NCBI RefSeq assembly: GCF_013035425.1
Contig: NZ_WQHX01000001.1
Coordinates: forward strand, 248,001-312,000
Length of the DNA: 64,000 bases
DNA from: Ruegeria arenilitoris
Lineage (GTDB): Bacteria; Pseudomonadota; Alphaproteobacteria; Rhodobacterales; Rhodobacteraceae
Direction of reading: 5' to 3'
Below, one piece after another: positions 1 to 64,000 of the stretch. A program made the position numbers and the translations under genes. How positions within the stretch are numbered: position 1 is the stretch's first letter; each line of letters opens with the position of its first letter. The notes beneath the pieces were generated by a model, which was given only the letters and a program-made list of their open reading frames with translations, was not told the origin of the DNA and made no database searches.

Positions 1-871
1 CATCAGGATCTGACGCAAGCCGATCACATGCCAGGACCAACGGGCTGTCAACTTCCGTTGGCACCGAGACCGCTGTTTCTTTAGGCTGGGCTGTTAATGC
101 TGCTGGAACCAAATAGATTTCCCTGTCGGGCAATGAACCGTACGTAAAAGGCTCTTGGTATCCGCCGGTTAATTCAAGAACCGAGGCTCGGACTTTGCGA
201 AACAACCGTCCTATTTCGAGGCCCGGTTCTTCTATGTGAGTCAGCAAGGCTTGGGCGTATGGGCTGTTCCGGCCATCTCCATCCAACGCAAGCGTCCCCG
301 CACGCGCCGCATAGCCTACCAGAACACCGCCCGGATCCACCCGCCCAAGACCGCGACCAATGGATCGGGTCGCAGAAGTCCGCGCCATGTTCGTCAAAAA
401 CGGATTATTTCGACAGGCATCGACTAAAACCACTTTTAACCCATTTGCCACGGAAACCGCGTTCACGATCGCATCCAGTCGGATCGCCTCGAACTCTATG
501 TCGCGATCGCTTTGAAGTGCTGCGTTCACCGGAATTAGGTAGTTGGTATTGTCAATTTCTATGCCGTGACCTGCGAAATACACCAACACCACGTTCGCAT
601 CAGATGCAACATCGGCAAAATCGCGGATTGCCAAACGCATTTCCCGATAACTTAGATTGGCTGCATTTGTGACATCGAATCCTATGCGCGTTAAAGCGTC
701 GGCCAAGTCATTCGCGTCGTTGGTCGCGTTGGGCAATACCGAAACATGAGAATAATCCGAATTTCCAATGACGAGTGCCATTCGTTTTTCGCTGGCAAAA
801 GTATCCGTTGCCGCAAGACAAAAGAAAGAAAGACCCAGAACCTTGACCAAACGGCTGAAATCAAAAAACAT
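1..871 (-). CDS. Secreted caspase-like (peptidase C14) protein, 3' part outside window
   Basis: The reading frame is open from an ATG at 871 to the window edge (290 codons seen), so the C-terminus is missing. Residues 1-26 look like a Sec signal peptide ending at DTFA/SEK. After it comes the C14 p20 fold: ALVIGNSDY at about 33-40, PNATNDANDLADAL at about 47-60, the catalytic His in VYFAGHGIE (H102) and the catalytic Cys in VLVDACRNNPF (C153). Bacterial proteins of this family are secreted or periplasmic caspase homologues (orthocaspases), often with C-terminal repeat or peptidoglycan-binding domains; that part cannot be seen here. No strong ribosome site precedes the ATG. It is divergent from the arsenic module and shares a 273-base intergenic stretch with it. 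The family call is firm because both dyad motifs are present; substrate and role are unknown. Confidence 0.88.
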   Translation of the reverse strand, partial: MFFDFSRLVKVLGLSFFCLAATDTFASEKRMALVIGNSDYSHVSVLPNATNDANDLADALTRIGFDVTNAANLSYREMRLAIRDFADVASDANVVLVYFAGHGIEIDNTNYLIPVNAALQSDRDIEFEAIRLDAIVNAVSVANGLKVVLVDACRNNPFLTNMARTSATRSIGRGLGRVDPGGVLVGYAARAGTLALDGDGRNSPYAQALLTHIEEPGLEIGRLFRKVRASVLELTGGYQEPFTYGSLPDREIYLVPAALTAQPKETAVSVPTEVDSPLVLACDRLASDPD

Positions 872-1123
872 GCAAGGCAACCAATCATTACACAATAAAT
901 GCCATATATAGCATAAATTGAACGTTTTACTGAAGTGTCGAAGGCAATCAGGGAAACCCGCCCAGTTTTTTCAAATATCAGATGCGTTGAATTCATAGTT
1001 CGGCATATTTTCGGTCTCGCCCGCCTAAATGAAGGGTGGAATTCCGGCACTACAGGACCAGTGGGCAGGAAATACCAAGTGATAAATAGTACATGGCAGA
1101 CTTTTCCTTTGCACTTTCGTATT

Positions 1124-1145
1124 TAATTCAATACTTCCGGAATTA
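1124..1145 (+). promoter_or_regulatory. Inverted repeat before the arsR relic (possible old ArsR operator)
   Basis: TAATTC at 1124-1129 is mirrored by GAATTA at 1140-1145 with a 10-base spacer, just before and touching the ATG of the arsR relic. ArsR repressors bind short A/T-rich inverted repeats in front of their own operons, so this may be a leftover operator. The match is short and could be chance. Confidence 0.25.
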
Positions 1146-1297
1146 TGGAAATAATAAACACTGATCGACTCGCCACTCTGGACCATCCACAAAGATTGGC
1201 TCTGTTTCGACTGCTCTGCAGGCGACGCCCGGATCGCGTCGCACTGCAGAGGGCTGTTGACGACGTAGCAAAGACGAATGAGGGAGCTTCTGCGTGA
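1145..1297 (+). pseudogene. Internal-deletion relic of an ArsR (probably ArsR-ArsC) gene
   Basis: A 50-codon frame starts at ATG 1145 and ends in TGA 1295-1297, overlapping the GTG of the next gene. Its first half (about residues 8-31, TLDHPQRLALFRLL then RRRPDRV) reads like the first helices of an ArsR-family winged-helix repressor. It then jumps to a helix-like tail ([18 protein letters not shown]) that resembles the C-terminus of a low-molecular-weight arsenate reductase. The DNA-recognition helix and the metal-binding cysteines are absent, so it cannot work as a repressor. In related bacteria an ArsR or ArsR-ArsC fusion commonly precedes the GAPDH-ArsJ pair. The simplest reading is an in-frame deletion between two similar DRV-coding stretches. 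The ArsC origin of the tail is inference. A short unrelated peptide or leader is the alternative. Confidence 0.5.
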
Positions 1298-2292
1298 CTA
1301 CCTATGCATTGAACGGTCTTGGACGGATCGGAAAACTGGCCCTGAAACCCCTGCTTGAGCGAGGCGCAAAAATCGCCTGGATCAACGACGCAGTCGGAGA
1401 CCCGCAAATGCACGCTCATCTGCTGGAATTCGATACAGTGCACGGTCGTTGGGACGCTGAGATTTTGCATGATGCCGATGCCATAACAATCGATGGCACG
1501 CGCCTGCCTTTTGTGGGGGTTACAGATATCGCTGACTTGCCTTTAGGTGAGGTCGACGTCGTGATTGACTGCACAGGTGTTTTCAAAACCGAAGCCAAAA
1601 TCGAACCGTACTTTGAGGCAGGAGTAAAGAAAGTGGTTGTTTCGGCTCCGGTTAAGGATGGCGATGCAGCCAATATTGTTTACGGCGTAAACCACAAAAT
1701 ATTCGAAGCTGACCGCCACCGAATTGTGACCGCCGCTAGTTGTACTACAAATTGCCTGGCGCCGGTGGTGAAAGTCATTCACGAAAATCTAGGCATAAAA
1801 CATGGCTCGATGACAACAATTCATGATGTTACGAATACACAAACCATAGTGGACCGACCGGCCAAAGACCTGCGTCGCGCACGTTCGGCCCTGAACTCGC
1901 TGATCCCGACAACAACCGGAAGCGCAACAGCAATCACCTTGATCTACCCTGAACTCAAAGGACGATTGAACGGTCATGCCGTTCGCGTGCCCTTGCTCAA
2001 TGCCTCGCTCACGGACTGCGTATTCGAAGTTGAGCGTGAAACAACGGTTGAAGAAGTCAACTCGCTTTTCAAAGCCGCATCGCAAAGCGAACTAAAGGGC
2101 ATTCTGGGCTACGAAGAGCGCCCGCTTGTTTCAACCGATTACACCAACGATCAACGTTCCAGTATCGTGGATGCATTGTCGACGATGGTGGTCAACGGCA
2201 CCCAAGTTAAAATCTACGCCTGGTATGACAACGAAATGGGCTATGCCCACCGCTTGGTAGATGTGGCATTTATGGTCGGAGGCTCGGCGTGA
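1294..2292 (+). CDS. ArsJ-associated glyceraldehyde-3-phosphate dehydrogenase
   Basis: This is a 332-residue GAPDH. The N-terminal Rossmann motif NGLGRIGK lies at residues 7-14, the catalytic Cys at C150 in SCTTNC, the active-site His near residue 178 in HDVTNTQ, and [11 protein letters not shown] near the C-terminus. GAPDHs of this clade lie next to arsJ. They use arsenate in place of phosphate to form unstable 1-arseno-3-phosphoglycerate, which ArsJ exports, giving arsenate resistance. The start is GTG at 1294, overlapping the TGA of the arsR relic, and the stop overlaps the arsJ start by four bases, so translation is probably coupled along the operon. With the local regulator broken, arsenic control is doubtful. 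It could also serve glycolysis, but the arsJ linkage argues for resistance. Confidence 0.9.
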
Positions 2293-3545
2293 CAAATGCC
2301 TCTGCGCGGCCCGAGGGGTTGTCGGCCTATGTTGCCGTTACAGCGGCTTATTGGGCATTCATGCTCACTGATGGCGCATTGCGAATGCTCGTGCTGCTGC
2401 ATTTCCATACCCTCGGCTTCACGCCGGTTCAATTGGCCTATCTGTTCGTGCTGTACGAAGTCGCAGGAATGGTGACAAACTTATGCGCCGGTTGGATTGC
2501 GGCGCGGTTTGGACTTACATCTACCCTGTATGCAGGCTTTGGTATTCAAATTCTGGCGCTTATAGCGCTCGCTCAACTTGATACGAATTGGGCGATCGGA
2601 TTGTCCGTGGTCTATGTAATGATAGTGCAAGGGGCGAGCGGGATCGCAAAAGACCTTGCAAAAATGTCCTCAAAATCTGCGGTCAAACTGCTCGCTCCGT
2701 CCGAGGGCAACGGCCTGTTCCGCTGGGTGGCTTTGCTTACAGGATCAAAGAATGCGGTAAAGGGGTTCGGTTTTCTTTTGGGCGCGGCTTTGTTGGCAAC
2801 ATTTGGTTTTTCGTCAGCTGTGTTGGGTATGGCCGCGATCCTGGCTGTAATCCTTGTTGCCGTCCTAATCGCAATGCCGCCAGGATTACCCAAAGGCCGG
2901 AAAGGAGCGAAATTCTCCGAGGTTTTCTCCAAATCGGCCAACATCAACTGGCTCTCTGTGGCGCGAGTTTTTCTGTTTGGCGCACGAGACGTCTGGTTTG
3001 TTGTGGGAATTCCAATTTATTTTTATGCCGTTCTGTCAGATGGAAGTGAAGCCGGAAACAGAGCTGCTTTTTTCATGATCGGCAGTTTTATGGCTGTATG
3101 GATCATCCTTTACGGATTTGTTCAAGCCTCTGCGCCTCGCTTGTTGCACGCGGCGAAGCGACCCGAAAGTGATCTTATCAAGGCTGCTCGGAAATGGGCT
3201 TGGTTGCTTACCGTGGTACCTGCGGCCCTTACCGCTGCTGCTTTGGTTTCGGAAGAACCACAAATCTGGCTAACGATAATCCTAATCTCAGGGTTATTTG
3301 TGTTCGGAGCAATTTTCGCGATCAATTCGGCGCTGCATTCCTATCTTATCCTGGCTTTTACTCAAGCTGAGCGCGTGACAATGGATGTCGGCTTCTACTA
3401 CATGGCCAATGCCGGGGGACGATTGATGGGAACACTGCTTTCTGGGCTGACTTACCAGTTGGGTGGTTTGCCGTTAATGCTGGGTACCGCGACTGCGATG
3501 GTCGCAGCAGCGGCAATCGCAACGGGATTTCTACGCGAAGAGTGA
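2289..3545 (+). CDS. arsJ: ArsJ organoarsenical efflux permease (MFS)
   Basis: A 418-residue major-facilitator-type membrane protein with about eleven to twelve hydrophobic segments. It matches ArsJ through the opening [20 protein letters not shown], the [16 protein letters not shown] segment and the loop [18 protein letters not shown], all characteristic of this family. ArsJ exports 1-arseno-3-phosphoglycerate made by the partner GAPDH, which lowers cellular arsenate. It sits in the inner membrane. The GTG start overlaps the GAPDH stop by four bases, and no other arsenic genes (arsB, acr3, arsC) are visible nearby. The gene looks intact. It is the last gene of the operon; no clear terminator was found in the 133 bases before the convergent gene. 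Confidence 0.92.
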
Positions 3546-3678
3546 TCGCCCTAATTGCTTTGCTTCCCAAATTTGCTGTTGGTGCAAGCAATCTGCTTTA
3601 AACACCAAAACCCAAATCTATTCACTTTTGTAAGCGGCAAAACGCTGGCAACGGCACTTGAAGGTAAACTTCAGCGTT

Positions 3679-4251
3679 TCAGTCACCGACCCTTTGCAAT
3701 CTCACTTCCCATTGCCCCACGCAAACGCCACCAGTTATCCCAATCTCGCGCTTGCGTGATCCGGTTGCGGTTGCTCGGAATGTAACACGCTCATGGATCT
3801 CGGTTTCGGACACTACATTCAGGAAAACATCGGAATAAAGAGTGGCAATGCCAGTTTCGTCTTCACGTATTTCGTAAGCGAACCCCCACCATTCATTTTC
3901 ACCAACTCGTTCCGCTATGTATTCATTCTCTAAGCGGTCTTTGGCATTGAAAGGTAAAGTGAACGAAAGTGATACTTCGCCTCCCATGGATATATATTCC
4001 ACGTATTCGGCTGGGCAGCCGTCTTGAGACAACAATTCGTATGAATACTTCCAAAGTCCGCTTTTTGGTTGAATGTCCTTTGCAACGGCGGAAGCGCAGA
4101 GACATAGACAAGCCGCCATAACAATGCACCTAATACCCTGTACAAGTCTAACAACCAAAAGCTGTACGATGAGTTTCTTTTGGAGATTGAGTAGGAGTGA
4201 ATTCCTCTTGAATTTCAAAGTTCCCGAATAGGTTTGCTGAACGAAAAGCAC
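3679..4251 (-). CDS. Hypothetical secreted protein
   Basis: A frame of 190 codons of no family I recognise. The first 44 residues are probably not all translated. A better start may be the ATG at 4119 (M45), which has AGGTG seven bases upstream and begins a hydrophobic stretch (MAACLCLCASAVAKD) like a short signal peptide. The annotated start is GTG at 4251, eight bases after the stop of the upstream lipoprotein gene. The mature part (KSGLWKYSYELLSQDGCPAEY onwards, about 130 residues) is rich in beta-prone segments with two cysteines, consistent with a small periplasmic beta-sandwich. The two genes are probably co-transcribed. Function unknown. Confidence 0.5.
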   Translation of the reverse strand: MLFVQQTYSGTLKFKRNSLLLNLQKKLIVQLLVVRLVQGIRCIVMAACLCLCASAVAKDIQPKSGLWKYSYELLSQDGCPAEYVEYISMGGEVSLSFTLPFNAKDRLENEYIAERVGENEWWGFAYEIREDETGIATLYSDVFLNVVSETEIHERVTFRATATGSRKREIGITGGVCVGQWEVRLQRVGD

Positions 4252-4258
4252 GCTGCCA

Positions 4259-4819
4259 CTACTCCAAGGCTACGTCGCCGCCGGAATAAAGATAGGTCCA
4301 TGCGAAAGCCAAAAACAGCTGTCTATTGATCGCGTTTCCAATAAATGTGCCAATCTCGACTGCGACGCCCCCGTTCGGCCCGGCTGTGTCGGCATCACTG
4401 CTAGATTCACCTGCATACATGGCATAGGCTTCGGATGGATGGCGCGATGCAAACACATCCGTGCTACCTTTTTTGTTATCAAGATTACATGAAATCAACA
4501 AGTTTTCAGGTCGGCCACGATTAGGCAAACTGCCAGTTTGTTTAAATTTGGGAACACGTACAATCTGCGGCGTTACAACTGTTGCACGCAACTGTTTTGA
4601 TTGAACTTTACACCGTGCACCGGCAACTTCAGTCATTGTTCCGTTGTTTCCCACAAAGGTCCGAACGAGAAGGTCGCTGGAGCCGCCATTGGGGGTAGTA
4701 TTTGAATCCTTCAAAAGGGTTGCCGTTACCGGAGGCCCTGAGACTGGCAGCGAAGGAGCCGTGCAAGCCGTGAGCAACAAGGTTGAGACAATCGCCGCGC
4801 AATTTAGTGATACACGCAA
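4259..4819 (-). CDS. Putative outer-membrane lipoprotein of unknown function
   Basis: The reading frame opens further upstream (ATG at 5128, GTG at 4846), but the best start is TTG at 4819. It follows GGAG by eight bases and gives a textbook lipoprotein signal, VSTLLLTAC, with the lipobox Cys at about residue 19. The longer frame overlaps the J-domain gene and adds a stretch with no protein-like pattern. The mature part is about 165 residues, Ser/Thr/Asn-rich, with three cysteines (in GARCKV, ISCNL and the lipidated one) and a hydrophobic C-terminal segment. No known domain is recognised. It lies directly upstream of another secreted protein of unknown role. Confidence 0.5.
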   Translation of the reverse strand: MRVSLNCAAIVSTLLLTACTAPSLPVSGPPVTATLLKDSNTTPNGGSSDLLVRTFVGNNGTMTEVAGARCKVQSKQLRATVVTPQIVRVPKFKQTGSLPNRGRPENLLISCNLDNKKGSTDVFASRHPSEAYAMYAGESSSDADTAGPNGGVAVEIGTFIGNAINRQLFLAFAWTYLYSGGDVALE

Positions 4820-5082
4820 AAGTTGATCTCCAGTCTTTCTTTTCACCGAATTTCTGCGTGTACTCTTTCCTGTTTGTGACGCAATTGAGGCGCTATTTGG
4901 TCTAAGATGAGATGATTGGTGACTGTGCTGCTCACCGACTGATATTGCTGTAAACACACAGACGGAGAAATCCCGTAGCGAGGCGTCAGCACTGAGCAAT
5001 GCCGTAACATGGCGCCTGCAGAGGACCACTGAATGCAATCGCGGAATCGGGAAATGAATACGCCGGGCTAGAAGAATGCCAA

Positions 5083-6480
5083 TCAGCCAGACTTGCGTTT
5101 GTATCGCAATATCTTCCTCATAATCCAAATGCTCAGGCCATGAACATAACAGTCGATGGCAAGCTTAAGCGAAAGGAAAAAGCTTCCGATACCCAAAAGT
5201 AACGCGAGAGAAATCGTCAGTATCGCTGTTCCAATGGATACGAGTGGAAAAGCTGCCACTGGGTAGACCAAGATATGGCTCAAGATTGGCGGAATGTGGG
5301 GGGACGCGAAATAGACAGCCACTGCACACGCCAGCCACATAAACCATGCGCGCATTGTAAACGTGTACTCTCCAACAATTGTTAGCGCCTGCGCGACCTT
5401 TTCGACGGGAAGCCAATAGCTCAGCGCCAGGAACGGAATTTGAAGAGGATGTACCGCCACGAAGCCGTATAATGCAATGAAACCGACCAATTCCGGGTTC
5501 GCATCAGGTTGGCGAGAATAAAAATAGGCGACGAGTGCTACAATCGCGATTGTCAAAATAATGTTTGAAGGACTCCGAAGTGAGAGACCACCTTGTCGGG
5601 TGAAATCTCGCCAGCTTTTGGGGCTTGGCGGGGTTTCAAACACCCCCTGCCCTTCGGCCAGCCGACTTGCAGCAAGCACGATCTCATGAGCGCCGCTGAA
5701 ACGCGATTGAAAACGCACGCTATCTGAAAACCAGTGAAAAGCTTCGTCCAGAAAGGCAAGGTATTCAATAGACACTTCATCAGGGAGCGTAGGAAGACCG
5801 GAGTTGTATGTAAGCTTCCCACGGATGCGCGAATAAAGCTGATCTTCGAAATACTCGGCTGCTTCCGGGTCCAGAAACACAGGGTCTTCCCAAAGCCGAC
5901 GCAATCGCGTTTCTGACGCCTCGCCCATTTCCGGTTTGAGTATCTCGGCACACAATGTTGAAACGTGATCCCAATCGGTGTCGAAAACAAAAATTTCATG
6001 GCCGAATTTTTCAGGCGGTTTTTCTAAAACTTCCGGCTCAATATTGTGCGGAGGATTTGTCTGCGCCACGACGTCCGCATCACTGTATGACTTATGGAGG
6101 AGATCATTCTCTTCTTGTACTGCAGTGTCTTCTGGCAGAGTTGCCGATACCTCAGCTTGGATATTGGTCGGCGGGTTTGCCTGCCCAGTGTCGCCCTCAC
6201 CGCCGCGCGGTGCAGCGGCAAGATCATTTTCTTCTGGTGTGGTGTTGTCTTCAAATCGGACGTTGTGTTCAAGCGCCTCATTGAAATGAAACCTCAATTC
6301 CTCGGCCATTTGCAGCGCTGCCTCATAAGCGTGGCGCAGCTCCTGAAATGCCTCGGCGTCCCTCTCTTGATCGATGCTCTTTAAGACACGGGCGTACCCC
6401 CGGCGTATGGTCTTTTTGTCAGTAACTCCATCTGGCAGCCCCAAGACATCAAAGGGCCAACCAGCCTCAGAAACGGACAT
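5083..6480 (-). CDS. J-domain-like membrane protein
   Basis: About 465 residues. The N-terminus (WPFDVLGLPDGVTDKKTIRR, then YARVLKSIDQERDAEAFQEL and RHAYEAAL) matches the degenerate J-domain of alphaproteobacterial DnaJ-like proteins that pair with an HscC-like Hsp70. The canonical HPD tripeptide is not present. A long acidic, low-complexity linker (about 85-165) follows, then a soluble region, then about five membrane segments from about residue 310 to the C-terminus. The start at 6480 is preferred over 6498 because GAGG lies six bases before it. It overlaps the end of the Hsp70-tail gene by 14 bases, so both were one operon. Role presumed to be co-chaperone at the inner membrane, but its Hsp70 partner here looks broken. 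Confidence 0.6.
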   Translation of the reverse strand: MSVSEAGWPFDVLGLPDGVTDKKTIRRGYARVLKSIDQERDAEAFQELRHAYEAALQMAEELRFHFNEALEHNVRFEDNTTPEENDLAAAPRGGEGDTGQANPPTNIQAEVSATLPEDTAVQEENDLLHKSYSDADVVAQTNPPHNIEPEVLEKPPEKFGHEIFVFDTDWDHVSTLCAEILKPEMGEASETRLRRLWEDPVFLDPEAAEYFEDQLYSRIRGKLTYNSGLPTLPDEVSIEYLAFLDEAFHWFSDSVRFQSRFSGAHEIVLAASRLAEGQGVFETPPSPKSWRDFTRQGGLSLRSPSNIILTIAIVALVAYFYSRQPDANPELVGFIALYGFVAVHPLQIPFLALSYWLPVEKVAQALTIVGEYTFTMRAWFMWLACAVAVYFASPHIPPILSHILVYPVAAFPLVSIGTAILTISLALLLGIGSFFLSLKLAIDCYVHGLSIWIMRKILRYKRKSG

Positions 6481-6904
6481 AGTTGGCCTCGAAATCATCC
6501 AGTATGGTCGTTACTCGCGCCCTTACGATTGCAATAAAACTCTGATCCTGTTTGGTCAGGGCCGATTCAAACTCGGCCAAAAGGTAAGATATTTCGGCGC
6601 GATCTTCGCCCAAGGCCATCACATAACATCGCTCCAATCGAGCTTTGACAGCGACGTTCTCTTGCTCATCTCTTGGGTGTACTTTGAGCGCCTCAAGCTT
6701 GGCGAGCCGCGCCGCAATGTCCTTTTCGTCAAGCTCGCCCGATAGTTTGTGCAAAGTACGGCTAAAAGCGGGTTTTTGTGTGTTAGAAACGCCCAATATG
6801 GAGTTTGTGAACAGCTGCTTCCTTGGCTCACGCAATCGATCGTAATTTACAGGACTTGAGCAATCAGCGATTTTGGCGCCTTGGGAAAGCACTGATCGTT
6901 TCAA
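6467..6904 (-). CDS. C-terminal fragment of an HscC-like Hsp70, probable relic
   Basis: From about residue 50 on, the 145-codon frame reads like the helical tail of HscC-type Hsp70 proteins (GELDEKDIAARLAKLEALKV, then HPRDEQENVAVKARLERCY, then two long helices). The ATPase domain and the substrate-binding beta domain are missing. The 44 residues before the tail have no Hsp70 pattern, and no Hsp70 coding trace is visible upstream in any frame. The only start is a TTG at 6904 without a convincing ribosome site. It still overlaps the J-domain gene, as in intact hsp70-dnaJ pairs. I read it as the 3' end of a deleted chaperone gene. The alternative is a short stand-alone helical protein. Confidence 0.45.
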   Translation of the reverse strand: MKRSVLSQGAKIADCSSPVNYDRLREPRKQLFTNSILGVSNTQKPAFSRTLHKLSGELDEKDIAARLAKLEALKVHPRDEQENVAVKARLERCYVMALGEDRAEISYLLAEFESALTKQDQSFIAIVRARVTTILDDFEANYVRF

Positions 6905-6945
6905 TAAAAGTTGTAGGCTCTACCTGCTCATCCCGCCCACAATTA

Positions 6946-7140
6946 TCACATCTGGACCGAGACAAAACTGGCGGCAGACGCTATTACAATGCTGTAAGCC
7001 AGTAGAAAAACAAAGATTGGTGTAATTAATTTAATAACTTCCATTAGGGCATTTACAGAGCCATTTTCATTCGGAGTACTTCTGATTTCTTCAGCGCCAA
7101 CCAATGGCGGAAGGAGATCTTTTTTACTTTGTTTAACCAT
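6946..7140 (-). CDS. Small single-span membrane protein, hypothetical
   Basis: A 64-codon frame with a polar N-terminal half (MVKQSKKDLLPPLVGAEEIR) and one hydrophobic helix near residues 36-60 (IKLITPIFVFLLAYSIVIAS). The start is ATG 7140 with only a weak GTGAG upstream. It lies 41 bases before the Hsp70-tail frame on the same strand. No family is recognised; it may be a real small inner-membrane protein or chance. Confidence 0.35.
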   Translation of the reverse strand: MVKQSKKDLLPPLVGAEEIRSTPNENGSVNALMEVIKLITPIFVFLLAYSIVIASAASFVSVQM

Positions 7141-7747
7141 TTTCGACTCACAACATACTACCGGGTGATTTTATCACTTCGCGTTTAAACTGGATGCTAT
7201 CGCCCAAATTTCAGTGCTTTTGCCAAAAATTTTGAACGAATATCGGCACAATGATACTCGCTGCGTTGTGATTGTTTACCGTTCTAAGGTGATACCGCAG
7301 TGATCAAGTGATTTCGGTTTTTTTCAGTACGGGCATTCGACGAAGCGCGATGACTACACAAACTCCGTTCCAAGGAAGTCTCGCGATGACCACACATGAG
7401 TCCTTGAATTCATCCAGACAGTCGGCTCTTCCGGCTATGCCTGCATGCCCACGTTTTCTGTCTTTTTGGTGTCTAAATCCCCGCGTGGGCGGGATAGTTT
7501 ACCCCAAGGCCGTCAACCAATTACATCTCTTGCGGTAACTGATAAGCGTGTGCGGCGATCGTTTGAGAGAATCACTTTTCAAGCGCATGATCATATCTGA
7601 TGAAATAGTAAACCCAGACTTCGTTTGGACGAGCGCACACGAAAACCAACGACCATCCATCGAAAATTCATTGGATAAGGCGGCTTTAAGTGTCTGAAAC
7701 GCTTTTATTTGCTGGCGCATGTTTGAGGATATGGTTTAGATCACACT
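7141..7747. other. Intergenic stretch with no convincing gene
   Basis: 607 bases between the small membrane frame and chaC. It holds a 73-codon minus-strand frame at 7499-7720 (MRQQIKAFQTLKAALSNEF onwards) and a 76-codon plus-strand frame at 7308-7538. Neither has a recognisable domain, a good ribosome site or a clear composition signal. The upstream control region of chaC must lie in its right end. Confidence 0.5.
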
Positions 7748-8506
7748 ATGCCTTTTCCTGACGATGTTTTCCGCCACACCCCAGCGCTTCGAGACCGGAT
7801 CACACCGCCGGATGTCTCCGAAATGCGGTTTGGGTTGGATCGCTTCGATGAGTTAGACGCACAAGCCAAGGTTGAAGGATGGCCACCCGGTTGGCGGATG
7901 GAGCACGACGCGCGAGAAGCCAACCGAAACGCCGTGCTTTCCGAACGGTTGGATCGCGGCTTGTGGGTTTTCGCTTATGGCTCGCTAATTTGGGACCCTG
8001 CAGTCCACGTGGAAGAATACCGTTACGGGAACTTGATGGGTTGGCATCGAAGCTTTTGCATGCGGCTCGAAGGCGGGCGCGGTACCCATGATCAGCCGGG
8101 ATTGATGGCTGCGCTCGATGAAGGCGGTCAATGCAATGGGGTTGTTTTTCGCATACCGGCGGAACTAGTTGACAGGGAAACCCAATTCATGTGGCGGCGG
8201 GAAATGTTTTCGGGATCCTATCGCCCAGTATTCTTCGACATTGCGACCCCTCAGGGTTCGGTGGAAGCACTGACATTTGTGATGGACCGTAGCAACAGGC
8301 GATACATGCCAAACCTTCCGGAAGACGAAGCGGCCAGAATGATTGCTTTCGCCGAAGGCGGGCATGGACCAAATTTCGAATACCTGGACTCTCTGGTGCG
8401 ACATCTTGATGAACTTGGTATCGCGGATCAGAACATGCGCCAGCTTCATGCACTTGCGGTCGCGTATAGGGGAAAGAAGAAAACCGACGGTTTGGAATTC
8501 TGCTAG
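7748..8506 (+). CDS. chaC: ChaC-type gamma-glutamylcyclotransferase
   Basis: A 252-residue protein with the ChaC fold starting near residue 72: FAYGSLIWDPA carries the YGSL substrate-binding loop, followed by GWHRSFCM and LEGGRGTHDQPGLMAAL. The catalytic Glu is expected in the segment around RREMFSGSYRP. ChaC enzymes cleave glutathione to 5-oxoproline and Cys-Gly in the cytosol. The 70-residue N-terminal extension before the domain is usual for alphaproteobacterial members. The gene stands alone, 257 bases before a secreted amidohydrolase, and may be a single-gene transcript. The family assignment is firm; glutathione specificity follows from the family, not from residues checked here. Confidence 0.88.
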   Translation: MPFPDDVFRHTPALRDRITPPDVSEMRFGLDRFDELDAQAKVEGWPPGWRMEHDAREANRNAVLSERLDRGLWVFAYGSLIWDPAVHVEEYRYGNLMGWHRSFCMRLEGGRGTHDQPGLMAALDEGGQCNGVVFRIPAELVDRETQFMWRREMFSGSYRPVFFDIATPQGSVEALTFVMDRSNRRYMPNLPEDEAARMIAFAEGGHGPNFEYLDSLVRHLDELGIADQNMRQLHALAVAYRGKKKTDGLEFC

Positions 8507-8763
8507 GTCAGTCAGACCGTCGCTTACGCTACTTTAATTCCCTGCGAGCAATTCGAAGCGGCAGATGGGTTGAGCCAAATTCAACCAGAGGACGCGGCGG
8601 ATCCCGCAGCGGAAAGTAGCCAGACGCCGCACACGTAAACATCGATTTCGTCGAATGGCACCGTCGTCCGCAACTCTCCTTCTTAAGTCCAAACTTGAAT
8701 ATTCCATCATTTGGATATTTGAACAAATGAGATATCGTGATTACTCGACGGGAGGAGTAATTC

Positions 8764-10218
8764 ATGATCAAAAGTTTTCGTTCTTTGCCTGTAGCTTTAG
8801 CTTTCGCGTGCTCAACTGCAGTTCCGGCGCTCGGTCAAAATCAAGACTTCTCAAGCATATACTCCCCCGGTGAGCTAGGCGCCATGCGACTACATACAGA
8901 AAAACCGGAACAAACCCTGATAAACAACGTAAACATCTTTGACGGGGTCAACGAGACGCTGATGCAGGGTGCCAGCGTTCTTGTCGAAGGCAAACTAATC
9001 AAAGAAGTGTCTACAGATGAAATTGATGCTCCAAATGCCATTGTAATTGACGGGGATGGTCGGACTCTGATGCCCGGCCTGATCGATGGCCACGCTCATG
9101 TTATGATCAACAATGATTATGGTGTCATCGAACGCGATAGTGACATCACTGACCTGTCTTACAACGCCGTTATTGTTATGGAGCGGTTCTTGATGGACGG
9201 TTTCACCTCTGTTCGTGATATGGGGGGGCCTGCTTTTGGTTTGGCCAGGGCAGTAAACAGCGGTCTCCTGATCGGGCCGCGATTGTACCCATCGGGCGCA
9301 TTTATTTCTCAGACGTCGGGCCACGGCGACTTCCGCGACAGGGCCGACCCTGGCTTTAGTTACGCAGACGCAGGAGATTTATCGAATTTTGAGCGTATGG
9401 GGATCGGCACCGTAGCGGATGGTGTCCCAGAAGCATTAAAAGCTACTCGATTAAACCTTCGAAATGGTGCCACTCAAATCAAAATCATGGCGGGCGGCGG
9501 CGGCTCTTCGCGATTTGATCCGATCGATACAACCCAGTTTTCCAAGGAAGAAACTTGCGCGATTGTCGAAACGACAAAGGACTGGGGAACCTATGTTGCG
9601 GCTCATGTATTCACTGATCGCGCCGTCAATCGATTACTAGACTGCGGTGTCAGAACGTTCGAACACACCTTTTTCATCTCAGAAGAAACCATGCAGAGGA
9701 TAGCAGCCGAAGGCGCGTATGTGGTTCCGCAAATGTGGGGGATCTCCCCCGATCTTGCCAAGAATCCTTTGATGCCTCCGGCGAAAATTCCTTTGGTTCA
9801 GGAATTGGGAAAGGAATACGCTGATTTTGGACGCAACCTAGTAAAAAATGGGGTGAAAGTCGTATTCGCTTCTGACTATGTCGGTGTGAACGCTGACGCT
9901 GAAAGAGCGCGCCGTTACGAAATCTGGTGGCGCACTCAGACGTTCGACTCTAACTTTGAGGTCCTTAAACAGATGACTTCTGTCGCTGGAGAGGTTCTGG
10001 CAATGTCCGGCGAACGCAACCCTTACAAAGAAGGTAAACTGGGCGTGATCGAGCCAGGCGCGTACGCCGACCTCCTGCTGGTGGACGGCAACCCACTGGA
10101 AGACATCCGGGCAATTGGCGGTCAGGAACAGTGGTTTGATGCGCCCGAAGAATGGAAGCCGATCGAAACCATTGACCTGATCATGCTTAACGGTGCGATA
10201 TACAAAAACGACCTTTGA
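8764..10218 (+). CDS. Secreted metal-dependent amidohydrolase (imidazolonepropionase/prolidase-like)
   Basis: 484 residues with a Sec signal peptide (about 1-25, ending PALG/QNQ). The amidohydrolase TIM-barrel motifs appear in order: the metal-binding HxH in LIDGHAHVM (about 111), a Lys in TQIKIMAGGGGSS (about 240), His in YVAAHVFTD (about 280) and FEHTFF (about 301), and an Asp in VFASDYVG. The C-terminal beta-sandwich (GVIEPGAYADLLLVDGNPLE) is typical of the family, whose characterised members are imidazolonepropionase-like enzymes and Xaa-Pro or Xaa-Lys dipeptidases. It is preceded by a strong GGAGGAG seven bases before the ATG. The periplasmic location suggests peptide or cyclic-amide breakdown; the substrate cannot be told from sequence. 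Confidence 0.85.
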   Translation: MIKSFRSLPVALAFACSTAVPALGQNQDFSSIYSPGELGAMRLHTEKPEQTLINNVNIFDGVNETLMQGASVLVEGKLIKEVSTDEIDAPNAIVIDGDGRTLMPGLIDGHAHVMINNDYGVIERDSDITDLSYNAVIVMERFLMDGFTSVRDMGGPAFGLARAVNSGLLIGPRLYPSGAFISQTSGHGDFRDRADPGFSYADAGDLSNFERMGIGTVADGVPEALKATRLNLRNGATQIKIMAGGGGSSRFDPIDTTQFSKEETCAIVETTKDWGTYVAAHVFTDRAVNRLLDCGVRTFEHTFFISEETMQRIAAEGAYVVPQMWGISPDLAKNPLMPPAKIPLVQELGKEYADFGRNLVKNGVKVVFASDYVGVNADAERARRYEIWWRTQTFDSNFEVLKQMTSVAGEVLAMSGERNPYKEGKLGVIEPGAYADLLLVDGNPLEDIRAIGGQEQWFDAPEEWKPIETIDLIMLNGAIYKNDL

Positions 10219-10456
10219 ACGATCCCCGTTGGATTGTTGCGCCTGTTTCGAGTTGGAAACTAGCCGTTTCAAAAAAGCGCAACGCTAACGCATTGTGCGT
10301 AAAAACCCGCCTGCGATAAAAGCTCAGTCCGGGAAAACTTTGCTTATCGGCCGTTATACGCGCAAGAATTCTGCATCGAGATCGCATCTATACCCACGGT
10401 AGGTACCGGTTGTGCTATACTGGTTTCAAATAGACGCTTTGTTGTGGAGGTAAGTC

Positions 10457-11668
10457 ATGATTATTCGATTGATATCAACGCTCGGCATCGCGCTCTCATT
10501 CGCGATGGCTGCTCCTCAGATTGCGCGGGCCGACGCGGGCGACTTTATTGGCGGCGCTGTCGTAGGCGGGGTTTTGGGTTACGCGATTGGTAAGGACCAG
10601 CAAAAGAAAAAGGCTCAGACAACAACTCGGACCTATCGGTCAGGAATTCCATCAACTACACAGGGTGCGCAAACCCAGACGGCGCTCAACTATTTCGGCT
10701 ACAATGCCGGTAGGGTTGATGGACAGGTCGGCAGTGGAACCCGGGCAGCCATAGAACGCTATCAAGCTTCAATGGGCTATCCTGTCAATGGCTATGACTT
10801 CCAACCGTATCAGTATGACTTTTTGATGCAGGCATACTACTGGGGGACAAGCGGCGGACAAGCCGCCACTCAACTTTCGGGCCAGCCACTTCTGATGGCG
10901 TATCGCCAACAGTTGCAAAGCGAAACTGCTCTGGCGGTCGCCCCTCAGGCCGCAGCACAGGCTACACCAGCTGTTGCACCCCAAGAAGACGCTTCAGCGA
11001 CCGACAGTTCTGAAGAAACGAATTCGAGCCTACCAAGCCTATTCTCGGGCGGCACAGGGGGGCCGTCGCTCGCCAACCGCTGCAGCGCGGTTATGCTGCA
11101 AACGTCGACAAATGGTGGCTACACGACCCTGTCGAATATGTCCGACCCAAATTTCGCATTGAGCGAACAGTTTTGCCTCGCCCGAAGCTACGCAATGGCG
11201 ACCGGTGAAGAGCTTATGGAAGACGTCCAAGGGCTGACGCCTGACCAAGTGGCCGCGCAGTGCAGCGCTTTCGGGGAAACTTTGGAGCCGCAAGTCGTTG
11301 CACTTTCTTTAAGTTCAAAAGCCGAAGCAGAATCTCAGATGCGCACGTTTGCTTTGGATACGGGGCTTGATCCCGAGGATCTGGTGGCAACAAGCAAGGT
11401 CTGCCTTGCGATCGGTTACCGCCAGGACAACATGGACAGCGCAATTGGATCTGCGCTGATGCTGGTCGCAATGGGCGAGCCTGCTTATGGCGAACTGATT
11501 GGGCACCACCTTCGCGAAGGTTTCGGTGTGCAAGAACGCCGTGATCTTGCGATGCAGTGGTATGATGCGAGCCTTTCCGCACTGGATGCAGGATCACAGG
11601 CTGTTTTCCTGCCGTCCCAATCCGACCGTCCGGAGCTGTTGCGAACAGCAATGACTAAGTCGCAGTAA
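10457..11668 (+). CDS. Secreted protein with glycine zipper and peptidoglycan-binding domain
   Basis: 403 residues. A signal peptide spans about 1-25 (ending RADA). A glycine-zipper hydrophobic stretch follows (FIGGAVVGGVLGYAIGKDQQ, about 31-50), and a PG_binding_1-like helical repeat lies at about 72-100 (TQTALNYFGYNAGRVDGQVG, then SGTRAAIERYQASMGYP). An Ala/Gln/Ser/Thr-rich linker leads to a Cys-containing helical C-terminal domain (about 205-395) that I do not recognise. The domain combination suggests a cell-envelope protein attached to the wall. RBS GGAGG lies before the ATG. A strong hairpin terminator follows 39 bases after the stop, so it is a single-gene unit. Confidence 0.75.
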   Translation: MIIRLISTLGIALSFAMAAPQIARADAGDFIGGAVVGGVLGYAIGKDQQKKKAQTTTRTYRSGIPSTTQGAQTQTALNYFGYNAGRVDGQVGSGTRAAIERYQASMGYPVNGYDFQPYQYDFLMQAYYWGTSGGQAATQLSGQPLLMAYRQQLQSETALAVAPQAAAQATPAVAPQEDASATDSSEETNSSLPSLFSGGTGGPSLANRCSAVMLQTSTNGGYTTLSNMSDPNFALSEQFCLARSYAMATGEELMEDVQGLTPDQVAAQCSAFGETLEPQVVALSLSSKAEAESQMRTFALDTGLDPEDLVATSKVCLAIGYRQDNMDSAIGSALMLVAMGEPAYGELIGHHLREGFGVQERRDLAMQWYDASLSALDAGSQAVFLPSQSDRPELLRTAMTKSQ

Positions 11669-11707
11669 ACCAAGGTCACTGCGTATCCACAAATGACGTG
11701 ACAGCGC

Positions 11708-11734
11708 GGCGGGTAAACCTGAGAGTTACCCGCC
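11708..11734 (+). terminator. Hairpin terminator after the peptidoglycan-binding gene
   Basis: GGCGGGTAA at 11708-11716 pairs perfectly with TTACCCGCC at 11726-11734 around a nine-base loop, followed by the moderately T-rich ATTTCT. The position 39 bases after a stop codon fits a rho-independent terminator, though the T tract is weak. Confidence 0.65.
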
Positions 11735-11923
11735 ATTTCTCGCTGCGTATACTGTCTAAACTTTGCGAGTTTAAGTCATGATGGGTAATCACGTGCGCAA
11801 AATATTCGTATAGAAACGCGAGAATCCAATCGAAGCAAAGGCGGCTTGGCCAACGAAGATTGGGGGCTTGCTTGGGTAAGAGCAATTTTTATTGTTATTT
11901 TACAATCAATTAATGATACTTTG

Positions 11924-12009
11924 TGGTGCGGGCGGTGGGACTCGAACCCACACGGCACTAAGGCCTTCGGATTTTAAGTCCGATATGTCTACCATTCCAT
12001 CACGCCCGC
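11924..12009 (-). tRNA. tRNA-Leu (anticodon UAA)
   Basis: On the minus strand the acceptor stem GCGGGCG (12009-12003) pairs with CGCCCGC (11934-11928), followed by A and an encoded CCA (11926-11924). The anticodon arm is TCGGA-CTTAAAA-TCCGA, giving anticodon TAA, which reads UUA leucine codons. A long variable arm (GGC-CTTAGT-GCC) marks a class II tRNA, and the T arm is GTGGG-TTCGAGT-CCCAC. All four arms fold without mismatch in the T and anticodon stems. Confidence 0.96.
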
Positions 12010-12413
12010 GCCTTGAAAGTGCCGCCATAAAGGAGCAGTCATCTTAGCTCTGGCGACTCTTACATCCTCGTTTCCGGATTGAAAAGAGACAGATAAGCTA
12101 GAAATGCCACTTGTGGATAATTGCGAGATACGCCGGCCCCAAGGCGATGAAGTCCGAAGTTGTCGTTTCGGTCTATACAAAGCCAATAAAGGGCGTAATC
12201 CCGTTTTTAGCTGTCGAGAAAGTACCTTTGAATTCCATCCAATTCGTCGCGCAGCAAATGCACGAAAAAAGATTCTGCAAAGTTTTGATGGATCGTACTG
12301 ACAGCTGCGTCAGGTCGCTCTTTCGCCAAATATCCGTCTCGGATAGAGTGGCATCATACGCGAAGAGCACTACATATCTTCACGTTCAAAAAAAAACAAT
12401 TCGGAGCCCGTCC
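12010..12413. other. Intergenic stretch, control region of the TonB operon
   Basis: 404 bases between the tRNA 5' end and the small secreted protein. Two overlapping plus-strand frames cross it (from 12104 and 12111), but neither resembles a protein and the second only extends the true downstream gene upstream of its signal peptide. The tRNA promoter (minus strand) and the operon promoter (plus strand) should both lie here. Confidence 0.45.
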
Positions 12414-12848
12414 ATGTTGTTTCGATGCCTTGCGTTCGTGGCTCTGTTCACCGCTGCATTTACTTTCAGCGCCGTCGCACAGCCCAAGGAAAAGTCCCAA
12501 TCAGGGTTGCTGGTTGAGCTGAATGCCGTTCAGGACGTTACCGACGCCTGCAGACTGACTTTTTTGATAATGAATGAAACCGAGTCCGTTATAGAAAAAG
12601 CAGTATTTGAAACGGTTATTTTTGACACAAATGGGCAGGTTGTCAGCCTTTCTCTGTTCGATTTCCGCGAACTGCCAGCCGATAGACCCAGAGTGCGTCA
12701 ATTCGATCTGCCCACAAGAGCCTGCAGTTCAGTGGGGCAAGTGCTGATAAATGGTGCCAATACTTGTGTTGTCGGCGGATCGGAAAGTGACATATGTCGA
12801 AACGCGCTGAAGCTGAACAGCCGTGTTAAAATGGAGCTTTTGGGATGA
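12414..12848 (+). CDS. Small secreted protein, first gene of the ExbBD-TonB operon
   Basis: 144 residues from the ATG at 12414, which follows GGAG by eight bases and opens a clean signal peptide (FVALFTAAFTFSAVA/QPKE). The frame is open further upstream, but that part has no protein character. The mature chain (about 120 residues) has four cysteines (DACRL, RACSS, NTCVV, DICRN) and beta-rich segments resembling a small periplasmic beta-sandwich. It overlaps exbB by four bases, so it belongs to the same transcript and likely assists the energised transport system in the periplasm. No family recognised with certainty. Proteins of this kind are common at the head of Roseobacter tonB-exb clusters (general knowledge, not checked). 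Confidence 0.7.
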   Translation: MLFRCLAFVALFTAAFTFSAVAQPKEKSQSGLLVELNAVQDVTDACRLTFLIMNETESVIEKAVFETVIFDTNGQVVSLSLFDFRELPADRPRVRQFDLPTRACSSVGQVLINGANTCVVGGSESDICRNALKLNSRVKMELLG

Positions 12849-13510
12849 GCCCGGTAGCAGCTTTGCGTGAAATCCTTAACCTGGGCGGCCCAGTCGTAGC
12901 GATCCTGCTTGTAATGTCTGTTCTGACGCTGGCTGTGACGATTTACAAACTCTGGCAGTTCGCGGCTTGCGGAGTTGGGCGGCACCGGGTTTTGTCCAAG
13001 GCGCTTCAGGCGTGGGATGCAGGGGATCCAGGCGCTGCGCGATCTCGATTGAATGAAAGCAGTAGTTACCTGGCACCCATTGTTAGTGCAGCGATGGATG
13101 CACGGAACGTGCCCGGTATCGAAGATCGACTTGACGCCGAAGCAGGGTTGGCGCTTGCCCGCCTGGAACGCGGGTTCCGACTGCTGGATACTGTAGCGCA
13201 GCTTGCACCGCTGCTTGGGCTTTTTGGCACGGTGCTTGGCATGATCAACGCGTTCCAGAGCCTTCAGAGCGCTGGCTCAGCCGTCGATCCGTCACTGTTG
13301 GCGGGTGGAATTTGGGTTGCGCTGGTCACCACTGCAGTTGGGCTTGCAGTAGCAATGCCCACCTCAATGGTACTTTCATGGTTTGAGAGCCGTACAGCGC
13401 GAGAAAGAGTGTTTGCAGACAAAGCCCTTCGCACAATATTGGTGCCGGGTCAGTCGATACAGCCAGTGGACGGGGCGAGCGCGCCGATAGCAGCTCCGGA
13501 ACATGCGTAG
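12845..13510 (+). CDS. exbB: ExbB/TolQ-type proton channel protein
   Basis: 221 residues with three membrane helices: about 13-35 (GGPVVAILLVMSVLTLAVTI), about 115-138 (LAPLLGLFGTVLGMINAF) and about 155-180 (GGIWVALVTTAVGLAVAMPT). The GTVLGM and VALVTTAVGLAVA segments are the MotA/TolQ/ExbB signature. ExbB forms a pentameric channel with ExbD that uses the proton gradient to energise TonB for outer-membrane receptor transport. It overlaps the preceding gene by four bases and exbD by eight. ExbB rather than TolQ is chosen because the operon ends in a TonB-like gene and has no tolA/tolB/pal. Confidence 0.88.
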   Translation: MSPVAALREILNLGGPVVAILLVMSVLTLAVTIYKLWQFAACGVGRHRVLSKALQAWDAGDPGAARSRLNESSSYLAPIVSAAMDARNVPGIEDRLDAEAGLALARLERGFRLLDTVAQLAPLLGLFGTVLGMINAFQSLQSAGSAVDPSLLAGGIWVALVTTAVGLAVAMPTSMVLSWFESRTARERVFADKALRTILVPGQSIQPVDGASAPIAAPEHA

Positions 13511-13868
13511 GACCGCCCCATTTGTTCGGCGACGAATGTCGATGACACCGCTCATCGACGTTATTTTCTTGCTTTTACTGTTTTTCATGTTGTCTTCAAC
13601 GTTTTCCCGCTTCGCCGAGATCGAATTGATCAACGCGACAGCAGGTGTTGCAGACGTGCCCGAACCCGCCGACAGGGTCTTTCTGCAACTGGGTTCACAA
13701 CGACTGATTCTGAACGGCACTGTCACGACATTGGATGAAGTGGCCAGTCAGATCGGAACCGGGCAAGTGCTGGTCAGTTTGGACACCGATACATCGGCCC
13801 AACGACTGGTAGATCTTCTTGTTCGATTGCGCGGACAAGATGGGCTTACCGTTACGGTACTGGAATAA
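13503..13868 (+). CDS. exbD: ExbD-type biopolymer transport protein (first copy)
   Basis: 121 residues: a short cytosolic Arg-rich N-terminus, one membrane helix (about 17-36) containing the essential Asp in MTPLIDVIFLLLLFFML, then a periplasmic domain with a TolR/ExbD-like fold (QRLVDLLVRLRGQDGLTVTV). The Asp in the helix is the proton-relay residue of the family. It starts inside the end of exbB and is followed four bases later by a second exbD. Paired, diverged ExbDs can act as two subunits of one complex. Confidence 0.88.
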   Translation: MRRTAPFVRRRMSMTPLIDVIFLLLLFFMLSSTFSRFAEIELINATAGVADVPEPADRVFLQLGSQRLILNGTVTTLDEVASQIGTGQVLVSLDTDTSAQRLVDLLVRLRGQDGLTVTVLE

Positions 13869-13872
13869 AACC

Positions 13873-14250
13873 ATGATCCGTGCAACACGCCCACGCATCA
13901 AACGCGACTCAACAATTCCGCTGATCAATGTCGTTTTCCTGATGCTGATCTATTTCCTATTGGCTGGTACGCTGGCCCCGCCGTTGGACCCCGATCTTGA
14001 ACTGATAGACACGGCCGAGCTCGAGGGGCGCGATCCACCTGATGCTATAATCCTGCATTCGGACGGGTCTCTGAGTTTTCGTGGGCTACCGACTGACCCC
14101 GAGTCTTATCTGTCGCGGAATAGCGCGGGACCGGTCCGAATTGTTCCCGACAAGAACGTGTCTGGGCAACGTCTGATCGAAGTTACCGGAGCACTTCGTC
14201 GGTTGGGCGCACCTTCTGTGTTTCTTGTAACACGTCAGGCTCTGGAATGA
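13873..14250 (+). CDS. exbD: ExbD-type biopolymer transport protein (second copy)
   Basis: 125 residues from ATG 13873; the longer open frame upstream overlaps the first exbD and is not needed. One membrane helix carries an Asn instead of the usual Asp: STIPLINVVFLMLIYFLLAG aligns with LIDVIF of the first copy. This loss of the proton-relay residue suggests a structural or asymmetric partner of the first ExbD rather than an independent motor. The periplasmic domain (GQRLIEVTGALRRLGAPSVF) is conserved. It overlaps the TonB-like gene by four bases. Confidence 0.86.
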   Translation: MIRATRPRIKRDSTIPLINVVFLMLIYFLLAGTLAPPLDPDLELIDTAELEGRDPPDAIILHSDGSLSFRGLPTDPESYLSRNSAGPVRIVPDKNVSGQRLIEVTGALRRLGAPSVFLVTRQALE

Positions 14251-15386
14251 TCAGAACCTCCGTTTTCGTCGCTGCAATGGCGATTACGCTTTCGCTAATG
14301 TTACACCTGTTGGGTTTGAGCCTAACCGCGCCTAGACTTACAGAAAAAAAAGTCATTGAAAGCCGGGCTAATAGCCTTGAATTGAGCACTGCGTTTGAAG
14401 AATTCGTCGATGCTCCACCAGAGCAGGTTCAACCAGAACAGGCGGAGGTGCCGGAACCGTCGGTTGACTCCACAGCAGAACCAGAACCAGCCGAAGTTCC
14501 AACAAGTGACGTACTTGTCGCCTCGCCAGAACCGCAAGATGTCTCGTCCCCCGACACAGGGACTTCGACAATCATTCAACCGGAGGCTCCCCAATCGCCC
14601 GTTACCGATACGCAGGGTCAGGCAGATGACAACGAGGCAGAAACTGCCGAACCCGTCGCGTCCGCGCCCGTCACTCCCGATACTTCAGCAGAAGCGCCGG
14701 TTGAAGCTACCGAAGCAGCAGCACCGGTTGCCGAGCCCGTTGCTGAGTTACCAACTGCAAAAGAGCCAGAAGAATTTGCGGCCCTGCCCCCGCCGCAACC
14801 TCTTACAGTTCCTGTTGAAAACCAGACGGTCGTTACTGAAACACCGGACGTGCCCATCGCCCCAATAACACCCGAAGACACCGAAGGATCCGAAGAAGAT
14901 GCAGAGTCCGAGCAGGCAGTTGTATCTTCATTAAGGCCGCGCCTTCCAGACCGCAGACCTCGTCAGACATCACCAAGCGCTTTGGACCCATCAAGGAATT
15001 TTGACAACTTGCGCTTTCCGGACCAAACCATTGACTCGCCTCTCACCGTGTATCGCCGTGAAGGACTTGACACATTCAGACAAGATCGCGGCGGAAACCG
15101 ATCAGGCGGTCTTGGTCCTGGGAATTCGGACAGAACAAACTATGCCGGCCAGGTGTTGGTGCATCTGAACCGCGCACCGCTCGTTTATGTTGCAACCCGC
15201 GGGTTTGCTCAGGTTTTTTTTGAGATTAACCCTGACGGTACCTTGGCATGGGTAGACGTTGTCGACAGCTCGGGTGCGCCTGATGTCGAACGCGCGGCAA
15301 AAGAACAAGTGCGCAGCGCAGCACCTTTTCCACGGCCACCAGGGGGCGTCAGTCGAAAGCTGTCTTTTTTCTATCAGATCAGGTGA
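14247..15386 (+). CDS. TonB-like energy transducer
   Basis: 379 residues with the TonB layout: an N-terminal membrane helix (about 6-27, VAAMAITLSLMLHLLGLSL), a very long acidic Pro/Glu/Ala/Thr-rich spacer (about 50-260) that can span the periplasm, and a C-terminal domain (about 300-379, RGFAQVFFEINPDGTLAWVD onward, ending RKLSFFYQIR) like the TonB box-binding fold. It is the last gene of the exb operon and is translationally coupled to the second exbD. It should couple the ExbBD motor to TonB-dependent receptors, none of which is encoded in this window. The C-terminal similarity is modest, so a TolA-like role remains possible. Confidence 0.78.
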   Translation: MIRTSVFVAAMAITLSLMLHLLGLSLTAPRLTEKKVIESRANSLELSTAFEEFVDAPPEQVQPEQAEVPEPSVDSTAEPEPAEVPTSDVLVASPEPQDVSSPDTGTSTIIQPEAPQSPVTDTQGQADDNEAETAEPVASAPVTPDTSAEAPVEATEAAAPVAEPVAELPTAKEPEEFAALPPPQPLTVPVENQTVVTETPDVPIAPITPEDTEGSEEDAESEQAVVSSLRPRLPDRRPRQTSPSALDPSRNFDNLRFPDQTIDSPLTVYRREGLDTFRQDRGGNRSGGLGPGNSDRTNYAGQVLVHLNRAPLVYVATRGFAQVFFEINPDGTLAWVDVVDSSGAPDVERAAKEQVRSAAPFPRPPGGVSRKLSFFYQIR

Positions 15387-15560
15387 AACGTCTTCTGAAT
15401 GTATTAAGGCAGCTTTGCGCTAACCGGGTTTTGATTCTTCAAATTGGGCCGATTACCTTACCAGGTATTGCAACCAAGCGTCAAAAGCATTGGCCAGAGA
15501 CATTCTGGAGCAGGTCACCATAACCTTGATCTGTTTTCACCTTGCCCAAAGTAACTTCTG

Positions 15561-16616
15561 CTATTTTGCTCCCAAAGCCTGACCGCTTTCATCAAAGAAA
15601 TGCAGGCTTTCCTGCGGAAAATGCAGGCCAACCTTCGTTCCGGGTTTCAGGTCTGTATCCCCGTTTAACCGAACAGTCACTTTTTCTTCCGCCCCGCAAT
15701 CGATAATTAAAAATGTGTCCGCACCAAGATATTCAATTACCTCAATGACCCCGTCACTTTGCCCATCACCTGGTGCGACCACACTTATGTGTTCGGGTCG
15801 GATACCCAGCTTAATGGCCTCGCCGGACAGCGTGAATTCACCACTTCCGCCTTGCTCCAGTTCGTAACGACCGTTCCGCGTCTTGCATGGTAGAATATTC
15901 ATCTTTGGGCTGCCGATGAACTGAGCCACAAACAGATTTGCCGGACGTTCGTAAAGTTCGCGTGGTGAACCCACCTGAGCAATTGTACCGTATTCTAGAA
16001 CGACAATCCGATCGGCCAGAGTCATCGCCTCGACCTGATCGTGCGTCACATAAATCATTGTGCGTTTGAGATTTTGATGAAGTTTGGCGATCTCATAACG
16101 CATTTCGACCCGCAAAGCCGCATCAAGGTTCGAAAGTGGTTCATCAAACAAAAATGCTGTGGGATCACGCACAATGGATCGGCCAATTGCAACCCGCTGT
16201 CGCTGCCCTCCGGAAAGGTCTTTGGGGCGTCTTTCCAGAAATGGACCAAGTTTTAGAACGTCGGCCGCTTTGCTAACCTGCCTATCTATTTCTGCTTTCT
16301 GGACACCAGCAACCTTGAGGGAGAAACCCATGTTTTCTGCAACTGTCAGATGCGGATACAGAGCATAAGATTGAAAGACCATTGTCAGGCCACGCTTGGA
16401 CGGGGGGTGGTCTGTTACGTCGCTATCATCTATTAATAGTGACCCCCGCGAAATATCTTCGAGCCCACCTATCATGCGAAGCAAAGTCGACTTGCCACAG
16501 CCAGATGGACCAACGAAGACGATGAATTCCCCTTCTTCGATTTTCAGGTCAACACCTTTGATAACCTGCGCGGAACCAAACCATTTTTCGACCGACTTTA
16601 GTTCGATGCTACCCAT
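15561..16616 (-). CDS. ABC transporter ATPase, UgpC/MalK type
   Basis: 351 residues starting at ATG 16616 (the frame opens 14 codons earlier, inside the GH63 gene). It shows Walker A GPSGCGKST, the signature LSGGQRQRVAIGRS, Walker B AFLFDEPLSNLD, the H-loop YVTHDQVEAMTLADR, and a C-terminal TOBE region with the MalK-type GIRPEHISV segment. It powers the permease pair of the same operon. The start codon overlaps the stop of the GH63 gene (TAATG), making it the last gene of the LacI-led operon. A second paralogous ATPase lies at 42296-43360. The family is certain; substrate is inferred from neighbours. Confidence 0.92.
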   Translation of the reverse strand: MGSIELKSVEKWFGSAQVIKGVDLKIEEGEFIVFVGPSGCGKSTLLRMIGGLEDISRGSLLIDDSDVTDHPPSKRGLTMVFQSYALYPHLTVAENMGFSLKVAGVQKAEIDRQVSKAADVLKLGPFLERRPKDLSGGQRQRVAIGRSIVRDPTAFLFDEPLSNLDAALRVEMRYEIAKLHQNLKRTMIYVTHDQVEAMTLADRIVVLEYGTIAQVGSPRELYERPANLFVAQFIGSPKMNILPCKTRNGRYELEQGGSGEFTLSGEAIKLGIRPEHISVVAPGDGQSDGVIEVIEYLGADTFLIIDCGAEEKVTVRLNGDTDLKPGTKVGLHFPQESLHFFDESGQALGAK

Positions 16617-17872
16617 TAGTCCCTCCCTGCCCAGTGAAGCCAAACAGCTGCTGTCCACGTGAACGCATTGCCGCCCGCCGGGCTGCCAGAAATCGGGTCG
16701 AAATACTCTGCAAACCCATATGTAGAGATTAATTCTTTAGTCTTTACACGCAGTTCTTCCGCCCGTTGTTCATGACCCATTTCCGCCAAACCGAACCCGA
16801 TCATCATGTTCATGAACGCCCATGTCGGACCGCGCCAATATCGTCGCGCATCAAAGTTCGGCATGGACGTATCATAGCTTGGAACGGGAAAAGGTACCGA
16901 CGCCAATACCGCCTTCAATCGATCCAACATTTTTTCTGATTCAATCCCTGCGTACCAACAAAGGTACGAAGCGTTCGAAATGCTGCCTGACCATTCTTTG
17001 GTCCTTGCATCACGCGAGTCAAAAACGCCCAGATCTTCGTTCCAAAGTGAGCTTGCACCTACTTCCAAGTCAGCGATATCCGCGCCCAGACCTTCGGCGT
17101 CCAATCCCAGTTGTTCACTAATGGCCAACAAGTCCCTCGCCGCCCGCAATGTCGTGAATGTCATTGTCGGATCTGCAACACGAAACGGATTTTGCGTTAA
17201 CAGGGCTTGCTGGTCCCATCCAGCCTGACGACCGATTTGAACCAGTTTTATGTAACGGTCATAGTCGAATTTGGTGGGTCGATCCTCGCTGTTTACATGA
17301 CTCGTGTCACGACGCTGGTATTCACCGACATCCGAGGCATCTATGCGCGCCATCGCTTTGTCCCAGTCGGGTGCATTGTCACGTCCGGCTTCCCAGGGAT
17401 GGGTCGTGCAAACAGCGCCATGATCATCCAGGCGCCACTTCATAATCCACCGATGCCAAGCCAGCATTTTGGGGAAAAGCTCGCGAATGCGCGTTTCTCC
17501 GGCGTCGGCGTCTTGTTCCCAGATTTTCCGGGCCATCGTTGCTGCGAGGGGTGGTTGAATGATTCCAGAGGAAGGTATCGGTCCGTCGCACCCCCACACA
17601 TCAGGACCGGGGAAGTATCCGTCATCTTGTTGATGAAACAAGATATGAGGAACCATTCCGTCGGTCCATTGGCCTGTGAACAACGTCTCGATTTCGATCC
17701 AGGCTCGGTCAATATCAAACTGGGCAAAGCCCAGCGCGGCAATCGCGCTGTCCCAATTCCATTGATATGGATAGAGACCCTCGGTCGGGATCGTGTACCC
17801 ACCGCGGTCATTTGAAATCAGGATGTTTCGCGCCTCGCGATCAGGGTTAGTATGTTGATTCATCAGTGTCAT
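16616..17872 (-). CDS. GH63-family glucosylglycerate/mannosylglycerate hydrolase (probable)
   Basis: 418 residues of an (alpha/alpha)6-barrel glycosidase. Motifs match bacterial GH63 glucosyl-/mannosylglycerate hydrolases: YPYQWNWDSAIAALGF near residue 35, GQWTDGMVPHILF (about 67), GYFPGP, SSGIIQPP, HPWEAGRDNAPDWDKA (about 158, expected to carry the acid Asp), EYQRRDTSHV, YWRGPTWAFMNMM and the C-terminal FAEYFDPISG with SFTW-like NAFTWTAAVWLHWA. The enzymes split glucosylglycerate or mannosylglycerate, compatible solutes of marine microbes. No signal peptide, so the solute is hydrolysed after uptake. The ATG at 17872 overlaps the permease stop; the ATG at 17863 has better-spaced AAAGG and may be the true start. 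Substrate choice is inference. Confidence 0.75.
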   Translation of the reverse strand: MTLMNQHTNPDREARNILISNDRGGYTIPTEGLYPYQWNWDSAIAALGFAQFDIDRAWIEIETLFTGQWTDGMVPHILFHQQDDGYFPGPDVWGCDGPIPSSGIIQPPLAATMARKIWEQDADAGETRIRELFPKMLAWHRWIMKWRLDDHGAVCTTHPWEAGRDNAPDWDKAMARIDASDVGEYQRRDTSHVNSEDRPTKFDYDRYIKLVQIGRQAGWDQQALLTQNPFRVADPTMTFTTLRAARDLLAISEQLGLDAEGLGADIADLEVGASSLWNEDLGVFDSRDARTKEWSGSISNASYLCWYAGIESEKMLDRLKAVLASVPFPVPSYDTSMPNFDARRYWRGPTWAFMNMMIGFGLAEMGHEQRAEELRVKTKELISTYGFAEYFDPISGSPAGGNAFTWTAAVWLHWAGRD

Positions 17873-19077
17873 CCTTTGACGGACCCCGCAGTCAGGCCCT
17901 TGGTCATGAAACGTTCGAGTCCTAAAAACAGCGCCATAATCGGAACGGTGGCAATCACCGCACCGGCCATCAGGTGCTGTCGTGGAATTTCTGAGGAATT
18001 CAACATTGTGACCCCTCGGGTAAGTGTGAATTTGGACGGGTCATCCAAAAGCATGAAAGCCAACAGGAATTCGTTCCAAGCAATCATAAAGACGTATAGA
18101 GACACCGAAGCCAGCGCAGGTAAGCTAAGCGGAAGTGTAATTTTCCAGATTACCGAAATGCGCGAAAGCCCATCCATTAGACCCGCCTCTTCAACTTCTG
18201 TCGGTAAGCCGCGGAAATAACCCTGCAGCATATAAAGTGCGACCGGGATCGTTGTAACCGGATAAATCATAACGATGCCAAGTATCGAATTGCGCAGACC
18301 TGTTAGTGAGAAGGCGATATAGATCGGCAACGCCAGAACGATCATCGGCACCATGTAAATCAACAAGATCGAGCGCGAGAAAGCCTTTTGTCCTTTGAAC
18401 CGAAACCGCGCCACCGCATAGGCACCTGGTACGCTGAACAACAAAGTGATGAACACCGTCAGCACCGAGACATAGAATGACGTCCAAAGATAGGTACCGA
18501 AATTGAAGTCGCGGAACAGTTCGGTATAGCTGCGGAACAGCGCGGTACCTTGACTAAGATCCAGTGAAAAATCCAAGGGGTTCTGAAGTAGCGCCTGTTG
18601 CGACTTCAAACTCGTCATAACCATCACGTAGAAGGGTATGACAACGATTGCCGTGAAGAATATATATCCGAAACCGGTACAAAAGCGGATCACCGCATCT
18701 TCGTATTCATGACGAGTTAGCTCTCCAAATGGCAGTTCCTTTAGGATTTCTGCCATCGACAAATGCATCACCAAGGCGATTGACCCCACGGTGATCAACA
18801 ACGCCAAAAGTGTGGTTCCAGACCCAATCAGAACAGGTCCGATCCCTGTCAGGCAAGACAAACCCAAAAACAACGCGACTCCCAAACGTGCAGTCGCATG
18901 CCGGACCGGAAAGCGGACATAGATCAACCCGGCAACCGCGCCCCAAATCACGCTGAACAGAACCTGCGGACGAAATGCAGCACCAGTGGCAAAGGACATG
19001 GTCACCGCTACGGTTGTCGCAATAACGACCAACCAAAGTGCGCCAAGGAGAGGGCCGGTTACAAATCCATTGCGCAT
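17869..19077 (-). CDS. ABC sugar permease (MalG type) with extra N-terminal membrane helices
   Basis: 402 residues from ATG 19077, whose ATG overlaps the stop of the first permease (TGATG). The C-terminal 280 residues form a normal MalG-type permease with the EAA loop EEAGLMDGLSRISVIWKITL near residue 310. The N-terminal 120 residues add about four hydrophobic helices (GPLLGALWLVVIATTVAVTM, VLFSVIWGAVAGLIYV, LGVALFLGLSCLTGIGPVLI, LLALLITVGSIALVMHL) that standard MalG proteins lack. It imports the operon substrate with its partner permease. It overlaps the GH63 gene by four bases. Confidence 0.9.
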   Translation of the reverse strand: MRNGFVTGPLLGALWLVVIATTVAVTMSFATGAAFRPQVLFSVIWGAVAGLIYVRFPVRHATARLGVALFLGLSCLTGIGPVLIGSGTTLLALLITVGSIALVMHLSMAEILKELPFGELTRHEYEDAVIRFCTGFGYIFFTAIVVIPFYVMVMTSLKSQQALLQNPLDFSLDLSQGTALFRSYTELFRDFNFGTYLWTSFYVSVLTVFITLLFSVPGAYAVARFRFKGQKAFSRSILLIYMVPMIVLALPIYIAFSLTGLRNSILGIVMIYPVTTIPVALYMLQGYFRGLPTEVEEAGLMDGLSRISVIWKITLPLSLPALASVSLYVFMIAWNEFLLAFMLLDDPSKFTLTRGVTMLNSSEIPRQHLMAGAVIATVPIMALFLGLERFMTKGLTAGSVKG

Positions 19078-20312
19078 CACAAGCCCTCCTCTCGGCTGAT
19101 AAATCGGAAGAAGACAAAGCTGAACGCAAGTAAACACATCAGGATTACAACCGCGACTGCAGCGCCAGCCCCAATGTTAGAGATCGCAAAAGCCTGCTCG
19201 TAGACATTCACGGTCAGGGTGCGCGTACCTGCATTGCCACCGGTCAACAAAAAGATGTCGTCGAACTTGTTGAATGTCCAAATGAACCGCAAAAGGAACA
19301 GCACCGATAGAATGCCCAATAATTGAGGGATACTCAGCAACCAAAACTTCTGAAACGGAGAGGCACCATCCATATCTGCGGCCTCGTACATGCTGGAGTC
19401 GATTGACTGCATCCGGGCTAGAATGAACAGGAAAGACAAAGGGAAATAACGCCAGATCTCGAACACCGTAACCATGATCAAAGCGAGCGGACGTTCACCA
19501 AAAAAGTTGATCGGATCCTCACTAAGGCCCATCTGCACCAACAACGCATTGGCCGAGCCTGAAAATGGGTCGAACAAAGTGACCCAGGTAAATGCGACGG
19601 CGATGACTGGCGCGACATAAGGGAACAAGTAAAGGCCCCGGATAAAGCCCTGACCCCGAAAACTTTTGTTCAGCAAAAGGGCCGCGAAAAGGCCCATAAC
19701 CAAGGCGCCGATGGTACCGAAAACAGTATAAAAAAGGGTCACCCACAAAACGCCCCAAAATTCTGAACCGTCAAAGACCCTGGCAAAGTTTTCAAGGCTG
19801 AACTCAAAATTGGTCAGAATATTCGGGCCGCTTCCGGTCAAAATTGGTACAGATCCTTCCACCAAATTTTCGAAAGATTCCGCTTCGCCATCAATTGCGA
19901 CCGGAATTCGGATACGCTCGCGCTGACCGCCCTCGAGTGTGCCAAAATCACAGAATAGATCGCGCCCTTCTAATTGGCATGGAGCAGTGATCTCTGATGT
20001 CGGAGTCATGCCCTCAGGGAGAGTGTCACTGATCGTCACTCCCGCGACTGCAATCTCCTGGCTGGAATTGCGTAGACGGTACTCGATCCGCAGGTCCTCA
20101 CCGGAACCGCGCAGACTCTCGCGCACCACTGGCGCAGGTGGGCGAAGGTCAGATAGGGTGAAAGGTTTGAAACTGATCCAGATAATGGCCAGCAGAGGCA
20201 AGATCACAACCAGTGAGACGCTGATCAGTGTCGGGGCCAGAAGCGCCCATGCCAAACGCGCCTCGCGTTTCGCAAGCGCTCCCGTGCCGGTCGGAGGGAC
20301 AGCCGAAGACAT
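19077..20312 (-). CDS. ABC sugar permease (MalF type) with inserted periplasmic DUF11-like domain
   Basis: 411 residues. After the first membrane helix (about 22-47) there is a periplasmic insert of about 110 residues (about 52-160) before the second helix. The insert reads like a DUF11/Ig-like repeat: LRIEYRLRNSSQEIAVAGVT, then ISDTLPEGMTPTSEI, then CDFGTLEGGQRERIRIPV. It contains two cysteines (about C112, C121) that could pair. The remainder is a normal MalF-type permease with the EAA loop YEAADMDGASPFQKFWLLSI. MalF of E. coli also has a large periplasmic P2 loop of Ig type, which contacts the binding protein, so a similar docking role is likely. It follows the binding protein gene after a hairpin-containing 62-base gap. 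Confidence 0.9.
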   Translation of the reverse strand: MSSAVPPTGTGALAKREARLAWALLAPTLISVSLVVILPLLAIIWISFKPFTLSDLRPPAPVVRESLRGSGEDLRIEYRLRNSSQEIAVAGVTISDTLPEGMTPTSEITAPCQLEGRDLFCDFGTLEGGQRERIRIPVAIDGEAESFENLVEGSVPILTGSGPNILTNFEFSLENFARVFDGSEFWGVLWVTLFYTVFGTIGALVMGLFAALLLNKSFRGQGFIRGLYLFPYVAPVIAVAFTWVTLFDPFSGSANALLVQMGLSEDPINFFGERPLALIMVTVFEIWRYFPLSFLFILARMQSIDSSMYEAADMDGASPFQKFWLLSIPQLLGILSVLFLLRFIWTFNKFDDIFLLTGGNAGTRTLTVNVYEQAFAISNIGAGAAVAVVILMCLLAFSFVFFRFISREEGL

Positions 20313-20334
20313 GGGATACCTCGATGGGTTATGT

Positions 20335-20356
20335 GCAGCGACGCGAACGTCGCTGC
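20335..20356 (-). promoter_or_regulatory. Intercistronic hairpin between binding protein and permease genes
   Basis: GCAGCGAC (20335-20342) and GTCGCTGC (20349-20356) form a perfect eight-base stem with a six-base loop, in the 62-base gap after the binding-protein stop. Without a T tract it is more likely an mRNA-stabilising or attenuating structure than a full terminator. Confidence 0.6.
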
Positions 20357-20374
20357 GGTATTAACAAGCGGAAC

Positions 20375-21730
20375 TTATTGAACTTTAGCGAGTTCTTCGT
20401 TCATAGCGGCAACAGCGGCCGCAGCATCGAGCTCATCGTCGATATACTGACGGACAATACGGTTGATCGCCTGGCTGTTAATCATTTTCGATGCCAGCGA
20501 GAGCTGACCTTCGGTGACTCCCCAACGCTGAGCGACATCCAAACCTCCGACAATTTCATCGATCATGGCCTGGTCGTAAAGTTCACCCAAAGGTGCCTTG
20601 CGATCTACGCCGACCGGTAACTCTGCCCACGCTTCTGAGAACGCTGTTGGGTTGTCAGCATTTCCACGTCGGACGGGGAATTTACCTTCGGGCGCAATAG
20701 CCAATGTCTGGGTATAGCCCTGATCCATTGCGTATTTCACAAATTCCATGGCGGCATCGGTATCCGCATCATTGGTGATGCCGAAATACCGAACATCGCC
20801 CCATGCAGCTCCGTCCGGATTGGACGGGCCCGAAAAGTTGGTGACAATTCCAGTCTTGCTGGCCAAATCGCGAGAGGTCGGATCATCGTTGATGGTGGGC
20901 GGAGCGCTGTCGCGAAGGCCGGCCAATTCGTCCAGAATAAACGGCGACCAGATGATCATTGCCGCCTTGCCATCAAAGTAAAGTTCGCGCGACTGCTTCC
21001 AATACAGTTCCCCCGGAGGCGAAGCTTTGGAAATGGCTTTGTAAAAGTCCAGTACCTCTGTTGTTTTGGCCTCGTCCAACGGCTGGAAACCGTCCGGACC
21101 AACTGGGCTAACTCCGTTTGCCAGGAAAACATGTTCCAACACTTGGCTCATGAAGTTTTCGTCCACCTTGGTGGCTGCAACGAATCCATACATGTCCGGC
21201 GGACTATGCAGAGCTTCCAAGGCAGCCTCGACCGCAGCATAAGAACTCGGCGCGTCTAACCCTTTTTCGTCAAACAAATCTTTGCGGTACACAACCATTT
21301 GGGTCCAGCCGTCGACCGGCACGGATGCCGTTTCGCCGTTGAACGCAGCCATTGCAAGAGCTCCCGGAGCGAAAGTATCTGCGCCTAGCTCCTCAACCAC
21401 TTCTGTTGCCGCTTCCGTGTCCAGAATACCCGCTTCAGCCCAAGGCAGAGCATACTGCAACGGATGATAAACAACGTCCGGCAGATCGCCTGCTGCAAAT
21501 GCGGCTGTGGCACGTGTTCCCAGATCGGTTTCGGTCACCGGGATGACTTCGACAGTAGTTCCGGTTTCAGCCTTGAATTGATCAGCCATTTCCTGCTGCT
21601 TTGCCAACCGTTCGGGTTGCTCTTCCGTCGTCCAAAAACGGATCGTGTCCGCGTGCGCAGATACCGCTGCCAGTATCAACGCAAGCGATGATCCAAGCAT
21701 CAGCCTGGATGCCTTGGGTGTAAGTTTCAT
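20375..21730 (-). CDS. ABC sugar-binding protein (family 1), probable glycosylglycerate receptor
   Basis: 451 residues with a Sec signal peptide (SSLALILAAVSAHA/DTIRF). The mature chain has the pattern of carbohydrate-binding family 1 proteins: IRFWTTEEQPERLAKQQEMA near the start, DLPDVVYHPL, GKAAMIIWSPFILDEL, and the C-terminal helical region (GVTEGQLSLASKMINSQAIN). It sits in the periplasm and delivers substrate to the two permeases encoded downstream. Its start overlaps the stop of the LacI-type regulator (ATGA), so regulator and transporter are made from one mRNA. Resembles AglE/ThuE-type alpha-glucoside receptors; with the GH63 gene, glucosyl- or mannosylglycerate is the best guess. Confidence 0.88.
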   Translation of the reverse strand: MKLTPKASRLMLGSSLALILAAVSAHADTIRFWTTEEQPERLAKQQEMADQFKAETGTTVEVIPVTETDLGTRATAAFAAGDLPDVVYHPLQYALPWAEAGILDTEAATEVVEELGADTFAPGALAMAAFNGETASVPVDGWTQMVVYRKDLFDEKGLDAPSSYAAVEAALEALHSPPDMYGFVAATKVDENFMSQVLEHVFLANGVSPVGPDGFQPLDEAKTTEVLDFYKAISKASPPGELYWKQSRELYFDGKAAMIIWSPFILDELAGLRDSAPPTINDDPTSRDLASKTGIVTNFSGPSNPDGAAWGDVRYFGITNDADTDAAMEFVKYAMDQGYTQTLAIAPEGKFPVRRGNADNPTAFSEAWAELPVGVDRKAPLGELYDQAMIDEIVGGLDVAQRWGVTEGQLSLASKMINSQAINRIVRQYIDDELDAAAAVAAMNEELAKVQ

Positions 21731-22887
21731 AGTCGGTCTCCTCCCCGGTTATGATCATTGAGATTTACAATTTTTAGCGCCAGATCCTCGGACTTCAGCC
21801 GCGGCGGCCCATCGGATTGTCGTTCTATAAGAACAGCTTCGCTGAGTTCGCGTAAGTCTTTAGGTTGCTCGCCCCGCGTCTGGCGGATCAGCAATGTTGC
21901 AAGCCGCTCCCCTGCCCGATGCGAGTCCACACTGAACGTCGTGAGCCCCGGACTGACATATTGGCACTCCGGGATGCCGTCGTACCCAATGACGGAAACA
22001 TCGCGTCCGATTTCCAGATCCAAATCCCTACAAACAGAATAACAGCCTAAAGCAGCCAAGTCGGTCGCAAAAACGATAGCCGTCGGCGGGTTTTTCAGGT
22101 TCATCAAAGCCCGCGCTTCCAAAGCTCCTTCTTCGCGCGTGCGCGCGCCATCCCGGATTAATTCAGGATCAAATTCCAAGCCCGCGGCTTTCAGACCGTC
22201 AACATATCCGTCGCGGCGCAGGTGACTGTAATTGAACTTCGGATCACTACCGACGTAACCAATGCTGCTGTGTCCGAATTCGGCCAAACGAATGACCGCG
22301 TTTCTGATCGCCGTTTCGCCGGAAATATCGAACCAAGAGGTATTTTCCATTGCTGCGGCTTGACCGTATCCAGTCCGCCCATAAAGGATAAACGGTACCT
22401 TCAGCTCCCTTAGGTATTCAACTCGGGCATCTTCAACTTCCGTTCGCGGCAGAATAAACCCGTCGGCCTTGCGTTCTTCAACAAGCCTGCCCAGGACCTT
22501 GAGCATGTCCTTTTCTGACTTCGCCGTGGAAATAGTCATGGTCCAGTCAAACGAACTGGCTGCTTCACAAGCTCCGGAAAGAAAATCCTGCAAAAACGGA
22601 TTGTGCCTGTCGGGTTCTTCGCCATTAATAACCATCGCAATTGCCCGGACCTTACCTGTCCGGATAGCCTGCGCGTGGCTGAGCGGGCGATAACCCATCT
22701 TGCGCGCTGTGACCTCAACCCTTTTTCGCGTCGCGTCCGAAATATCCGAATAACCGTTCAGCGCGCGCGACACGGTGCTTTTCGAAAGCCCTAAGTGATA
22801 AGCCAGCTCATCAAGCTTCACCCGCCCTGTTGCGGACGCCGCACGAAGCTGGGATTCGCCTTTTTGCGCAGTGGGATTCGTCATCAT
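21727..22887 (-). CDS. LacI-family transcriptional regulator of the GH63/ABC operon
   Basis: About 386 residues. An HTH typical of LacI lies near residues 22-45 (KLDELAYHLGLSKSTVSRAL, NGYSDIS), a hinge (GYRPLSHAQAIR), then the periplasmic-binding-like effector domain (IGYVGSDPKFNYSHLRRDGY, AIVFATDLAALG, VSVIGYDGIPECQYVSPGLT). The frame is open to a TTG at 22923, but that would run through a perfect 16-base palindrome; the ATGs at 22887 and 22884 are better starts. It is the first gene of the operon (lacI, binding protein, two permeases, GH63, ATPase), so it is probably autoregulated and releases DNA on binding the imported sugar or a product. Confidence 0.9.
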   Translation of the reverse strand: MMTNPTAQKGESQLRAASATGRVKLDELAYHLGLSKSTVSRALNGYSDISDATRKRVEVTARKMGYRPLSHAQAIRTGKVRAIAMVINGEEPDRHNPFLQDFLSGACEAASSFDWTMTISTAKSEKDMLKVLGRLVEERKADGFILPRTEVEDARVEYLRELKVPFILYGRTGYGQAAAMENTSWFDISGETAIRNAVIRLAEFGHSSIGYVGSDPKFNYSHLRRDGYVDGLKAAGLEFDPELIRDGARTREEGALEARALMNLKNPPTAIVFATDLAALGCYSVCRDLDLEIGRDVSVIGYDGIPECQYVSPGLTTFSVDSHRAGERLATLLIRQTRGEQPKDLRELSEAVLIERQSDGPPRLKSEDLALKIVNLNDHNRGGDRL

Positions 22888-22904
22888 TCTTTCATTTAGT
22901 CGCT

Positions 22905-22920
22905 CCGAAACCGGTTTCGG
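22905..22920. promoter_or_regulatory. LacI-type operator palindrome
   Basis: CCGAAACCGGTTTCGG is a perfect 16-base palindrome with the central CG step typical of LacI-family operators. It sits 18 bases upstream of the regulator ATG at 22887, where a repressor would block the operon promoter. Confidence 0.75.
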
Positions 22921-23130
22921 CAACTAAAAAATGACCGGAATTAACTAAAAGCCGAATTTTATGGCCGTAAGAGGAGCACCGACGCCAAGTAAGGTATTCT
23001 GCGCGAGAAAAGGACCAATCACCCCAGTCCTATGAGTTTGCGTTCAATCTTGATCGCCAGAAAACGCGGCATTTAATCTGCGAAGTTTTCGTCGATCAAC
23101 ACTTTCAACATAGGATTTTAACAAATCCCT

Positions 23131-25089
23131 TCAGTTCGCCATCACTTGTTCCAGCACCGGGAAATGTTGCACAACAGTCTCGGTTGGAATGTCCTTAGGC
23201 AAAAACTCCAAGACAACTACTGCATCTCGGTTCGTTTCAAGAACCTTGCCAGCCTGAGTGTTGACGACGAAATGCCGAGGCTGATGGCCAGATGCGTTAA
23301 GAGTGAACCAATTCACATTTTCGGCCCAACTCACCCCTTCATGTACACCTCGGTCCAAAACTTCCAATTTTCGAAGCAACACCTCGCGACTATAGCGAGA
23401 CAACAACAAAAGCAGATGTTCGCGTGGAATCCATCCGCCATACGAATAGACCCCCGCAGACTTTTTCATCTGGCCAAATTCGTCGACCAAATCCGCCGCT
23501 TCTTCCTGAGATAGCCCATCGGTCACTTCGTAGTCGTAATACAGTTCAAGTACATTCCCAGGTTTTTGCACCACTTCAGAGACGCCATAGCTCTTTGGGT
23601 CCTTGGAGATTGGTGCATTATGCTCGTAGCTGAATACTCCAGTTCCCTCAGAATGGATGATATCCGCGTGATCAACTAGAAACTGGGCAGTTTCCATGGC
23701 TTCTTTGCGCGTTTCGGTAGGGAAACCAAAAAAGTTGAATGTGTGGTTCCAAATTCCAGCGTCATGCGCATCTTGCAGGTTCGCCAGCATTACGTCCTGA
23801 GTATTGTCCTTCTTCATGTGCCGCTGAATACGCTCATTTGCCGACTCCAAGCCGATATACAAAGAGCGAAAGCCAATGTCGTACATGCCCCTGTAGTGTT
23901 CAGGCTTAAAGTACTTTTCAAATTTATAAAGCCCGGTGAAATAGAACTTTCAAGGCGCAACGGTTTTTGGAAGATGCGTAAATAGTTTCGGCGGAATGGC
24001 TTCGTCATTTAGAGCGAAGTGTTTCACACCGTATTTCTCGCTCAATTCCTCAATAGTTTCCGCGAAAGTTTGGGGCTGCAACATTCTATATCGATCCCCA
24101 TAGATCATCCCGTGGTAGCAGAACGCACACTTGTCCCAATAGCAGCCGCGTGTTGTCAGCATTGGAAGAACTGTTTCGGGCGAGTAATAGCTGTTAAGAT
24201 CCAAATCGCTAAAATCCGGCACCGGTATCTGTTCCAACGTGACCTGAGGCGCCAGTTTGGTCTTAACGAGCTTCCCGTTTTTCAACAGGCAAAGGTTACT
24301 GCTTGGAGTTGCAAACGGATCTGAACATTCGAGCAACTCAACCAACGGTGATTCACCCTCGTACCTTAAAACGAAATCGAAGTATTTTTTGAAAAAATGA
24401 GAAATCATATTAGTCTTGTCGACAAGACGCGAGAAGACACTGCCACCTATTACGATTGGTACATCCGGAAAGACCTCCTTCAATACTCGCGAAAGTGTCA
24501 AACCCGCCAAGATCTGTTCCTGACCAATCACCGACAAGCCAAAGTAACGTGGCTCACTTTTGACCGCCCTGACCTTTTCTCGAAAGAAGGATAGGAAAGG
24601 ATTTATCTCAGGGTTCGAACAAAACTCGTCAATGCTGGGAATAGAAGATAGAACATCTGAAGTCGACAAGCTTGAAGTACCGACCTCGACAACTGGTTCA
24701 GCGGTAGAGAAAGCAAAAAGTAAACGCTTGAACGCTGTCACAGCAGTATAAAATTCGTCAATCGTCCGCAGGCAGCGTTCGCTTTTCAAGCCTTTAGCTT
24801 GTTGAGACTTACGATCAAAATCGCTGAGTATACCCAATGCCAGCAAAGCTTGGTTACGATAGCTGTCATGTTCTGGACCAAGGTCTTTTACATAACGGTC
24901 CAACCTGTCAATGGCCACTCGCAAACGCTGCCGCGAAATGAAGTAGTCGTAAAACTCCACATTCCAATCAGATTGCTTTACTGCGAACCCCCTTTCTACC
25001 AAAAAGGCTTTGAGCGCTGGCGTGCTGAGGAACGGCTGAAACGGCGACCATTGCGGTGGAAAAATGAGATGAATATCTAAATTTTCCAT
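23131..25089 (-). CDS. Radical SAM peptide maturase, interrupted by an in-frame TGA
   Basis: One frame of 652 codons from ATG 25089 to TGA 23131, broken only by TGA at codon 380 (23952-23950). Residues 1-240 resemble the N-terminal region of B12-dependent radical SAM proteins (IFPPQWSPFQPFLSTPALKA; FGLSVIGQEQILAGLTLSR; VPIVIGGS), though no DxHxxG cobalamin motif is obvious. The cluster-binding motif is CYWDKCAFC (C316, C321, C324; CX4CX2C), a spacing known in RiPP-linked members. After the TGA the same frame continues with conserved core sequence (FRSLYIGLESANERIQRH; WNHTFNFFGFPTET). The residue at the TGA may be Trp (one base from TGG) or selenocysteine; otherwise the gene is dead. It follows the repeat-peptide gene by 105 bases, which suggests that peptide as substrate. 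Confidence 0.72.
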
Positions 25090-25194
25090 AATCTTATTCC
25101 CCGCAGAGAGACGGCAGTCAGAAAACCAAACGTGAATTCGACCACTCGTCAAATGCTCGCGACCTTTAGATCGCAAACATTCGAACTAAATGGC

Positions 25195-25587
25195 CTACTT
25201 TCGCAATCGACGAGGCTTGGAAGACCCTTCGGCAAGCATGTCCGAAGATCCCTGATTCTGATTTTGATTGTCCATTACCTCTTCGCCGCCACCCATAAGA
25301 ACCGTCTTCAGGTTTTGAAGCGCAGCCGGCTTCATGGCCAACAATTCTTCCATTTTTCCCTGGTTTTGATTTTGGTTGTCCATGACTTCTTCGCCACCGC
25401 CCACCGACCCAATACCGACTTCGCGAAGGATCTCGGGCTTCATGCGCGAAATCTCCTCAAGGCTGCCTTGGTTCTGGTTCTGATTGTCTGATAGGGCGAA
25501 GTCGTCCGGCAGGGAAGCTTCGATTTCTCTTAGCAAATTTGGAGCAAGGTTGTCTTTGAGAACGCCGAGCACACTAAGTTTGTCCAT
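25195..25587 (-). CDS. Putative RiPP precursor with three DNQNQNQG blocks
   Basis: 130 residues from ATG 25587, preceded by AGGAG at six bases; the frame opens 22 codons earlier without a ribosome site. Residues 1-33 (MDKLSVLGVLKDNLAPNLLR, EIEASLPDDFALS) look like a helical leader. Then DNQNQNQG occurs at 34-41, 70-77 and 106-113, exactly 36 residues apart. Between them are two related spacers, each with an EE..MKP.L helix and ending in GGGEEVM. The C-terminus is basic (SSKPRRLRK). There is no signal peptide, double-glycine protease site of bacteriocin type, or Cys. Conserved repeats next to a radical SAM enzyme fit a multicore RiPP precursor. The modification, likely on Asn or Gln residues, and the product are unknown; the family is not one I recognise. 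Confidence 0.8.
   Translation of the reverse strand: MDKLSVLGVLKDNLAPNLLREIEASLPDDFALSDNQNQNQGSLEEISRMKPEILREVGIGSVGGGEEVMDNQNQNQGKMEELLAMKPAALQNLKTVLMGGGEEVMDNQNQNQGSSDMLAEGSSKPRRLRK
25249..25488 (-). repeat. Three tandem 108-base coding repeats (36-residue period)
   Basis: The DNQNQNQG coding blocks lie at 25465-25488, 25357-25380 and 25249-25272, each 108 bases from the next. All six Asn/Gln codons and the Gly codon differ at the third base in at least one copy, while the amino acids never change. The spacers are diverged but alignable. It is an old duplication kept under protein-level selection, not a recent DNA repeat. Confidence 0.88.
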
Positions 25588-26254
25588 GGGAAACTCCTGA
25601 TCAAATAAGCTTGGCAATCTCAACTCAATAACACAATATAAAGATGTTTGCAATTATTTAAAGCAATTTTAGGTTGTTCACTTTTAAAGTGCTAATAAAT
25701 TTAAGTGTTTTAGTTTTTGTTGTATAAATAGAAATAAAACTCCTTCTTTAGACGGATTTATTTCAGGATCTTTGCTGAAAGGTGCAATAATTTTTTCCTT
25801 TGATATTTCCTAAGTTATTTGTGTTTACGCTAGTGGTCGTCCGGTTTTTACATGACCCGCTAATAGTTTACTTTTAGTTGTGCTTGGGCGGCTGGCCAAA
25901 GTGAAAAGCTGCGTGCCTTTAACTAGAAGGCTATCATCCCTCGGGTTTTTACGACTTAAATCCCGACGAGACAAAGGCCATTGTCGCGGCTTGTCTTACC
26001 TAAAAAGATAGTGATCGCTAGCGAGATCGATGACCTGAGTTCTGCACTTAAACTGGGCTGAGCCACGGCAAATGGATGGATTGATTTCATGTCTTGCACC
26101 AAACCAGTCGTCTAAACCTTAGGCACAGCGCACAGTTCTGCCCCACTTGTCACCGCAATCTGGGCGAAAAAGCTTTTCTGAAACGAAATGGACAGTCAGG
26201 CTGCTGGCAAGGTTGTGCTACAGATAATTCCATCGAGACTATGGAGGACTCTCA
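25588..26254. other. AT-rich intergenic stretch upstream of the RiPP-like operon
   Basis: 667 bases with no credible gene. The part next to the peptide gene (about 25620-25860) is far richer in A/T than its neighbours, with runs such as AATTATTTAAAG and a CACTTT-T-AAAGTG palindrome at 25679-25691. The promoter of the minus-strand peptide/radical SAM operon and that of the plus-strand hydrolase must lie here. The middle part (25860-26200) shows only short broken frames. Confidence 0.45.
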
Positions 26255-27169
26255 ATGAACGATCAAACCCGAACCCAACGTCTCACCGCAGCAGATTTCG
26301 ACCAAGAACTTCTCGATTTGTACGATTACTATGCGCATGGGAGGATTTCAAAGCGGGAATTCCTCGATCGCGCTGGAAAATGGGCTGTAGGTGGATTAAC
26401 CGCAGCGGCAATACTAAGCACCCTTTCACCCAATTACGCATTGGCTCAACAGGTCGCAGAAGACGACCCGGAGATTCAGGCCGAAGAAATCACCTATAGT
26501 AGCCCGGACGGAACCGGTGATGTGTCGGCCTATCTCGTGCGTCCAACCCAGATTGACCCCGATCGACCGCCTGCGGCAGTTCTGGTTGTACATGAAAACC
26601 GCGGCCTCAATCCTTACATTCGAGACGTTGTGCGTCGCGTTGCCAAGGCTGGTTTTGTCGCGATGGGTCCAGACGGGCTTTCATCGCTTGGTGGGTATCC
26701 GGGAAATGACGATGAAGGTCGCGAAATGCAGCGAAGCCTAGATCGCGAACTTCTCCTAAACGACTTTTTTGCAGGTTTTGAGTTTCTTCAAGCGTTGGAC
26801 GGTACGAATGGAAAAGTGGGAGCAACCGGATTTTGTTACGGCGGAGGCGTCGTGAACAAATTGGCAGTGGCCTACCCAGAAATGGCAGCTGGTGTTCCAT
26901 TTTACGGAGCCGCGCCAGACAACGCCAAGGTCGGTCTTATCGAAGCCCCCCTGATGATACAGCTTGCTGCGCTGGATCAACGGATAAATGCGATGTGGCC
27001 GGAGTTTCAAAAAGCACTTGTCGAAAATGACAAGCGCTACCAAGTTTACATCTATCCCGGCGTGAATCACGGATTTCACAACGACACGACACCTCGATAC
27101 GACCAAGCGGCGGCAAAACTGGCGGAAGAGCGTATGATCGCTTGGTTTCGCACGTACCTGGCGGGTTAA
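26255..27169 (+). CDS. Exported dienelactone hydrolase family protein
   Basis: 304 residues. An N-terminal extension leads into a hydrophobic segment with a twin-arginine-like motif changed to Lys-Arg (SKREFLDRAGKWAVGGLTA, about residues 35-55, ending NYALAQ), so export is likely. The rest is an alpha/beta hydrolase of dienelactone hydrolase type: VLVVHENRGLNPYIRDVVRR near residue 111, the catalytic Cys in GATGFCYGGG (about C195) and the His in GVNHGFHND (about H272); the Asp is expected near LDQRINAM. It hydrolyses lactones or esters; the substrate cannot be predicted. It has GGAGG before the ATG and no operon partners. Family members with this Tat-like leader are common in Proteobacteria. 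Confidence 0.88.
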   Translation: MNDQTRTQRLTAADFDQELLDLYDYYAHGRISKREFLDRAGKWAVGGLTAAAILSTLSPNYALAQQVAEDDPEIQAEEITYSSPDGTGDVSAYLVRPTQIDPDRPPAAVLVVHENRGLNPYIRDVVRRVAKAGFVAMGPDGLSSLGGYPGNDDEGREMQRSLDRELLLNDFFAGFEFLQALDGTNGKVGATGFCYGGGVVNKLAVAYPEMAAGVPFYGAAPDNAKVGLIEAPLMIQLAALDQRINAMWPEFQKALVENDKRYQVYIYPGVNHGFHNDTTPRYDQAAAKLAEERMIAWFRTYLAG

Positions 27170-27425
27170 AATACACCTGCGATGTCACTGTGAAGGGGTA
27201 ACTTCTGACTTCCTGCTCCAATGATGCCTTTGCTGTCTGGGCGCCTGACAACCTCATCTTGGCGCCTGCAGGTATAGCCATCTGTGTTTTGCCAATAGGT
27301 ACTTTTGGGCAAAGATATGACTTCCAAGTTCACTTATCTTCTTAATCATGGCTTATTTGATATCCCGCCTTCCAGTGCTGGCCGCGAGTCTGATCGGGAG
27401 GTCGGTTTTGCTTACTGCAAAAGAA

Positions 27426-27445
27426 AACCCCACCGTGATGGGGTT
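27426..27445 (-). terminator. Orphan rho-independent terminator, leftward
   Basis: AACCCCA/TGGGGTT forms a seven-base stem with a six-base loop. Read on the minus strand it is followed by TTTTCTTTTG, a good T tract. It would stop leftward transcription coming from the gene-poor region, but no gene is intact there, so it may end a small RNA or a lost gene. Confidence 0.6.
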
Positions 27446-28657
27446 AGTTGAGGTTTGGGACAGTGAATCTCGTTCAGAGATGATCCTTCTATCGCCAACT
27501 AGCCTTTCGATTACTTAAAGCTGTCATTAATTCGAGCGCCTTCAAGCAATCAGCAATGTTGACCGAGGCCTCAAAGATAATTGGAGTGGATCGATTTTGG
27601 CAGTCTACCGAGCCAGAGAACTACCGAGGGAACAGAAGGTGGTCTCAATTTCGTTGAAATAGCATTTCGTGAGACGCGATGTTCGCGACAGTCACTGAAT
27701 GCCAACCGAAATCATTTTATGTGAACAAAAACTCATCCGTGAGGATCAAAGGCTGAGTGCTTGCCACCTTTTGTTCTACCGGAACTTCAGGTTTCACTCG
27801 GGAATTCGAACTTAGAGTGACACTCCTACTTTGCGCTCTTTGTTGCTCAATCTTGTTCAACAAGAAAAAAACTGCCGCATTTGTACCGACAAGGTTCTGG
27901 GGTACAGGTATCTGCTCGACGTTTGGGCCCATCTTGGTGTTGCTCACTGTAGTAGCTGAAAATGCCTTACGCATGGTCAGCTTAAGCCAAAACATGGCAA
28001 TACTAAGGCGAATGCAATGTGCGTGCAGCATGAGCTTTTAATCGCTCACTGATTGCAACACGCTACCGTATGGGTGCTAAAAGTTGTCAAACACCGTCAA
28101 CTCACACCTTTGTCCCAATCGAGACATCAGGAATCCCGGCACTGTTTTGAATAGAATAGAAAAATTCGATCCGCACCTAGTGTGGTTGGATGGAAATAAC
28201 CTGGCAAAATTTGAATTATCAGCCTCAAATGACCGAAAGCAATGTGCTTGCAGCCCCTACAAACCCAGCCGCCGCTACCGCAGCCGCAAGGAGTATACAG
28301 CAGACCTCCAGTGCAGATAGTTTCATTTGCTCGCATCGCCCCTTAGCAGAACTTTCCGCTCGAGATAGAGGAACTCTGGCAGGTCGCAAAGAGCATGCGC
28401 ATTTACGCAGCGGAAACTTGCCTCGCGACGGCACATATTCGCCCAGAATACCGTTCAGGTTTCCCACGAGTGGCACGCCCAAGCTCTTTGGAACTTGACC
28501 TGTTGCCGCAATACATCACGAGTCGAATCCCAAACCTGAACTGCGGGTGATTTTGTGTGCTGCAGGATGTCAGCACCTGCCTTGCAAACCATTTAGGTCT
28601 TTTCCGATTCGCCACATTTCGACAGAATTAGGTGCGCTAAAGGCCGAAACCGAGAGG

Positions 28658-28960
28658 CTAATCGGCCTGATATGACCTTGGCCAGCCAAAGCTCGCGCTG
28701 GTTCCAACAATAGCCCGGCTGTCTTTGCCGTGGTTCGGATGGACCAAATGGATCAAGTAAGACGGCATTACGATCATTTCACCTGCACCAGACGCAGGGA
28801 TTTTGCTTCGAAAAGCGCTCGACACCGATATCCGGAAATGTGGTAGCTCATTCCTGAGATCAAGAAACTGGATCATACCAGAGGATCCTTCTTCGATCTT
28901 TGGCTGCGAAGCAAAATAAACACCTGACCAGTGGCCACTCTGGGGCGAGTATGAGGGGAG
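28658..28960 (-). pseudogene. C-terminal relic of a 2OG-Fe(II) oxygenase
   Basis: The frame from about 28960 to the stop at 28658 reads SGHWSGVYFASQPKIEEG, then MIQFLDLRNELPHF, then GEMIVMPSYLIHLVHPNHG and SRAIVGTSASFG. This matches the C-terminal half of the double-stranded beta-helix of putative 2OG-Fe(II) oxygenases, with the distal iron His (SYLIH) and the 2-oxoglutarate Arg (KDSRAIV) still present. Upstream the frame meets a TAA at 28966-28964, and the proximal HxD half of the iron site is not visible. It is a truncated, dead gene. Confidence 0.6.
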
Positions 28961-29446
28961 TTGTTACCGCAGAGAGGATTTTCGTTCATGCATCCAAACA
29001 ACTTTAGTCTAAACTCCTCCGGATCGACCTACTGAGAAACCTTCGCGAAACGTGGAGTACAGCATCCTGTGCCGCTTTCTGTTGGCGAATTCGCTGAGTT
29101 GAGAATAACCAACGGGGACGCGATCAAGTCGCAGAACACATCCATCTACAAAAAGGCCAATGTCAAAACAGAACGCAACTTTCAGGTACGCCAGTCGAGG
29201 AAATGTTGATCGAAGAACCCTGAGAAATCAGAACTTTTTAGAAGTAACAACCGTTCAGTAGCTTAAAGCCTTAGGTGCGCAACAACAGCCTGTCTATAAA
29301 CGGTTCAGCAGTTTCCTTTACTGCAACTTGCGCCTGGGATTCACGCGATCGACAGGTTCTGTTGAAACAAAAAGAAATTTTCTGACCTAGGTGTTCATAG
29401 GGTTCGAATTTTGTATGAACAAAGAATGACCATAAGGGAGAAGTAA

Positions 29447-30577
29447 ATGAAGAAGTGTTTTTTGGCTGCGACAGCAGCGGCGCTTTTCGCAACGGGTGCT
29501 TTGGCTGAAGTCAAAGTAGGGATGATAACAACGCTTTCAGGCGGCGGAGCGGGCTTGGGAATTGATGTGCGCGATGGATTTATGCTTGCAATCGCGCAAT
29601 CCGGTCGAGACAACATTGAGGTTGTGATTGAGGATGATCAACGAAAGCCGGACATCGCTGTGCAGCTTTCCGACAAGATGATTCAGTCCGAGCGTGTTGA
29701 TGTAATGACGGGCATTATCTGGTCAAATCTGGCAATGGCTGTCGTGCCTGCAGCGGTAAACCAAAATGTTTTCTATCTGTCACCAAACGCTGGACCTTCT
29801 GCGCTTGCGGGTCAGGGTTGTCACCAAAATTACTTCAATGTTGCCTGGCAGAACGACAACTTGCATGAGGCGGCGGGGGCTTATGCTAATAACGCCGGCT
29901 ATAAGAATACCTTCATAATGGCCCCGAACTATCCAGCGGGCACTGACGCGCTAACTGGCTACAAACGCTTCTTTAGCGGTGATTTGGCTGGTGAGGTCTA
30001 TACAGAGCTTGGTCAAACAGATTATGCAGCCGAGATCGCCCAGATCAGGGCAAGTGATGCCGACAGCGTTTTTTTCTTCCTTCCTGGTGGGATGGGGATT
30101 TCTTTCCTAAAGCAATATGCGGACAGCGGTATAGATCTTCCGGTTGTCGGTCCAGCGTTCAGCTTTGATCAAGGCATCCTTCAGGCAGTTGGCGATGCCG
30201 CGCTGGGCGTCGTGAACACTTCGCAGTGGAACAAGGATATCGACAATCCGACTAACGCAGCTTTTGTCGAAAGCTTCCAAGCCGAATACGGCCGCTTGCC
30301 GTCGCTTTATGCAAGCCAGGGGTTCGATACGGCGAACCTGCTTCTGTCAGCACTTGAGAAGGCTGATCCATCTGATGCAGATGCATTCCGTGAAGCCCTG
30401 CGTGCGGCTGATTTTGACAGCACGCGTGGAGAATTTGCTTTCGGGCAGAACCACCATCCGGTGCAAACGATCTACGCTCGTGAAGTGGTCAAAGAAGGTG
30501 ATGTATTCACAAACAAGATCATCGGTCCAGCTCTGGAAAATCACTCCGACGCTTACGCTGCCGACTGCAAAATGTGA
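29447..30577 (+). CDS. ABC branched-chain-type substrate-binding protein
   Basis: 376 residues with a Sec signal peptide (FLAATAAALFATGALA/EVKV). The mature protein is a type-I periplasmic-binding fold of the Leu/Ile/Val (Peripla_BP_6) group: VGMITTLSGGGAGLGIDVRD, VVIEDDQRKPDIAVQLSDKM, GIIWSNLAMAVVPAAV, FIMAPNYPAGTDALTGYKRF and YASQGFDTANLLLSALEKAD. It is the first gene of a full five-gene importer (29447-33956) and is preceded by AGGGAG. In Rhodobacterales similar receptors bind aromatic acids, amides or short organic acids as well as amino acids, so the ligand is open. A strong hairpin separates it from the permease genes. Confidence 0.9.
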   Translation: MKKCFLAATAAALFATGALAEVKVGMITTLSGGGAGLGIDVRDGFMLAIAQSGRDNIEVVIEDDQRKPDIAVQLSDKMIQSERVDVMTGIIWSNLAMAVVPAAVNQNVFYLSPNAGPSALAGQGCHQNYFNVAWQNDNLHEAAGAYANNAGYKNTFIMAPNYPAGTDALTGYKRFFSGDLAGEVYTELGQTDYAAEIAQIRASDADSVFFFLPGGMGISFLKQYADSGIDLPVVGPAFSFDQGILQAVGDAALGVVNTSQWNKDIDNPTNAAFVESFQAEYGRLPSLYASQGFDTANLLLSALEKADPSDADAFREALRAADFDSTRGEFAFGQNHHPVQTIYAREVVKEGDVFTNKIIGPALENHSDAYAADCKM

Positions 30578-30583
30578 TCAAAT

Positions 30584-30613
30584 CCTGCCTGCCTTCAAAT
30601 TTAGGCAGGCAGG
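30584..30613 (+). promoter_or_regulatory. Intercistronic hairpin after the substrate-binding protein gene
   Basis: CCTGCCTGCC (30584-30593) and GGCAGGCAGG (30604-30613) form a perfect ten-base stem with a ten-base loop, seven bases after the stop codon and 14 bases before the permease start. It probably protects or attenuates the mRNA so that more receptor than permease is made. Confidence 0.7.
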
Positions 30614-30627
30614 CATTCGGAGTTTTC

Positions 30628-31548
30628 ATGTCTTCGATCTTAATTTTCGAGCAGATCCTTAACGGGCTGCAATTCGGCGTCATGCTCTTTTTGATGGCTG
30701 CTGGGCTGACGCTGATTTTCGGCGTGATGGGGTTGATCAACCTCGCCCACGGCTCGCTGTACATGGTCGGTGCGTTTGCCGCAGCTGCCGTCGCGGGGGC
30801 AACGGGCTCATTCTTTGCGGGGCTCGTGGCCGCGCTTGCAGCTGCGGCGTTGGCAGGCGCGATTATCGAAATCGGTATAATACGGAGGCTTTATGACGCC
30901 CCGCACTTAGATCAGGTCTTGGCCACCTTTGCCCTGATCCTGATCTTTTCAGAGGGCACAAGGTGGGTATTCGGTTCTTTCCCACTTTTTCTTAACATTC
31001 CGCAAGGGCTGTCCGGCCCGGTGAGCTTGCCAGGTGGGATCGAATATCCTCTTTATCGCTTGTTCCTTATTTTGATGGGAATAGCGATCGCGGGTGGGCT
31101 TTGGTTGCTAATCGAACGCACCCGCATCGGAATTCAGATACGCGCCGGGGAAAATGATCGAGAGATGATCGCCGCGTTAGGCGTTGATATCTCTAAACTT
31201 TACACACTGGTCTTCGCTTTGGGGGCGGCGCTTGCTGGTCTCGCTGGTGCGCTTGTGGGCGCAATTCAATCGGTTCAGGTCGGTATGGGTGAACCGGTCC
31301 TTATTCTGGCGTTTGTCGTTATCGTCATTGGTGGTATCGGGTCGATCCGTGGGGCTTTCATCGGGGCACTTTTGGTTGGTCTGACCGACACGCTGGGCGG
31401 CGTGTTTCTACCCGAACTGTTCAAGCTGTTTATGGATTCAGGCGCCGCGCAAAAGAGCGGATCGGCTATCGCATCGATGGGAATTTACATCCTGATGGGA
31501 CTTGTTTTGATCTGGCGTCCAACTGGGTTGTTCGGAGCTCGCGCATGA
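30628..31548 (+). CDS. livH: Branched-chain-type ABC permease LivH
   Basis: 306 residues from ATG 30628, which follows GGAG; the open frame starts 18 codons earlier over the hairpin. About eight membrane helices, with LivH hallmarks: LNGLQFGVMLFLMAAGLTLI, FGVMGLINLAHGSLYMVGAF, the cytoplasmic coupling segment MIAALGVDISKLYTLVFALG and FVVIVIGGIGSIRGAFIGAL. It forms the membrane channel with LivM. The stop overlaps the livM start by four bases. Confidence 0.93.
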   Translation: MSSILIFEQILNGLQFGVMLFLMAAGLTLIFGVMGLINLAHGSLYMVGAFAAAAVAGATGSFFAGLVAALAAAALAGAIIEIGIIRRLYDAPHLDQVLATFALILIFSEGTRWVFGSFPLFLNIPQGLSGPVSLPGGIEYPLYRLFLILMGIAIAGGLWLLIERTRIGIQIRAGENDREMIAALGVDISKLYTLVFALGAALAGLAGALVGAIQSVQVGMGEPVLILAFVVIVIGGIGSIRGAFIGALLVGLTDTLGGVFLPELFKLFMDSGAAQKSGSAIASMGIYILMGLVLIWRPTGLFGARA

Positions 31549-32531
31549 AGTTTGAGGAACGCTATCTCAACCTTTTCGTTTTGGTCGGGCTTCTTTTGCT
31601 ACCGATTTGGGCGCAAGCGATGGATGAGCCTTTTACGATCACCCTGGCGACGCGGGCGGTGATCCTTGCTTTGGCCGCAGTTGGGCTGAACCTCGCGCTG
31701 GGCATTGGGGGGATGGTCAGCTTTGGTCACGCCGTCTTCTTTGGGATCGGTGGCTACGCTATGGGTATACTTGCTTATCACGCTCAGACCTATACGACAT
31801 TGAGTCTTGGTTTGTTTGAGACAGGCGGGACAAATTCCATGCCGGTCATCTGGCTGGTTGCAATGCTTCTTTCGGGCGCCGTTGCTTTTGTCATTGGTCT
31901 GCTATCGTTACGAACGTCTGGCGTTTACTTCATCATGATAACGCTCGCTTTCGGCCAAATGTTCTATTATTTCGCAATTTCGTGGGCGCAGTATGGGGGC
32001 GAAGACGGGCTATCGATCTACGTGCGCAACGGATTTCCGGGCCTAAACACGCTTGTTCCGATCGAGTTCTTCGGCATCTGTTTTGTTCTTCTTTGCGTAA
32101 CTCTCGTTCTATTCGCCCGCCTTCAATCTTCGCCGTTCGGATTGGCGTTGAATGCGGCCCGTCAGAGTAAATCAAGGGTGGCGGCCGTCGGCCTTAACCC
32201 CACTCGTGTGAAACTGCTGGCATTTGTCTTGTCTGGCGCTGTTACCGGGTTAGCAGGAGCGTTGTTTGCAGATTTGAACCGCTTTGTCTCTCCAACAATG
32301 TTTAGCTGGCAATTGTCTGGTGAATTGATCGTGCTGATTATCATCGGTGGTGTGGGTCGATTGATGGGACCAGTTATTGGGGCATGCGTATTCGTGGCGC
32401 TCGAGCATTTTCTTGGCGAAATAACTGATTTCTGGCATGTTTCTCTTGGAATAATCCTGCTTTGTATAGTTTTGTTCGGACGTGGTGGTCTTATCGGTCT
32501 TATCACCGGCAAGGAGGGCGCGCATGTATAG
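31545..32531 (+). CDS. livM: Branched-chain-type ABC permease LivM
   Basis: 328 residues with about nine membrane helices. LivM landmarks: AVGLNLALGIGGMVSFGHAV near residue 46, LRTSGVYFIMITLAFGQMFY near 123, and the conserved ALNAARQSKSRVAAVGLNPT with GVGRLMGPVIGACVF toward the end. It pairs with LivH. Overlaps livH by four bases and livG by eight bases, so all five genes are one operon. Confidence 0.93.
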   Translation: MKFEERYLNLFVLVGLLLLPIWAQAMDEPFTITLATRAVILALAAVGLNLALGIGGMVSFGHAVFFGIGGYAMGILAYHAQTYTTLSLGLFETGGTNSMPVIWLVAMLLSGAVAFVIGLLSLRTSGVYFIMITLAFGQMFYYFAISWAQYGGEDGLSIYVRNGFPGLNTLVPIEFFGICFVLLCVTLVLFARLQSSPFGLALNAARQSKSRVAAVGLNPTRVKLLAFVLSGAVTGLAGALFADLNRFVSPTMFSWQLSGELIVLIIIGGVGRLMGPVIGACVFVALEHFLGEITDFWHVSLGIILLCIVLFGRGGLIGLITGKEGAHV

Positions 32532-33273
32532 GCCGATACTCGCGACCCATGGTCTTACCAAAAGTTTTGGAGCGCTGAACGCAACACGAGATGTGTCAAT
32601 AGATCTTAATAGCAAAGAAATCCATGCGATCATTGGGCCGAACGGCGCAGGGAAATCAACGCTTATCAAACAGATTTGCGGTGAAATGCAACCGGATAGC
32701 GGACGCGTAACGCTCGACGGACAAGATGTTTCGAAATTGTCCACATTTGCGCGGGCCCGAGCTGGCCTCGGCCGAACATTTCAGGTGTCTGATCTTTGCA
32801 GGGAAGACACCGTAGTGGAAAATGTTGTGTTAGGGAGTTTGGGTGCCGAAGGCGCTGTATGGCGTTTTTGGAAAAGCGCTTTGAAAACAAGGGATCTGTG
32901 CGAACGGGCAGAGCGAGCTTTAGAGCGCGTTGGATTGATCGAAGAGCGTTACACGCGTTGTGCCAATCTCAGCCATGGACAGCGTCGCCAATTGGAAGTC
33001 GCCGTTGCGCTTACACTTTCGCCCCGCGCATTCATTATGGATGAACCAATGGCCGGGTTAGGCGTAGAGGGTTCAAAGCAAATGACAAGTTTCCTTGATG
33101 GGCTACGGAAAGAAGCTCCTATTTTGTTGGTGGAACACGACATGGATGCTGTCTTTGCGCTGGCAGACAGGATCAGCGTAATGGTCTACGGCAAAGTCAT
33201 CGCAACCGGGACACCAAACGAAATAAGAAACAGAAAGGAAGTGCGGGAAGCCTATCTGGGGGATGCTGTATGA
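32524..33273 (+). CDS. livG: Branched-chain-type ABC ATPase LivG
   Basis: 249 residues from ATG 32524, inside the end of livM and preceded by AAGGAGG; the longer frame from 32482 is an overlap artefact. Walker A IGPNGAGKST (about 35), signature LSHGQRRQLEVA (about 145), Walker B AFIMDEPMAGLG and the H-loop LLVEHDMDAVFALADR. The C-terminal tail after the Walker B is short, as in LivG. It drives import with LivF. Confidence 0.93.
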   Translation: MYRPILATHGLTKSFGALNATRDVSIDLNSKEIHAIIGPNGAGKSTLIKQICGEMQPDSGRVTLDGQDVSKLSTFARARAGLGRTFQVSDLCREDTVVENVVLGSLGAEGAVWRFWKSALKTRDLCERAERALERVGLIEERYTRCANLSHGQRRQLEVAVALTLSPRAFIMDEPMAGLGVEGSKQMTSFLDGLRKEAPILLVEHDMDAVFALADRISVMVYGKVIATGTPNEIRNRKEVREAYLGDAV

Positions 33274-33956
33274 GTTTTCTGACGGTCCGGAACCTCACGG
33301 CTTCATACGGAGTTAGCCAAGCCTTGTTCGGCGTTGATTTGACCGTAGCAAAAGGCGAAGTTACCGCGTTGCTGGGACGGAACGGAATGGGAAAGTCGAC
33401 CACCGTAAAGTCAATTTGCCAAATGATCCGCTCAAAAGGCACTATCACTTTGGATGGGTTAAACCTGCAGAATCTTCCCAGCTACAAGGTGTCCCGCGAG
33501 GGAGTCGGCCTTGTTCCTGAGGGAAGACGCTGCTTTTCCGATCTGACGGTGCGTGAAAACCTGATAGCGACAGCTCGTCCCGGAGAATGGGATCTTAACG
33601 AAGTAACCAAACTGTTCCCAAGGTTAGACGAACGAAAAGGCCAGCGAGCGGGATCACTTTCCGGGGGCGAACAACAAATGCTTGCCATTGGCCGAGCATT
33701 GATGACAAACCCCCGCCTGCTGATTTTGGATGAGGCGACAGAAGGTCTGGCGCCAATTATCAGGCAAGAGATCTGGGCCGCCATTCGGCAACTAAAACAG
33801 GAAACCAGCGTCGCAATTTTGTTAATCGACAAGTCGCTAAAAGAACTTTCCGCCATTTCGGAAAGAGCAATAATACTCGAACGCGGTAGAACAGTTTGGT
33901 CCGGCAAAATGACTAGTTTGACACATGAGATTACCGAAAAATACATAGGTATCTGA
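33270..33956 (+). CDS. livF: Branched-chain-type ABC ATPase LivF
   Basis: 228 residues. Walker A LLGRNGMGKST (about 35), signature LSGGEQQMLAIGRAL (about 132), Walker B LLILDEATEGLAP and the H-loop position filled by LLIDKSLKEL, where the usual His (VEQN or EHD) is replaced by Lys in LIDKS; LivF proteins commonly vary here. It overlaps livG by four bases and closes the operon. Confidence 0.93.
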   Translation: MSFLTVRNLTASYGVSQALFGVDLTVAKGEVTALLGRNGMGKSTTVKSICQMIRSKGTITLDGLNLQNLPSYKVSREGVGLVPEGRRCFSDLTVRENLIATARPGEWDLNEVTKLFPRLDERKGQRAGSLSGGEQQMLAIGRALMTNPRLLILDEATEGLAPIIRQEIWAAIRQLKQETSVAILLIDKSLKELSAISERAIILERGRTVWSGKMTSLTHEITEKYIGI

Positions 33957-34091
33957 AGCTCAAATTAGGTTGTCGGCCGGATTTCGTCGGCTTTGGAGCA
34001 ATGGCTTAAGTTGCTCCAAATTCGACAATTTGGGCCGCTGCAAAAAACTCCTTTTCCTTGTATGCTTCAAAGCGATACTCAGGGAACTGGC

Positions 34092-34706
34092 ATGAGCAAA
34101 AAAGATCACTGGGACAGAATATATGGCGCGAAGGTCGAAGCAGACCTGAGCTGGCATCAGGATGATCCGACTGTTTCGCTGGAATTGATGTTGCAAGCAG
34201 GTCTGACATCAAAGTCTGCAGTCGTCGACATCGGCGCGGGAACATCACGTGTCGTGGATCGTCTTCTTGAGCTTGGGCTTTGCGATATCTCGGTTCTTGA
34301 CCTTTCCGATTGCGCAATCAAGTCGGCACGTCGCCGGCTAGGCGACCGTGGTAAGAAAGTTAATTGGATTGTGGCTGATGTAACGACGTGGAAGACCACA
34401 CGGGTCTTTGACATCTGGCATGATCGCGCAGTGTTCCACTTCCTTGTCAATCCAGCGGACAGGGCTGCTTACATAGATCGGCTCTCCGACAGTTTGGCCC
34501 TGGATGGGCATGCCGTAATAGCGACTTTCGCGCCTGATGGACCAACAAAGTGCAGCGGACTCGATGTCGTAAGATATAGCCCCGAAAGCCTGAACGAAGT
34601 TTTGGGTGAAAGATTCACACTAGTTACACATCGTTTTCATCTCCACCTTACGCCCTGGGATCTAGAACAATCGTTTCAATACAGCCTTTTTCAAAAAGCA
34701 CTATGA
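34092..34706 (+). CDS. SAM-dependent class I methyltransferase
   Basis: 204 residues from ATG 34092, preceded by AGGGA; the open frame begins 33 codons earlier without support. Motif I is VVDIGAGTSRVVDRLLELG (about residue 42), followed by the acidic end of strand 2 in ISVLDLSDCAIKSARRRLG and motif IV-like FDIWHDRAVFHFL. The opening KKDHWDRIYGAKVEADLSWH is typical of a widespread family of small cytosolic methyltransferases of the thiopurine/tellurite-resistance type. Substrate unknown. It lies 135 bases after livF on the same strand and may be separately transcribed. Confidence 0.85.
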   Translation: MSKKDHWDRIYGAKVEADLSWHQDDPTVSLELMLQAGLTSKSAVVDIGAGTSRVVDRLLELGLCDISVLDLSDCAIKSARRRLGDRGKKVNWIVADVTTWKTTRVFDIWHDRAVFHFLVNPADRAAYIDRLSDSLALDGHAVIATFAPDGPTKCSGLDVVRYSPESLNEVLGERFTLVTHRFHLHLTPWDLEQSFQYSLFQKAL

Positions 34707-34922
34707 GCCGAGGATAAAGCCTCTAAACAGAAGCTCACCAAGTCTTGACTGATTGGTTTCTTTCAAACTGACCGGGTTTGGTTGAGAGCAATTTTTGGAA
34801 GACAAGCGCACCGCATGGCCCGAAAGCTGCCGTAATCTGACCTTATTCAGGCATCACAATAAATGACGGTATATTTCAATTCGCGATGACCCGAGACCCC
34901 CGAAGTAGAAAGGATTTCTACC

Positions 34923-36059
34923 GTGTTGAACTTTCTAAAAATAAGTGTGTCCGCGCTTGCTCTGTCTGCTTTCGTGACCGTCCCTGTCGCAACGGTTTTG
35001 ACTGCCGATTACGCCTACGCGAAAAATGGTAACGGCAACAGCGGAGGCAAAGGTGGAAATGGCGGAAACAACAACGGTGGGAAAGGCGACAACGCCGGGA
35101 AATCAGGTGCAAACAAAGGCTGGGGTTCAGACAAAAAGCTGAATGGAAAAAATACGAAATCGGCGAGCAGAGGCGGTAAGCCCAAAAAAGAAGGCAGAAT
35201 TGGGCGTGCTGTCAAAGAAGATTTTCAAACTTTGGGCCGCAACCTGCAAAAAAACGGCATCAAGGGTCTTTTCAAAGGTAGCAAATCGCAGGTTACCGCA
35301 ACTCGTACAAAAAGCACCTCTGTCAAACAGTCTGTGAAACCGCCAAGCAGAAAAGCAAGTCTTGTCGACGATTTCACACTTCACCCAAGCAACCTCGGCA
35401 AACTTAATGGCGCAATCAACTCCAGCATAAATGCAAAGCTCGCGCATATTGCGAACGATCAATATGCGAAAGGTAAAGGGCCCGTAAGCCTTGCAGCAGC
35501 CCTTGCTGTGGCAGACGCCAATTTCAATCACCTCATGGGTGAAGAAAACTCGTTGAGCGCTGAAGACGTTAAGGACATTGCCGCGGCATTTGATCTTTTG
35601 GATGCGCCCCCAATGACTCTGGAAGAAGCAGAGGATATTTTGGCCGATCCTGAATTGACGGAATCAGCAGAATGGGCGACCGCGCAATCTGTCAAAGAAG
35701 CCTATGACCTCACTACAGATGACGAAGGGAACACGATTGATCGTCCGACAGAGGAGCAATTGGCAGCTGCCGAGGCAGTGCACGAAACAGAAGCAAACCT
35801 TTTAGATCATTATAAAGGCGATTTCTCTGACGACGACTTGGTCGCAGCGGAACAGCAAGACCACGTCCTTGACGCCGTACGAACCTCCAATCCTGACGAC
35901 GAGGCGGTTAAAGCAGCGCTCGACAACTCGGCAGAGGATCAAGAGTATTCCGTCGACGACGAAGCAGATGATGACGACAGTGAAGTCAGTGACTCATCGG
36001 ACGACGAGGTTCCCAACCTCGACGAGGAAATCAAAAAAGAACTTGCGAGTAGCGACTAA
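34923..36059 (+). CDS. Secreted protein with basic Gly/Asn-rich front and acidic tail
   Basis: 378 residues from GTG 34923 (AAAGGA eight bases before). A Sec signal peptide (about 1-33, ending DYAYA/KNG) is followed by a Gly/Asn/Lys low-complexity region (about 34-75), a basic region (about 75-145), a helical conserved-looking core (LHPSNLGKLNGAINSSINAK; LAHIANDQYAKGKGPVSLAA, about 158-200), and an increasingly acidic tail ending in runs of Asp and Ser (about 330-378). The first half is strongly positive and the second strongly negative. No enzymatic motif is seen. It could be an exported polyelectrolyte or cation-binding protein; no family name can be given. Confidence 0.7.
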   Translation: MLNFLKISVSALALSAFVTVPVATVLTADYAYAKNGNGNSGGKGGNGGNNNGGKGDNAGKSGANKGWGSDKKLNGKNTKSASRGGKPKKEGRIGRAVKEDFQTLGRNLQKNGIKGLFKGSKSQVTATRTKSTSVKQSVKPPSRKASLVDDFTLHPSNLGKLNGAINSSINAKLAHIANDQYAKGKGPVSLAAALAVADANFNHLMGEENSLSAEDVKDIAAAFDLLDAPPMTLEEAEDILADPELTESAEWATAQSVKEAYDLTTDDEGNTIDRPTEEQLAAAEAVHETEANLLDHYKGDFSDDDLVAAEQQDHVLDAVRTSNPDDEAVKAALDNSAEDQEYSVDDEADDDDSEVSDSSDDEVPNLDEEIKKELASSD

Positions 36060-36116
36060 GCCTAGGTTGAGAGAGTCGGCGACTACGATTTTAGCGCAGT
36101 TTCCAGCAAAACCGGA

Positions 36117-38411
36117 TTAATTCTGTTCGATCGTGGCCGTCGGAAGACCTTGCTCGACCCAATCGGGAAAGCCACCCGAATAATATCGCGCGTCCCGGAA
36201 CCCCCAAAGTTGCGCCTTGACTGCTGCATATGCTGAATATGGGCAATGTGGCCCATGACAGCTGAATACCAGTGTGTCATCAAGGTTTGCGATTTCCAGC
36301 AGGGCTTCTCGTGACAGCTCGACCATAAGAGAGTAATTGACAGAATTGGGTATGTGCCCCGCATTAAAATCCAGCAATGCGCGCACATCTACAAACTGTG
36401 CCTCACCTTTTTCCCAAAGTGCGTGTGCTTCTTCTGTATTAATCCGTGGGATACTCTCAGGGTAATATAAGCCTTCGTCCCGTTTGATCAGGTCAGCAAC
36501 TTCATCGTAATCAAGATCACTTCCGGCACTGGCCGGCACGCCCGCCTTCACAACGCCATCATATAGGTGTCGGCGATAATCCGGATCATATCCGTACATA
36601 TCACCATACCACCAGATAAGACTTTCTTCGGCAGTAAAGGGATCATAATACGACGGAACTGCAAGTGCGTCGTACTGTTCAATCAGCTCGGGCACATCGT
36701 CAAGTTGACCAAGGTGGCCAAGTGCGGACGTCAAAGTCGTTATATCTGCTACGATATCAGAGTTGCGCTTGAGCACCCTGCGCATCGTACTCACAGCGTC
36801 TTGGTAATTCTTTTGATGAAGCTGAGACACGCCCAATTCGCGCAAATAGCGCGTTGGTTCAAGCGGGTCATAACGTAACGCATACCTGACCGCAGCTTCC
36901 GCCTCGTGCGCGCGTCCTGTCGCGTTCAGAACCTTGGCTTTTACGAGGTGAATGTCTGGGTCATTAGGCGATAAAGCGAGCGCCTTGTCGATTTCATTGT
37001 ACGCCTCGGCGTGGCGACCCTGTTCTACAAGTATTTCAGCTTGAACCGAATATGCCAGAGCTGAAGGCGCCTCCATCGCCTTTTCCAGGCTTCTTTCCAC
37101 CTCTTTCCACGACCGTTCAAATCCACCACCCATCGCAAGAAACCATACACTTTGCACAATTCGCCAATGTGCGGCAGCCAAGGCCGCATAAGCCCTGTGA
37201 TAATCCGGGTCGATTGCGATTGCGTCTTCAAACTTGGAGATAGCAATCAAAGTGTCATCCGAGTTGCCGCTGCGCAAGAGTTCGAGGCCGTACAATACCG
37301 CGTCATAAGCTTCAGGATGTTCGGTTTCTGTCGCGCCAAGCCCTTGCCTTTCTTTAGCCGTTAGTTGAACCGCAAGAGCGGACGTTATTTCCTGCAAAAC
37401 TTGATCTTGAAGTTCAAAGACCTGCTGAACGCTACTATCATAGCGGTCGGCCCAAATGTGGTGACCGCTTAGAGCGTCTATCAACTGAGCATTCACGCGA
37501 ACCTGATCACCTGCCCGACGCAGACTTCCTTCGAGGATGTATTGCACACCCAGTTCTTCGGCGACCTCCTGAGATTTGACGGCTCTGTCTTTGTATGTCC
37601 AGCTGGAGTTTCGTGAAATCACGAATATGCCCGACAACTTGCTTAAATCCGTAATCAGATCTTCGGTGATGCCATCAGCAAAGAAGGCATGTTCAGGATT
37701 GTGGCTAAAATCCTCGAATGGTAGAACAACGAGTGATGGCTTGTCGGGCAAAGGATGGGACATTTGATCTACCGAGGCAGGAGCAAACTCGGGTTCCCAT
37801 GGTCGCCAAATCAATAATGCCGCCAACAGAACAATCGCCGCTACCGATATCCCGGCTTTAAACGGAAACGTTCTGGCGCTGGAAACCATAGGCTGCCCAC
37901 CCGGAACTACTCGATAGACCCTGACGGGGGTTGAGATGTTTTTTACTCTCTTTTCGCCCAGATCCTCATAACCAACTTCCACGTTTGCTTTCAGGTGATC
38001 ATAGGCAGTGCCAGACACGACCACACCACCCGCAGGCGCAAGTTCTTCCAGTCGTGCGGCGATGTTAACTCCATCCCCGTAAATATCGCCTTCGTCAAAG
38101 ATCACGTCGCCGAGGTTGACCGCAACCCGATATCGGATCTTTCGATCATCGGAGACATCTTCCTCGCGTGCTTCCATAGCTTCCTGGATAGAAACCGCAC
38201 AATGCACCGCTTCCACTACACTAGGGAATTCGGCGATCATCCCATCGCCTGTCAGTTTGATGATATGGCCGTGGTGTGCGTCAATTTTGGGATCGATTAG
38301 TTCAATCCGGTGTCGCTTTTGCCGTTCAAGCGTACCAGTCTCGTCGGCCTCCATTAGGCGCGAATAACCAACCATATCGGCGGCGAGAATAGCTGCAATC
38401 CTTCGCTCCAT
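36117..38411 (-). CDS. Class III adenylate/guanylate cyclase-TolB-TPR protein with C-terminal rhodanese domain
   Basis: 764 residues from ATG 38411 (GGAGGTG five bases before). Residues 1-165 are a class III cyclase domain: metal Asps D12 in AADMVGYS and D56 in KLTGDGMIAEF, and NLGDVIFDEGDIYGDGVNIA. A membrane helix (about 187-202) follows, then a TolB/FlgO-like domain (about 225-350, SLVVLPFEDFS to HHIWADRYD), TPR-like helices (about 360-620) and a rhodanese domain (about 654-764). The rhodanese active-site loop is SCHGPHCPYSA with C718 as the likely sulfur-carrying Cys. The first three modules are a common alphaproteobacterial fusion; the rhodanese adds a possible redox or sulfur input to cyclic nucleotide signalling. 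No partner genes adjoin. Confidence 0.86.
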   Translation of the reverse strand: MERRIAAILAADMVGYSRLMEADETGTLERQKRHRIELIDPKIDAHHGHIIKLTGDGMIAEFPSVVEAVHCAVSIQEAMEAREEDVSDDRKIRYRVAVNLGDVIFDEGDIYGDGVNIAARLEELAPAGGVVVSGTAYDHLKANVEVGYEDLGEKRVKNISTPVRVYRVVPGGQPMVSSARTFPFKAGISVAAIVLLAALLIWRPWEPEFAPASVDQMSHPLPDKPSLVVLPFEDFSHNPEHAFFADGITEDLITDLSKLSGIFVISRNSSWTYKDRAVKSQEVAEELGVQYILEGSLRRAGDQVRVNAQLIDALSGHHIWADRYDSSVQQVFELQDQVLQEITSALAVQLTAKERQGLGATETEHPEAYDAVLYGLELLRSGNSDDTLIAISKFEDAIAIDPDYHRAYAALAAAHWRIVQSVWFLAMGGGFERSWKEVERSLEKAMEAPSALAYSVQAEILVEQGRHAEAYNEIDKALALSPNDPDIHLVKAKVLNATGRAHEAEAAVRYALRYDPLEPTRYLRELGVSQLHQKNYQDAVSTMRRVLKRNSDIVADITTLTSALGHLGQLDDVPELIEQYDALAVPSYYDPFTAEESLIWWYGDMYGYDPDYRRHLYDGVVKAGVPASAGSDLDYDEVADLIKRDEGLYYPESIPRINTEEAHALWEKGEAQFVDVRALLDFNAGHIPNSVNYSLMVELSREALLEIANLDDTLVFSCHGPHCPYSAYAAVKAQLWGFRDARYYSGGFPDWVEQGLPTATIEQN

Positions 38412-38818
38412 GTCGCACCTCCGGTATGGAGAATAACAGAATTTTTTGCAAAACTCGACTGTACCCTCTCGAAATTAGTCACAGCCGAATGTATCAAACT
38501 ACGGGCGAAGTGATGGTTCGACAAAAAACACCCTAACTTATCAAGATACGCAAACGTTGGCCCAGTTACCCACCTTGGTTAGCAATAACTCTCTTTTTTA
38601 TCGGCAAGGGTAGTTAACAGCTTGGGTTGTGTAACAGCCGAATGCCGCCCAAACGATCCAAAACTAAAGTGTTTTTTGATATTTATTTGGGCCTTCGCAG
38701 AATTTTGCACAACATCCTTTTCGAGGACAAAACGCTGTGCCTTTCATTGTTTCGAAATATCCCCGTTGAGATAATTGAGGAGCCTGTCAGTTGCTGATTT
38801 TGAAAGCTCGTCGCAAGC
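38412..38818. other. Intergenic stretch, no gene seen
   Basis: 407 bases between the cyclase start and the end of the aldolase gene. It carries short repeated elements (ACAGCCGAATG at about 38482 and 38636; CAGAATTTT...GCA at about 38439 and 38699) but no convincing frame or RNA. The cyclase promoter lies at its left end. Confidence 0.45.
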
Positions 38819-39466
38819 TTAACCTACTCCATAGCCTTGAAACCGGCGGAGCGTCTCTTCAATTTCTTTCTGGTCTAAAATAATCGGGTCGCCGGCCTGA
38901 AGCGCTTGCCAATACTGCCGTGCAAGTGTTTCAAGTTCGACGGCCCGCCACATCGCTTTTTCCAAATCGGCCCCAGCCGCAATCATGCCGTGGTTGGCCA
39001 ATAGACAAGCACTCCGCCCTTCCATTGCAGACATGGCCATCACAGCAAGTTCCTCGGTGCCATAGGCGCTGTATCCAGAGCATTTCACGTCATCGCCCCC
39101 AAACGCAGCCACCATGTAGTGACACGCGGGAATGCGTTTGCGCAGGATCGCAAGGGTGGTGCAATAGGGTGGATGGGCGTGCACTATGGCGCTGAATTCA
39201 GGACGGTTTTTCAGTATCTTCCAATGAAACCGCCATTCTGAGGATGGCGGCGCGTTACCCTCCCATGCGCCTGTCATCTCTTTGGAAAGATCGATTTTAG
39301 CGATCATGTCGGGCGTTGTTCGTTCGTATGGGACAGAAGTAGGAGTAATCAGCATTGAGTGGCCCACGCGCACCGAAATATTCCCTGACGTGCCCTGATT
39401 CAGTCCGCTGGAATTCATTTGCAAGCAAGCGTCGATGATTTCTTGCCGTATGTTGTGCTCGGTCAT
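38819..39466 (-). CDS. Class II aldolase, L-fuculose-phosphate aldolase-like
   Basis: 215 residues. Zinc and substrate motifs of the class II aldolase/adducin family appear in order: NQGTSGNISVR (about 24), the catalytic Glu in PPSSEWRFHW (about 75), the zinc His pair in VHAHPPYCTTLA (about 94) and the third His in LLANHGMIAAG (about 155). Members cleave L-fuculose-1-phosphate or related deoxy-sugar and pentulose phosphates to dihydroxyacetone phosphate and an aldehyde. It overlaps the upstream FGGY kinase gene by four bases (ATGA), which would supply its phosphorylated substrate. It is the last gene of the minus-strand operon starting at the ATPase (43360). Confidence 0.88.
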   Translation of the reverse strand: MTEHNIRQEIIDACLQMNSSGLNQGTSGNISVRVGHSMLITPTSVPYERTTPDMIAKIDLSKEMTGAWEGNAPPSSEWRFHWKILKNRPEFSAIVHAHPPYCTTLAILRKRIPACHYMVAAFGGDDVKCSGYSAYGTEELAVMAMSAMEGRSACLLANHGMIAAGADLEKAMWRAVELETLARQYWQALQAGDPIILDQKEIEETLRRFQGYGVG

Positions 39467-40875
39467 TGGCGAACCCCGTTTTTTTGACTTTTCTTTGCTT
39501 TCTCAACCCAGACTTCCCGGTAGTCATCCAGCCCCCTAAGTGTCGCCGCAGCGATTTCCTTCAGCTTCAACCTGGGTGCGCGATCCTGTAACACAAGACT
39601 GGCTGCTCCGTGTGCGCTGCCAGCGGTCCTTTGGATTGAGAAAACTTCCCGATCTGGCAAAAGGCGAGCGAGTAATGCCATGAATGTTTTGCTTTCCGCG
39701 AACACTCCATCGACCAGGACAAGTTTCGTCGATCCGAGGCCCTCGAGAAGCTGGGTCGTCATAAGCGCGACGTATAGTGTGGCCAAGCTGACCAAGCCCT
39801 CTTCGGTTTCAGGTTGAGGGCCAATGATTACTCCACGCCCTCCCGTCCCCGGAATTGGGCCACCACTGTCCGTGAATGAGGGTAAAGCCATAGTGCCGCC
39901 GTCTATCAGGTCTTGGACCGCTGCTAAGCTCGGCTGCGCATCGCCGGAAACTTTGGCGATCATTGAAAATTCCTCGCCCCCCATAAACCGTGCGCTGGCG
40001 ATGGGTCGTCCGTCGGGACGGACGTTAGCAACCTGGTCGCGAAGCGGGTCAAGGGAAGTCAATTCCGCCTCAGTGTCAAAGCCAATGATCCACGTCCCAG
40101 TGGAAAGCAGCACCGCAGGTTCCAGCTGCGCAACTTGCAGAAAACTGGCGCTGCTGTCGTGAATACCGCAAAACACGATCCCTTCGCCTTTTAGATCGAT
40201 ACCACGCAGTGGCCCAAGTGCGTCGCCTGCCGATCGCAATGGTTCAATCAGCGTGGACCAGCCGCGATTTCTAGCAAGACTACTGAAACTGCGGTCACGA
40301 GGTGCCCAAAGATGTGTTTGAGCACCGAGCGAACTAATGTCGCTGCTTCGCTCGCCGCACAGGCGAAAAGCAATGTATTGTGGGTAAGGCATAATCGTAC
40401 GCACGCGTGCGAAATCTGCCGGAAACTCATGTTCCTGCCAAAAAAGCTGGCGTGCCACCGTGAGTGCGCCAGGATTTGTTGGAGCAAAGACTTCCGAAAA
40501 CGGTGGCTCGAATTCTTTGTAGGCAACTGCAACATGATCGGGGACTGGGGAAAGGTAGCTCATCACAGGTAAGGCCAATTCCCCCTTGCCATCCAAAAGG
40601 GCAACAGCGGAACCGTGGGTGCATGGCACAATCGCGTCAACCGGCACATTCTGGTCAAACGTTTGGATAGATTGCAGCGCAAAATTAATAACACTTTCCG
40701 CGTCTAAACTAAGGTAAGGTGGCGCGGGAATGCGTAAGGAAGTTGTACTGCATTTATCTATTATCTGAAATTCAGAGCTAAATTGGACAACGTCGACGTT
40801 GGTTGCGCCGACATCCAATACGACGACGGATCGGGGAACCTTTGAACGACCAGCACTCGTCGTCATCATCGACAT
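39463..40875 (-). CDS. FGGY-family carbohydrate kinase (L-fuculokinase-like)
   Basis: 470 residues. The N-terminal ATPase fold starts VVVLDVGATNVDVVQF (about 17), with the phosphate loop DVGATN, and the C-terminal half has VLLSTGTWIIGF, ARFMGGEEFSMIA and KLVLVDGVFAES with the adenosine loop near RTAGSAHGAASLV. These resemble the L-fuculokinase/rhamnulokinase side of the FGGY family. It phosphorylates a ketose in the cytosol, probably the substrate of the adjoining class II aldolase. It begins four bases after the ribokinase stop and lacks a good ribosome site of its own, suggesting coupled translation. Confidence 0.86.
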   Translation of the reverse strand: MSMMTTSAGRSKVPRSVVVLDVGATNVDVVQFSSEFQIIDKCSTTSLRIPAPPYLSLDAESVINFALQSIQTFDQNVPVDAIVPCTHGSAVALLDGKGELALPVMSYLSPVPDHVAVAYKEFEPPFSEVFAPTNPGALTVARQLFWQEHEFPADFARVRTIMPYPQYIAFRLCGERSSDISSLGAQTHLWAPRDRSFSSLARNRGWSTLIEPLRSAGDALGPLRGIDLKGEGIVFCGIHDSSASFLQVAQLEPAVLLSTGTWIIGFDTEAELTSLDPLRDQVANVRPDGRPIASARFMGGEEFSMIAKVSGDAQPSLAAVQDLIDGGTMALPSFTDSGGPIPGTGGRGVIIGPQPETEEGLVSLATLYVALMTTQLLEGLGSTKLVLVDGVFAESKTFMALLARLLPDREVFSIQRTAGSAHGAASLVLQDRAPRLKLKEIAAATLRGLDDYREVWVEKAKKSQKNGVRQ

Positions 40876-40879
40876 CCAA

Positions 40880-41812
40880 TTAGATTATTGGATTTGCAGC
40901 CAACAGCGCATCCACTTCATCCCGCGTCGGCATGGATGGGGCAGTCCCGGCACGGGTAACCGATATCCCCGCGACGGCGCATCCAAAGCGCGCTGCGCTG
41001 ACCGGGTCCTTTCCTTCGGCCAATGCCGCAGCAAATCCTCCGTTGAAGGCATCGCCTGCACCGGTAGTTTCCAAAACGGGACCTGCGACCATCGCTGGTA
41101 TATGGGTGCAGTTTTCGCGGTCTTTGAAAAGAACACCTTGTTCTCCAAGTGTGACCAAAGCCGCGCCGACACCTTTGGATAGCATTACGTCCGCAGCATT
41201 CTCGGCATCCGAGATGGAGTGTACAGCGACGCCGGTGATACCTTCTGCTTCGGACTCATTGGGTGTCACAAAATCGCAAAGCGCCAGCATAGTGGCGGGG
41301 ATCTCAGCGGCAGGCGCAGGATTCAGAATAGTCTTGACCCCAGCCGCTCGTGCAATGCTCAAACCACGTTCCGCCGCTGCCATGGGCTGTTCCAGCTGAG
41401 TAACGAATACCGCGGCACTTTCGATAAGATCACGTCGGGCTTCTATGTCTGTGACCGAGATATCGCCAGCTGCTCCGGGACATATGATAATCGCGTTGTC
41501 GCCCGAGGCTTCTTCAATAAAGATGTATGCTGCGCCAGTGAAACTGTCTGGGTCTTGGGTAACCGCGGCTGTAACGCCAGCCTCTGCCCATGTTTTCAGG
41601 GCCATATCAGCAAAATCATCCTGACCCAGCCGCGAAATAAAATGAACTTCGCCGCCCGCGCGGGCCGCTGCGACCGCTTGGTTCGAACCTTTTCCACCGG
41701 GGCCAAGTGCAAACTTGTTTCCCAGGATCGTTTCGCCCATGCGAGGGGCGCGCTCTGCGCGATAAGCGGTGTCGGCAACAAAAACGCCCAGGATTGCAAT
41801 TATTCCCGCCAT
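40880..41812 (-). CDS. rbsK: Ribokinase-like PfkB kinase
   Basis: 310 residues with the two PfkB signatures: LGPGGKGSNQAVAAARAG near residue 37 and the catalytic ETTGAGDAFNGGFAAAL near 249, where the Asp of GAGD is the base. TPNESEAEGITG and the LVTLGEQGVLF strand are ribokinase-like. It phosphorylates ribose or a similar pentose with ATP. Encoded between the fucose mutarotase gene (8-base gap) and an FGGY kinase (4-base gap) in the sugar operon. The ribokinase name follows family resemblance; the true sugar may differ. Confidence 0.85.
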   Translation of the reverse strand: MAGIIAILGVFVADTAYRAERAPRMGETILGNKFALGPGGKGSNQAVAAARAGGEVHFISRLGQDDFADMALKTWAEAGVTAAVTQDPDSFTGAAYIFIEEASGDNAIIICPGAAGDISVTDIEARRDLIESAAVFVTQLEQPMAAAERGLSIARAAGVKTILNPAPAAEIPATMLALCDFVTPNESEAEGITGVAVHSISDAENAADVMLSKGVGAALVTLGEQGVLFKDRENCTHIPAMVAGPVLETTGAGDAFNGGFAAALAEGKDPVSAARFGCAVAGISVTRAGTAPSMPTRDEVDALLAANPII

Positions 41813-41820
41813 TATTCACC

Positions 41821-42273
41821 TCAACTTTCTGGCGGAATTACGCCTTTACGCAGCATGAAACATCCATAGAATCGACGTTCGCCCGTTTGGATCACTGCAT
41901 AACTTTCGCGGGCAAGATCATAAAAATCAAAGCGTTCAATGCCCACCATTGGGCGGTGGGCCCCTTCCGCTGCGTCGATTTTTTCCTGAACTTCCTGTTG
42001 AACCGGCGGCACGGTGTTGGGCTCACCGACCACCTCCATACGACCGGCAAAATCATCAACGAATGTGTCAAGTGGATAGACCGAGAGAACCGCCTCAATT
42101 GACTCGGCGGCAGTGAGGTTTTCCATACGCAACAGCTCACCGTAAACAGTTGCGCGGCTTATAGACTCGGAGGGGAAATTGGTGTCTGCAACGATCAGCA
42201 TATCCCCATGCCCCATGGCGCGTAAGACGTACAAAACATCGGCGTTTAGCCTTGGGTCAATCCCTTTGAGCAC
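41821..42273 (-). CDS. fucU: RbsD/FucU-family sugar mutarotase, FucU-like
   Basis: 150 residues from GTG 42273, chosen because AAGGAGG lies eight bases before it; the open frame extends 92 codons upstream through the ATPase gene and is not coding. FucU landmarks: VLKGIDPRLNADVLYVLRAM, GHGDMLIVADTNFPSES with the catalytic His, PLDTFVDDFAGRMEVVG, IERFDFYDLARESYAVIQTG and FYGCFMLRKGVIP. The enzyme speeds interconversion of alpha and beta pyranose forms of L-fucose or ribose after import. Its place between the ATPase and kinase genes fits a pathway starting with sugar uptake. Confidence 0.9.
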   Translation of the reverse strand: MLKGIDPRLNADVLYVLRAMGHGDMLIVADTNFPSESISRATVYGELLRMENLTAAESIEAVLSVYPLDTFVDDFAGRMEVVGEPNTVPPVQQEVQEKIDAAEGAHRPMVGIERFDFYDLARESYAVIQTGERRFYGCFMLRKGVIPPES

Positions 42274-42295
42274 TTGTCTATCCTCCTTGGGTCTT

Positions 42296-43360
42296 TCAGT
42301 TGATGCGCTGCCCCGTGTCGCTTTCGAATAAGTGAATTTTCGATGGGTCGGCGGAAATTGAAACACTCTGTCCCGGTGAAAACGCCTGTCGTTCGCGCAC
42401 GATGGAAACATAGTCGCGTCCATCAGACCGGATAACCAAATGTGTTTCGGACCCGGTCGGTTCAACCACCATGATTTCGCCCTGTACGCCGTCACCGGAA
42501 AGGGTTGTGTCCTCGGGCCTAATACCCAATGTGATTTTTTGCCCATCAACCAACCCGTCCGGCTCTTGTATCGGCAGGCCTGCTCCTAGAACGTTCGCAA
42601 CTGCGGCTGATCCATTTTTTGACACGACGGCTTCTAAAAAGTTCATCGATGGCGCACCGATGAATCCCGCAACAAAAGTATTTGCCGGGCGGTCATAAAG
42701 TTCCAAAGGCGCGCCAATTTGTTCGATATTTCCTGAATTCATAACGACGATCTGGTCGGCCATCGTCATGGCTTCGATCTGGTCATGGGTAACATAAATA
42801 GTAGTTGTGGCAAGGCGTTGATGTAGCTCACGAATTTCCGCCCGCATTTGAATTCTGAGCTTCGCGTCAAGGTTCGATAACGGCTCGTCGAACAAGAAAA
42901 CTTGCGGATCGCGCACAATGGCTCGGCCCATAGCTACACGTTGCCTTTGGCCGCCCGAAAGCGCCCTAGGGTATCGCCCAAGATACTCTGTCAGCCCTAA
43001 TACTTCAGCCGCGCGTGATACCCGGTCCTCGATCACAGAGCTTTCCATTTTTCGCATCCGAAGCGGAAATGCCATGTTCGCCGCGACAGTTTTGTGCGGG
43101 TAAAGCGCGTAATTCTGAAACACCATTGCGATGTCGCGCTCGGCCGGTGGCAAGTTGTTGACTAAACGGTCATTGATCGCGATTTCGCCTTCACTGATAC
43201 TCTCCAGTCCGGCAATCATTCTCAGCAGTGTGGACTTTCCGCAACCGGATGGTCCAACCAGCACCACGAACTGCCCATCTTTGATGTCCAAATCCAGCCC
43301 GTGCAGGACTTCTGTTGATCCAAACGACTTTCTCAATCCGCGTACTTTGACGTCTGCCAT
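42296..43360 (-). CDS. ABC transporter ATPase, UgpC/MalK type
   Basis: 354 residues: Walker A GPSGCGKST (about 37), signature LSGGQRQRVAMGRA (about 134), Walker B VFLFDEPLSNLD, H-loop YVTHDQIEAMTMADQ, and the C-terminal TOBE domain with LGIRPEDTTLS. It energises the permeases encoded on the opposite strand at 45290-47316; the two transcripts diverge from the 228 bases between 43360 and 43589. It heads the minus-strand operon ATPase, mutarotase, ribokinase, FGGY kinase, aldolase. Paralogue of the ATPase at 15561-16616. Confidence 0.92.
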   Translation of the reverse strand: MADVKVRGLRKSFGSTEVLHGLDLDIKDGQFVVLVGPSGCGKSTLLRMIAGLESISEGEIAINDRLVNNLPPAERDIAMVFQNYALYPHKTVAANMAFPLRMRKMESSVIEDRVSRAAEVLGLTEYLGRYPRALSGGQRQRVAMGRAIVRDPQVFLFDEPLSNLDAKLRIQMRAEIRELHQRLATTTIYVTHDQIEAMTMADQIVVMNSGNIEQIGAPLELYDRPANTFVAGFIGAPSMNFLEAVVSKNGSAAVANVLGAGLPIQEPDGLVDGQKITLGIRPEDTTLSGDGVQGEIMVVEPTGSETHLVIRSDGRDYVSIVRERQAFSPGQSVSISADPSKIHLFESDTGQRIN

Positions 43361-43588
43361 TTCACCCTATCCATGCGGCAATCCCTAAACGATTAACCGC
43401 TCGTTTCCGGGGTGTCTACTTTTAACCAATTGGTAAACTTGACAGCTTGCAGATTGGCTGAGATTGTTTTTCGATCTGCCAGGCTGTTAGAAAAATCAAT
43501 TTGCAAGTGTCATCAGCTTAGGCATTTGAACTTAGGAGGATCGTCGAGAAATCTGGGGGGCCACCCTCGCATTGAAAGGGAGGAACAC

Positions 43589-45223
43589 GTGAAAGTCGAA
43601 CATTACAACGCAATTGTGCGCGCTCAGATGAGCCGCCGCAGAATGCTTAAAGGGGCCGCAAGCGTTAGCGCTCTGGCCGCTGTAGGGGGCACAGTGCCAG
43701 TTGCGGCGCTTGCCGATGGTCATGCTGACCTAAGAGCCGAAATCTTGAAAATTCCTGGTGTTGGCCAGGGTTCGCCCACGGATGCCGATTGGCAGAAGGT
43801 CGGTGAAATGACGCTTGGGCCCACAAAGGAACGCGTAGCCGAGGGCGAGTTTGAAGGTGTTGAACTTACCTTTATGGGGCTCAACAACCAAAACCTTCAC
43901 AACTTCCTTTTCCGAGGATTCCTGAAACCGTGGGAGGCTTATACGGGTGCCAAGATCAACTGGGTTGACCTTGCGCAGGCCGACTATAACCCGCGTCTTC
44001 AGCAAGCGATTGCGACTGGTACAGTCGATTTCGACATCATCGAAATGGGCGCACCATTTGAAGGTGACACAGCCGGCAAGGGTCTTTTGGATGAAATGCC
44101 GGACTGGGTCGGTGAGCAGATCGAGGAAGACGATCTTGTGGGTTACTTAAAGCCACCGGTTGGTACATGGGACGGAAAAAAATATCGCATCACAATTGAC
44201 GGCGACTGCCACACCTTTGCCTATAGAACCGATTATTTCGGTGAAGGCGCCATCGGCGGAGCCGAAGTGCCGCGCACCTGGCAGCAGGTCAATGCCGTTT
44301 CAAAGGACCTGATCGGAAAAGAGGATCCGCTAACTGGCCTTCCCGCACACGGATATCTTGATCCGCTCAAAGGTTGGGGCGGCTTTGGGTTCTATTTCCT
44401 TGAAAACCGCGCCGCAGCTTACGCTAAACATCCCGGCGATCCGGCGTGGCTATTTGATCCTGACACGATGAAACCTCGGGTAAACAACCCTGCATGGGTT
44501 CAGGCAATTCAGGATGTGCTGGATCTGATCGAAGCTGGCGCTTACCCGGCAGACCAAATCAACGCCGACCCCGGCACGACAGGTTTCCAACAATTCCTTG
44601 CTGGTTCCGGTTCGATGTTGATGTGGTGGGGTGACATTGGCTCTAACGCCAGAACATCAGACACGTCCGTAGTTGGCGACGTTGTAGGATTTGGTATCAA
44701 TCCTGGCTCGGACCGCGTTTACAATAGTCAGACCGGAGAATGGGAAGATAACTACAACGAAGCACCCAACATGGCTTACCTTGGTTGGGGAGTATACGTG
44801 ACCAAACGCGTATCGGGCGACGAGAAGAAGCGCAAAGCAGCCTGGAGCGCCGCAGCGCACTTGGGCGGTAAAGACATTTCGCTTTGGATGTCGGCCTATC
44901 CGTCGGGTTTCCAGCCCTATCGGAACTCTCATTTCCAGTTCGATGAATGGGAGGCCGCAGGTTATGATCGCGCGTTCGTCGAGGATTATCTCGGGTCCAA
45001 CGCCGACAGTTACAACCACCCGAACGCGGCAATCGAACCCCGCATCCCTGGCATTTTCCAATACTATTCTGTTGCTGAGGACGAACTTGCGAAGGGGTAC
45101 GCTGGCCAGTACGGATCGGCTCAGGAGACCGCTGACGCGATCGCGGCAGCCTGGGAAAAGATCACTGATCAGATCGGCCGAGAAAGCCAGATTGCGCTCT
45201 ACAAAGCGTCACTTGGTATGTAA
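43589..45223 (+). CDS. ABC sugar-binding protein, Tat-exported
   Basis: 544 residues from GTG 43589, which follows GGGAGG by five bases; the frame opens 59 codons earlier without support. The leader has a twin-arginine motif (MSRRRMLKGAASVSALAAVG, about residues 14-33). The mature protein is a large family 1 carbohydrate receptor: VELTFMGLNNQNLHNFLFRG, FDIIEMGAPFEG, TIDGDCHTFAYRTDYF and SMLMWWGDIGSNAR. At about 510 mature residues it is longer than the usual 400. It delivers substrate to the permeases downstream. A hairpin follows its stop codon. The likely ligand is a fucose- or ribose-like sugar or glycoside, judged only from the neighbours. Confidence 0.88.
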   Translation: MKVEHYNAIVRAQMSRRRMLKGAASVSALAAVGGTVPVAALADGHADLRAEILKIPGVGQGSPTDADWQKVGEMTLGPTKERVAEGEFEGVELTFMGLNNQNLHNFLFRGFLKPWEAYTGAKINWVDLAQADYNPRLQQAIATGTVDFDIIEMGAPFEGDTAGKGLLDEMPDWVGEQIEEDDLVGYLKPPVGTWDGKKYRITIDGDCHTFAYRTDYFGEGAIGGAEVPRTWQQVNAVSKDLIGKEDPLTGLPAHGYLDPLKGWGGFGFYFLENRAAAYAKHPGDPAWLFDPDTMKPRVNNPAWVQAIQDVLDLIEAGAYPADQINADPGTTGFQQFLAGSGSMLMWWGDIGSNARTSDTSVVGDVVGFGINPGSDRVYNSQTGEWEDNYNEAPNMAYLGWGVYVTKRVSGDEKKRKAAWSAAAHLGGKDISLWMSAYPSGFQPYRNSHFQFDEWEAAGYDRAFVEDYLGSNADSYNHPNAAIEPRIPGIFQYYSVAEDELAKGYAGQYGSAQETADAIAAAWEKITDQIGRESQIALYKASLGM

Positions 45224-45230
45224 AAATCTT

Positions 45231-45257
45231 CGGGCCGGCAAATCAATTGTCGGCCCG
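45231..45257 (+). promoter_or_regulatory. Intercistronic hairpin between binding protein and permease genes
   Basis: CGGGCCG (45231-45237) pairs with CGGCCCG (45251-45257), and the stem continues inward through a G-U pair and CAA/TTG, leaving a five-base loop. It begins seven bases after the stop codon and has no T tract, fitting mRNA protection or attenuation. Confidence 0.65.
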
Positions 45258-45289
45258 TACACGACAAAGCAAGGCAGAACAAATCGGAA

Positions 45290-46396
45290 ATGAGCTCTGA
45301 AGGCGATCTTTTACATGTCGTAACGGCAGACGAAATTTCCGACCGGCGCAGGCGGTTTGGCAAGACTATTGTCTGGGGTTCTGCTGGCCTGATGTTCCTT
45401 GTCGCCTTCCTTCAAACAGCGGATCAGAATGGCTGGATAGACATCGGTTTTCAAAACTGGCGTCCGACACTCTATGCCTATGTCCTTTGGGGCATTTGTC
45501 TGTGTGCAGGACAGGTCATCGCGCGCGGGGAACATGGAAAGCGATCACTCTTTGTTTTGCCTGCCACGCTTTTTGTCGTCTCCATGGTCGTTTTTCCACT
45601 GCTATTCGGCTTGGTGATCGCGTTTTCGGATTGGAACCTTTCCAGCCCGGATGGACGTCAATTTAATGGCTGGGATAACGCCCGCCAAATGTGGAGCGAC
45701 CCGTTTTACTGGAACGCTCTGAAAAATATGGTCTATTACACGCTGGCGATCATCGTGGAATACGGGATTGCTTTTGGCTTGGCCATCTTGCTAAACGCGG
45801 AAATTCGCGCACGAAAATTCTTCAGGGTCGCGTTTCTTTTGCCGTTGATGCTGTCACCTGTGGCCGTCAGTTGGATGATCGGCAAGTCGATGCTCGAAAA
45901 TCGTTTTGGCCCAATTTCCCGGATGCTTCGGGAACTGGGTGTTGATAACCCTTCATTCTTTTCGTCGCCCGAGGTGGCACGTCTGATGATCATGCTAATG
46001 GACGCCTGGACCTATATACCGTTCATGATGATCATGATACTGGCCGGTCTTCAGGCGATCCCGCGTGAATTGAATGAAGCGGCTGAGGTCGACGGCGCCA
46101 GCGCCTGGCGGCGGTTCTGGGAGGTCACGTTCCCGTTGATGCTGCCGGTCAGCATCACGGCTATTCTGATCCGGATTATTTTCAAACTAAAGCTTGCTGA
46201 TATCATCATCAACGTCACTTCTGGTGGCCCGGGCGGAGCGACAGACAGCGTAACATCTTTCATTTTTCGAGAATATCGCGACCGCTCCAATGTGGGCTAC
46301 GGCACGTTGCTGGCAATTTTCTATTTGATCCTGATCGTCATCGCGATGACCATCCTGATGAAAGCGGCTGAACGCTGGATGCGCCCAAGGTATTGA
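45290..46396 (+). CDS. ABC sugar permease (MalF type)
   Basis: 368 residues with about eight membrane helices. The first 85 residues add two helices (IVWGSAGLMFLVAFLQTA and LYAYVLWGICLCAGQVIA) to the standard six-helix core. The EAA coupling loop is NEAAEVDGASAWRRFWEVTF near residue 260. It forms the import channel with the next gene, which it overlaps by four bases, and works with the ATPase encoded divergently at 42296-43360. Confidence 0.9.
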   Translation: MSSEGDLLHVVTADEISDRRRRFGKTIVWGSAGLMFLVAFLQTADQNGWIDIGFQNWRPTLYAYVLWGICLCAGQVIARGEHGKRSLFVLPATLFVVSMVVFPLLFGLVIAFSDWNLSSPDGRQFNGWDNARQMWSDPFYWNALKNMVYYTLAIIVEYGIAFGLAILLNAEIRARKFFRVAFLLPLMLSPVAVSWMIGKSMLENRFGPISRMLRELGVDNPSFFSSPEVARLMIMLMDAWTYIPFMMIMILAGLQAIPRELNEAAEVDGASAWRRFWEVTFPLMLPVSITAILIRIIFKLKLADIIINVTSGGPGGATDSVTSFIFREYRDRSNVGYGTLLAIFYLILIVIAMTILMKAAERWMRPRY

Positions 46397-47316
46397 CGAT
46401 GAGCAGCCAGATTTTTCATGACAGTGATACCGACCGCGCCTACCGAGCGCGACGCATTTCGGGCCGCCTCATTATCTACGGCATCCTTATCCTGTGGGCC
46501 ATTATTGCGATCTTCCCAATTTTCTGGACCATCACAACCAGTTTCAAAACCGCGCCGGATGTGATGAAGGGCAATGTGGTACCGTGGTGGGACTTTACAC
46601 CCAAATGGCTTGGTTGGCGGTCACTGGGGCTTTCCCCGGACACGATCGGGAACGAAAGCACGGTGCGCGAGGAATTTTTGAAGAGGTTCTGGAATTCAAC
46701 GGTTGTGGCTTTGTCAGCTTCAACCTTAGCCGTCGCGCTTGGCAGCATGGCAGCCTATGGGCTCAGCCGGTTCAACTATCGCTTTGGCTTTATGCGCAAC
46801 TCTGACATTTCATTCTTTTTTCTTAGCCAGTTGATATTACCACCAGTGGTCTTGGCGCTGCCCTTTCTGGTTTTGTACAAGTCCCTGGCGATGCTTGATA
46901 CGCGTATCGGGCTGATACTTTTATACACGTTGACCGTGCTCCCGATTGTGATTTGGATCATGCGCGACCAGTTCGGGTCAATCCCGACAGAACTGGAAGA
47001 AGCGGCCCTAGTTGACGGGCTTTCGATTTGGGGGGCGTTTCTGACAATCATTCTGCCCATTGCCGCGCCGGGTATGGTCGCATCGTTTATTTTGTCTTTG
47101 GTTCTAACCTGGAACGAATACTTCTTTGCCGCGCTGTTAACTTCCAGTCATGCAAAAACCTTGCCGGTCATGGTGGCCAGTCAAACTGGATCGCAAGGTA
47201 TTTCCTGGTGGTCCATGGCTGCCTTGAGTTTTGCTGCGATCCTTCCTTTGATCGTGATCGGCATCGCGCTGGAACGTTTCATAATCAAAGGCATGGCGGC
47301 AGGGGCGGTCAAGTAG
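46393..47316 (+). CDS. ABC sugar permease (MalG type)
   Basis: 307 residues, six membrane helices, with the MalG-type start (IIYGILILWAIIAIFPIFWT, then ITTSFKTAPDV) and the EAA loop EEAALVDGLSIWGAFLTIIL near residue 205; the tail ends RFIIKGMAAGAVK as in most MalG proteins. Last gene of the plus-strand transporter operon. Its 3' end overlaps the convergent creatininase-family gene by eight bases. Confidence 0.92.
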   Translation: MTMSSQIFHDSDTDRAYRARRISGRLIIYGILILWAIIAIFPIFWTITTSFKTAPDVMKGNVVPWWDFTPKWLGWRSLGLSPDTIGNESTVREEFLKRFWNSTVVALSASTLAVALGSMAAYGLSRFNYRFGFMRNSDISFFFLSQLILPPVVLALPFLVLYKSLAMLDTRIGLILLYTLTVLPIVIWIMRDQFGSIPTELEEAALVDGLSIWGAFLTIILPIAAPGMVASFILSLVLTWNEYFFAALLTSSHAKTLPVMVASQTGSQGISWWSMAALSFAAILPLIVIGIALERFIIKGMAAGAVK

Positions 47317-48061
47317 CGTCGCGAACGAGCAACTCCTTCAAACGATCCAATATGAGACCGACGCCCATTTCGCCAAGTTCAGCCGATGCATCTTTTGCGC
47401 TTTCAGTGTACCAACCTGAATTATCACCAAACCGGTCGCGGTCGACGACTTCAGGAGCAAGCGCCATCATTAGTGACGTTTCCCCCATCCCGGCGTGGTC
47501 AAAAGGATATTTTTGGGTAATTTCCTCATCCATCAAAGGATGAACGCAAATCCAATTGAAAGGGTCGATGCCTTCGTCGTGCTGAGTGTAGTAATCGCGC
47601 ATTCTGTCGCTACCCCACCAACCCTCACCATACTGAGTTTCCAAGAATCTGAAAATTGCCTGCCGCCCTGCTAGTTTGAACGCCAGATCGGTTGGCATTC
47701 CAGCGGTAAAGTTCTCGGTCTGGTGATGAATGAACCCGTGAATGTTGCGAAAACCAACACGCAAAAGGCTGAAAAAAATCTCTTCGGCAATCGACAAAAT
47801 TTTGTCGGCGCCAACGTGTACTGATCCGGCTCCTTCGGGCCGTTCAACCGCGTAGCTGGCCGCGCCGTAGGCAAATTGCGGCAAGATCACAATGTCCAAT
47901 TCTTGCTCTAACCGATCCAAAATCCGGGTTACAGCAAGCATGTCCATGCCCACAGCCATGTGTTCACCGTGATATTCAAGAACACCCAAAGGCAACAAGA
48001 CTGGAAGGTTGCGTTCAATGGCATCTCGGATTTGGTGTGGAAGCATTAGTTCAAATCGCAT
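47309..48061 (-). CDS. Creatininase-family amidohydrolase
   Basis: 250 residues from ATG 48061, preceded by GGAG; the frame runs 69 codons upstream over the SIS gene but that is overlap. Family motifs: LLPLGVLEYHGEHMAVGMDM near residue 22 supplies Glu, His and Asp metal ligands; YGAASYAVERPEGAGSVHVG, GFIHHQTENF and FDHAGMGETSLMMALAPEVV supply the rest, including the late Glu. Relatives are creatininase and enzymes opening cyclic or N-linked amides. It is the last gene of the BtpA-M42-FGGY-SIS operon, so it may act on an amide or glycosylamine-like sugar derivative; that is inference. Confidence 0.84.
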   Translation of the reverse strand: MRFELMLPHQIRDAIERNLPVLLPLGVLEYHGEHMAVGMDMLAVTRILDRLEQELDIVILPQFAYGAASYAVERPEGAGSVHVGADKILSIAEEIFFSLLRVGFRNIHGFIHHQTENFTAGMPTDLAFKLAGRQAIFRFLETQYGEGWWGSDRMRDYYTQHDEGIDPFNWICVHPLMDEEITQKYPFDHAGMGETSLMMALAPEVVDRDRFGDNSGWYTESAKDASAELGEMGVGLILDRLKELLVRDAT

Positions 48062-48065
48062 CCGC

Positions 48066-48617
48066 TCACTCCAGATTGGTATGTCGGGCCCGAATGTCGG
48101 TCGAATCCGCTTGGGTAAGGTCGCAAAGACGCAGCACCATGATTTCGAAGAGCAAAAACAGTGCCCCTTCATAAACCGAACCCATAGGCAAAAGTGATTT
48201 ATCCGAGCCTTGGTCGCTGGCCATGGTTTGAGCACGAATTGCAACGGTGCAATCTGACTTGGAGGCAATCTTGGTATCTGGTTCTGCGGTGAACAACACC
48301 ACCTTGGTTCCGGCGGAACGGGCGATATCTGTCAGAGCGTTGACGGTCGCTAGCCGGCCGGGTCCGTCAGAGACCAAGAATAAGTCGCCTACGCCGACCG
48401 GGGGTGTCGTCATACTGCCCTGCACTGAAACGTCAAATCCCAGGTGGAACAGACGCATTGCGAATCCTTTCATCTGCAACCCCTCGCGCCCGCAACCGTA
48501 CAGTACGACTCTGCGGGCCTCGCAGATCATGCGACACGCGGTTTCAATTGCGTCGTGGTCGATCTCACGAGCAACACTCGCAAGTTCTGAGATCGCTCTA
48601 TCGAACGCCTCCGTCAT
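48066..48617 (-). CDS. SIS-domain sugar isomerase-like protein
   Basis: 183 residues with one SIS domain: RRVVLYGCGREGLQMKGFAM near residue 35, VGVGDLFLVSDGPGRLATVN near 75 and TKVVLFTAEPDTKIASKSDC near 104. The length and pattern resemble 6-phospho-3-hexuloisomerase (HxlB) and YckF-type proteins, which interconvert phosphorylated ketoses and aldoses. It overlaps the FGGY kinase gene by four bases and is followed four bases later by the creatininase-family gene. The phosphorylated substrate may come from the neighbouring kinase; a regulatory SIS protein is the alternative. Confidence 0.84.
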   Translation of the reverse strand: MTEAFDRAISELASVAREIDHDAIETACRMICEARRVVLYGCGREGLQMKGFAMRLFHLGFDVSVQGSMTTPPVGVGDLFLVSDGPGRLATVNALTDIARSAGTKVVLFTAEPDTKIASKSDCTVAIRAQTMASDQGSDKSLLPMGSVYEGALFLLFEIMVLRLCDLTQADSTDIRARHTNLE

Positions 48618-50107
48618 GCTCTCCCAAGCGCTGACGCGATGTGGCGCGTTGATTGGTAGAGATCTTTGAACAGCAGATACTGTCTTTCATAAACTGCATG
48701 CTTTTGTGGCTGAACCAGCCGATCAATTGGGTTCCAACGATCAATATCCTTTGATCGTGCCATTCCCACAGCGCAAGCAGCCAAAAAAGCGTCACCGAAC
48801 GAGGCACCAATAGTTTTTTCGCAAACGACTTGAGGAACTTGCGCTATGTCAGAGGTGGCTTGCAACCAGATCTCGTTTTTTGTCCCGCCTCCGACAGCCA
48901 ATACACGTACAGGTGGATGACCAACATCTCGATAAGTTTCAACAACATGGGCCGTACCATTGGCGATGCCTTCCAGGACCGCCCGGTAAAGATCGCCGCG
49001 GGTATGCGTCAGGTCCAGACCAAAGAATGTTCCTTTAGCCTTTGGATCATGGATTGGCGTACGTTCGCCTGAAAAATACGGCAGGAACAAAAGCCCGTTT
49101 GATCCCAGCGCGGAAGCGGCGGCTTCCTTTGCCAAAATCGGAAAGGCATTCTCGCGGGTTAACTCCTTAGCGAAGTGATCGCGAAACCAATGGGTAAGTG
49201 TTCCACTGGTTGCCAGACCAGCCATCGAGGCATGGCTACCCGGAAACAGCCAAGGTGCGTACCATAAACGCGGATCGCGAACCGGAGAATCCGTGACCTG
49301 AATGATGAAAATGGTCGAACCATACATCATCATCATGTCACCAGCGGCCTGAGTTCCCACGCTAACTGCCTCTGCCGCTGCATCGATCGTGCCGCAGGTC
49401 ACCGGCGTCCCAACCGCCAAACCTGTTTCTACAGCGGCTTCTGGCGTCACATGGCCAGCGATCTCGGTAGACCACATCAGTCGCGGCAACATGTTCGGCC
49501 CAGCAATTTCTGCTGTTAGTTCGTCCGTCCAGTTCAGCTGGTTCACATCGTAGATTGGGCTGAAGTTTGCGGCAGTATAGTGATCAATTACGTATTCGCC
49601 TGTAAGCTTGAACGTCAAATAACTGGTCGACGTAAGGATACGCGCCGTTTGCGCCCAAATCTCAGGTCTGTTCCTCTGCAGCCATAGAATTTTTGGCCCA
49701 ACGGATTGGCTGGTCAAAGCGTTGCCGCACACCTTCATTATGCGGTTTTCGCCTATTTGATTGGTTAGTTCCGCGATTTCACGCTCGGACCGGGTATCGA
49801 CGCCATAGAGCACACCGTTCATTAATGGCTGACCATCTGGATCTACAGGCAACATGCAAGGCCCAATTGCGCTGGTTGCTATGGCTTTGATGTCGTTAGA
49901 GGAAACGTTGGACGTCCCCAAAAGCTCACGCGTGATAAAAACAAAGTCACCCCACCAATCCTCGTCGGCGCGATGCTCTGCCCAACCGGGCTGAGGGACC
50001 AGCATTTCGTGCGGTCGTGCAGCGGTGGCGACAATTTTTCCTTCGCCGTCAACCAAAACTCCTTTGGATTCGAAAGTGCCGATATCTATGCCAAGAGTGT
50101 ATGCCAT
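48614..50107 (-). CDS. FGGY-family carbohydrate kinase (xylulokinase-like)
   Basis: 497 residues. The N-terminal phosphate loop is LGIDIGTFESKGVLVD, and the middle has ATSAIGPCMLPVDPDGQPL and GVLYGVDTRSERE. The C-terminal domain has MMMYGSTIFIIQ, LPYFSGERTPIHDPKAKGTF near 350 (typical of xylulokinases), RVLAVGGGTKNEIWLQATSD and GASFGDAFLAACAVG. It phosphorylates a pentulose or other ketose. It overlaps both neighbours: its ATG lies on the stop of the M42 gene (TGATG) and its stop on the SIS start (ATGA). Different from the fuculokinase-like FGGY gene at 39463-40875. Confidence 0.9.
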   Translation of the reverse strand: MAYTLGIDIGTFESKGVLVDGEGKIVATAARPHEMLVPQPGWAEHRADEDWWGDFVFITRELLGTSNVSSNDIKAIATSAIGPCMLPVDPDGQPLMNGVLYGVDTRSEREIAELTNQIGENRIMKVCGNALTSQSVGPKILWLQRNRPEIWAQTARILTSTSYLTFKLTGEYVIDHYTAANFSPIYDVNQLNWTDELTAEIAGPNMLPRLMWSTEIAGHVTPEAAVETGLAVGTPVTCGTIDAAAEAVSVGTQAAGDMMMMYGSTIFIIQVTDSPVRDPRLWYAPWLFPGSHASMAGLATSGTLTHWFRDHFAKELTRENAFPILAKEAAASALGSNGLLFLPYFSGERTPIHDPKAKGTFFGLDLTHTRGDLYRAVLEGIANGTAHVVETYRDVGHPPVRVLAVGGGTKNEIWLQATSDIAQVPQVVCEKTIGASFGDAFLAACAVGMARSKDIDRWNPIDRLVQPQKHAVYERQYLLFKDLYQSTRHIASALGRA

Positions 50108-51207
50108 CAGGCTTGACCATCGCGGGTCAAAGGAAAGCCCGCATCAATGCTTTGAAGCGCTGCGATCAGAAGTCGCGATAAGGCTTCAAGGTCATTCAAA
50201 TCACAAACCTCAAGGCTGGAATGGGAATAGCGCATTGGAAAACCGACATCGATTGACGCGACCCCCTCCCCTACCAGCTGCACATAGCTTAAGTCAGTTA
50301 GCACCCCAACCTGGGCGCTGCGCTGCAACGGAATAGACTCATTTTCAGCGGTTTCCTCCATCAAACGCACAAGCGAAGGATGTGGAATTACGCCATTCAA
50401 CGTACCGCGCCCGTGGAACGAGTAGAGCGAAATTCCTGGTCCACCGCCAAGCAGCATGTCGCCACGATCCGCCATCTCTGGCGTGTCCGTTGCCAACATC
50501 AGATCGACCTGGATGGCCATGTCCGGCTTCAAGCTCTGTGCGGCCACCACTGCACCGCGCAAGTTGAATTCTTCCTGAACCGAAAAAACCAAATGAACCG
50601 TCGGACCGTTCTCGCGGGACTTCAGGCGTCGAGCAACTTCCAGCAGAACCGCACATCCAGCACGGTCGTCAACACTTGTTCCGGCGATCCTATTTTCCGC
50701 CAAAGGCAAGACATTAGGGCGATATACGCCGGGTGTGCCAATGCGTACACCGGCGGCTTCGACTTCATCCCGGCTACCATGGCCCGTATCGATCAACACG
50801 TCACCGGCTTTTAAAACTTGGTACTTTTCATCCGGCGCCGTCGCATGATGGCTTTTGTTATACAGTACGCCATCGACATCCTTACCCGTCCCTACACAAA
50901 GGGTCACAGCTTGGCTGGCCAAGGCGCGTTCTGGAACGCCGCCCAAACGTTCGACGCGGATCAAACCATTGTCTTCGATTTTCCGCACTATGAACCCGAG
51001 TTGATCCATATGCGTAAACAGCATCACAGACGGGCCATTCGCTTCACCTTCGAATGTGGTAATCAGATTGCCCATGCGATCGGATCGGCTTTCGACTCCC
51101 TCGGCCATCAAAAGATCAGCGATGGCATGACGAACGCGATCCTCGTGGCCACTAAGCCCAGGAATTCTCATCAAGTTGATAAGATCTTTGCGTAGTCGAT
51201 CAATCAT
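50107..51207 (-). CDS. M42-family metallopeptidase/hydrolase (FrvX/SgcX-like)
   Basis: 366 residues. Metal-binding motifs of M42 enzymes are in place: VMLFTHMDQLGFIVRKIED (about 58), NRIAGTSVDDRAGCAVLLEV (about 170) with the bridging Asp, FSVQEEFNLRGAVVAAQSL (about 207) with the catalytic Glu pair, and VDLMLATDTPE. The last His lies in FPMRYSHSSLEVCDL. M42 proteins are aminopeptidases, but FrvX and SgcX lie in sugar operons and probably have another substrate. Here it overlaps the BtpA gene and the FGGY kinase gene, an arrangement like sgcX-sgcQ of E. coli, where the biochemical role is also unsettled. Confidence 0.88.
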   Translation of the reverse strand: MIDRLRKDLINLMRIPGLSGHEDRVRHAIADLLMAEGVESRSDRMGNLITTFEGEANGPSVMLFTHMDQLGFIVRKIEDNGLIRVERLGGVPERALASQAVTLCVGTGKDVDGVLYNKSHHATAPDEKYQVLKAGDVLIDTGHGSRDEVEAAGVRIGTPGVYRPNVLPLAENRIAGTSVDDRAGCAVLLEVARRLKSRENGPTVHLVFSVQEEFNLRGAVVAAQSLKPDMAIQVDLMLATDTPEMADRGDMLLGGGPGISLYSFHGRGTLNGVIPHPSLVRLMEETAENESIPLQRSAQVGVLTDLSYVQLVGEGVASIDVGFPMRYSHSSLEVCDLNDLEALSRLLIAALQSIDAGFPLTRDGQA

Positions 51208-52013
51208 GACCCACGCGCCGCCCTTGCGCGCACCATAAAGTCACTCGCCCTTTGAGGGTCGATGGCATTCCACGTGTTGCCGTCGATCTTCAGCGCTGAA
51301 CCCACCACACACCCATCTGCAATGGCCATGACATCTGAGACTGTATTGTGTTTGACCCCGGTGTTGGCGAGCACCGGGGTGTCCGGCAGGACAGCTTTCA
51401 CGGCCTCAAGATCGGTCATTGCGGCCGCTTCGCCAGTGATTTGACCGGACACCAAAACTGCGTCTGGGACAGAACTGAAAACAGCGCTTCTAGCCCGATC
51501 AGCCAAGGAACGGCGGTCCAGACTATCGGCAAATTCGGCAGACACGTTGTACAGCATCGCCAGATCTTTACGTCCTAATGCGTTTCGATAGCGCATAGCC
51601 GCGCCTGCATCGGGGGTCCACGGCCCCATATCCGAGGCATAGGTGCCGGTAAAAATCTCACGTACAAACGCCGCGCCCGTCCCGGCAGCTAAAGCAATGG
51701 AACTGATCGGGTCCCAAAGTACGTTAACGCCAAAGGGAACAGAGATTTCATTCTTCAATTGACCGATGACATACGCCATTGCAGCTGTTGAGGCACGGTC
51801 TACTTCAAATTCATATGGTCGATCGTTTTCGTTGCCGAACATAACAGCATCGAACCCAGCTACCTGAAGTGCAGTCAAATCTGCGCGTGCGTCGTCTACC
51901 AGCCCATCCAGACCGCGTTCTGCATCGAACAAGGGCGCGCCCGGCAAAGCACCAAGGTGCACCATACCAATTACCGGTTTCGCGACTCCGAAAGCGTTGA
52001 GAAATTTGGACAA
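51204..52013 (-). CDS. BtpA/SgcQ-family TIM-barrel protein
   Basis: About 269 residues from TTG 52013 (GGAGG five bases before; a TTG at 52025 is also in frame). Family motifs: KPVIGMVHLGALPGAPLFDA at the start, ARADLTALQVAGFDAVMFGN (about 48), PFGVNVLWDPISSIALAAGT (about 92), FVREIFTGTYASDMGPWTPD (about 114), DAVLVSGQITGEAA and LANTGVKHNTVSDVMAIADG with GCVVGSALKIDG. BtpA was named for a photosystem I biogenesis role in cyanobacteria; SgcQ is its homologue in an E. coli sugar cluster. The barrel with a phosphate-binding-like end suggests an aldolase or isomerase-type enzyme. It starts the operon BtpA, M42, FGGY, SIS, creatininase. Confidence 0.9.
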   Translation of the reverse strand: MSKFLNAFGVAKPVIGMVHLGALPGAPLFDAERGLDGLVDDARADLTALQVAGFDAVMFGNENDRPYEFEVDRASTAAMAYVIGQLKNEISVPFGVNVLWDPISSIALAAGTGAAFVREIFTGTYASDMGPWTPDAGAAMRYRNALGRKDLAMLYNVSAEFADSLDRRSLADRARSAVFSSVPDAVLVSGQITGEAAAMTDLEAVKAVLPDTPVLANTGVKHNTVSDVMAIADGCVVGSALKIDGNTWNAIDPQRASDFMVRARAARGS

Positions 52014-52108
52014 TCCACCCTCCAACTTTTCGTTCCCGCCAGCTTACTCTGGAAAAGGCTTGCCCCCAAGTGGTTTCATTTTAACCTAGGCGCCAGGAGG
52101 TTTTGGAT

Positions 52109-53140
52109 ATGGAATTACGAAAACGTCATTGGGACAGGCATGGAACAGGTGGGTTGACATTTACCGAACTTGGGTTTGGCGCTGCCCCACTTGGAAACCT
52201 CTATCGCGCTATAAGTGATGAAGCCGCGCAAGCGATTCTGAACCTTAGTTGGAATGAGGGTATTCGGTACTATGACACCGCGCCACTTTACGGATTTGGT
52301 TTGTCTGAAACCCGGCTGAACACACTACTCCGTAGCAAGTCCCGAGATGACTTTGTTTTATCCACCAAAGTCGGGCGTTTGCTGGAAGTGACCCATCCAG
52401 AAAAACGGGACGGCTTTGGAAAATGGTTCGAGGTGCCAGCGCGTCGCGAAATATATGACTACACGTACGATGGCGTGATGCGTTCTATCGAGTTTTCTTT
52501 GGAACGGCTTGGCGTTGATCGCATCGACATCCTCTACGGACACGATTTGGACGTCTTCAACCATGGGTCCCAGGCTGTATTGGATGCCAAATTGCATGAG
52601 TTTCTTGAGGGCGGCCACAAGGCCCTGGTTGAACTGAGGGAACAAGGCACGATCAGCGCCTTTGGGTTGGGGGTGAACGAATGGCAGCCCGCCCAATGGA
52701 TAGTCGAGCATGGTGACCCAGACATCATTTTGCTGGCCGGTCGGTATACCCTTTTGGAACAGGAAGCGTTGAAATCTTTCCTGCCTATGTGCGAACGCCG
52801 CGGCGTCGGAATTGTAATTGGCGGCCCTTATAATTCAGGCATACTCGCAACCGGCCCGCGCCCCGGGGCTTTCTACAACTACGATCCGGCGCCTCAGGAA
52901 GTTCTTAATCGCGTGGCCAGGATTGAGGCGATATGCTCAACGCACAATGTCCGTATGATCGACGCGGCATTTCAGTTTCCTCTCTGCCACCCGGCAGTTC
53001 TTTCAGTTATTCCCGGTGGGCAAACCGTGGGTGAAATGGAGTCCAACCTGCAAGCGGCCAAAGCGGATATTCCTTCCGATTTGTGGCGCGAATTGAAATC
53101 GCAAGGTCTGATCGCCGAAGAGGCCCCCATACTCGGGTAA
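52109..53140 (+). CDS. Aldo/keto reductase, L-fucose/D-threo-aldose dehydrogenase-like
   Basis: 343 residues from ATG 52109 with AGGAGG eight bases before. AKR-fold motifs: LTFTELGFGAAPLGNLYRAI, the catalytic Asp and Tyr in GIRYYDTAPLYGFGLSETRL (about 52), the Lys in FVLSTKVGRLL (about 84) and the His in DILYGHDLDV (about 145). The length, RLGVDRIDI... and GNL start place it with L-fucose dehydrogenase/D-threo-aldose 1-dehydrogenase, which oxidises free aldoses to lactones. That suits the lactonase gene at 55044-55883. It is transcribed alone on the plus strand, diverging from the BtpA operon and facing the PfkB gene. Confidence 0.86.
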   Translation: MELRKRHWDRHGTGGLTFTELGFGAAPLGNLYRAISDEAAQAILNLSWNEGIRYYDTAPLYGFGLSETRLNTLLRSKSRDDFVLSTKVGRLLEVTHPEKRDGFGKWFEVPARREIYDYTYDGVMRSIEFSLERLGVDRIDILYGHDLDVFNHGSQAVLDAKLHEFLEGGHKALVELREQGTISAFGLGVNEWQPAQWIVEHGDPDIILLAGRYTLLEQEALKSFLPMCERRGVGIVIGGPYNSGILATGPRPGAFYNYDPAPQEVLNRVARIEAICSTHNVRMIDAAFQFPLCHPAVLSVIPGGQTVGEMESNLQAAKADIPSDLWRELKSQGLIAEEAPILG

Positions 53141-53160
53141 ATCATTCCTCCAACGACGAT

Positions 53161-54048
53161 CTATAGCCCTGCGATCCAGTTATCGAGCGCGCTTCGATTA
53201 ATGGATTCACGAGCGTTTGGCGGAGTATGAACAAAATGAGCTGCTGCGGCGGACGCAAAAGTTGCGGCAGAAATCAAATTCCAGCGTTTTGCAAGTTCGC
53301 TAACCAATACTCCGACAAATGCGTCACCTGCCCCGTGCGCGGAACCGTTAGCTTGGATTGGCGGTACAATCTTCTTTACGGAACCTCTCTCAAAAATCAC
53401 TGCACCTTCTCGGCCGACCGTTACGACAACAGCTTTCGGTCCAAGCGATGCAAGCGCTGCGGCGGCGTCTTCGGGAGTGGTCTCTGGTTTTCCTGTCATC
53501 TGTGCCGCCTCGACCCGGTTTACCACCAAAAGATCGACGGAATCCAAAAGTTCAGTAGAACATTGCCGGGCAGGCGCTGCGTTCAGTACAAGTTTCGTGT
53601 CGGGCCGTTTGCTTTTAGCCACGGCCAAATTGATGGTCTCGGGGATTTCGTTTTGCAGCAATATGACGTTGGATGCGCCGGGATCGATATCCAATGGATC
53701 GATGGTCTGGTTGACGCCCGAGACAACTACCGCGCCGTATTCGCCGCCTTCTTCAACTATCGCAACACTCATACCAGTTGCACCGGGCACCTGCAGAACC
53801 TGAGAATGGTCCACGCGCGAATTTCGGAGCGCTTCAAGAATCTTAGCTCCGAATTCATCCAGTCCGACGCGACCCGCGATAGCGACCTTTGCCCCAACCC
53901 TTGCGGCGGCCAAAGCCTGATTTCCGCCTTTGCCCCCGAAACGGTAGGAAACACGCTTGCCCATCAGCGTCTCGTCCAAGGCGGGCAGCCGAGGCGCGTC
54001 AACGACCACATCCAGATGCAAAGCGCCCACAATGAAAACGTCGTTCAT
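53161..54048 (-). CDS. PfkB-family sugar kinase (ribokinase-like)
   Basis: 295 residues from ATG 54048, whose start overlaps the isomerase stop (TGATG). PfkB signatures: YRFGGKGGNQALAAARVGAK near residue 35 and QANGSAHGAGDAFVGVLVSE near 244, with the catalytic Asp in GAGD; the usual TTGAGD is changed to AHGAGD. VNRVEAAQMTGKPETTPED and VVVTVGREGAVIFERG are also family-typical. Paralogue of the ribokinase at 40880-41812. Third gene of the operon lactonase, isomerase, kinase; its likely substrate is the ketose or acid made there. Confidence 0.87.
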   Translation of the reverse strand: MNDVFIVGALHLDVVVDAPRLPALDETLMGKRVSYRFGGKGGNQALAAARVGAKVAIAGRVGLDEFGAKILEALRNSRVDHSQVLQVPGATGMSVAIVEEGGEYGAVVVSGVNQTIDPLDIDPGASNVILLQNEIPETINLAVAKSKRPDTKLVLNAAPARQCSTELLDSVDLLVVNRVEAAQMTGKPETTPEDAAAALASLGPKAVVVTVGREGAVIFERGSVKKIVPPIQANGSAHGAGDAFVGVLVSELAKRWNLISAATFASAAAAHFVHTPPNARESINRSALDNWIAGL

Positions 54049-55025
54049 CACGCTGAATTTCCATAAAGAGCATTGGCAACGATCCGTTGGCTTTGCGTCG
54101 CGTCCTGACGTGAAATTGCTGCCGTTAGTTCATTGTTTCCAGCCAGTTCCTTGGCCACAGCTCTAAGGCGTTCGGTTATTGCGATATTGGTGCGGGCCTC
54201 TTCAATCGGATCCAGGCCAGAATGATCTGGGAACGTGTCGAAATAGATCACGCCGTCATAACCCATTCTGTCTAACTCACAGAAAAGCTCGACCGTTGCC
54301 ACGGGATGAACTGTTCCGACCATTAAACCATCGTCGCGTTTGGCATTTCCGTCATTCAGGTGCACACCCATAAGTTGCGCGTGCCGCCCGATTAAATTGG
54401 CCGAATGTGCTGGCATTTCATCGGCGTAAAGAACATGCGCGAAATCAAGCGTTACGCCAATATTGGGGCGATCCGCCTCTAAAACACCCAACAACGTTGT
54501 GCCGACGTCGGGCATTAGTGCATAGGCGCGGGGTTCGTTGGGCTTGTATTCCAACGCGATATCAATTTCGGGATTATGATCTGCGACCTCTTGTAGCGCA
54601 GCGATTGTACTATCCCACATCGCGCGATAGTCGCACTGCATCGCATAGTCAAAGCCGTCCTGACCCATCCAAAGCGTCATAAGCTGACCGCCCATCAGCG
54701 CGACTGTATCGATCCCTTTTTTGGTTAAATCAATGGCTGCCTGCCGTACATTCGGGTCCGGGTTCGTAAAGGCACCAAGCGCGAAAGCTGGGTCAGTGTA
54801 ATAACGCATTGCGAGACCGTTCAGCGCCATCCCGCTGTCGTTCAGAAGTTCAGAAATCTCTGGCCCATTCATGTCCTTGAAGTGATCCGGAAAATTTAGA
54901 TCAGCTGCATTCAGCCCACCCACCTTTCCTGCAGCTTGAATCATCTGCACAATTTCGCAACCGCATGAACCGCCATTCTTTTTGAAAGCGTTCAGACGCG
55001 CCGCATACTTCCCGCCCAGACTCAT
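54048..55025 (-). CDS. Sugar phosphate isomerase/epimerase (TIM-barrel, xylose-isomerase-like)
   Basis: 325 residues. AP-endonuclease-2/xylose-isomerase-like barrel with the expected metal ligands: Glu in IDIALEYKPNEPRAY (about 157), Asp and His in GVTLDFAHVLYADEM (about 189), His in LMGVHLNDGNA (about 217) and Asp/Glu in GVIYFDTFPDHSG (about 252). Relatives epimerise or isomerise ketohexoses or 6-deoxyaldoses (D-tagatose 3-epimerase, L-rhamnose isomerase). It lies between the lactonase and PfkB genes in one operon, overlapping the latter. The substrate is probably the same 6-deoxy or pentose sugar as in the rest of the region. Confidence 0.84.
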   Translation of the reverse strand: MSLGGKYAARLNAFKKNGGSCGCEIVQMIQAAGKVGGLNAADLNFPDHFKDMNGPEISELLNDSGMALNGLAMRYYTDPAFALGAFTNPDPNVRQAAIDLTKKGIDTVALMGGQLMTLWMGQDGFDYAMQCDYRAMWDSTIAALQEVADHNPEIDIALEYKPNEPRAYALMPDVGTTLLGVLEADRPNIGVTLDFAHVLYADEMPAHSANLIGRHAQLMGVHLNDGNAKRDDGLMVGTVHPVATVELFCELDRMGYDGVIYFDTFPDHSGLDPIEEARTNIAITERLRAVAKELAGNNELTAAISRQDATQSQRIVANALYGNSA

Positions 55026-55043
55026 TTGGTCATTCCTTCTTGT

Positions 55044-55883
55044 TTACTCCAATCCATATACCCGGAGCGCATTTTTTTCGGTGATCGCAGACGTTTCATC
55101 TGGCGAAAGATGTGCCAGCAACTGACGTGTCGTCTCGATCCAAACAGGTAGGCCGGAACCTGTGTTAACAACAGGCCAATCGCTGCCCCAGACAATGCGG
55201 CTTGGACCAAAGGCACCAAGAATGTGATCGACCCATGGGCGCAGAACGTCGACCCCGTAATCTCTCGGTGCGCAATAAGCCGTGATCCCAGAAAGCTTGA
55301 CGACCACATGATCCATCTCAGCAATTTTGCTTATTCCTTCAGCCCAGCTTTCGAATGCACTGGCGGCAATATCGGGAACACCGCAATGGTCCAGAACCAG
55401 AATTTGATCATCGCAGGCACGCGCGAGCGCCTGCGCAATCGGCAATTGGCGCGCCAAAAAACACATATCGAACGGTAGGCCATCCCTGCCGATCTTGCGG
55501 AGGTTTTTGCGAAACGTTTCGGATTGCGATACCTCATCCGACACCACGTGAAGGATGCGGCGATAGCCCACAACGCCTAGATTCCGTCCCTCCTCCAACC
55601 AGTCATCAAATCCAGCCTCTTCCTCGGGTCGGCAGGACGCGATTTGTCCGAGAAGGTTGTTTGTACCGACGCGTTGGCCAACAAATCGTGCCTCAGCTTG
55701 ATGATCTGCATCATCCACGCCGGTTTCCATGAAGATTGTTCCCACAACACCGGCTCCATCTGTCAGTGCGTCGTAGTCCTCGAAAGTAAAGTTGCCAGCT
55801 GATAGCTCGGGGATATCTTTCGTCCAAGCGTAGCCGAAGTCATCGCGATAGATAACATGCTGATGTGTATCGATGAAATTCAT
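55044..55883 (-). CDS. Amidohydrolase-family sugar lactonase (L-fuconolactonase-like)
   Basis: 279 residues of the amidohydrolase 2 group (COG3618 type). The metal HxH is at the very start in FIDTHQHVIYRDDFGYAW; LGVVGYRRILHVV, QILVLDHCGVPDI (about 167) and the C-terminal Asp in IVWGSDWPVVNT (about 238) are conserved. Characterised relatives open L-fuconolactone or L-rhamnonolactone. Together with the aldo/keto reductase at 52109 it would give an oxidative branch (sugar to lactone to sugar acid). First gene of its minus-strand operon; it is divergent from the Gfo/Idh gene 96 bases away. Confidence 0.86.
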   Translation of the reverse strand: MNFIDTHQHVIYRDDFGYAWTKDIPELSAGNFTFEDYDALTDGAGVVGTIFMETGVDDADHQAEARFVGQRVGTNNLLGQIASCRPEEEAGFDDWLEEGRNLGVVGYRRILHVVSDEVSQSETFRKNLRKIGRDGLPFDMCFLARQLPIAQALARACDDQILVLDHCGVPDIAASAFESWAEGISKIAEMDHVVVKLSGITAYCAPRDYGVDVLRPWVDHILGAFGPSRIVWGSDWPVVNTGSGLPVWIETTRQLLAHLSPDETSAITEKNALRVYGLE

Positions 55884-55979
55884 CGTGTCCTCCCGCCAGC
55901 CAAAACCACATTAGTCAATTTTTGCTTAATGTCCTAAATTGCTACACCGAATAGAGTTAACTCAAAAGGGTGACGCGCT

Positions 55980-57047
55980 ATGGAATTGGATCTCAAGCAA
56001 AACTGGCCTGCACCGATCAACCCAAAACCTGTGGTTATTGTCGGCGCAGGTGGGATCGTTCGCGACGCGCACCTTCCCGCCTACAAATTGGCCGATATCC
56101 CGGTTCGGGGCGTTACTGATCTGGTGCCTGCGCGCTCAAAGTCACTTGCCGACGATTTCAATATACCAGGGACCTATTCAAGCGTTGCCGAAGTCGTTGC
56201 ACAATGCGGAACAGATGTCGTTTATGACGTTGCGGTTCCGCCTCATGCAATTACTGATATTCTTCCGGTGTTGCCGGATCTTGCCGCTGTATTGATCCAA
56301 AAACCTATGGGTAGCGATCTGGCGCATGCCCGAGAAATCAGAGACCTTTGTCGGCAAAAGCGCCTGAAATCTGCAATAAATTTTCAACTCAGGTATTCAC
56401 CTATGATGCTGGCCGTCAAAGATGCAGTCGAAAACGGTCGTTTGGGCGAGTTGCTGGAGATTGAGGTTCACCTAAACATTTACACGCCTTGGCATATTTT
56501 CCCGTTTCTGATCCCGATGGAGCGGGTCGAGTTTGCCGTACATTCTATCCACTACCTAGACACTATTCGTGCAATTGCAGGCAATCCAAATGGGGTATTC
56601 GCACGGACTATGCCCGATCCGCGAGCCCCGCAACTCGCCCAGACGAGATCTTCCGTGATATTGGATTATGGCGACCGCCTTCGGGGCGTCATTTCGATTA
56701 ACCACAATCACCAGGGCGGCAGAAAGTTCCAATCCGCATGGACCAGATTTGAAGGAACCAAAGGTGCGATGATGGCGAAGCTGGGCGTGCTTTATGATTA
56801 CCCGAATGGTGAGCCGGACGAGCTCTGGTTTTGCCAAAACGGATCGGATTGGCAGCAGATACCACTCATAGGCAACTGGTTCGTCGAGAGCTTCATGGGA
56901 CCAATGCGCAATCTGCAAAGGTTTGATTCAGGCGAAGACGAAAAGCTATACACATCAACCGACGATGCCTATGAGACGATGGCTTTGGTCGAAGCTTGTT
57001 TTTCATCTGCCCAGCTACCTGGCAATGAATTGATTTTGGACGATTAA
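55980..57047 (+). CDS. Gfo/Idh/MocA-family sugar oxidoreductase
   Basis: 355 residues. The N-terminal NAD-binding fold shows VVIVGAGGIVRDAHLPAYKL (about 19), with ADIPVRGVTDLVPARSKSLA. The usual EKP motif appears as LIQKPMGSDLAHAREI (about 102), Lys conserved. The C-terminal domain includes INFQLRYSPMMLAVKDAVEN and the substrate segment ERVEFAVHSIHYLDTIRAI with its His. Such enzymes oxidise or reduce the hydroxyls of sugars or inositols. It stands alone on the plus strand at the edge of the sugar region and is divergent from the lactonase operon. Exact substrate unknown. Confidence 0.88.
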   Translation: MELDLKQNWPAPINPKPVVIVGAGGIVRDAHLPAYKLADIPVRGVTDLVPARSKSLADDFNIPGTYSSVAEVVAQCGTDVVYDVAVPPHAITDILPVLPDLAAVLIQKPMGSDLAHAREIRDLCRQKRLKSAINFQLRYSPMMLAVKDAVENGRLGELLEIEVHLNIYTPWHIFPFLIPMERVEFAVHSIHYLDTIRAIAGNPNGVFARTMPDPRAPQLAQTRSSVILDYGDRLRGVISINHNHQGGRKFQSAWTRFEGTKGAMMAKLGVLYDYPNGEPDELWFCQNGSDWQQIPLIGNWFVESFMGPMRNLQRFDSGEDEKLYTSTDDAYETMALVEACFSSAQLPGNELILDD

Positions 57048-57216
57048 CGTATTTAATTATCTGGAAATTGGACCTTTGGATCTGAATGTTCCGACAGAAT
57101 ACCGGGTGTCCTTCTAATCAGGTAAAACGACAAAATAGTTCTACTGGACAACATTTGATTGTCCTTGAAGAGCCACCTCGTAAAGTGCTGCGGCCTCCCG
57201 CCCAAATCGACAATAA

Positions 57217-58095
57217 TCATCCGGGCCATGAAAAAGTTTGCGATGCCCTCATAAGAGCATCGAGCGCGGGCGAGTGCCTTCTACCGGGAACAGTGAAGGC
57301 TGCGATTGTTCGCGAAACCTCTGGCTCTATAAGCGGACGCTGCAACAACCCGGGTAAAGTCACCGAATACTCGGGCATGAATGCGAAACCTATCCCTGCC
57401 GCCACCATCGCCTGTACCCAGTCTTCCCGTTCTGAGCGAAAGCGTGCGTACAACTCCACACCCTTTGATTGGCAAACTGACATTACCATTTCGCGCAATT
57501 CACAGGCCAATCGGTCAACGTAGTGTTCGCGTGACAGTTCTTGCAGGGTTACTGAATTCAGTTGCCCAAGACGATGTTCAGGCGGAAACACAACGACATA
57601 TCGTTCTGCGTATAGTGGATGACTCCTGAATTCTTCCTCCAACTCGTCAGTAAGTGTCATGAAGGCGACATCAATTTCGCCCTCTTCCAATTTTTCTCTT
57701 AGATCTGAAGTGCTTGCTTCATTGACCGACAATTCCAATCCGCTATGGCTTTTCTCAAACTGCGCCAGAAACCTGGCTAGGCGAACGTGCCCGATTGTTG
57801 AAAGAACACCCAAACGCAGCGGTACCTTTTCAAGAAGTCGAAAATTCTGCGCTAGCGCTTGCGTCGCGGCTGCTTCATCGACGATATGTTGCAGGTGCGG
57901 AAGCATTGTTTTTCCAAAATCGCTCACAAGAATTTTTCGACCTTCGCGATGAAACACCTGCGCACCTAGCTCGGTCTCAAGCGATTTTACTCCCTTAGTA
58001 AGGGCTGGTTGGCTCACATTGCACTCTGCAGCAGCCTTAGTGAAATTCAGATGCTTTGCAGCCGACAAAACATATCTGATTTGAGACATCTCCAT
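57217..58095 (-). CDS. LysR-family transcriptional regulator
   Basis: 292 residues. The N-terminal winged helix matches the LysR pattern (MSQIRYVLSAAKHLNFTKAA, then ECNVSQPALTKGVKSLETEL and GAQVFHREGRKILVSDFGKT), followed by a long linker helix and the periplasmic-binding-like effector domain (LRLGVLSTIGHVRLARFLAQ; LREKLEEGEIDVAFMTLTDE). It is divergent from a small DUF4242 gene across 165 bases, the usual arrangement for a regulator and its target, though it might also govern the sugar genes to its left. Inducer unknown. The tail ends at 57217 near an unremarkable 170-base gap. Confidence 0.92.
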   Translation of the reverse strand: MEMSQIRYVLSAAKHLNFTKAAAECNVSQPALTKGVKSLETELGAQVFHREGRKILVSDFGKTMLPHLQHIVDEAAATQALAQNFRLLEKVPLRLGVLSTIGHVRLARFLAQFEKSHSGLELSVNEASTSDLREKLEEGEIDVAFMTLTDELEEEFRSHPLYAERYVVVFPPEHRLGQLNSVTLQELSREHYVDRLACELREMVMSVCQSKGVELYARFRSEREDWVQAMVAAGIGFAFMPEYSVTLPGLLQRPLIEPEVSRTIAAFTVPGRRHSPALDALMRASQTFSWPG

Positions 58096-58260
58096 TTTTG
58101 GGGCCTCTCTGATTACTGATCACTTAATTCAGTCAGTCCCAGGATACACTATTTTATCCAAACCTGGAGTTATTAACCGATAAAGCATCGATAGTTCCCT
58201 CACCAAAGGCATCGTGATCCAATAGCGGTATTGCTTTTCAATCTTCAGAAAGGGAACACG

Positions 58261-58524
58261 ATGTCTGTTTTTATGGTCGAAAGAAACCTTAAGGGTATCA
58301 GCATGGACGACTTGGCGGCCGCTCAGAAAGCGGCAATCGCAACGGCCAAGAAGATGACCGATGACGGGGACACTATCAGCTATGTCCGATCCACATTTGC
58401 CCCGGACGATGGCCGCTGCATGTGCCTGTTTGATGGCGAAACTGCTGATCAGGTTCGTCGATTAAACGATACAGCAGGACTACCCTATGAAAAGGTCGTG
58501 GCAGCAATGGACCTTACTCCCTAA
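58261..58524 (+). CDS. DUF4242-family small protein
   Basis: 87 residues from ATG 58261, preceded by AAAGGGAAC. The sequence (MSVFMVERNLKGISMDDLAA; TISYVRSTFAPDDGRCMCLF; ETADQVRRLNDTAGLPYEKV) matches DUF4242, a ferredoxin-like fold family whose characterised member is a nickel-binding protein of Streptomyces. The role is unknown; small, cytosolic. It is probably controlled by the divergent LysR regulator and is followed by a hairpin that may end its transcript. Confidence 0.82.
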   Translation: MSVFMVERNLKGISMDDLAAAQKAAIATAKKMTDDGDTISYVRSTFAPDDGRCMCLFDGETADQVRRLNDTAGLPYEKVVAAMDLTP

Positions 58525-58548
58525 TAAATAGCTTTATCGGAACTCGTT

Positions 58549-58576
58549 GGGCCTTGAGCATATAGTCTCAGGGCCC
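58549..58576 (+). terminator. Hairpin after the DUF4242 gene
   Basis: GGGCCTTGAG (58549-58558) pairs with CTCAGGGCCC (58567-58576), with one T-G pair and an eight-base loop, 24 bases after the stop codon. There is no T tract, so termination strength is uncertain. It also separates the convergent dioxygenase gene. Confidence 0.5.
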
Positions 58577-58660
58577 ATGTCACCTTGGGTTGCGCGCCCA
58601 ATTCTAATCGACGCGTAGACCTAAAGGCTTGTTATGTAATAATTGCTCGAAGACTTGGCC

Positions 58661-59557
58661 CTACGCTTTTTTTCCAATGGTACGGAATGAACGTGACCTC
58701 ATACCCTTTTGTATTTCGTAGATTGAAATTGGCACGTCAGGTTGAGGTTGGGGAATACGGATTGGAATATCTTTTAAGCGAGGCGCAATTGTAGGTTCAC
58801 CGCACAACATGCGAGTGTTGTAGTCCTCGATCCCGTCCCATCTCGTCATCGAACCCATAATCGGAAACGCGTCCGCGGCCATCATCTCATAGAACAGAAT
58901 GCGCCGTGCACTTTCGGAGGTGTTCAGCGATGAGCCGTGAACAATCCGGCCGTGGTGGATGGAAATCGATCCGGCTGGTCCTTTAAGCTCGACAGCGTCT
59001 GCAGGATTTAGGCCTACGTCTTCCGGTACAAAAGCGCCCGCAAAAACACCTTCGACGTGGTGGTCATAAACAGGTCCCTTGTGGCTGCCTGGATAGACCA
59101 TTAGGGGGCCATTCTGACTTTCCATATCGTCAATGATCACACCGATCGCGAGAATGTCGTCGTTAGTATGGGGATAAAACGCATAGTCTTGGTGCCACTC
59201 TACCGCTGCGCCATAGCCTGCAGACTTCATGTTGAGTTTCGTTGTATGCAACCGCAGGTTCGGGCCGATCAGATCTCGTGCAGGCGCGAGAATAAGGTCC
59301 GAATACATCAGGTCGCGCATTATTTCGCTGATTTTATGAGGCAGTTTTATTCGCCTTAGCCGCGGATCTTCGGGTGTATGTGAGTCCTCCAGATCTAGTC
59401 TGTCGTTAGACTCTGTCATTCCCTTGGCTTCCTCCTCGAAGCGACGGATTTCATTGCGTATTTCGATCAGGATGCTTTCCGGCAGGTGATTTTCTAGTAA
59501 GAGGTATCCGTTTTCACGATATGAGGCGACTTGCTCGTTAGAAAGTACTTCGGTCAT
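58661..59557 (-). CDS. Phytanoyl-CoA dioxygenase family protein
   Basis: 298 residues from ATG 59557, which follows GGGAGG; the open frame extends 50 codons upstream but lacks support. A non-haem iron, 2-oxoglutarate-dependent oxygenase of the PhyH group: VASYRENGYLLLENHLPESI near the start, the iron HxD in AAVEWHQDYAFYPHTNDDIL (about 125), PLMVYPGSHKGPVYDHH (about 150) and the distal His and Arg in SISIHHGRIVHGSSLNTSES and ARRILFYEMM. Family members hydroxylate small molecules such as ectoine, phytanoyl-CoA or organic osmolytes. No operon partner; substrate not inferable. Confidence 0.88.
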   Translation of the reverse strand: MTEVLSNEQVASYRENGYLLLENHLPESILIEIRNEIRRFEEEAKGMTESNDRLDLEDSHTPEDPRLRRIKLPHKISEIMRDLMYSDLILAPARDLIGPNLRLHTTKLNMKSAGYGAAVEWHQDYAFYPHTNDDILAIGVIIDDMESQNGPLMVYPGSHKGPVYDHHVEGVFAGAFVPEDVGLNPADAVELKGPAGSISIHHGRIVHGSSLNTSESARRILFYEMMAADAFPIMGSMTRWDGIEDYNTRMLCGEPTIAPRLKDIPIRIPQPQPDVPISIYEIQKGMRSRSFRTIGKKA

Positions 59558-59833
59558 TTCTTCCTCCCACTTTGTCGAAGCGTGGCTTGTACTGTCGACT
59601 GTGTCAATTCCATCGGGCTTCATGACAGGGACCACTGGCAATCGGCGGCTAAACACAAGGCCGTAATCACAACTTGTGCCAAATGTGTCCCACTGGCGTT
59701 GACGCAAAGCGATGTCGATCCAACGAAATTGGCTGAGGCACGGCGCAATTGTACATTCGGTGATCTAAAACCAACGCTAATACCAACAGTGTGTTAAACA
59801 TGGTTCGCTGTCACAATATGTCAGCGTCGTACT

Positions 59834-61537
59834 CTATTCCAAGACTTCCTGAAGCACCTCACCGCTTGCACCGTTAGGACGCGCTGTGCCAACTAGGGCC
59901 GACAATGTGGATGCAATGGCAGTCGTACAGACTCGGCGTGCAATTTGTTGCTGCGCTATATCACGGCCTGCAAATAGGATTGGCACGTGTGTGTCGCCGC
60001 GCCAAGGTGACCCGTGTGTTGAGGTGACCGAGAGACCGTCAAAATCGGCGATGAACCAACCCGGTTTGAAGACGACATAAATGTTGCCAGAGCGCGCCGG
60101 GTGATAGTTGTTTCGTATCAGGCGCATTATCTCAGTGTCGGGCAAAAGGTTGGCTTCAATCGCCGTGCTGGGGATGGCGAAGGCTACATCGGGAAAAGAC
60201 AGCAGCTCTTCCGCGATAGCCGCTTCCAACGCAGGCAGATCAATGTCGCTCTGCGCCAGAACCTCGGGTGCGATATTCAGATAGGGATGATTATACCCTG
60301 CCAGCAGTTGACCTGTAATACCAAAGCGTTCTTTTAGCCTTGCAATCTGCTCGGTTGGGTCCCAGCTGTCTGGCACCACAAGACCTGTTTGGATGCCAAC
60401 ACTATCTAAATAGCCCGGAGCATCAGTCGTGCCGTGATCCGCCGAAAGAACGATCAGAACATGCTCCAACCCTATGCGTTCATCAATGAAGGAGAAGAGG
60501 TTCGAAAGAGTCTGGTCAAGGCGGTAAATCGTGTCTTCCGCCTCGAGGCTGGATGGACCAAAGACATGGTTGACGTAGTCGACCGACGAGAAGCTGATTG
60601 CCAAATAATCCGTCACCGCATCCTGCCCGAGCGCCTCAGCCTCGATCAACCGTTTTGCAAATTGTGCCGTCAGATCGTCACCAGCAGGGCTGAGAGTGAG
60701 AAAAGTCGTGAAGTATGGGTTTTCCAGCGGGTCAAATGCGTTTTGTGACGAGGAATAACGATGGGGAAAAGTGTTTCCGAACCCAGCGACGTCGGTTTCC
60801 CAAGGTTGGTCATCGCGTTCAGCAAAGAGGTATGTCTCCTTCGGGTGCATCAACTCCCAGGAGGCTCCTTCAAATGATGCACTCGGGGTCGCATCATTCC
60901 AGGCTAACACCCAATCTGGATATGCGTCGTAATAGTAAGAACTGGTAACAAAACGATTAGCGGATTTTGAGAACCAAAAGGCTTTGCCACTTTGCCCCGC
61001 CATTGTGATTGCCCCTCGATCCTTGATCGAAACGCCAAAGACTTTGGCCGCGCCAGCAGTCGATGCGCTCAACTCATCTGAAAACGTGGTCACAAGCAAC
61101 GCACGGGGCGACCGCCCATCTGTACCTGCCGCCGCCTGTGTCGGGTCGATCTCGATTTCGTCATTGACACCAGCACCTTCTCCCAACAGCGGTGCCGTTT
61201 GGTCCTCGACGTTGTAGACAACGCGATCCAAGGTTCTGTCGAACCAGATATTACCGACCATTCCATGTACGGCCGGCGTAGCGCCAGTGGCTAACGTAGC
61301 GTGGCCTACTACTGTCTCGGTATTTGCGTGACAGTGGTGGGCATCGACATAGTGCAGGCCATTTTCAAGCAGATACTTAAGACCACCTTCACCAAGATTT
61401 CCAACGTACCGAGTAGGAAGATCTCCGCGCAGAGCATCAACGGTTAGCTGCAAGACCAAACGTGGGGCATCTTGCGTATAGGCTGGCGCTACCGTAACCA
61501 ACCATGATGCCAGAGCAGCCTTAAATGTTTTGGTCAT
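59834..61537 (-). CDS. Alkaline-phosphatase-superfamily enzyme, PafA/phosphodiesterase-like
   Basis: 567 residues from ATG 61537 (AGGAG before it). A signal peptide (about 1-22, ending APAYT/QDAP) sends it to the periplasm. Metal and nucleophile motifs: LVLQLTVDALRGDLPTRYVG (Asp), the nucleophile Thr in ANTETVVGHATLATGATPA, the DYLAISFSSVDYVNHVFGP segment, VLIVLSADHGTTDAPGY with Asp and His, and the late His in SVTSTHGSPWRGDTHVPILF. The Thr nucleophile and size fit PafA-type phosphomonoesterases, which hydrolyse organic phosphate esters with calcium or zinc. The gene is isolated, with no Pho-box search possible here. A nucleotide pyrophosphatase specificity is the alternative. Confidence 0.85.
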   Translation of the reverse strand: MTKTFKAALASWLVTVAPAYTQDAPRLVLQLTVDALRGDLPTRYVGNLGEGGLKYLLENGLHYVDAHHCHANTETVVGHATLATGATPAVHGMVGNIWFDRTLDRVVYNVEDQTAPLLGEGAGVNDEIEIDPTQAAAGTDGRSPRALLVTTFSDELSASTAGAAKVFGVSIKDRGAITMAGQSGKAFWFSKSANRFVTSSYYYDAYPDWVLAWNDATPSASFEGASWELMHPKETYLFAERDDQPWETDVAGFGNTFPHRYSSSQNAFDPLENPYFTTFLTLSPAGDDLTAQFAKRLIEAEALGQDAVTDYLAISFSSVDYVNHVFGPSSLEAEDTIYRLDQTLSNLFSFIDERIGLEHVLIVLSADHGTTDAPGYLDSVGIQTGLVVPDSWDPTEQIARLKERFGITGQLLAGYNHPYLNIAPEVLAQSDIDLPALEAAIAEELLSFPDVAFAIPSTAIEANLLPDTEIMRLIRNNYHPARSGNIYVVFKPGWFIADFDGLSVTSTHGSPWRGDTHVPILFAGRDIAQQQIARRVCTTAIASTLSALVGTARPNGASGEVLQEVLE

Positions 61538-61735
61538 AACTTGTTCTCCTCGCCTCAATCGCGCGGAATGCGGCACGCTAGCTTATTTTCGCTTGATGAC
61601 ATCCTCCATCAAGTTCGATCCGCAAGGCAAGGCGCGATGTGCCTGTCATTGGATTCTAGTCAGAGTATTCGGGTACAATCGAACAGCAACTCAATTCGAG
61701 GCGCGGCGATTGACGAATAATCACTTGATCTAGTT

Positions 61736-62497
61736 TTACGGCAAAGCTGGCAAAACCAAGCTCACTCCCATCACTGACAACATCGCAATGATTGCACTAC
61801 GAAACAAAGTTTCAGACAGGCGATGACGTATCTTGCCACCGATAGTTAACCCAATGAACACAAAACCCAACCCGAGGACCGAGATCAAAAAGTCATCCTG
61901 CGAAAACAGGCCCAATTGCCCAAGGCCTATTGCCATAACAAAACTGGACAATGTGAACGAACAGTTGAGCGCTTGAATAAACAAATTCCGTTCAAGGTGC
62001 AGCATCATCAGAAATGGAACAACTGGCATTACCTGCGAGCCTGTTACGCCGTTGATAAGACCCGTCAGACAACCAGATAAAGGCGCCAACGGACGCTCAA
62101 ACCCGGCAGGAAGACGCAGATCGGGTTTGGCAAACGTGAAGGCACACCACAACAGAAGGACAATCCCCAAGATCGCTCCTGCTTGTACCCCTTCAATCCA
62201 TGACAAAGCCCATAGTCCCGCGCCCAGACCTGGGAAAAGCGCAATCAGCATCGGCCAAAATCGCCGAACAGTTTCCCGAAAATGACCCGCTTGTCTCATC
62301 ACTACAAGGTTGGAGCATACCGATGGGATAATGACCAACGGAAGTGCGTCTTTCAATCCGACGACAAGTGCAAGAATAGGTAGGCAAGTTGTCGAAAACC
62401 CGAGCCCAGTAATGCCTTTCGCCGTAGCGGCAAACACATAGGTTGCGAGGATCGCCGCGGCGTGCCCAGCCGAAAGTTCAAGAAATATGCTCGGCAA
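61736..62497 (-). CDS. TauE/SafE-family membrane exporter
   Basis: 253 residues, start TTG 62497 within the aminotransferase gene (GGAG four bases before). Two related halves with seven to eight membrane helices: ATYVFAATAKGITGLGFSTT in the first half and LSGCLTGLINGVTGSQVMPV in the second, the usual TauE/SafE glycine-rich repeats. Members export sulfite, sulfoacetate or other organic anions, or take up small acids. It overlaps the aminotransferase by 20 bases, so the two are co-transcribed and may share a substrate pathway. Confidence 0.87.
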   Translation of the reverse strand: MPSIFLELSAGHAAAILATYVFAATAKGITGLGFSTTCLPILALVVGLKDALPLVIIPSVCSNLVVMRQAGHFRETVRRFWPMLIALFPGLGAGLWALSWIEGVQAGAILGIVLLLWCAFTFAKPDLRLPAGFERPLAPLSGCLTGLINGVTGSQVMPVVPFLMMLHLERNLFIQALNCSFTLSSFVMAIGLGQLGLFSQDDFLISVLGLGFVFIGLTIGGKIRHRLSETLFRSAIIAMLSVMGVSLVLPALP

Positions 62498-63644
62498 GAT
62501 ACTCCATCGCGGCCTGAGCGCCGCCCTTCTTGTGCGCCACTCCGGCGCGCATCAAACCCATCTCGACACCACACAAAGTACCCATAAGCATTAGATCGTT
62601 GAAATCCCCAAGATGCCCGATTCGAAATACGCGGTCTGCTATTTTGTTTAGACCTGTGCCCAAAGACATGTCGAAACTGTCCAGTATTTCCGCTCGCAGT
62701 TTGTCAGCGCCTTTGTTGTTCGGCATGAGAACGGCCGTCAGACTGTTTGAACGTTCTTCTGCGTTGACGGCAAGTATCTCCAGCCCCCATGTTTCTACCG
62801 CCAGTCGAGTTGACTTGGCGTGTCGAGCATGACGGGAAAAAACGGTTTCCAATCCCTCCTCTGCCAACATATCCAGCGCCTCGCGTAAGCCGTACAGGAG
62901 GGTCGTTGCTGGCGTATAAGGGAAAAAGCCCTTCTCATTGGGTCCGGCCATATCCCTCCAGTCCCAATACGACCTGCGGTCACCGCCTGCTTTGCACGCG
63001 GCCCAAGCCTTGTCTGAAATGGCATTGAAAGACAGTCCTGGGGGTAACATTAATCCTTTCTGCGAACCCGCCACTACAACATCAACGCCCCAGGCATCCG
63101 TTTGAAAATCAATAGAGCCGAGTGAGGAAATCGTATCAACCATCAGCAAAGCTGGATGACTTGCCGCGTCAATCGCAGCCCGCACCGCCACGATGTCTGA
63201 CGTAATACCAGTAGCCGTATCATTATGAACCACGCACACAGCTTTGATCTGGTGTCGGCTATCTGCAACAAGTTGAGCACCAATTGCATCAGCATTTGCA
63301 CCCGTCCGCCAATCTCCTTGCATGAACACTGGATCAAATCCCAGCTTTGCGGCCATGTTCTTCCATAAAGTTGCAAATTGGCCGGTTTCATACATCAAAA
63401 CCTTATCGCCGGGCGCCAGAACATTGACCAGCGCGGCTTCCCAGGCGCCTGTCCCCGAGGCGGGATAAATCACTACTCGGTTGCGCGTTTTGAATACGGT
63501 TTTCAGGTCGTCAAGCAGACTAAGACCAAGCTCTGCGAATTCAGGACCGCGGTGATCTATGACAGCCCGATGCATCGCTCGCAGAACACGGTCTGGGGTA
63601 TTAGTTGGCCCAGGAATTTGAAGAAAATGACGTCCTGCTCGCAT
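62478..63644 (-). CDS. Serine-glyoxylate-type aminotransferase
   Basis: 388 residues of a class V PLP aminotransferase: FLQIPGPTNTPDRVLRAMHR at the start, YPASGTGAWEAALVNVLAPG (about 60), the PLP-binding Asp in LLMVDTISSLGSIDFQTDAW (about 168) and the Schiff-base Lys in VVVAGSQKGLMLPPGLSFN (about 195). Related enzymes transfer amino groups between serine, alanine or aspartate and glyoxylate or other oxo acids, in serine cycle, photorespiratory or beta-hydroxyaspartate pathways. It has AAAGG before the ATG and is divergent from a FAD-linked oxidase across 71 bases; a shared role in 2-hydroxy or amino acid metabolism is likely. The exact pair of substrates is not determinable. Confidence 0.86.
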   Translation of the reverse strand: MRAGRHFLQIPGPTNTPDRVLRAMHRAVIDHRGPEFAELGLSLLDDLKTVFKTRNRVVIYPASGTGAWEAALVNVLAPGDKVLMYETGQFATLWKNMAAKLGFDPVFMQGDWRTGANADAIGAQLVADSRHQIKAVCVVHNDTATGITSDIVAVRAAIDAASHPALLMVDTISSLGSIDFQTDAWGVDVVVAGSQKGLMLPPGLSFNAISDKAWAACKAGGDRRSYWDWRDMAGPNEKGFFPYTPATTLLYGLREALDMLAEEGLETVFSRHARHAKSTRLAVETWGLEILAVNAEERSNSLTAVLMPNNKGADKLRAEILDSFDMSLGTGLNKIADRVFRIGHLGDFNDLMLMGTLCGVEMGLMRAGVAHKKGGAQAAMEYLAEHIS

Positions 63645-63715
63645 GTGCTGTGCCTTTAAAAGTTGCGCTTGCTTTCTACAAGGGTGAGGGTGAGGTCGGT
63701 GAAGGTCAAGTTTGA

Positions 63716-64000
63716 ATGCCAGATTACAACAGATTGAAAAGTAGAGTTGAAGGTCAGGTTCTGACCTCTCGTTTTGATCGCGGGCGCTATGCCACAGATG
63801 CGTCGATCTACCAGATCATGCCGCGCGCAATACTCGTGCCAAAGACATGGGGGGATGTCGAAGCGGCACTGGACTTTGCAAAGTCAGAAGGCATTGCCAT
63901 GTTGCCGCGCGGTGGCGGGACATCGCAATCAGGGCAAACTGTGAATGACGCGCTTGTGATCGATTTCAGTCGACATCTCAAAAAAGTTCTGAGTTATGAC
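63716..64000 (+). CDS. FAD-linked oxidase, N-terminal part, cut by window end
   Basis: The frame opens at ATG 63716 and runs 95 codons to the window edge without a stop. It shows the N-terminal FAD-binding pattern of GlcD/lactate-dehydrogenase-type flavoproteins: SRFDRGRYATDASIYQIMPR, AILVPKTWGDVEAALDFAKS, then the FAD pyrophosphate loop MLPRGGGTSQSGQTVNDALV and IDFSRHLKKVLSYD. Full-length relatives are 450-1000 residues and oxidise 2-hydroxy acids or lactate. Divergent from the aminotransferase-TauE/SafE pair. The domain is clear; the rest of the protein is unseen. Confidence 0.85.
   Translation, partial: MPDYNRLKSRVEGQVLTSRFDRGRYATDASIYQIMPRAILVPKTWGDVEAALDFAKSEGIAMLPRGGGTSQSGQTVNDALVIDFSRHLKKVLSYD

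Follow-up and report, generated by a model that had tools for sequence, protein, structure and literature searches.

The window analysed here, a stretch of 64,000 nucleotides from Ruegeria arenilitoris, contains a small peptide gene followed by an enzyme gene that together probably form a rare two-gene RiPP cassette, in which a B12-type radical SAM enzyme would modify the Asn/Gln-rich (NQ) core of the precursor encoded just upstream. Related pairs are found in a handful of other genomes, and the cassette looks like an undescribed modified-peptide family present in a few alphaproteobacteria. Table 1 presents the features of the locus.

Table 1. Coordinates of the cassette and its parts in the R. 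arenilitoris window.
Feature	Position	Strand	Remarks
Putative RiPP precursor, 130 aa	25195..25587	minus	ATG at 25587; homologues in genome scan
Core block 1, DNQNQNQG, residues 34-41	25465..25488	minus	Coordinates derived from residue numbers
Core block 2, DNQNQNQG, residues 70-77	25357..25380	minus	Coordinates derived from residue numbers
Core block 3, DNQNQNQG, residues 106-113	25249..25272	minus	Coordinates derived from residue numbers
B12-type radical SAM enzyme, first piece, 379 codons	23950..25089	minus	Ends at TGA 23952-23950
Enzyme frame, second piece, 272 codons + stop	23131..23949	minus	69% identity to intact relative
Low-GC unit holding both genes	22933..26243		GC 45.9% vs 51.8% for remaining window

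The precursor peptide

The peptide gene harbors an AGGAG-type ribosome site directly 5' of its ATG. As had been noticed in a sequence-only reading of this DNA, its 130-residue product carries three identical DNQNQNQG blocks, whose starts at residues 34, 70, and 106 give an exact 36-residue period. None of 20,000 shuffled versions of the sequence contained a repeated 8-mer, so that the repeats exceed chance. Tandem Repeats Finder returned no DNA tandem repeat (0 rows), and each of the three blocks is spelled with a different set of synonymous codons. Outside the core, modules 2 and 3 are clearly alike (similarity matched in 0 of 1000 shuffles), modules 1 and 2 show a weak likeness (10 of 1000), and modules 1 and 3 none (660 of 1000). 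These comparisons do not bear out a description of the peptide as three equal leader-core modules.

Homologous loci and conservation of the pair

A peptide scan of a genome collection covering 84,980 species gave 53 pattern matches, of which 4 were confirmed by tblastn and 49 failed. The confirmed homologues are encoded by an alphaproteobacterial MAG (L036), a Reyranella MAG from the same family (L037), Afifella marina (L038), and Ca. Devosia symbiotica (L039). The peptides of the first three are 122–125 aa long, each with three DNQNQNQG blocks, and are respectively 66%, 66%, and 59% identical to the window peptide. They are followed on the same strand, after 117, 104, and 81 bases, by genes for intact enzymes of 654–677 aa. 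Taking the A. marina enzyme as a reference, identity is 66% for L036, 67% for L037, and 59% for the window. The Ca. Devosia symbiotica peptide gene (L039:4050-4429) has a frameshifted leader with one intact and one damaged NQ block, and the start of its enzyme gene, at the contig end, contains an internal stop; both decayed genes nevertheless still lie side by side. Neighbouring genes otherwise differ between the cassette loci.

The pairing of a precursor with a radical SAM enzyme, originally proposed from the window, is borne out by these genomes. An enzyme gene adjoins all four confirmed peptide homologues (3 intact, 1 decayed), and among these four of the 53 pattern matches not a single peptide lacks a radical SAM partner. 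A small precursor gene linked to the gene of a modifying enzyme, as in RiPP systems, is thus found in the window, the three intact loci, the decayed locus, and the divergent locus described below, and the peptide-enzyme pairing is well supported.

Alignment of the homologues, which had been proposed as a check, identified DNQNQNQG as the invariant element: it is identical in 12 of 12 blocks of the four intact peptides (window, L036, L037, and L038). By contrast, leader, linkers, and tails vary among these peptides, which are 59–66% identical to that of the window; this is the pattern of conserved core and variable leader and linker known from RiPP precursors. The block codons vary within L036, L038, and the window, and are identical at the DNA level in all three blocks of L037. 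Between L036 and L037, the peptide genes show 13.0 synonymous and 1.0 non-synonymous differences and the enzyme genes 81 and 26, respectively. From this synonymous excess, both the peptide and the enzyme are judged to be under purifying selection, acting at the protein level.

A divergent single-core relative

A more divergent locus is present in a Devosia-family genome, the enzyme of which is 41% identical to that of L036 over residues 3-575 (E ≤ 1e-40). The enzyme gene starts 4 bases after the end of a 60-aa ORF, for which a GGAGG-type ribosome site is present. The peptide that it encodes ends HNNQNQNGRLIE and contains a single NNQNQNG core near the C-terminus. Shuffling this peptide yields NQNQN in 23 of 200,000 cases, and among 381,770 residues (ORFs of at least 50 aa from 56 sequences) NQNQN occurs in six ORFs, all six of which are precursors from the loci described here. 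The leader of the 60-aa peptide shows no similarity to those of its three-core counterparts, the three comparisons being matched by 498, 853, and 639 of 1000 shuffles. Enzyme and NQ core therefore seem to have been retained together despite changes in the leader and in the number of cores. This co-retention, on the basis of one genome, is the best indication that the core is the substrate.

An interrupted enzyme gene in the window

The radical SAM frame of the window begins with an ATG at 25089 on the minus strand, 105 bases after the peptide stop, and encodes the cluster C-YWDK-C-AF-C, corresponding to CX4CX2C. Spacing, strand, and cluster were thus correctly read from the letters. The same reading assumed a radical SAM gene running intact to 23131, which turned out to be mistaken: an in-frame TGA at codon 380 (23952-23950) splits the frame 25089-23131 into pieces of 379 and 272 codons. 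The first piece spans the N-terminal, cobalamin-binding-like region and the CX4CX2C cluster, and the second covers the rest of the radical SAM domain and the C-terminal region. Identity to the L036 enzyme amounts to 226 of 379 positions before the TGA and 189 of 272 after it. The codons after the TGA show no decay, implying that the stop arose recently, is tolerated, or stems from an error in sequencing.

The undecayed 272 codons would also agree with a gene that works by recoding, the TGA at codon 380 being read as selenocysteine or passed by readthrough. This is very improbable. The aligned residue in four intact relatives is an arginine, not a cysteine. No tRNA-Sec scored above the Rfam cut-off in the genome of the strain (150 of 571 candidates scored), and the sub-threshold rows checked, 8 out of 11, correspond to Ser, Leu, Tyr, Gly, Cys, and Trp tRNAs. 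Finally, the hairpin 3' of the TGA is not unusual (z 0.32). Based on the aligned arginine, the tRNA search, and the hairpin test, recoding was rejected and the gene is considered interrupted; its product probably has no activity in this strain, or else the gene was broken very recently or contains a sequencing error.

Enzyme family and a candidate recognition domain

The Radical_SAM domain (PF04055) is recognized in the intact copies with 57.5 and 55.4 bits, against a cut-off of 29.5, and the three cysteines that characterize radical SAM clusters are invariant across seven aligned enzymes. The B12-binding domain (PF02310) scores 23.4 and 27.2 bits in the intact copies (E 5.6e-5 and 3.8e-6) and 19.8 bits in the first piece of the window enzyme, all below the cut-off of 32.1. 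The best NCBIfam match of the intact copies is TIGR03975, with 88.9 and 94.4 bits (67.5 bits for the first piece of the window) for a cut-off of 281.85, and the second is ApyD (NF050148), with 75.5 and 71.4 bits for a cut-off of 750. Since these curated cut-offs are missed by a wide margin, the enzyme falls outside both the TIGR03975 and the ApyD families. A B12-type assignment is nevertheless supported by these two best matches, and the sequence profiles point to homology with B12 and radical SAM enzymes. The only solved structure reached by a sequence profile is OxsB (PDB 5ul2), with an E-value of 0.0042 over about 96 positions in the cobalamin-domain region.

RiPP recognition elements (RREs) are found in many RiPP systems, though not all. 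No PqqD-like domain was found in the enzyme with Pfam. Structure prediction for the last 128 residues of the Afifella enzyme, with four sequences as input, gave a beta-beta-beta-alpha-alpha-alpha model with a mean pLDDT of 53.5 (blocks of 61–72 after residue 60); a model of the full-length enzyme, with a mean pLDDT of 43.3, was too poor for use. Foldseek returned no match to the C-terminal model at E ≤ 0.001, and TM-scores were at most 0.27. Seven of the top 8 entries, none of them significant and with the aligned part of the longer targets unspecified, come from RiPP biosynthesis: the 8 comprise TbiB1 three times, a lasso B1 protein, two sactipeptide-synthase entries, TigE, and Elongator. Four of them are small stand-alone lasso B1 proteins, and we take TbiB1 and the lasso B1 proteins to be RREs. 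The RRE fold is described in PMC10635010 as three strands plus three helices, and ApyD is presented there as a cobalamin radical SAM enzyme that contains an RRE and produces beta-methyltyrosine. Together, the predicted strand and helix order and the identity of the top-ranked structures give a weak lead to a possible C-terminal RiPP-recognition domain in the enzyme.

Proposed mechanism and alternative readings

We infer a substrate relation with the precursor, a methylation, a recognition domain and, if the cores are released at all, their proteolytic release. The upstream gene would make a precursor of three units, each composed of a helix-like spacer and a DNQNQNQG core. The enzyme would bind this precursor, perhaps via the C-terminal RiPP-recognition-like domain. 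A 5'-deoxyadenosyl radical would then abstract a hydrogen from one of the carbons in an Asn or Gln side chain, and methylcobalamin would supply a methyl group to this unactivated carbon. Asn and/or Gln would be altered in each NQNQNQ core, three cores implying three rounds. That the modification is a C-methylation of Asn/Gln carbons in the NQ core is favored by a modest margin.

Other readings of the locus were considered. A mere chance neighbourhood, in which a radical SAM gene happens to lie next to an Asn/Gln-rich peptide that does something unrelated, would be compatible with the window alone and with nothing beyond it; it is scarcely credible, given that the pair recurs in Afifella, in two Reyranella-family genomes, in the decayed Devosia copy, and in the divergent Devosia-family genome, among neighbours that otherwise differ. 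If the pair is a genuine RiPP pair, the enzyme could still act without methylating, by epimerizing, cross-linking, or otherwise rearranging Asn/Gln, for instance into alternating D/L residues. A modification of every other residue would need a strict alternation of N and Q such as the core displays, but the best family scores of the enzyme are to C-methyltransferases, and peptide epimerases are not known to be B12-type, making this reading unlikely.

The modified peptide might also be kept whole, as a structural, binding, or sensor protein with the enzyme as its dedicated modifier. The loci have neither a protease nor an exporter gene in common, and the linkers between the cores are also conserved (MKP..L and GEEVMD segments), both of which speak for such a role. 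On the other side, RiPPs can rely on stand-alone proteases and exporters of the host, and the 60-aa relative carries its single core near the C-terminus like many RiPP precursors; retention of the whole protein is thus a minority possibility, though one to be taken seriously. The preferred reading, modification of the NQ core by the adjoining B12-type enzyme, can be taken one step further, to a new RiPP class defined by a mobile cassette of two genes that stands alone, with a single enzyme altering Asn/Gln carbons along three identical cores. Every repeat of the alternating NQNQNQ would then be altered, so that modified amides would occur at regular spacing in short peptides or in a whole protein. 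This extension is tentative, and we would not yet bet on it.

Relation to known systems

The cassette appears, from sequence comparison, to resemble pairs of B12 radical SAM enzymes and RiPP precursors while fitting none of the curated families tested. In the aminopyruvatide pathway of Burkholderia thailandensis, the RiPP precursor is likewise the substrate of a B12-type radical SAM enzyme, ApyD. Unlike that pathway, the cassette has no P450, MNIO, or RRE-partner genes nearby, and its core consists of Asn/Gln and contains no Tyr, the residue that ApyD methylates at the beta position. The cassette enzyme matches TIGR03975 (rSAM_ocin_1) over the B12 and radical SAM regions, but differs by its CX4CX2C cluster spacing and by a score below the cut-off. 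Proteusins of the polytheonamide/aeronamide type have Asn-rich patterned cores that undergo C-methylation by B12 radical SAM enzymes. By comparison, the cassette lacks a long nitrile-hydratase-like leader and an epimerase or N-methyltransferase gene, and its precursor has three short cores at a distance from each other, where proteusins have a single long one. OxsB acts on a nucleotide and not on a peptide, the proposed substrate of the cassette enzyme, and the sequence match between the two is weak.

No family above chance was obtained for the three-core precursors with Pfam, NCBIfam, PADLOC, or PHROGs: no NCBIfam model came within E 0.1, and the two Pfam matches (E 0.037 and 0.093) were far below the cut-off. 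The string DNQNQNQ is absent from the open-licence PMC literature, and no description of the cassette was found among the family models searched or in that literature. The original proposal of a new class is reasonable in the sense that none of these resources holds a family for the peptide or a mention of its core, and in that sense only.

Modification of a core made up of Asn/Gln alone would be a chemistry without a description in the literature searched. Enzymes that functionalize unactivated peptide carbons are sought after. The cassette is a minimal two-gene pair offering three identical target sites together with a natural single-core relative. Should Asn/Gln methylation be true, it would provide a compact model for the recognition of repeated cores by B12 radical SAM enzymes, as well as a tool for altering amide side chains. 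As triple-core and single-core versions both occur naturally, recognition and directionality are open to direct tests.

Genomic setting, distribution, and distant relatives

None of 304 windows of equal length is as low in GC as the unit holding the two genes. In 21 of 53 congeners, DNA similarity spans window positions 20400 to 22827-22932, where the neighbouring LacI-type gene starts, and in none of the 53 is 22933-26243 covered among the matches listed, with five candidates scored per genome. In a search of 61 genomes the peptide matched its own genome only; 36 of the remaining 60 are congeners. The low-GC two-gene unit has the appearance of a foreign insertion. The pair in the window is not adjoined by a protease, an exporter, or a second modifying enzyme, and comparison with the loci of its relatives revealed no protease or exporter gene shared by the cassette loci. 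The sugar transport operon and LacI-type gene at 17869-22923 of the window are collinear with a Ruegeria conchae plasmid (77.9% identity), which suggests a Ruegeria-like replicon. Within this operon, a sugar ABC permease gene (19077-20312) contains an inserted stretch of about 110 residues, unusual inside a permease, which presumably resembles a DUF11-like repeat domain.

At the thresholds used, the cassette was found in 1 of 11 Afifella-family genomes and 2 of 75 Reyranella-family genomes, and the divergent sibling in 1 of 136 Devosia-family genomes, where the decayed copy of Ca. Devosia symbiotica falls below the threshold. The wider order of the Devosia-family sibling genome gave 2 of 259, both previously found loci, and the order of L036 (76 genomes) gave the same two loci and no further ones. 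This rare and scattered occurrence fits with horizontal spread.

Matches to the enzyme were detected in 4 of 385 genomes of the class (E ≤ 1e-20), 9 of 394 of the family (E ≤ 1e-10), and 15 of 398 of the phylum (E ≤ 1e-25), the genome of the strain itself being counted in every sample; the other matches are 24–37% identical. Among 35 loci, those from the genome searches having a flank of at most 1.5 kb, the only ORFs with at least two [ND]Q[ND]Q motifs were two copies of the window's own peptide. Viral contigs contained no relative of the enzyme or the peptide. Plasmids gave no peptide relative and 27 records with distant enzymes, one of which, 26.7% identical, spans 80% or more of the query; an NQ peptide is absent in the five plasmid neighbourhoods viewed, with small ORFs listed near three.

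This most fully covered plasmid relative is encoded in Rhizobium phaseoli (L015:2290-8406), in the order S8 peptidase and ATP-binding protein genes, enzyme relative, and 88-aa ORF. The Sinorhizobium meliloti plasmid pAK76 (L017:4470-7972) carries a distant B12-type radical SAM gene with a flavoprotein gene upstream and, downstream, a 72-aa ORF (6586-6804) and two 2OG-Fe(II)-oxygenase-like ORFs; it looks like another RiPP-type cluster. At two further loci (L025 and L026), distant B12-type radical SAM enzymes are fused to long N-terminal TPR-like repeats.
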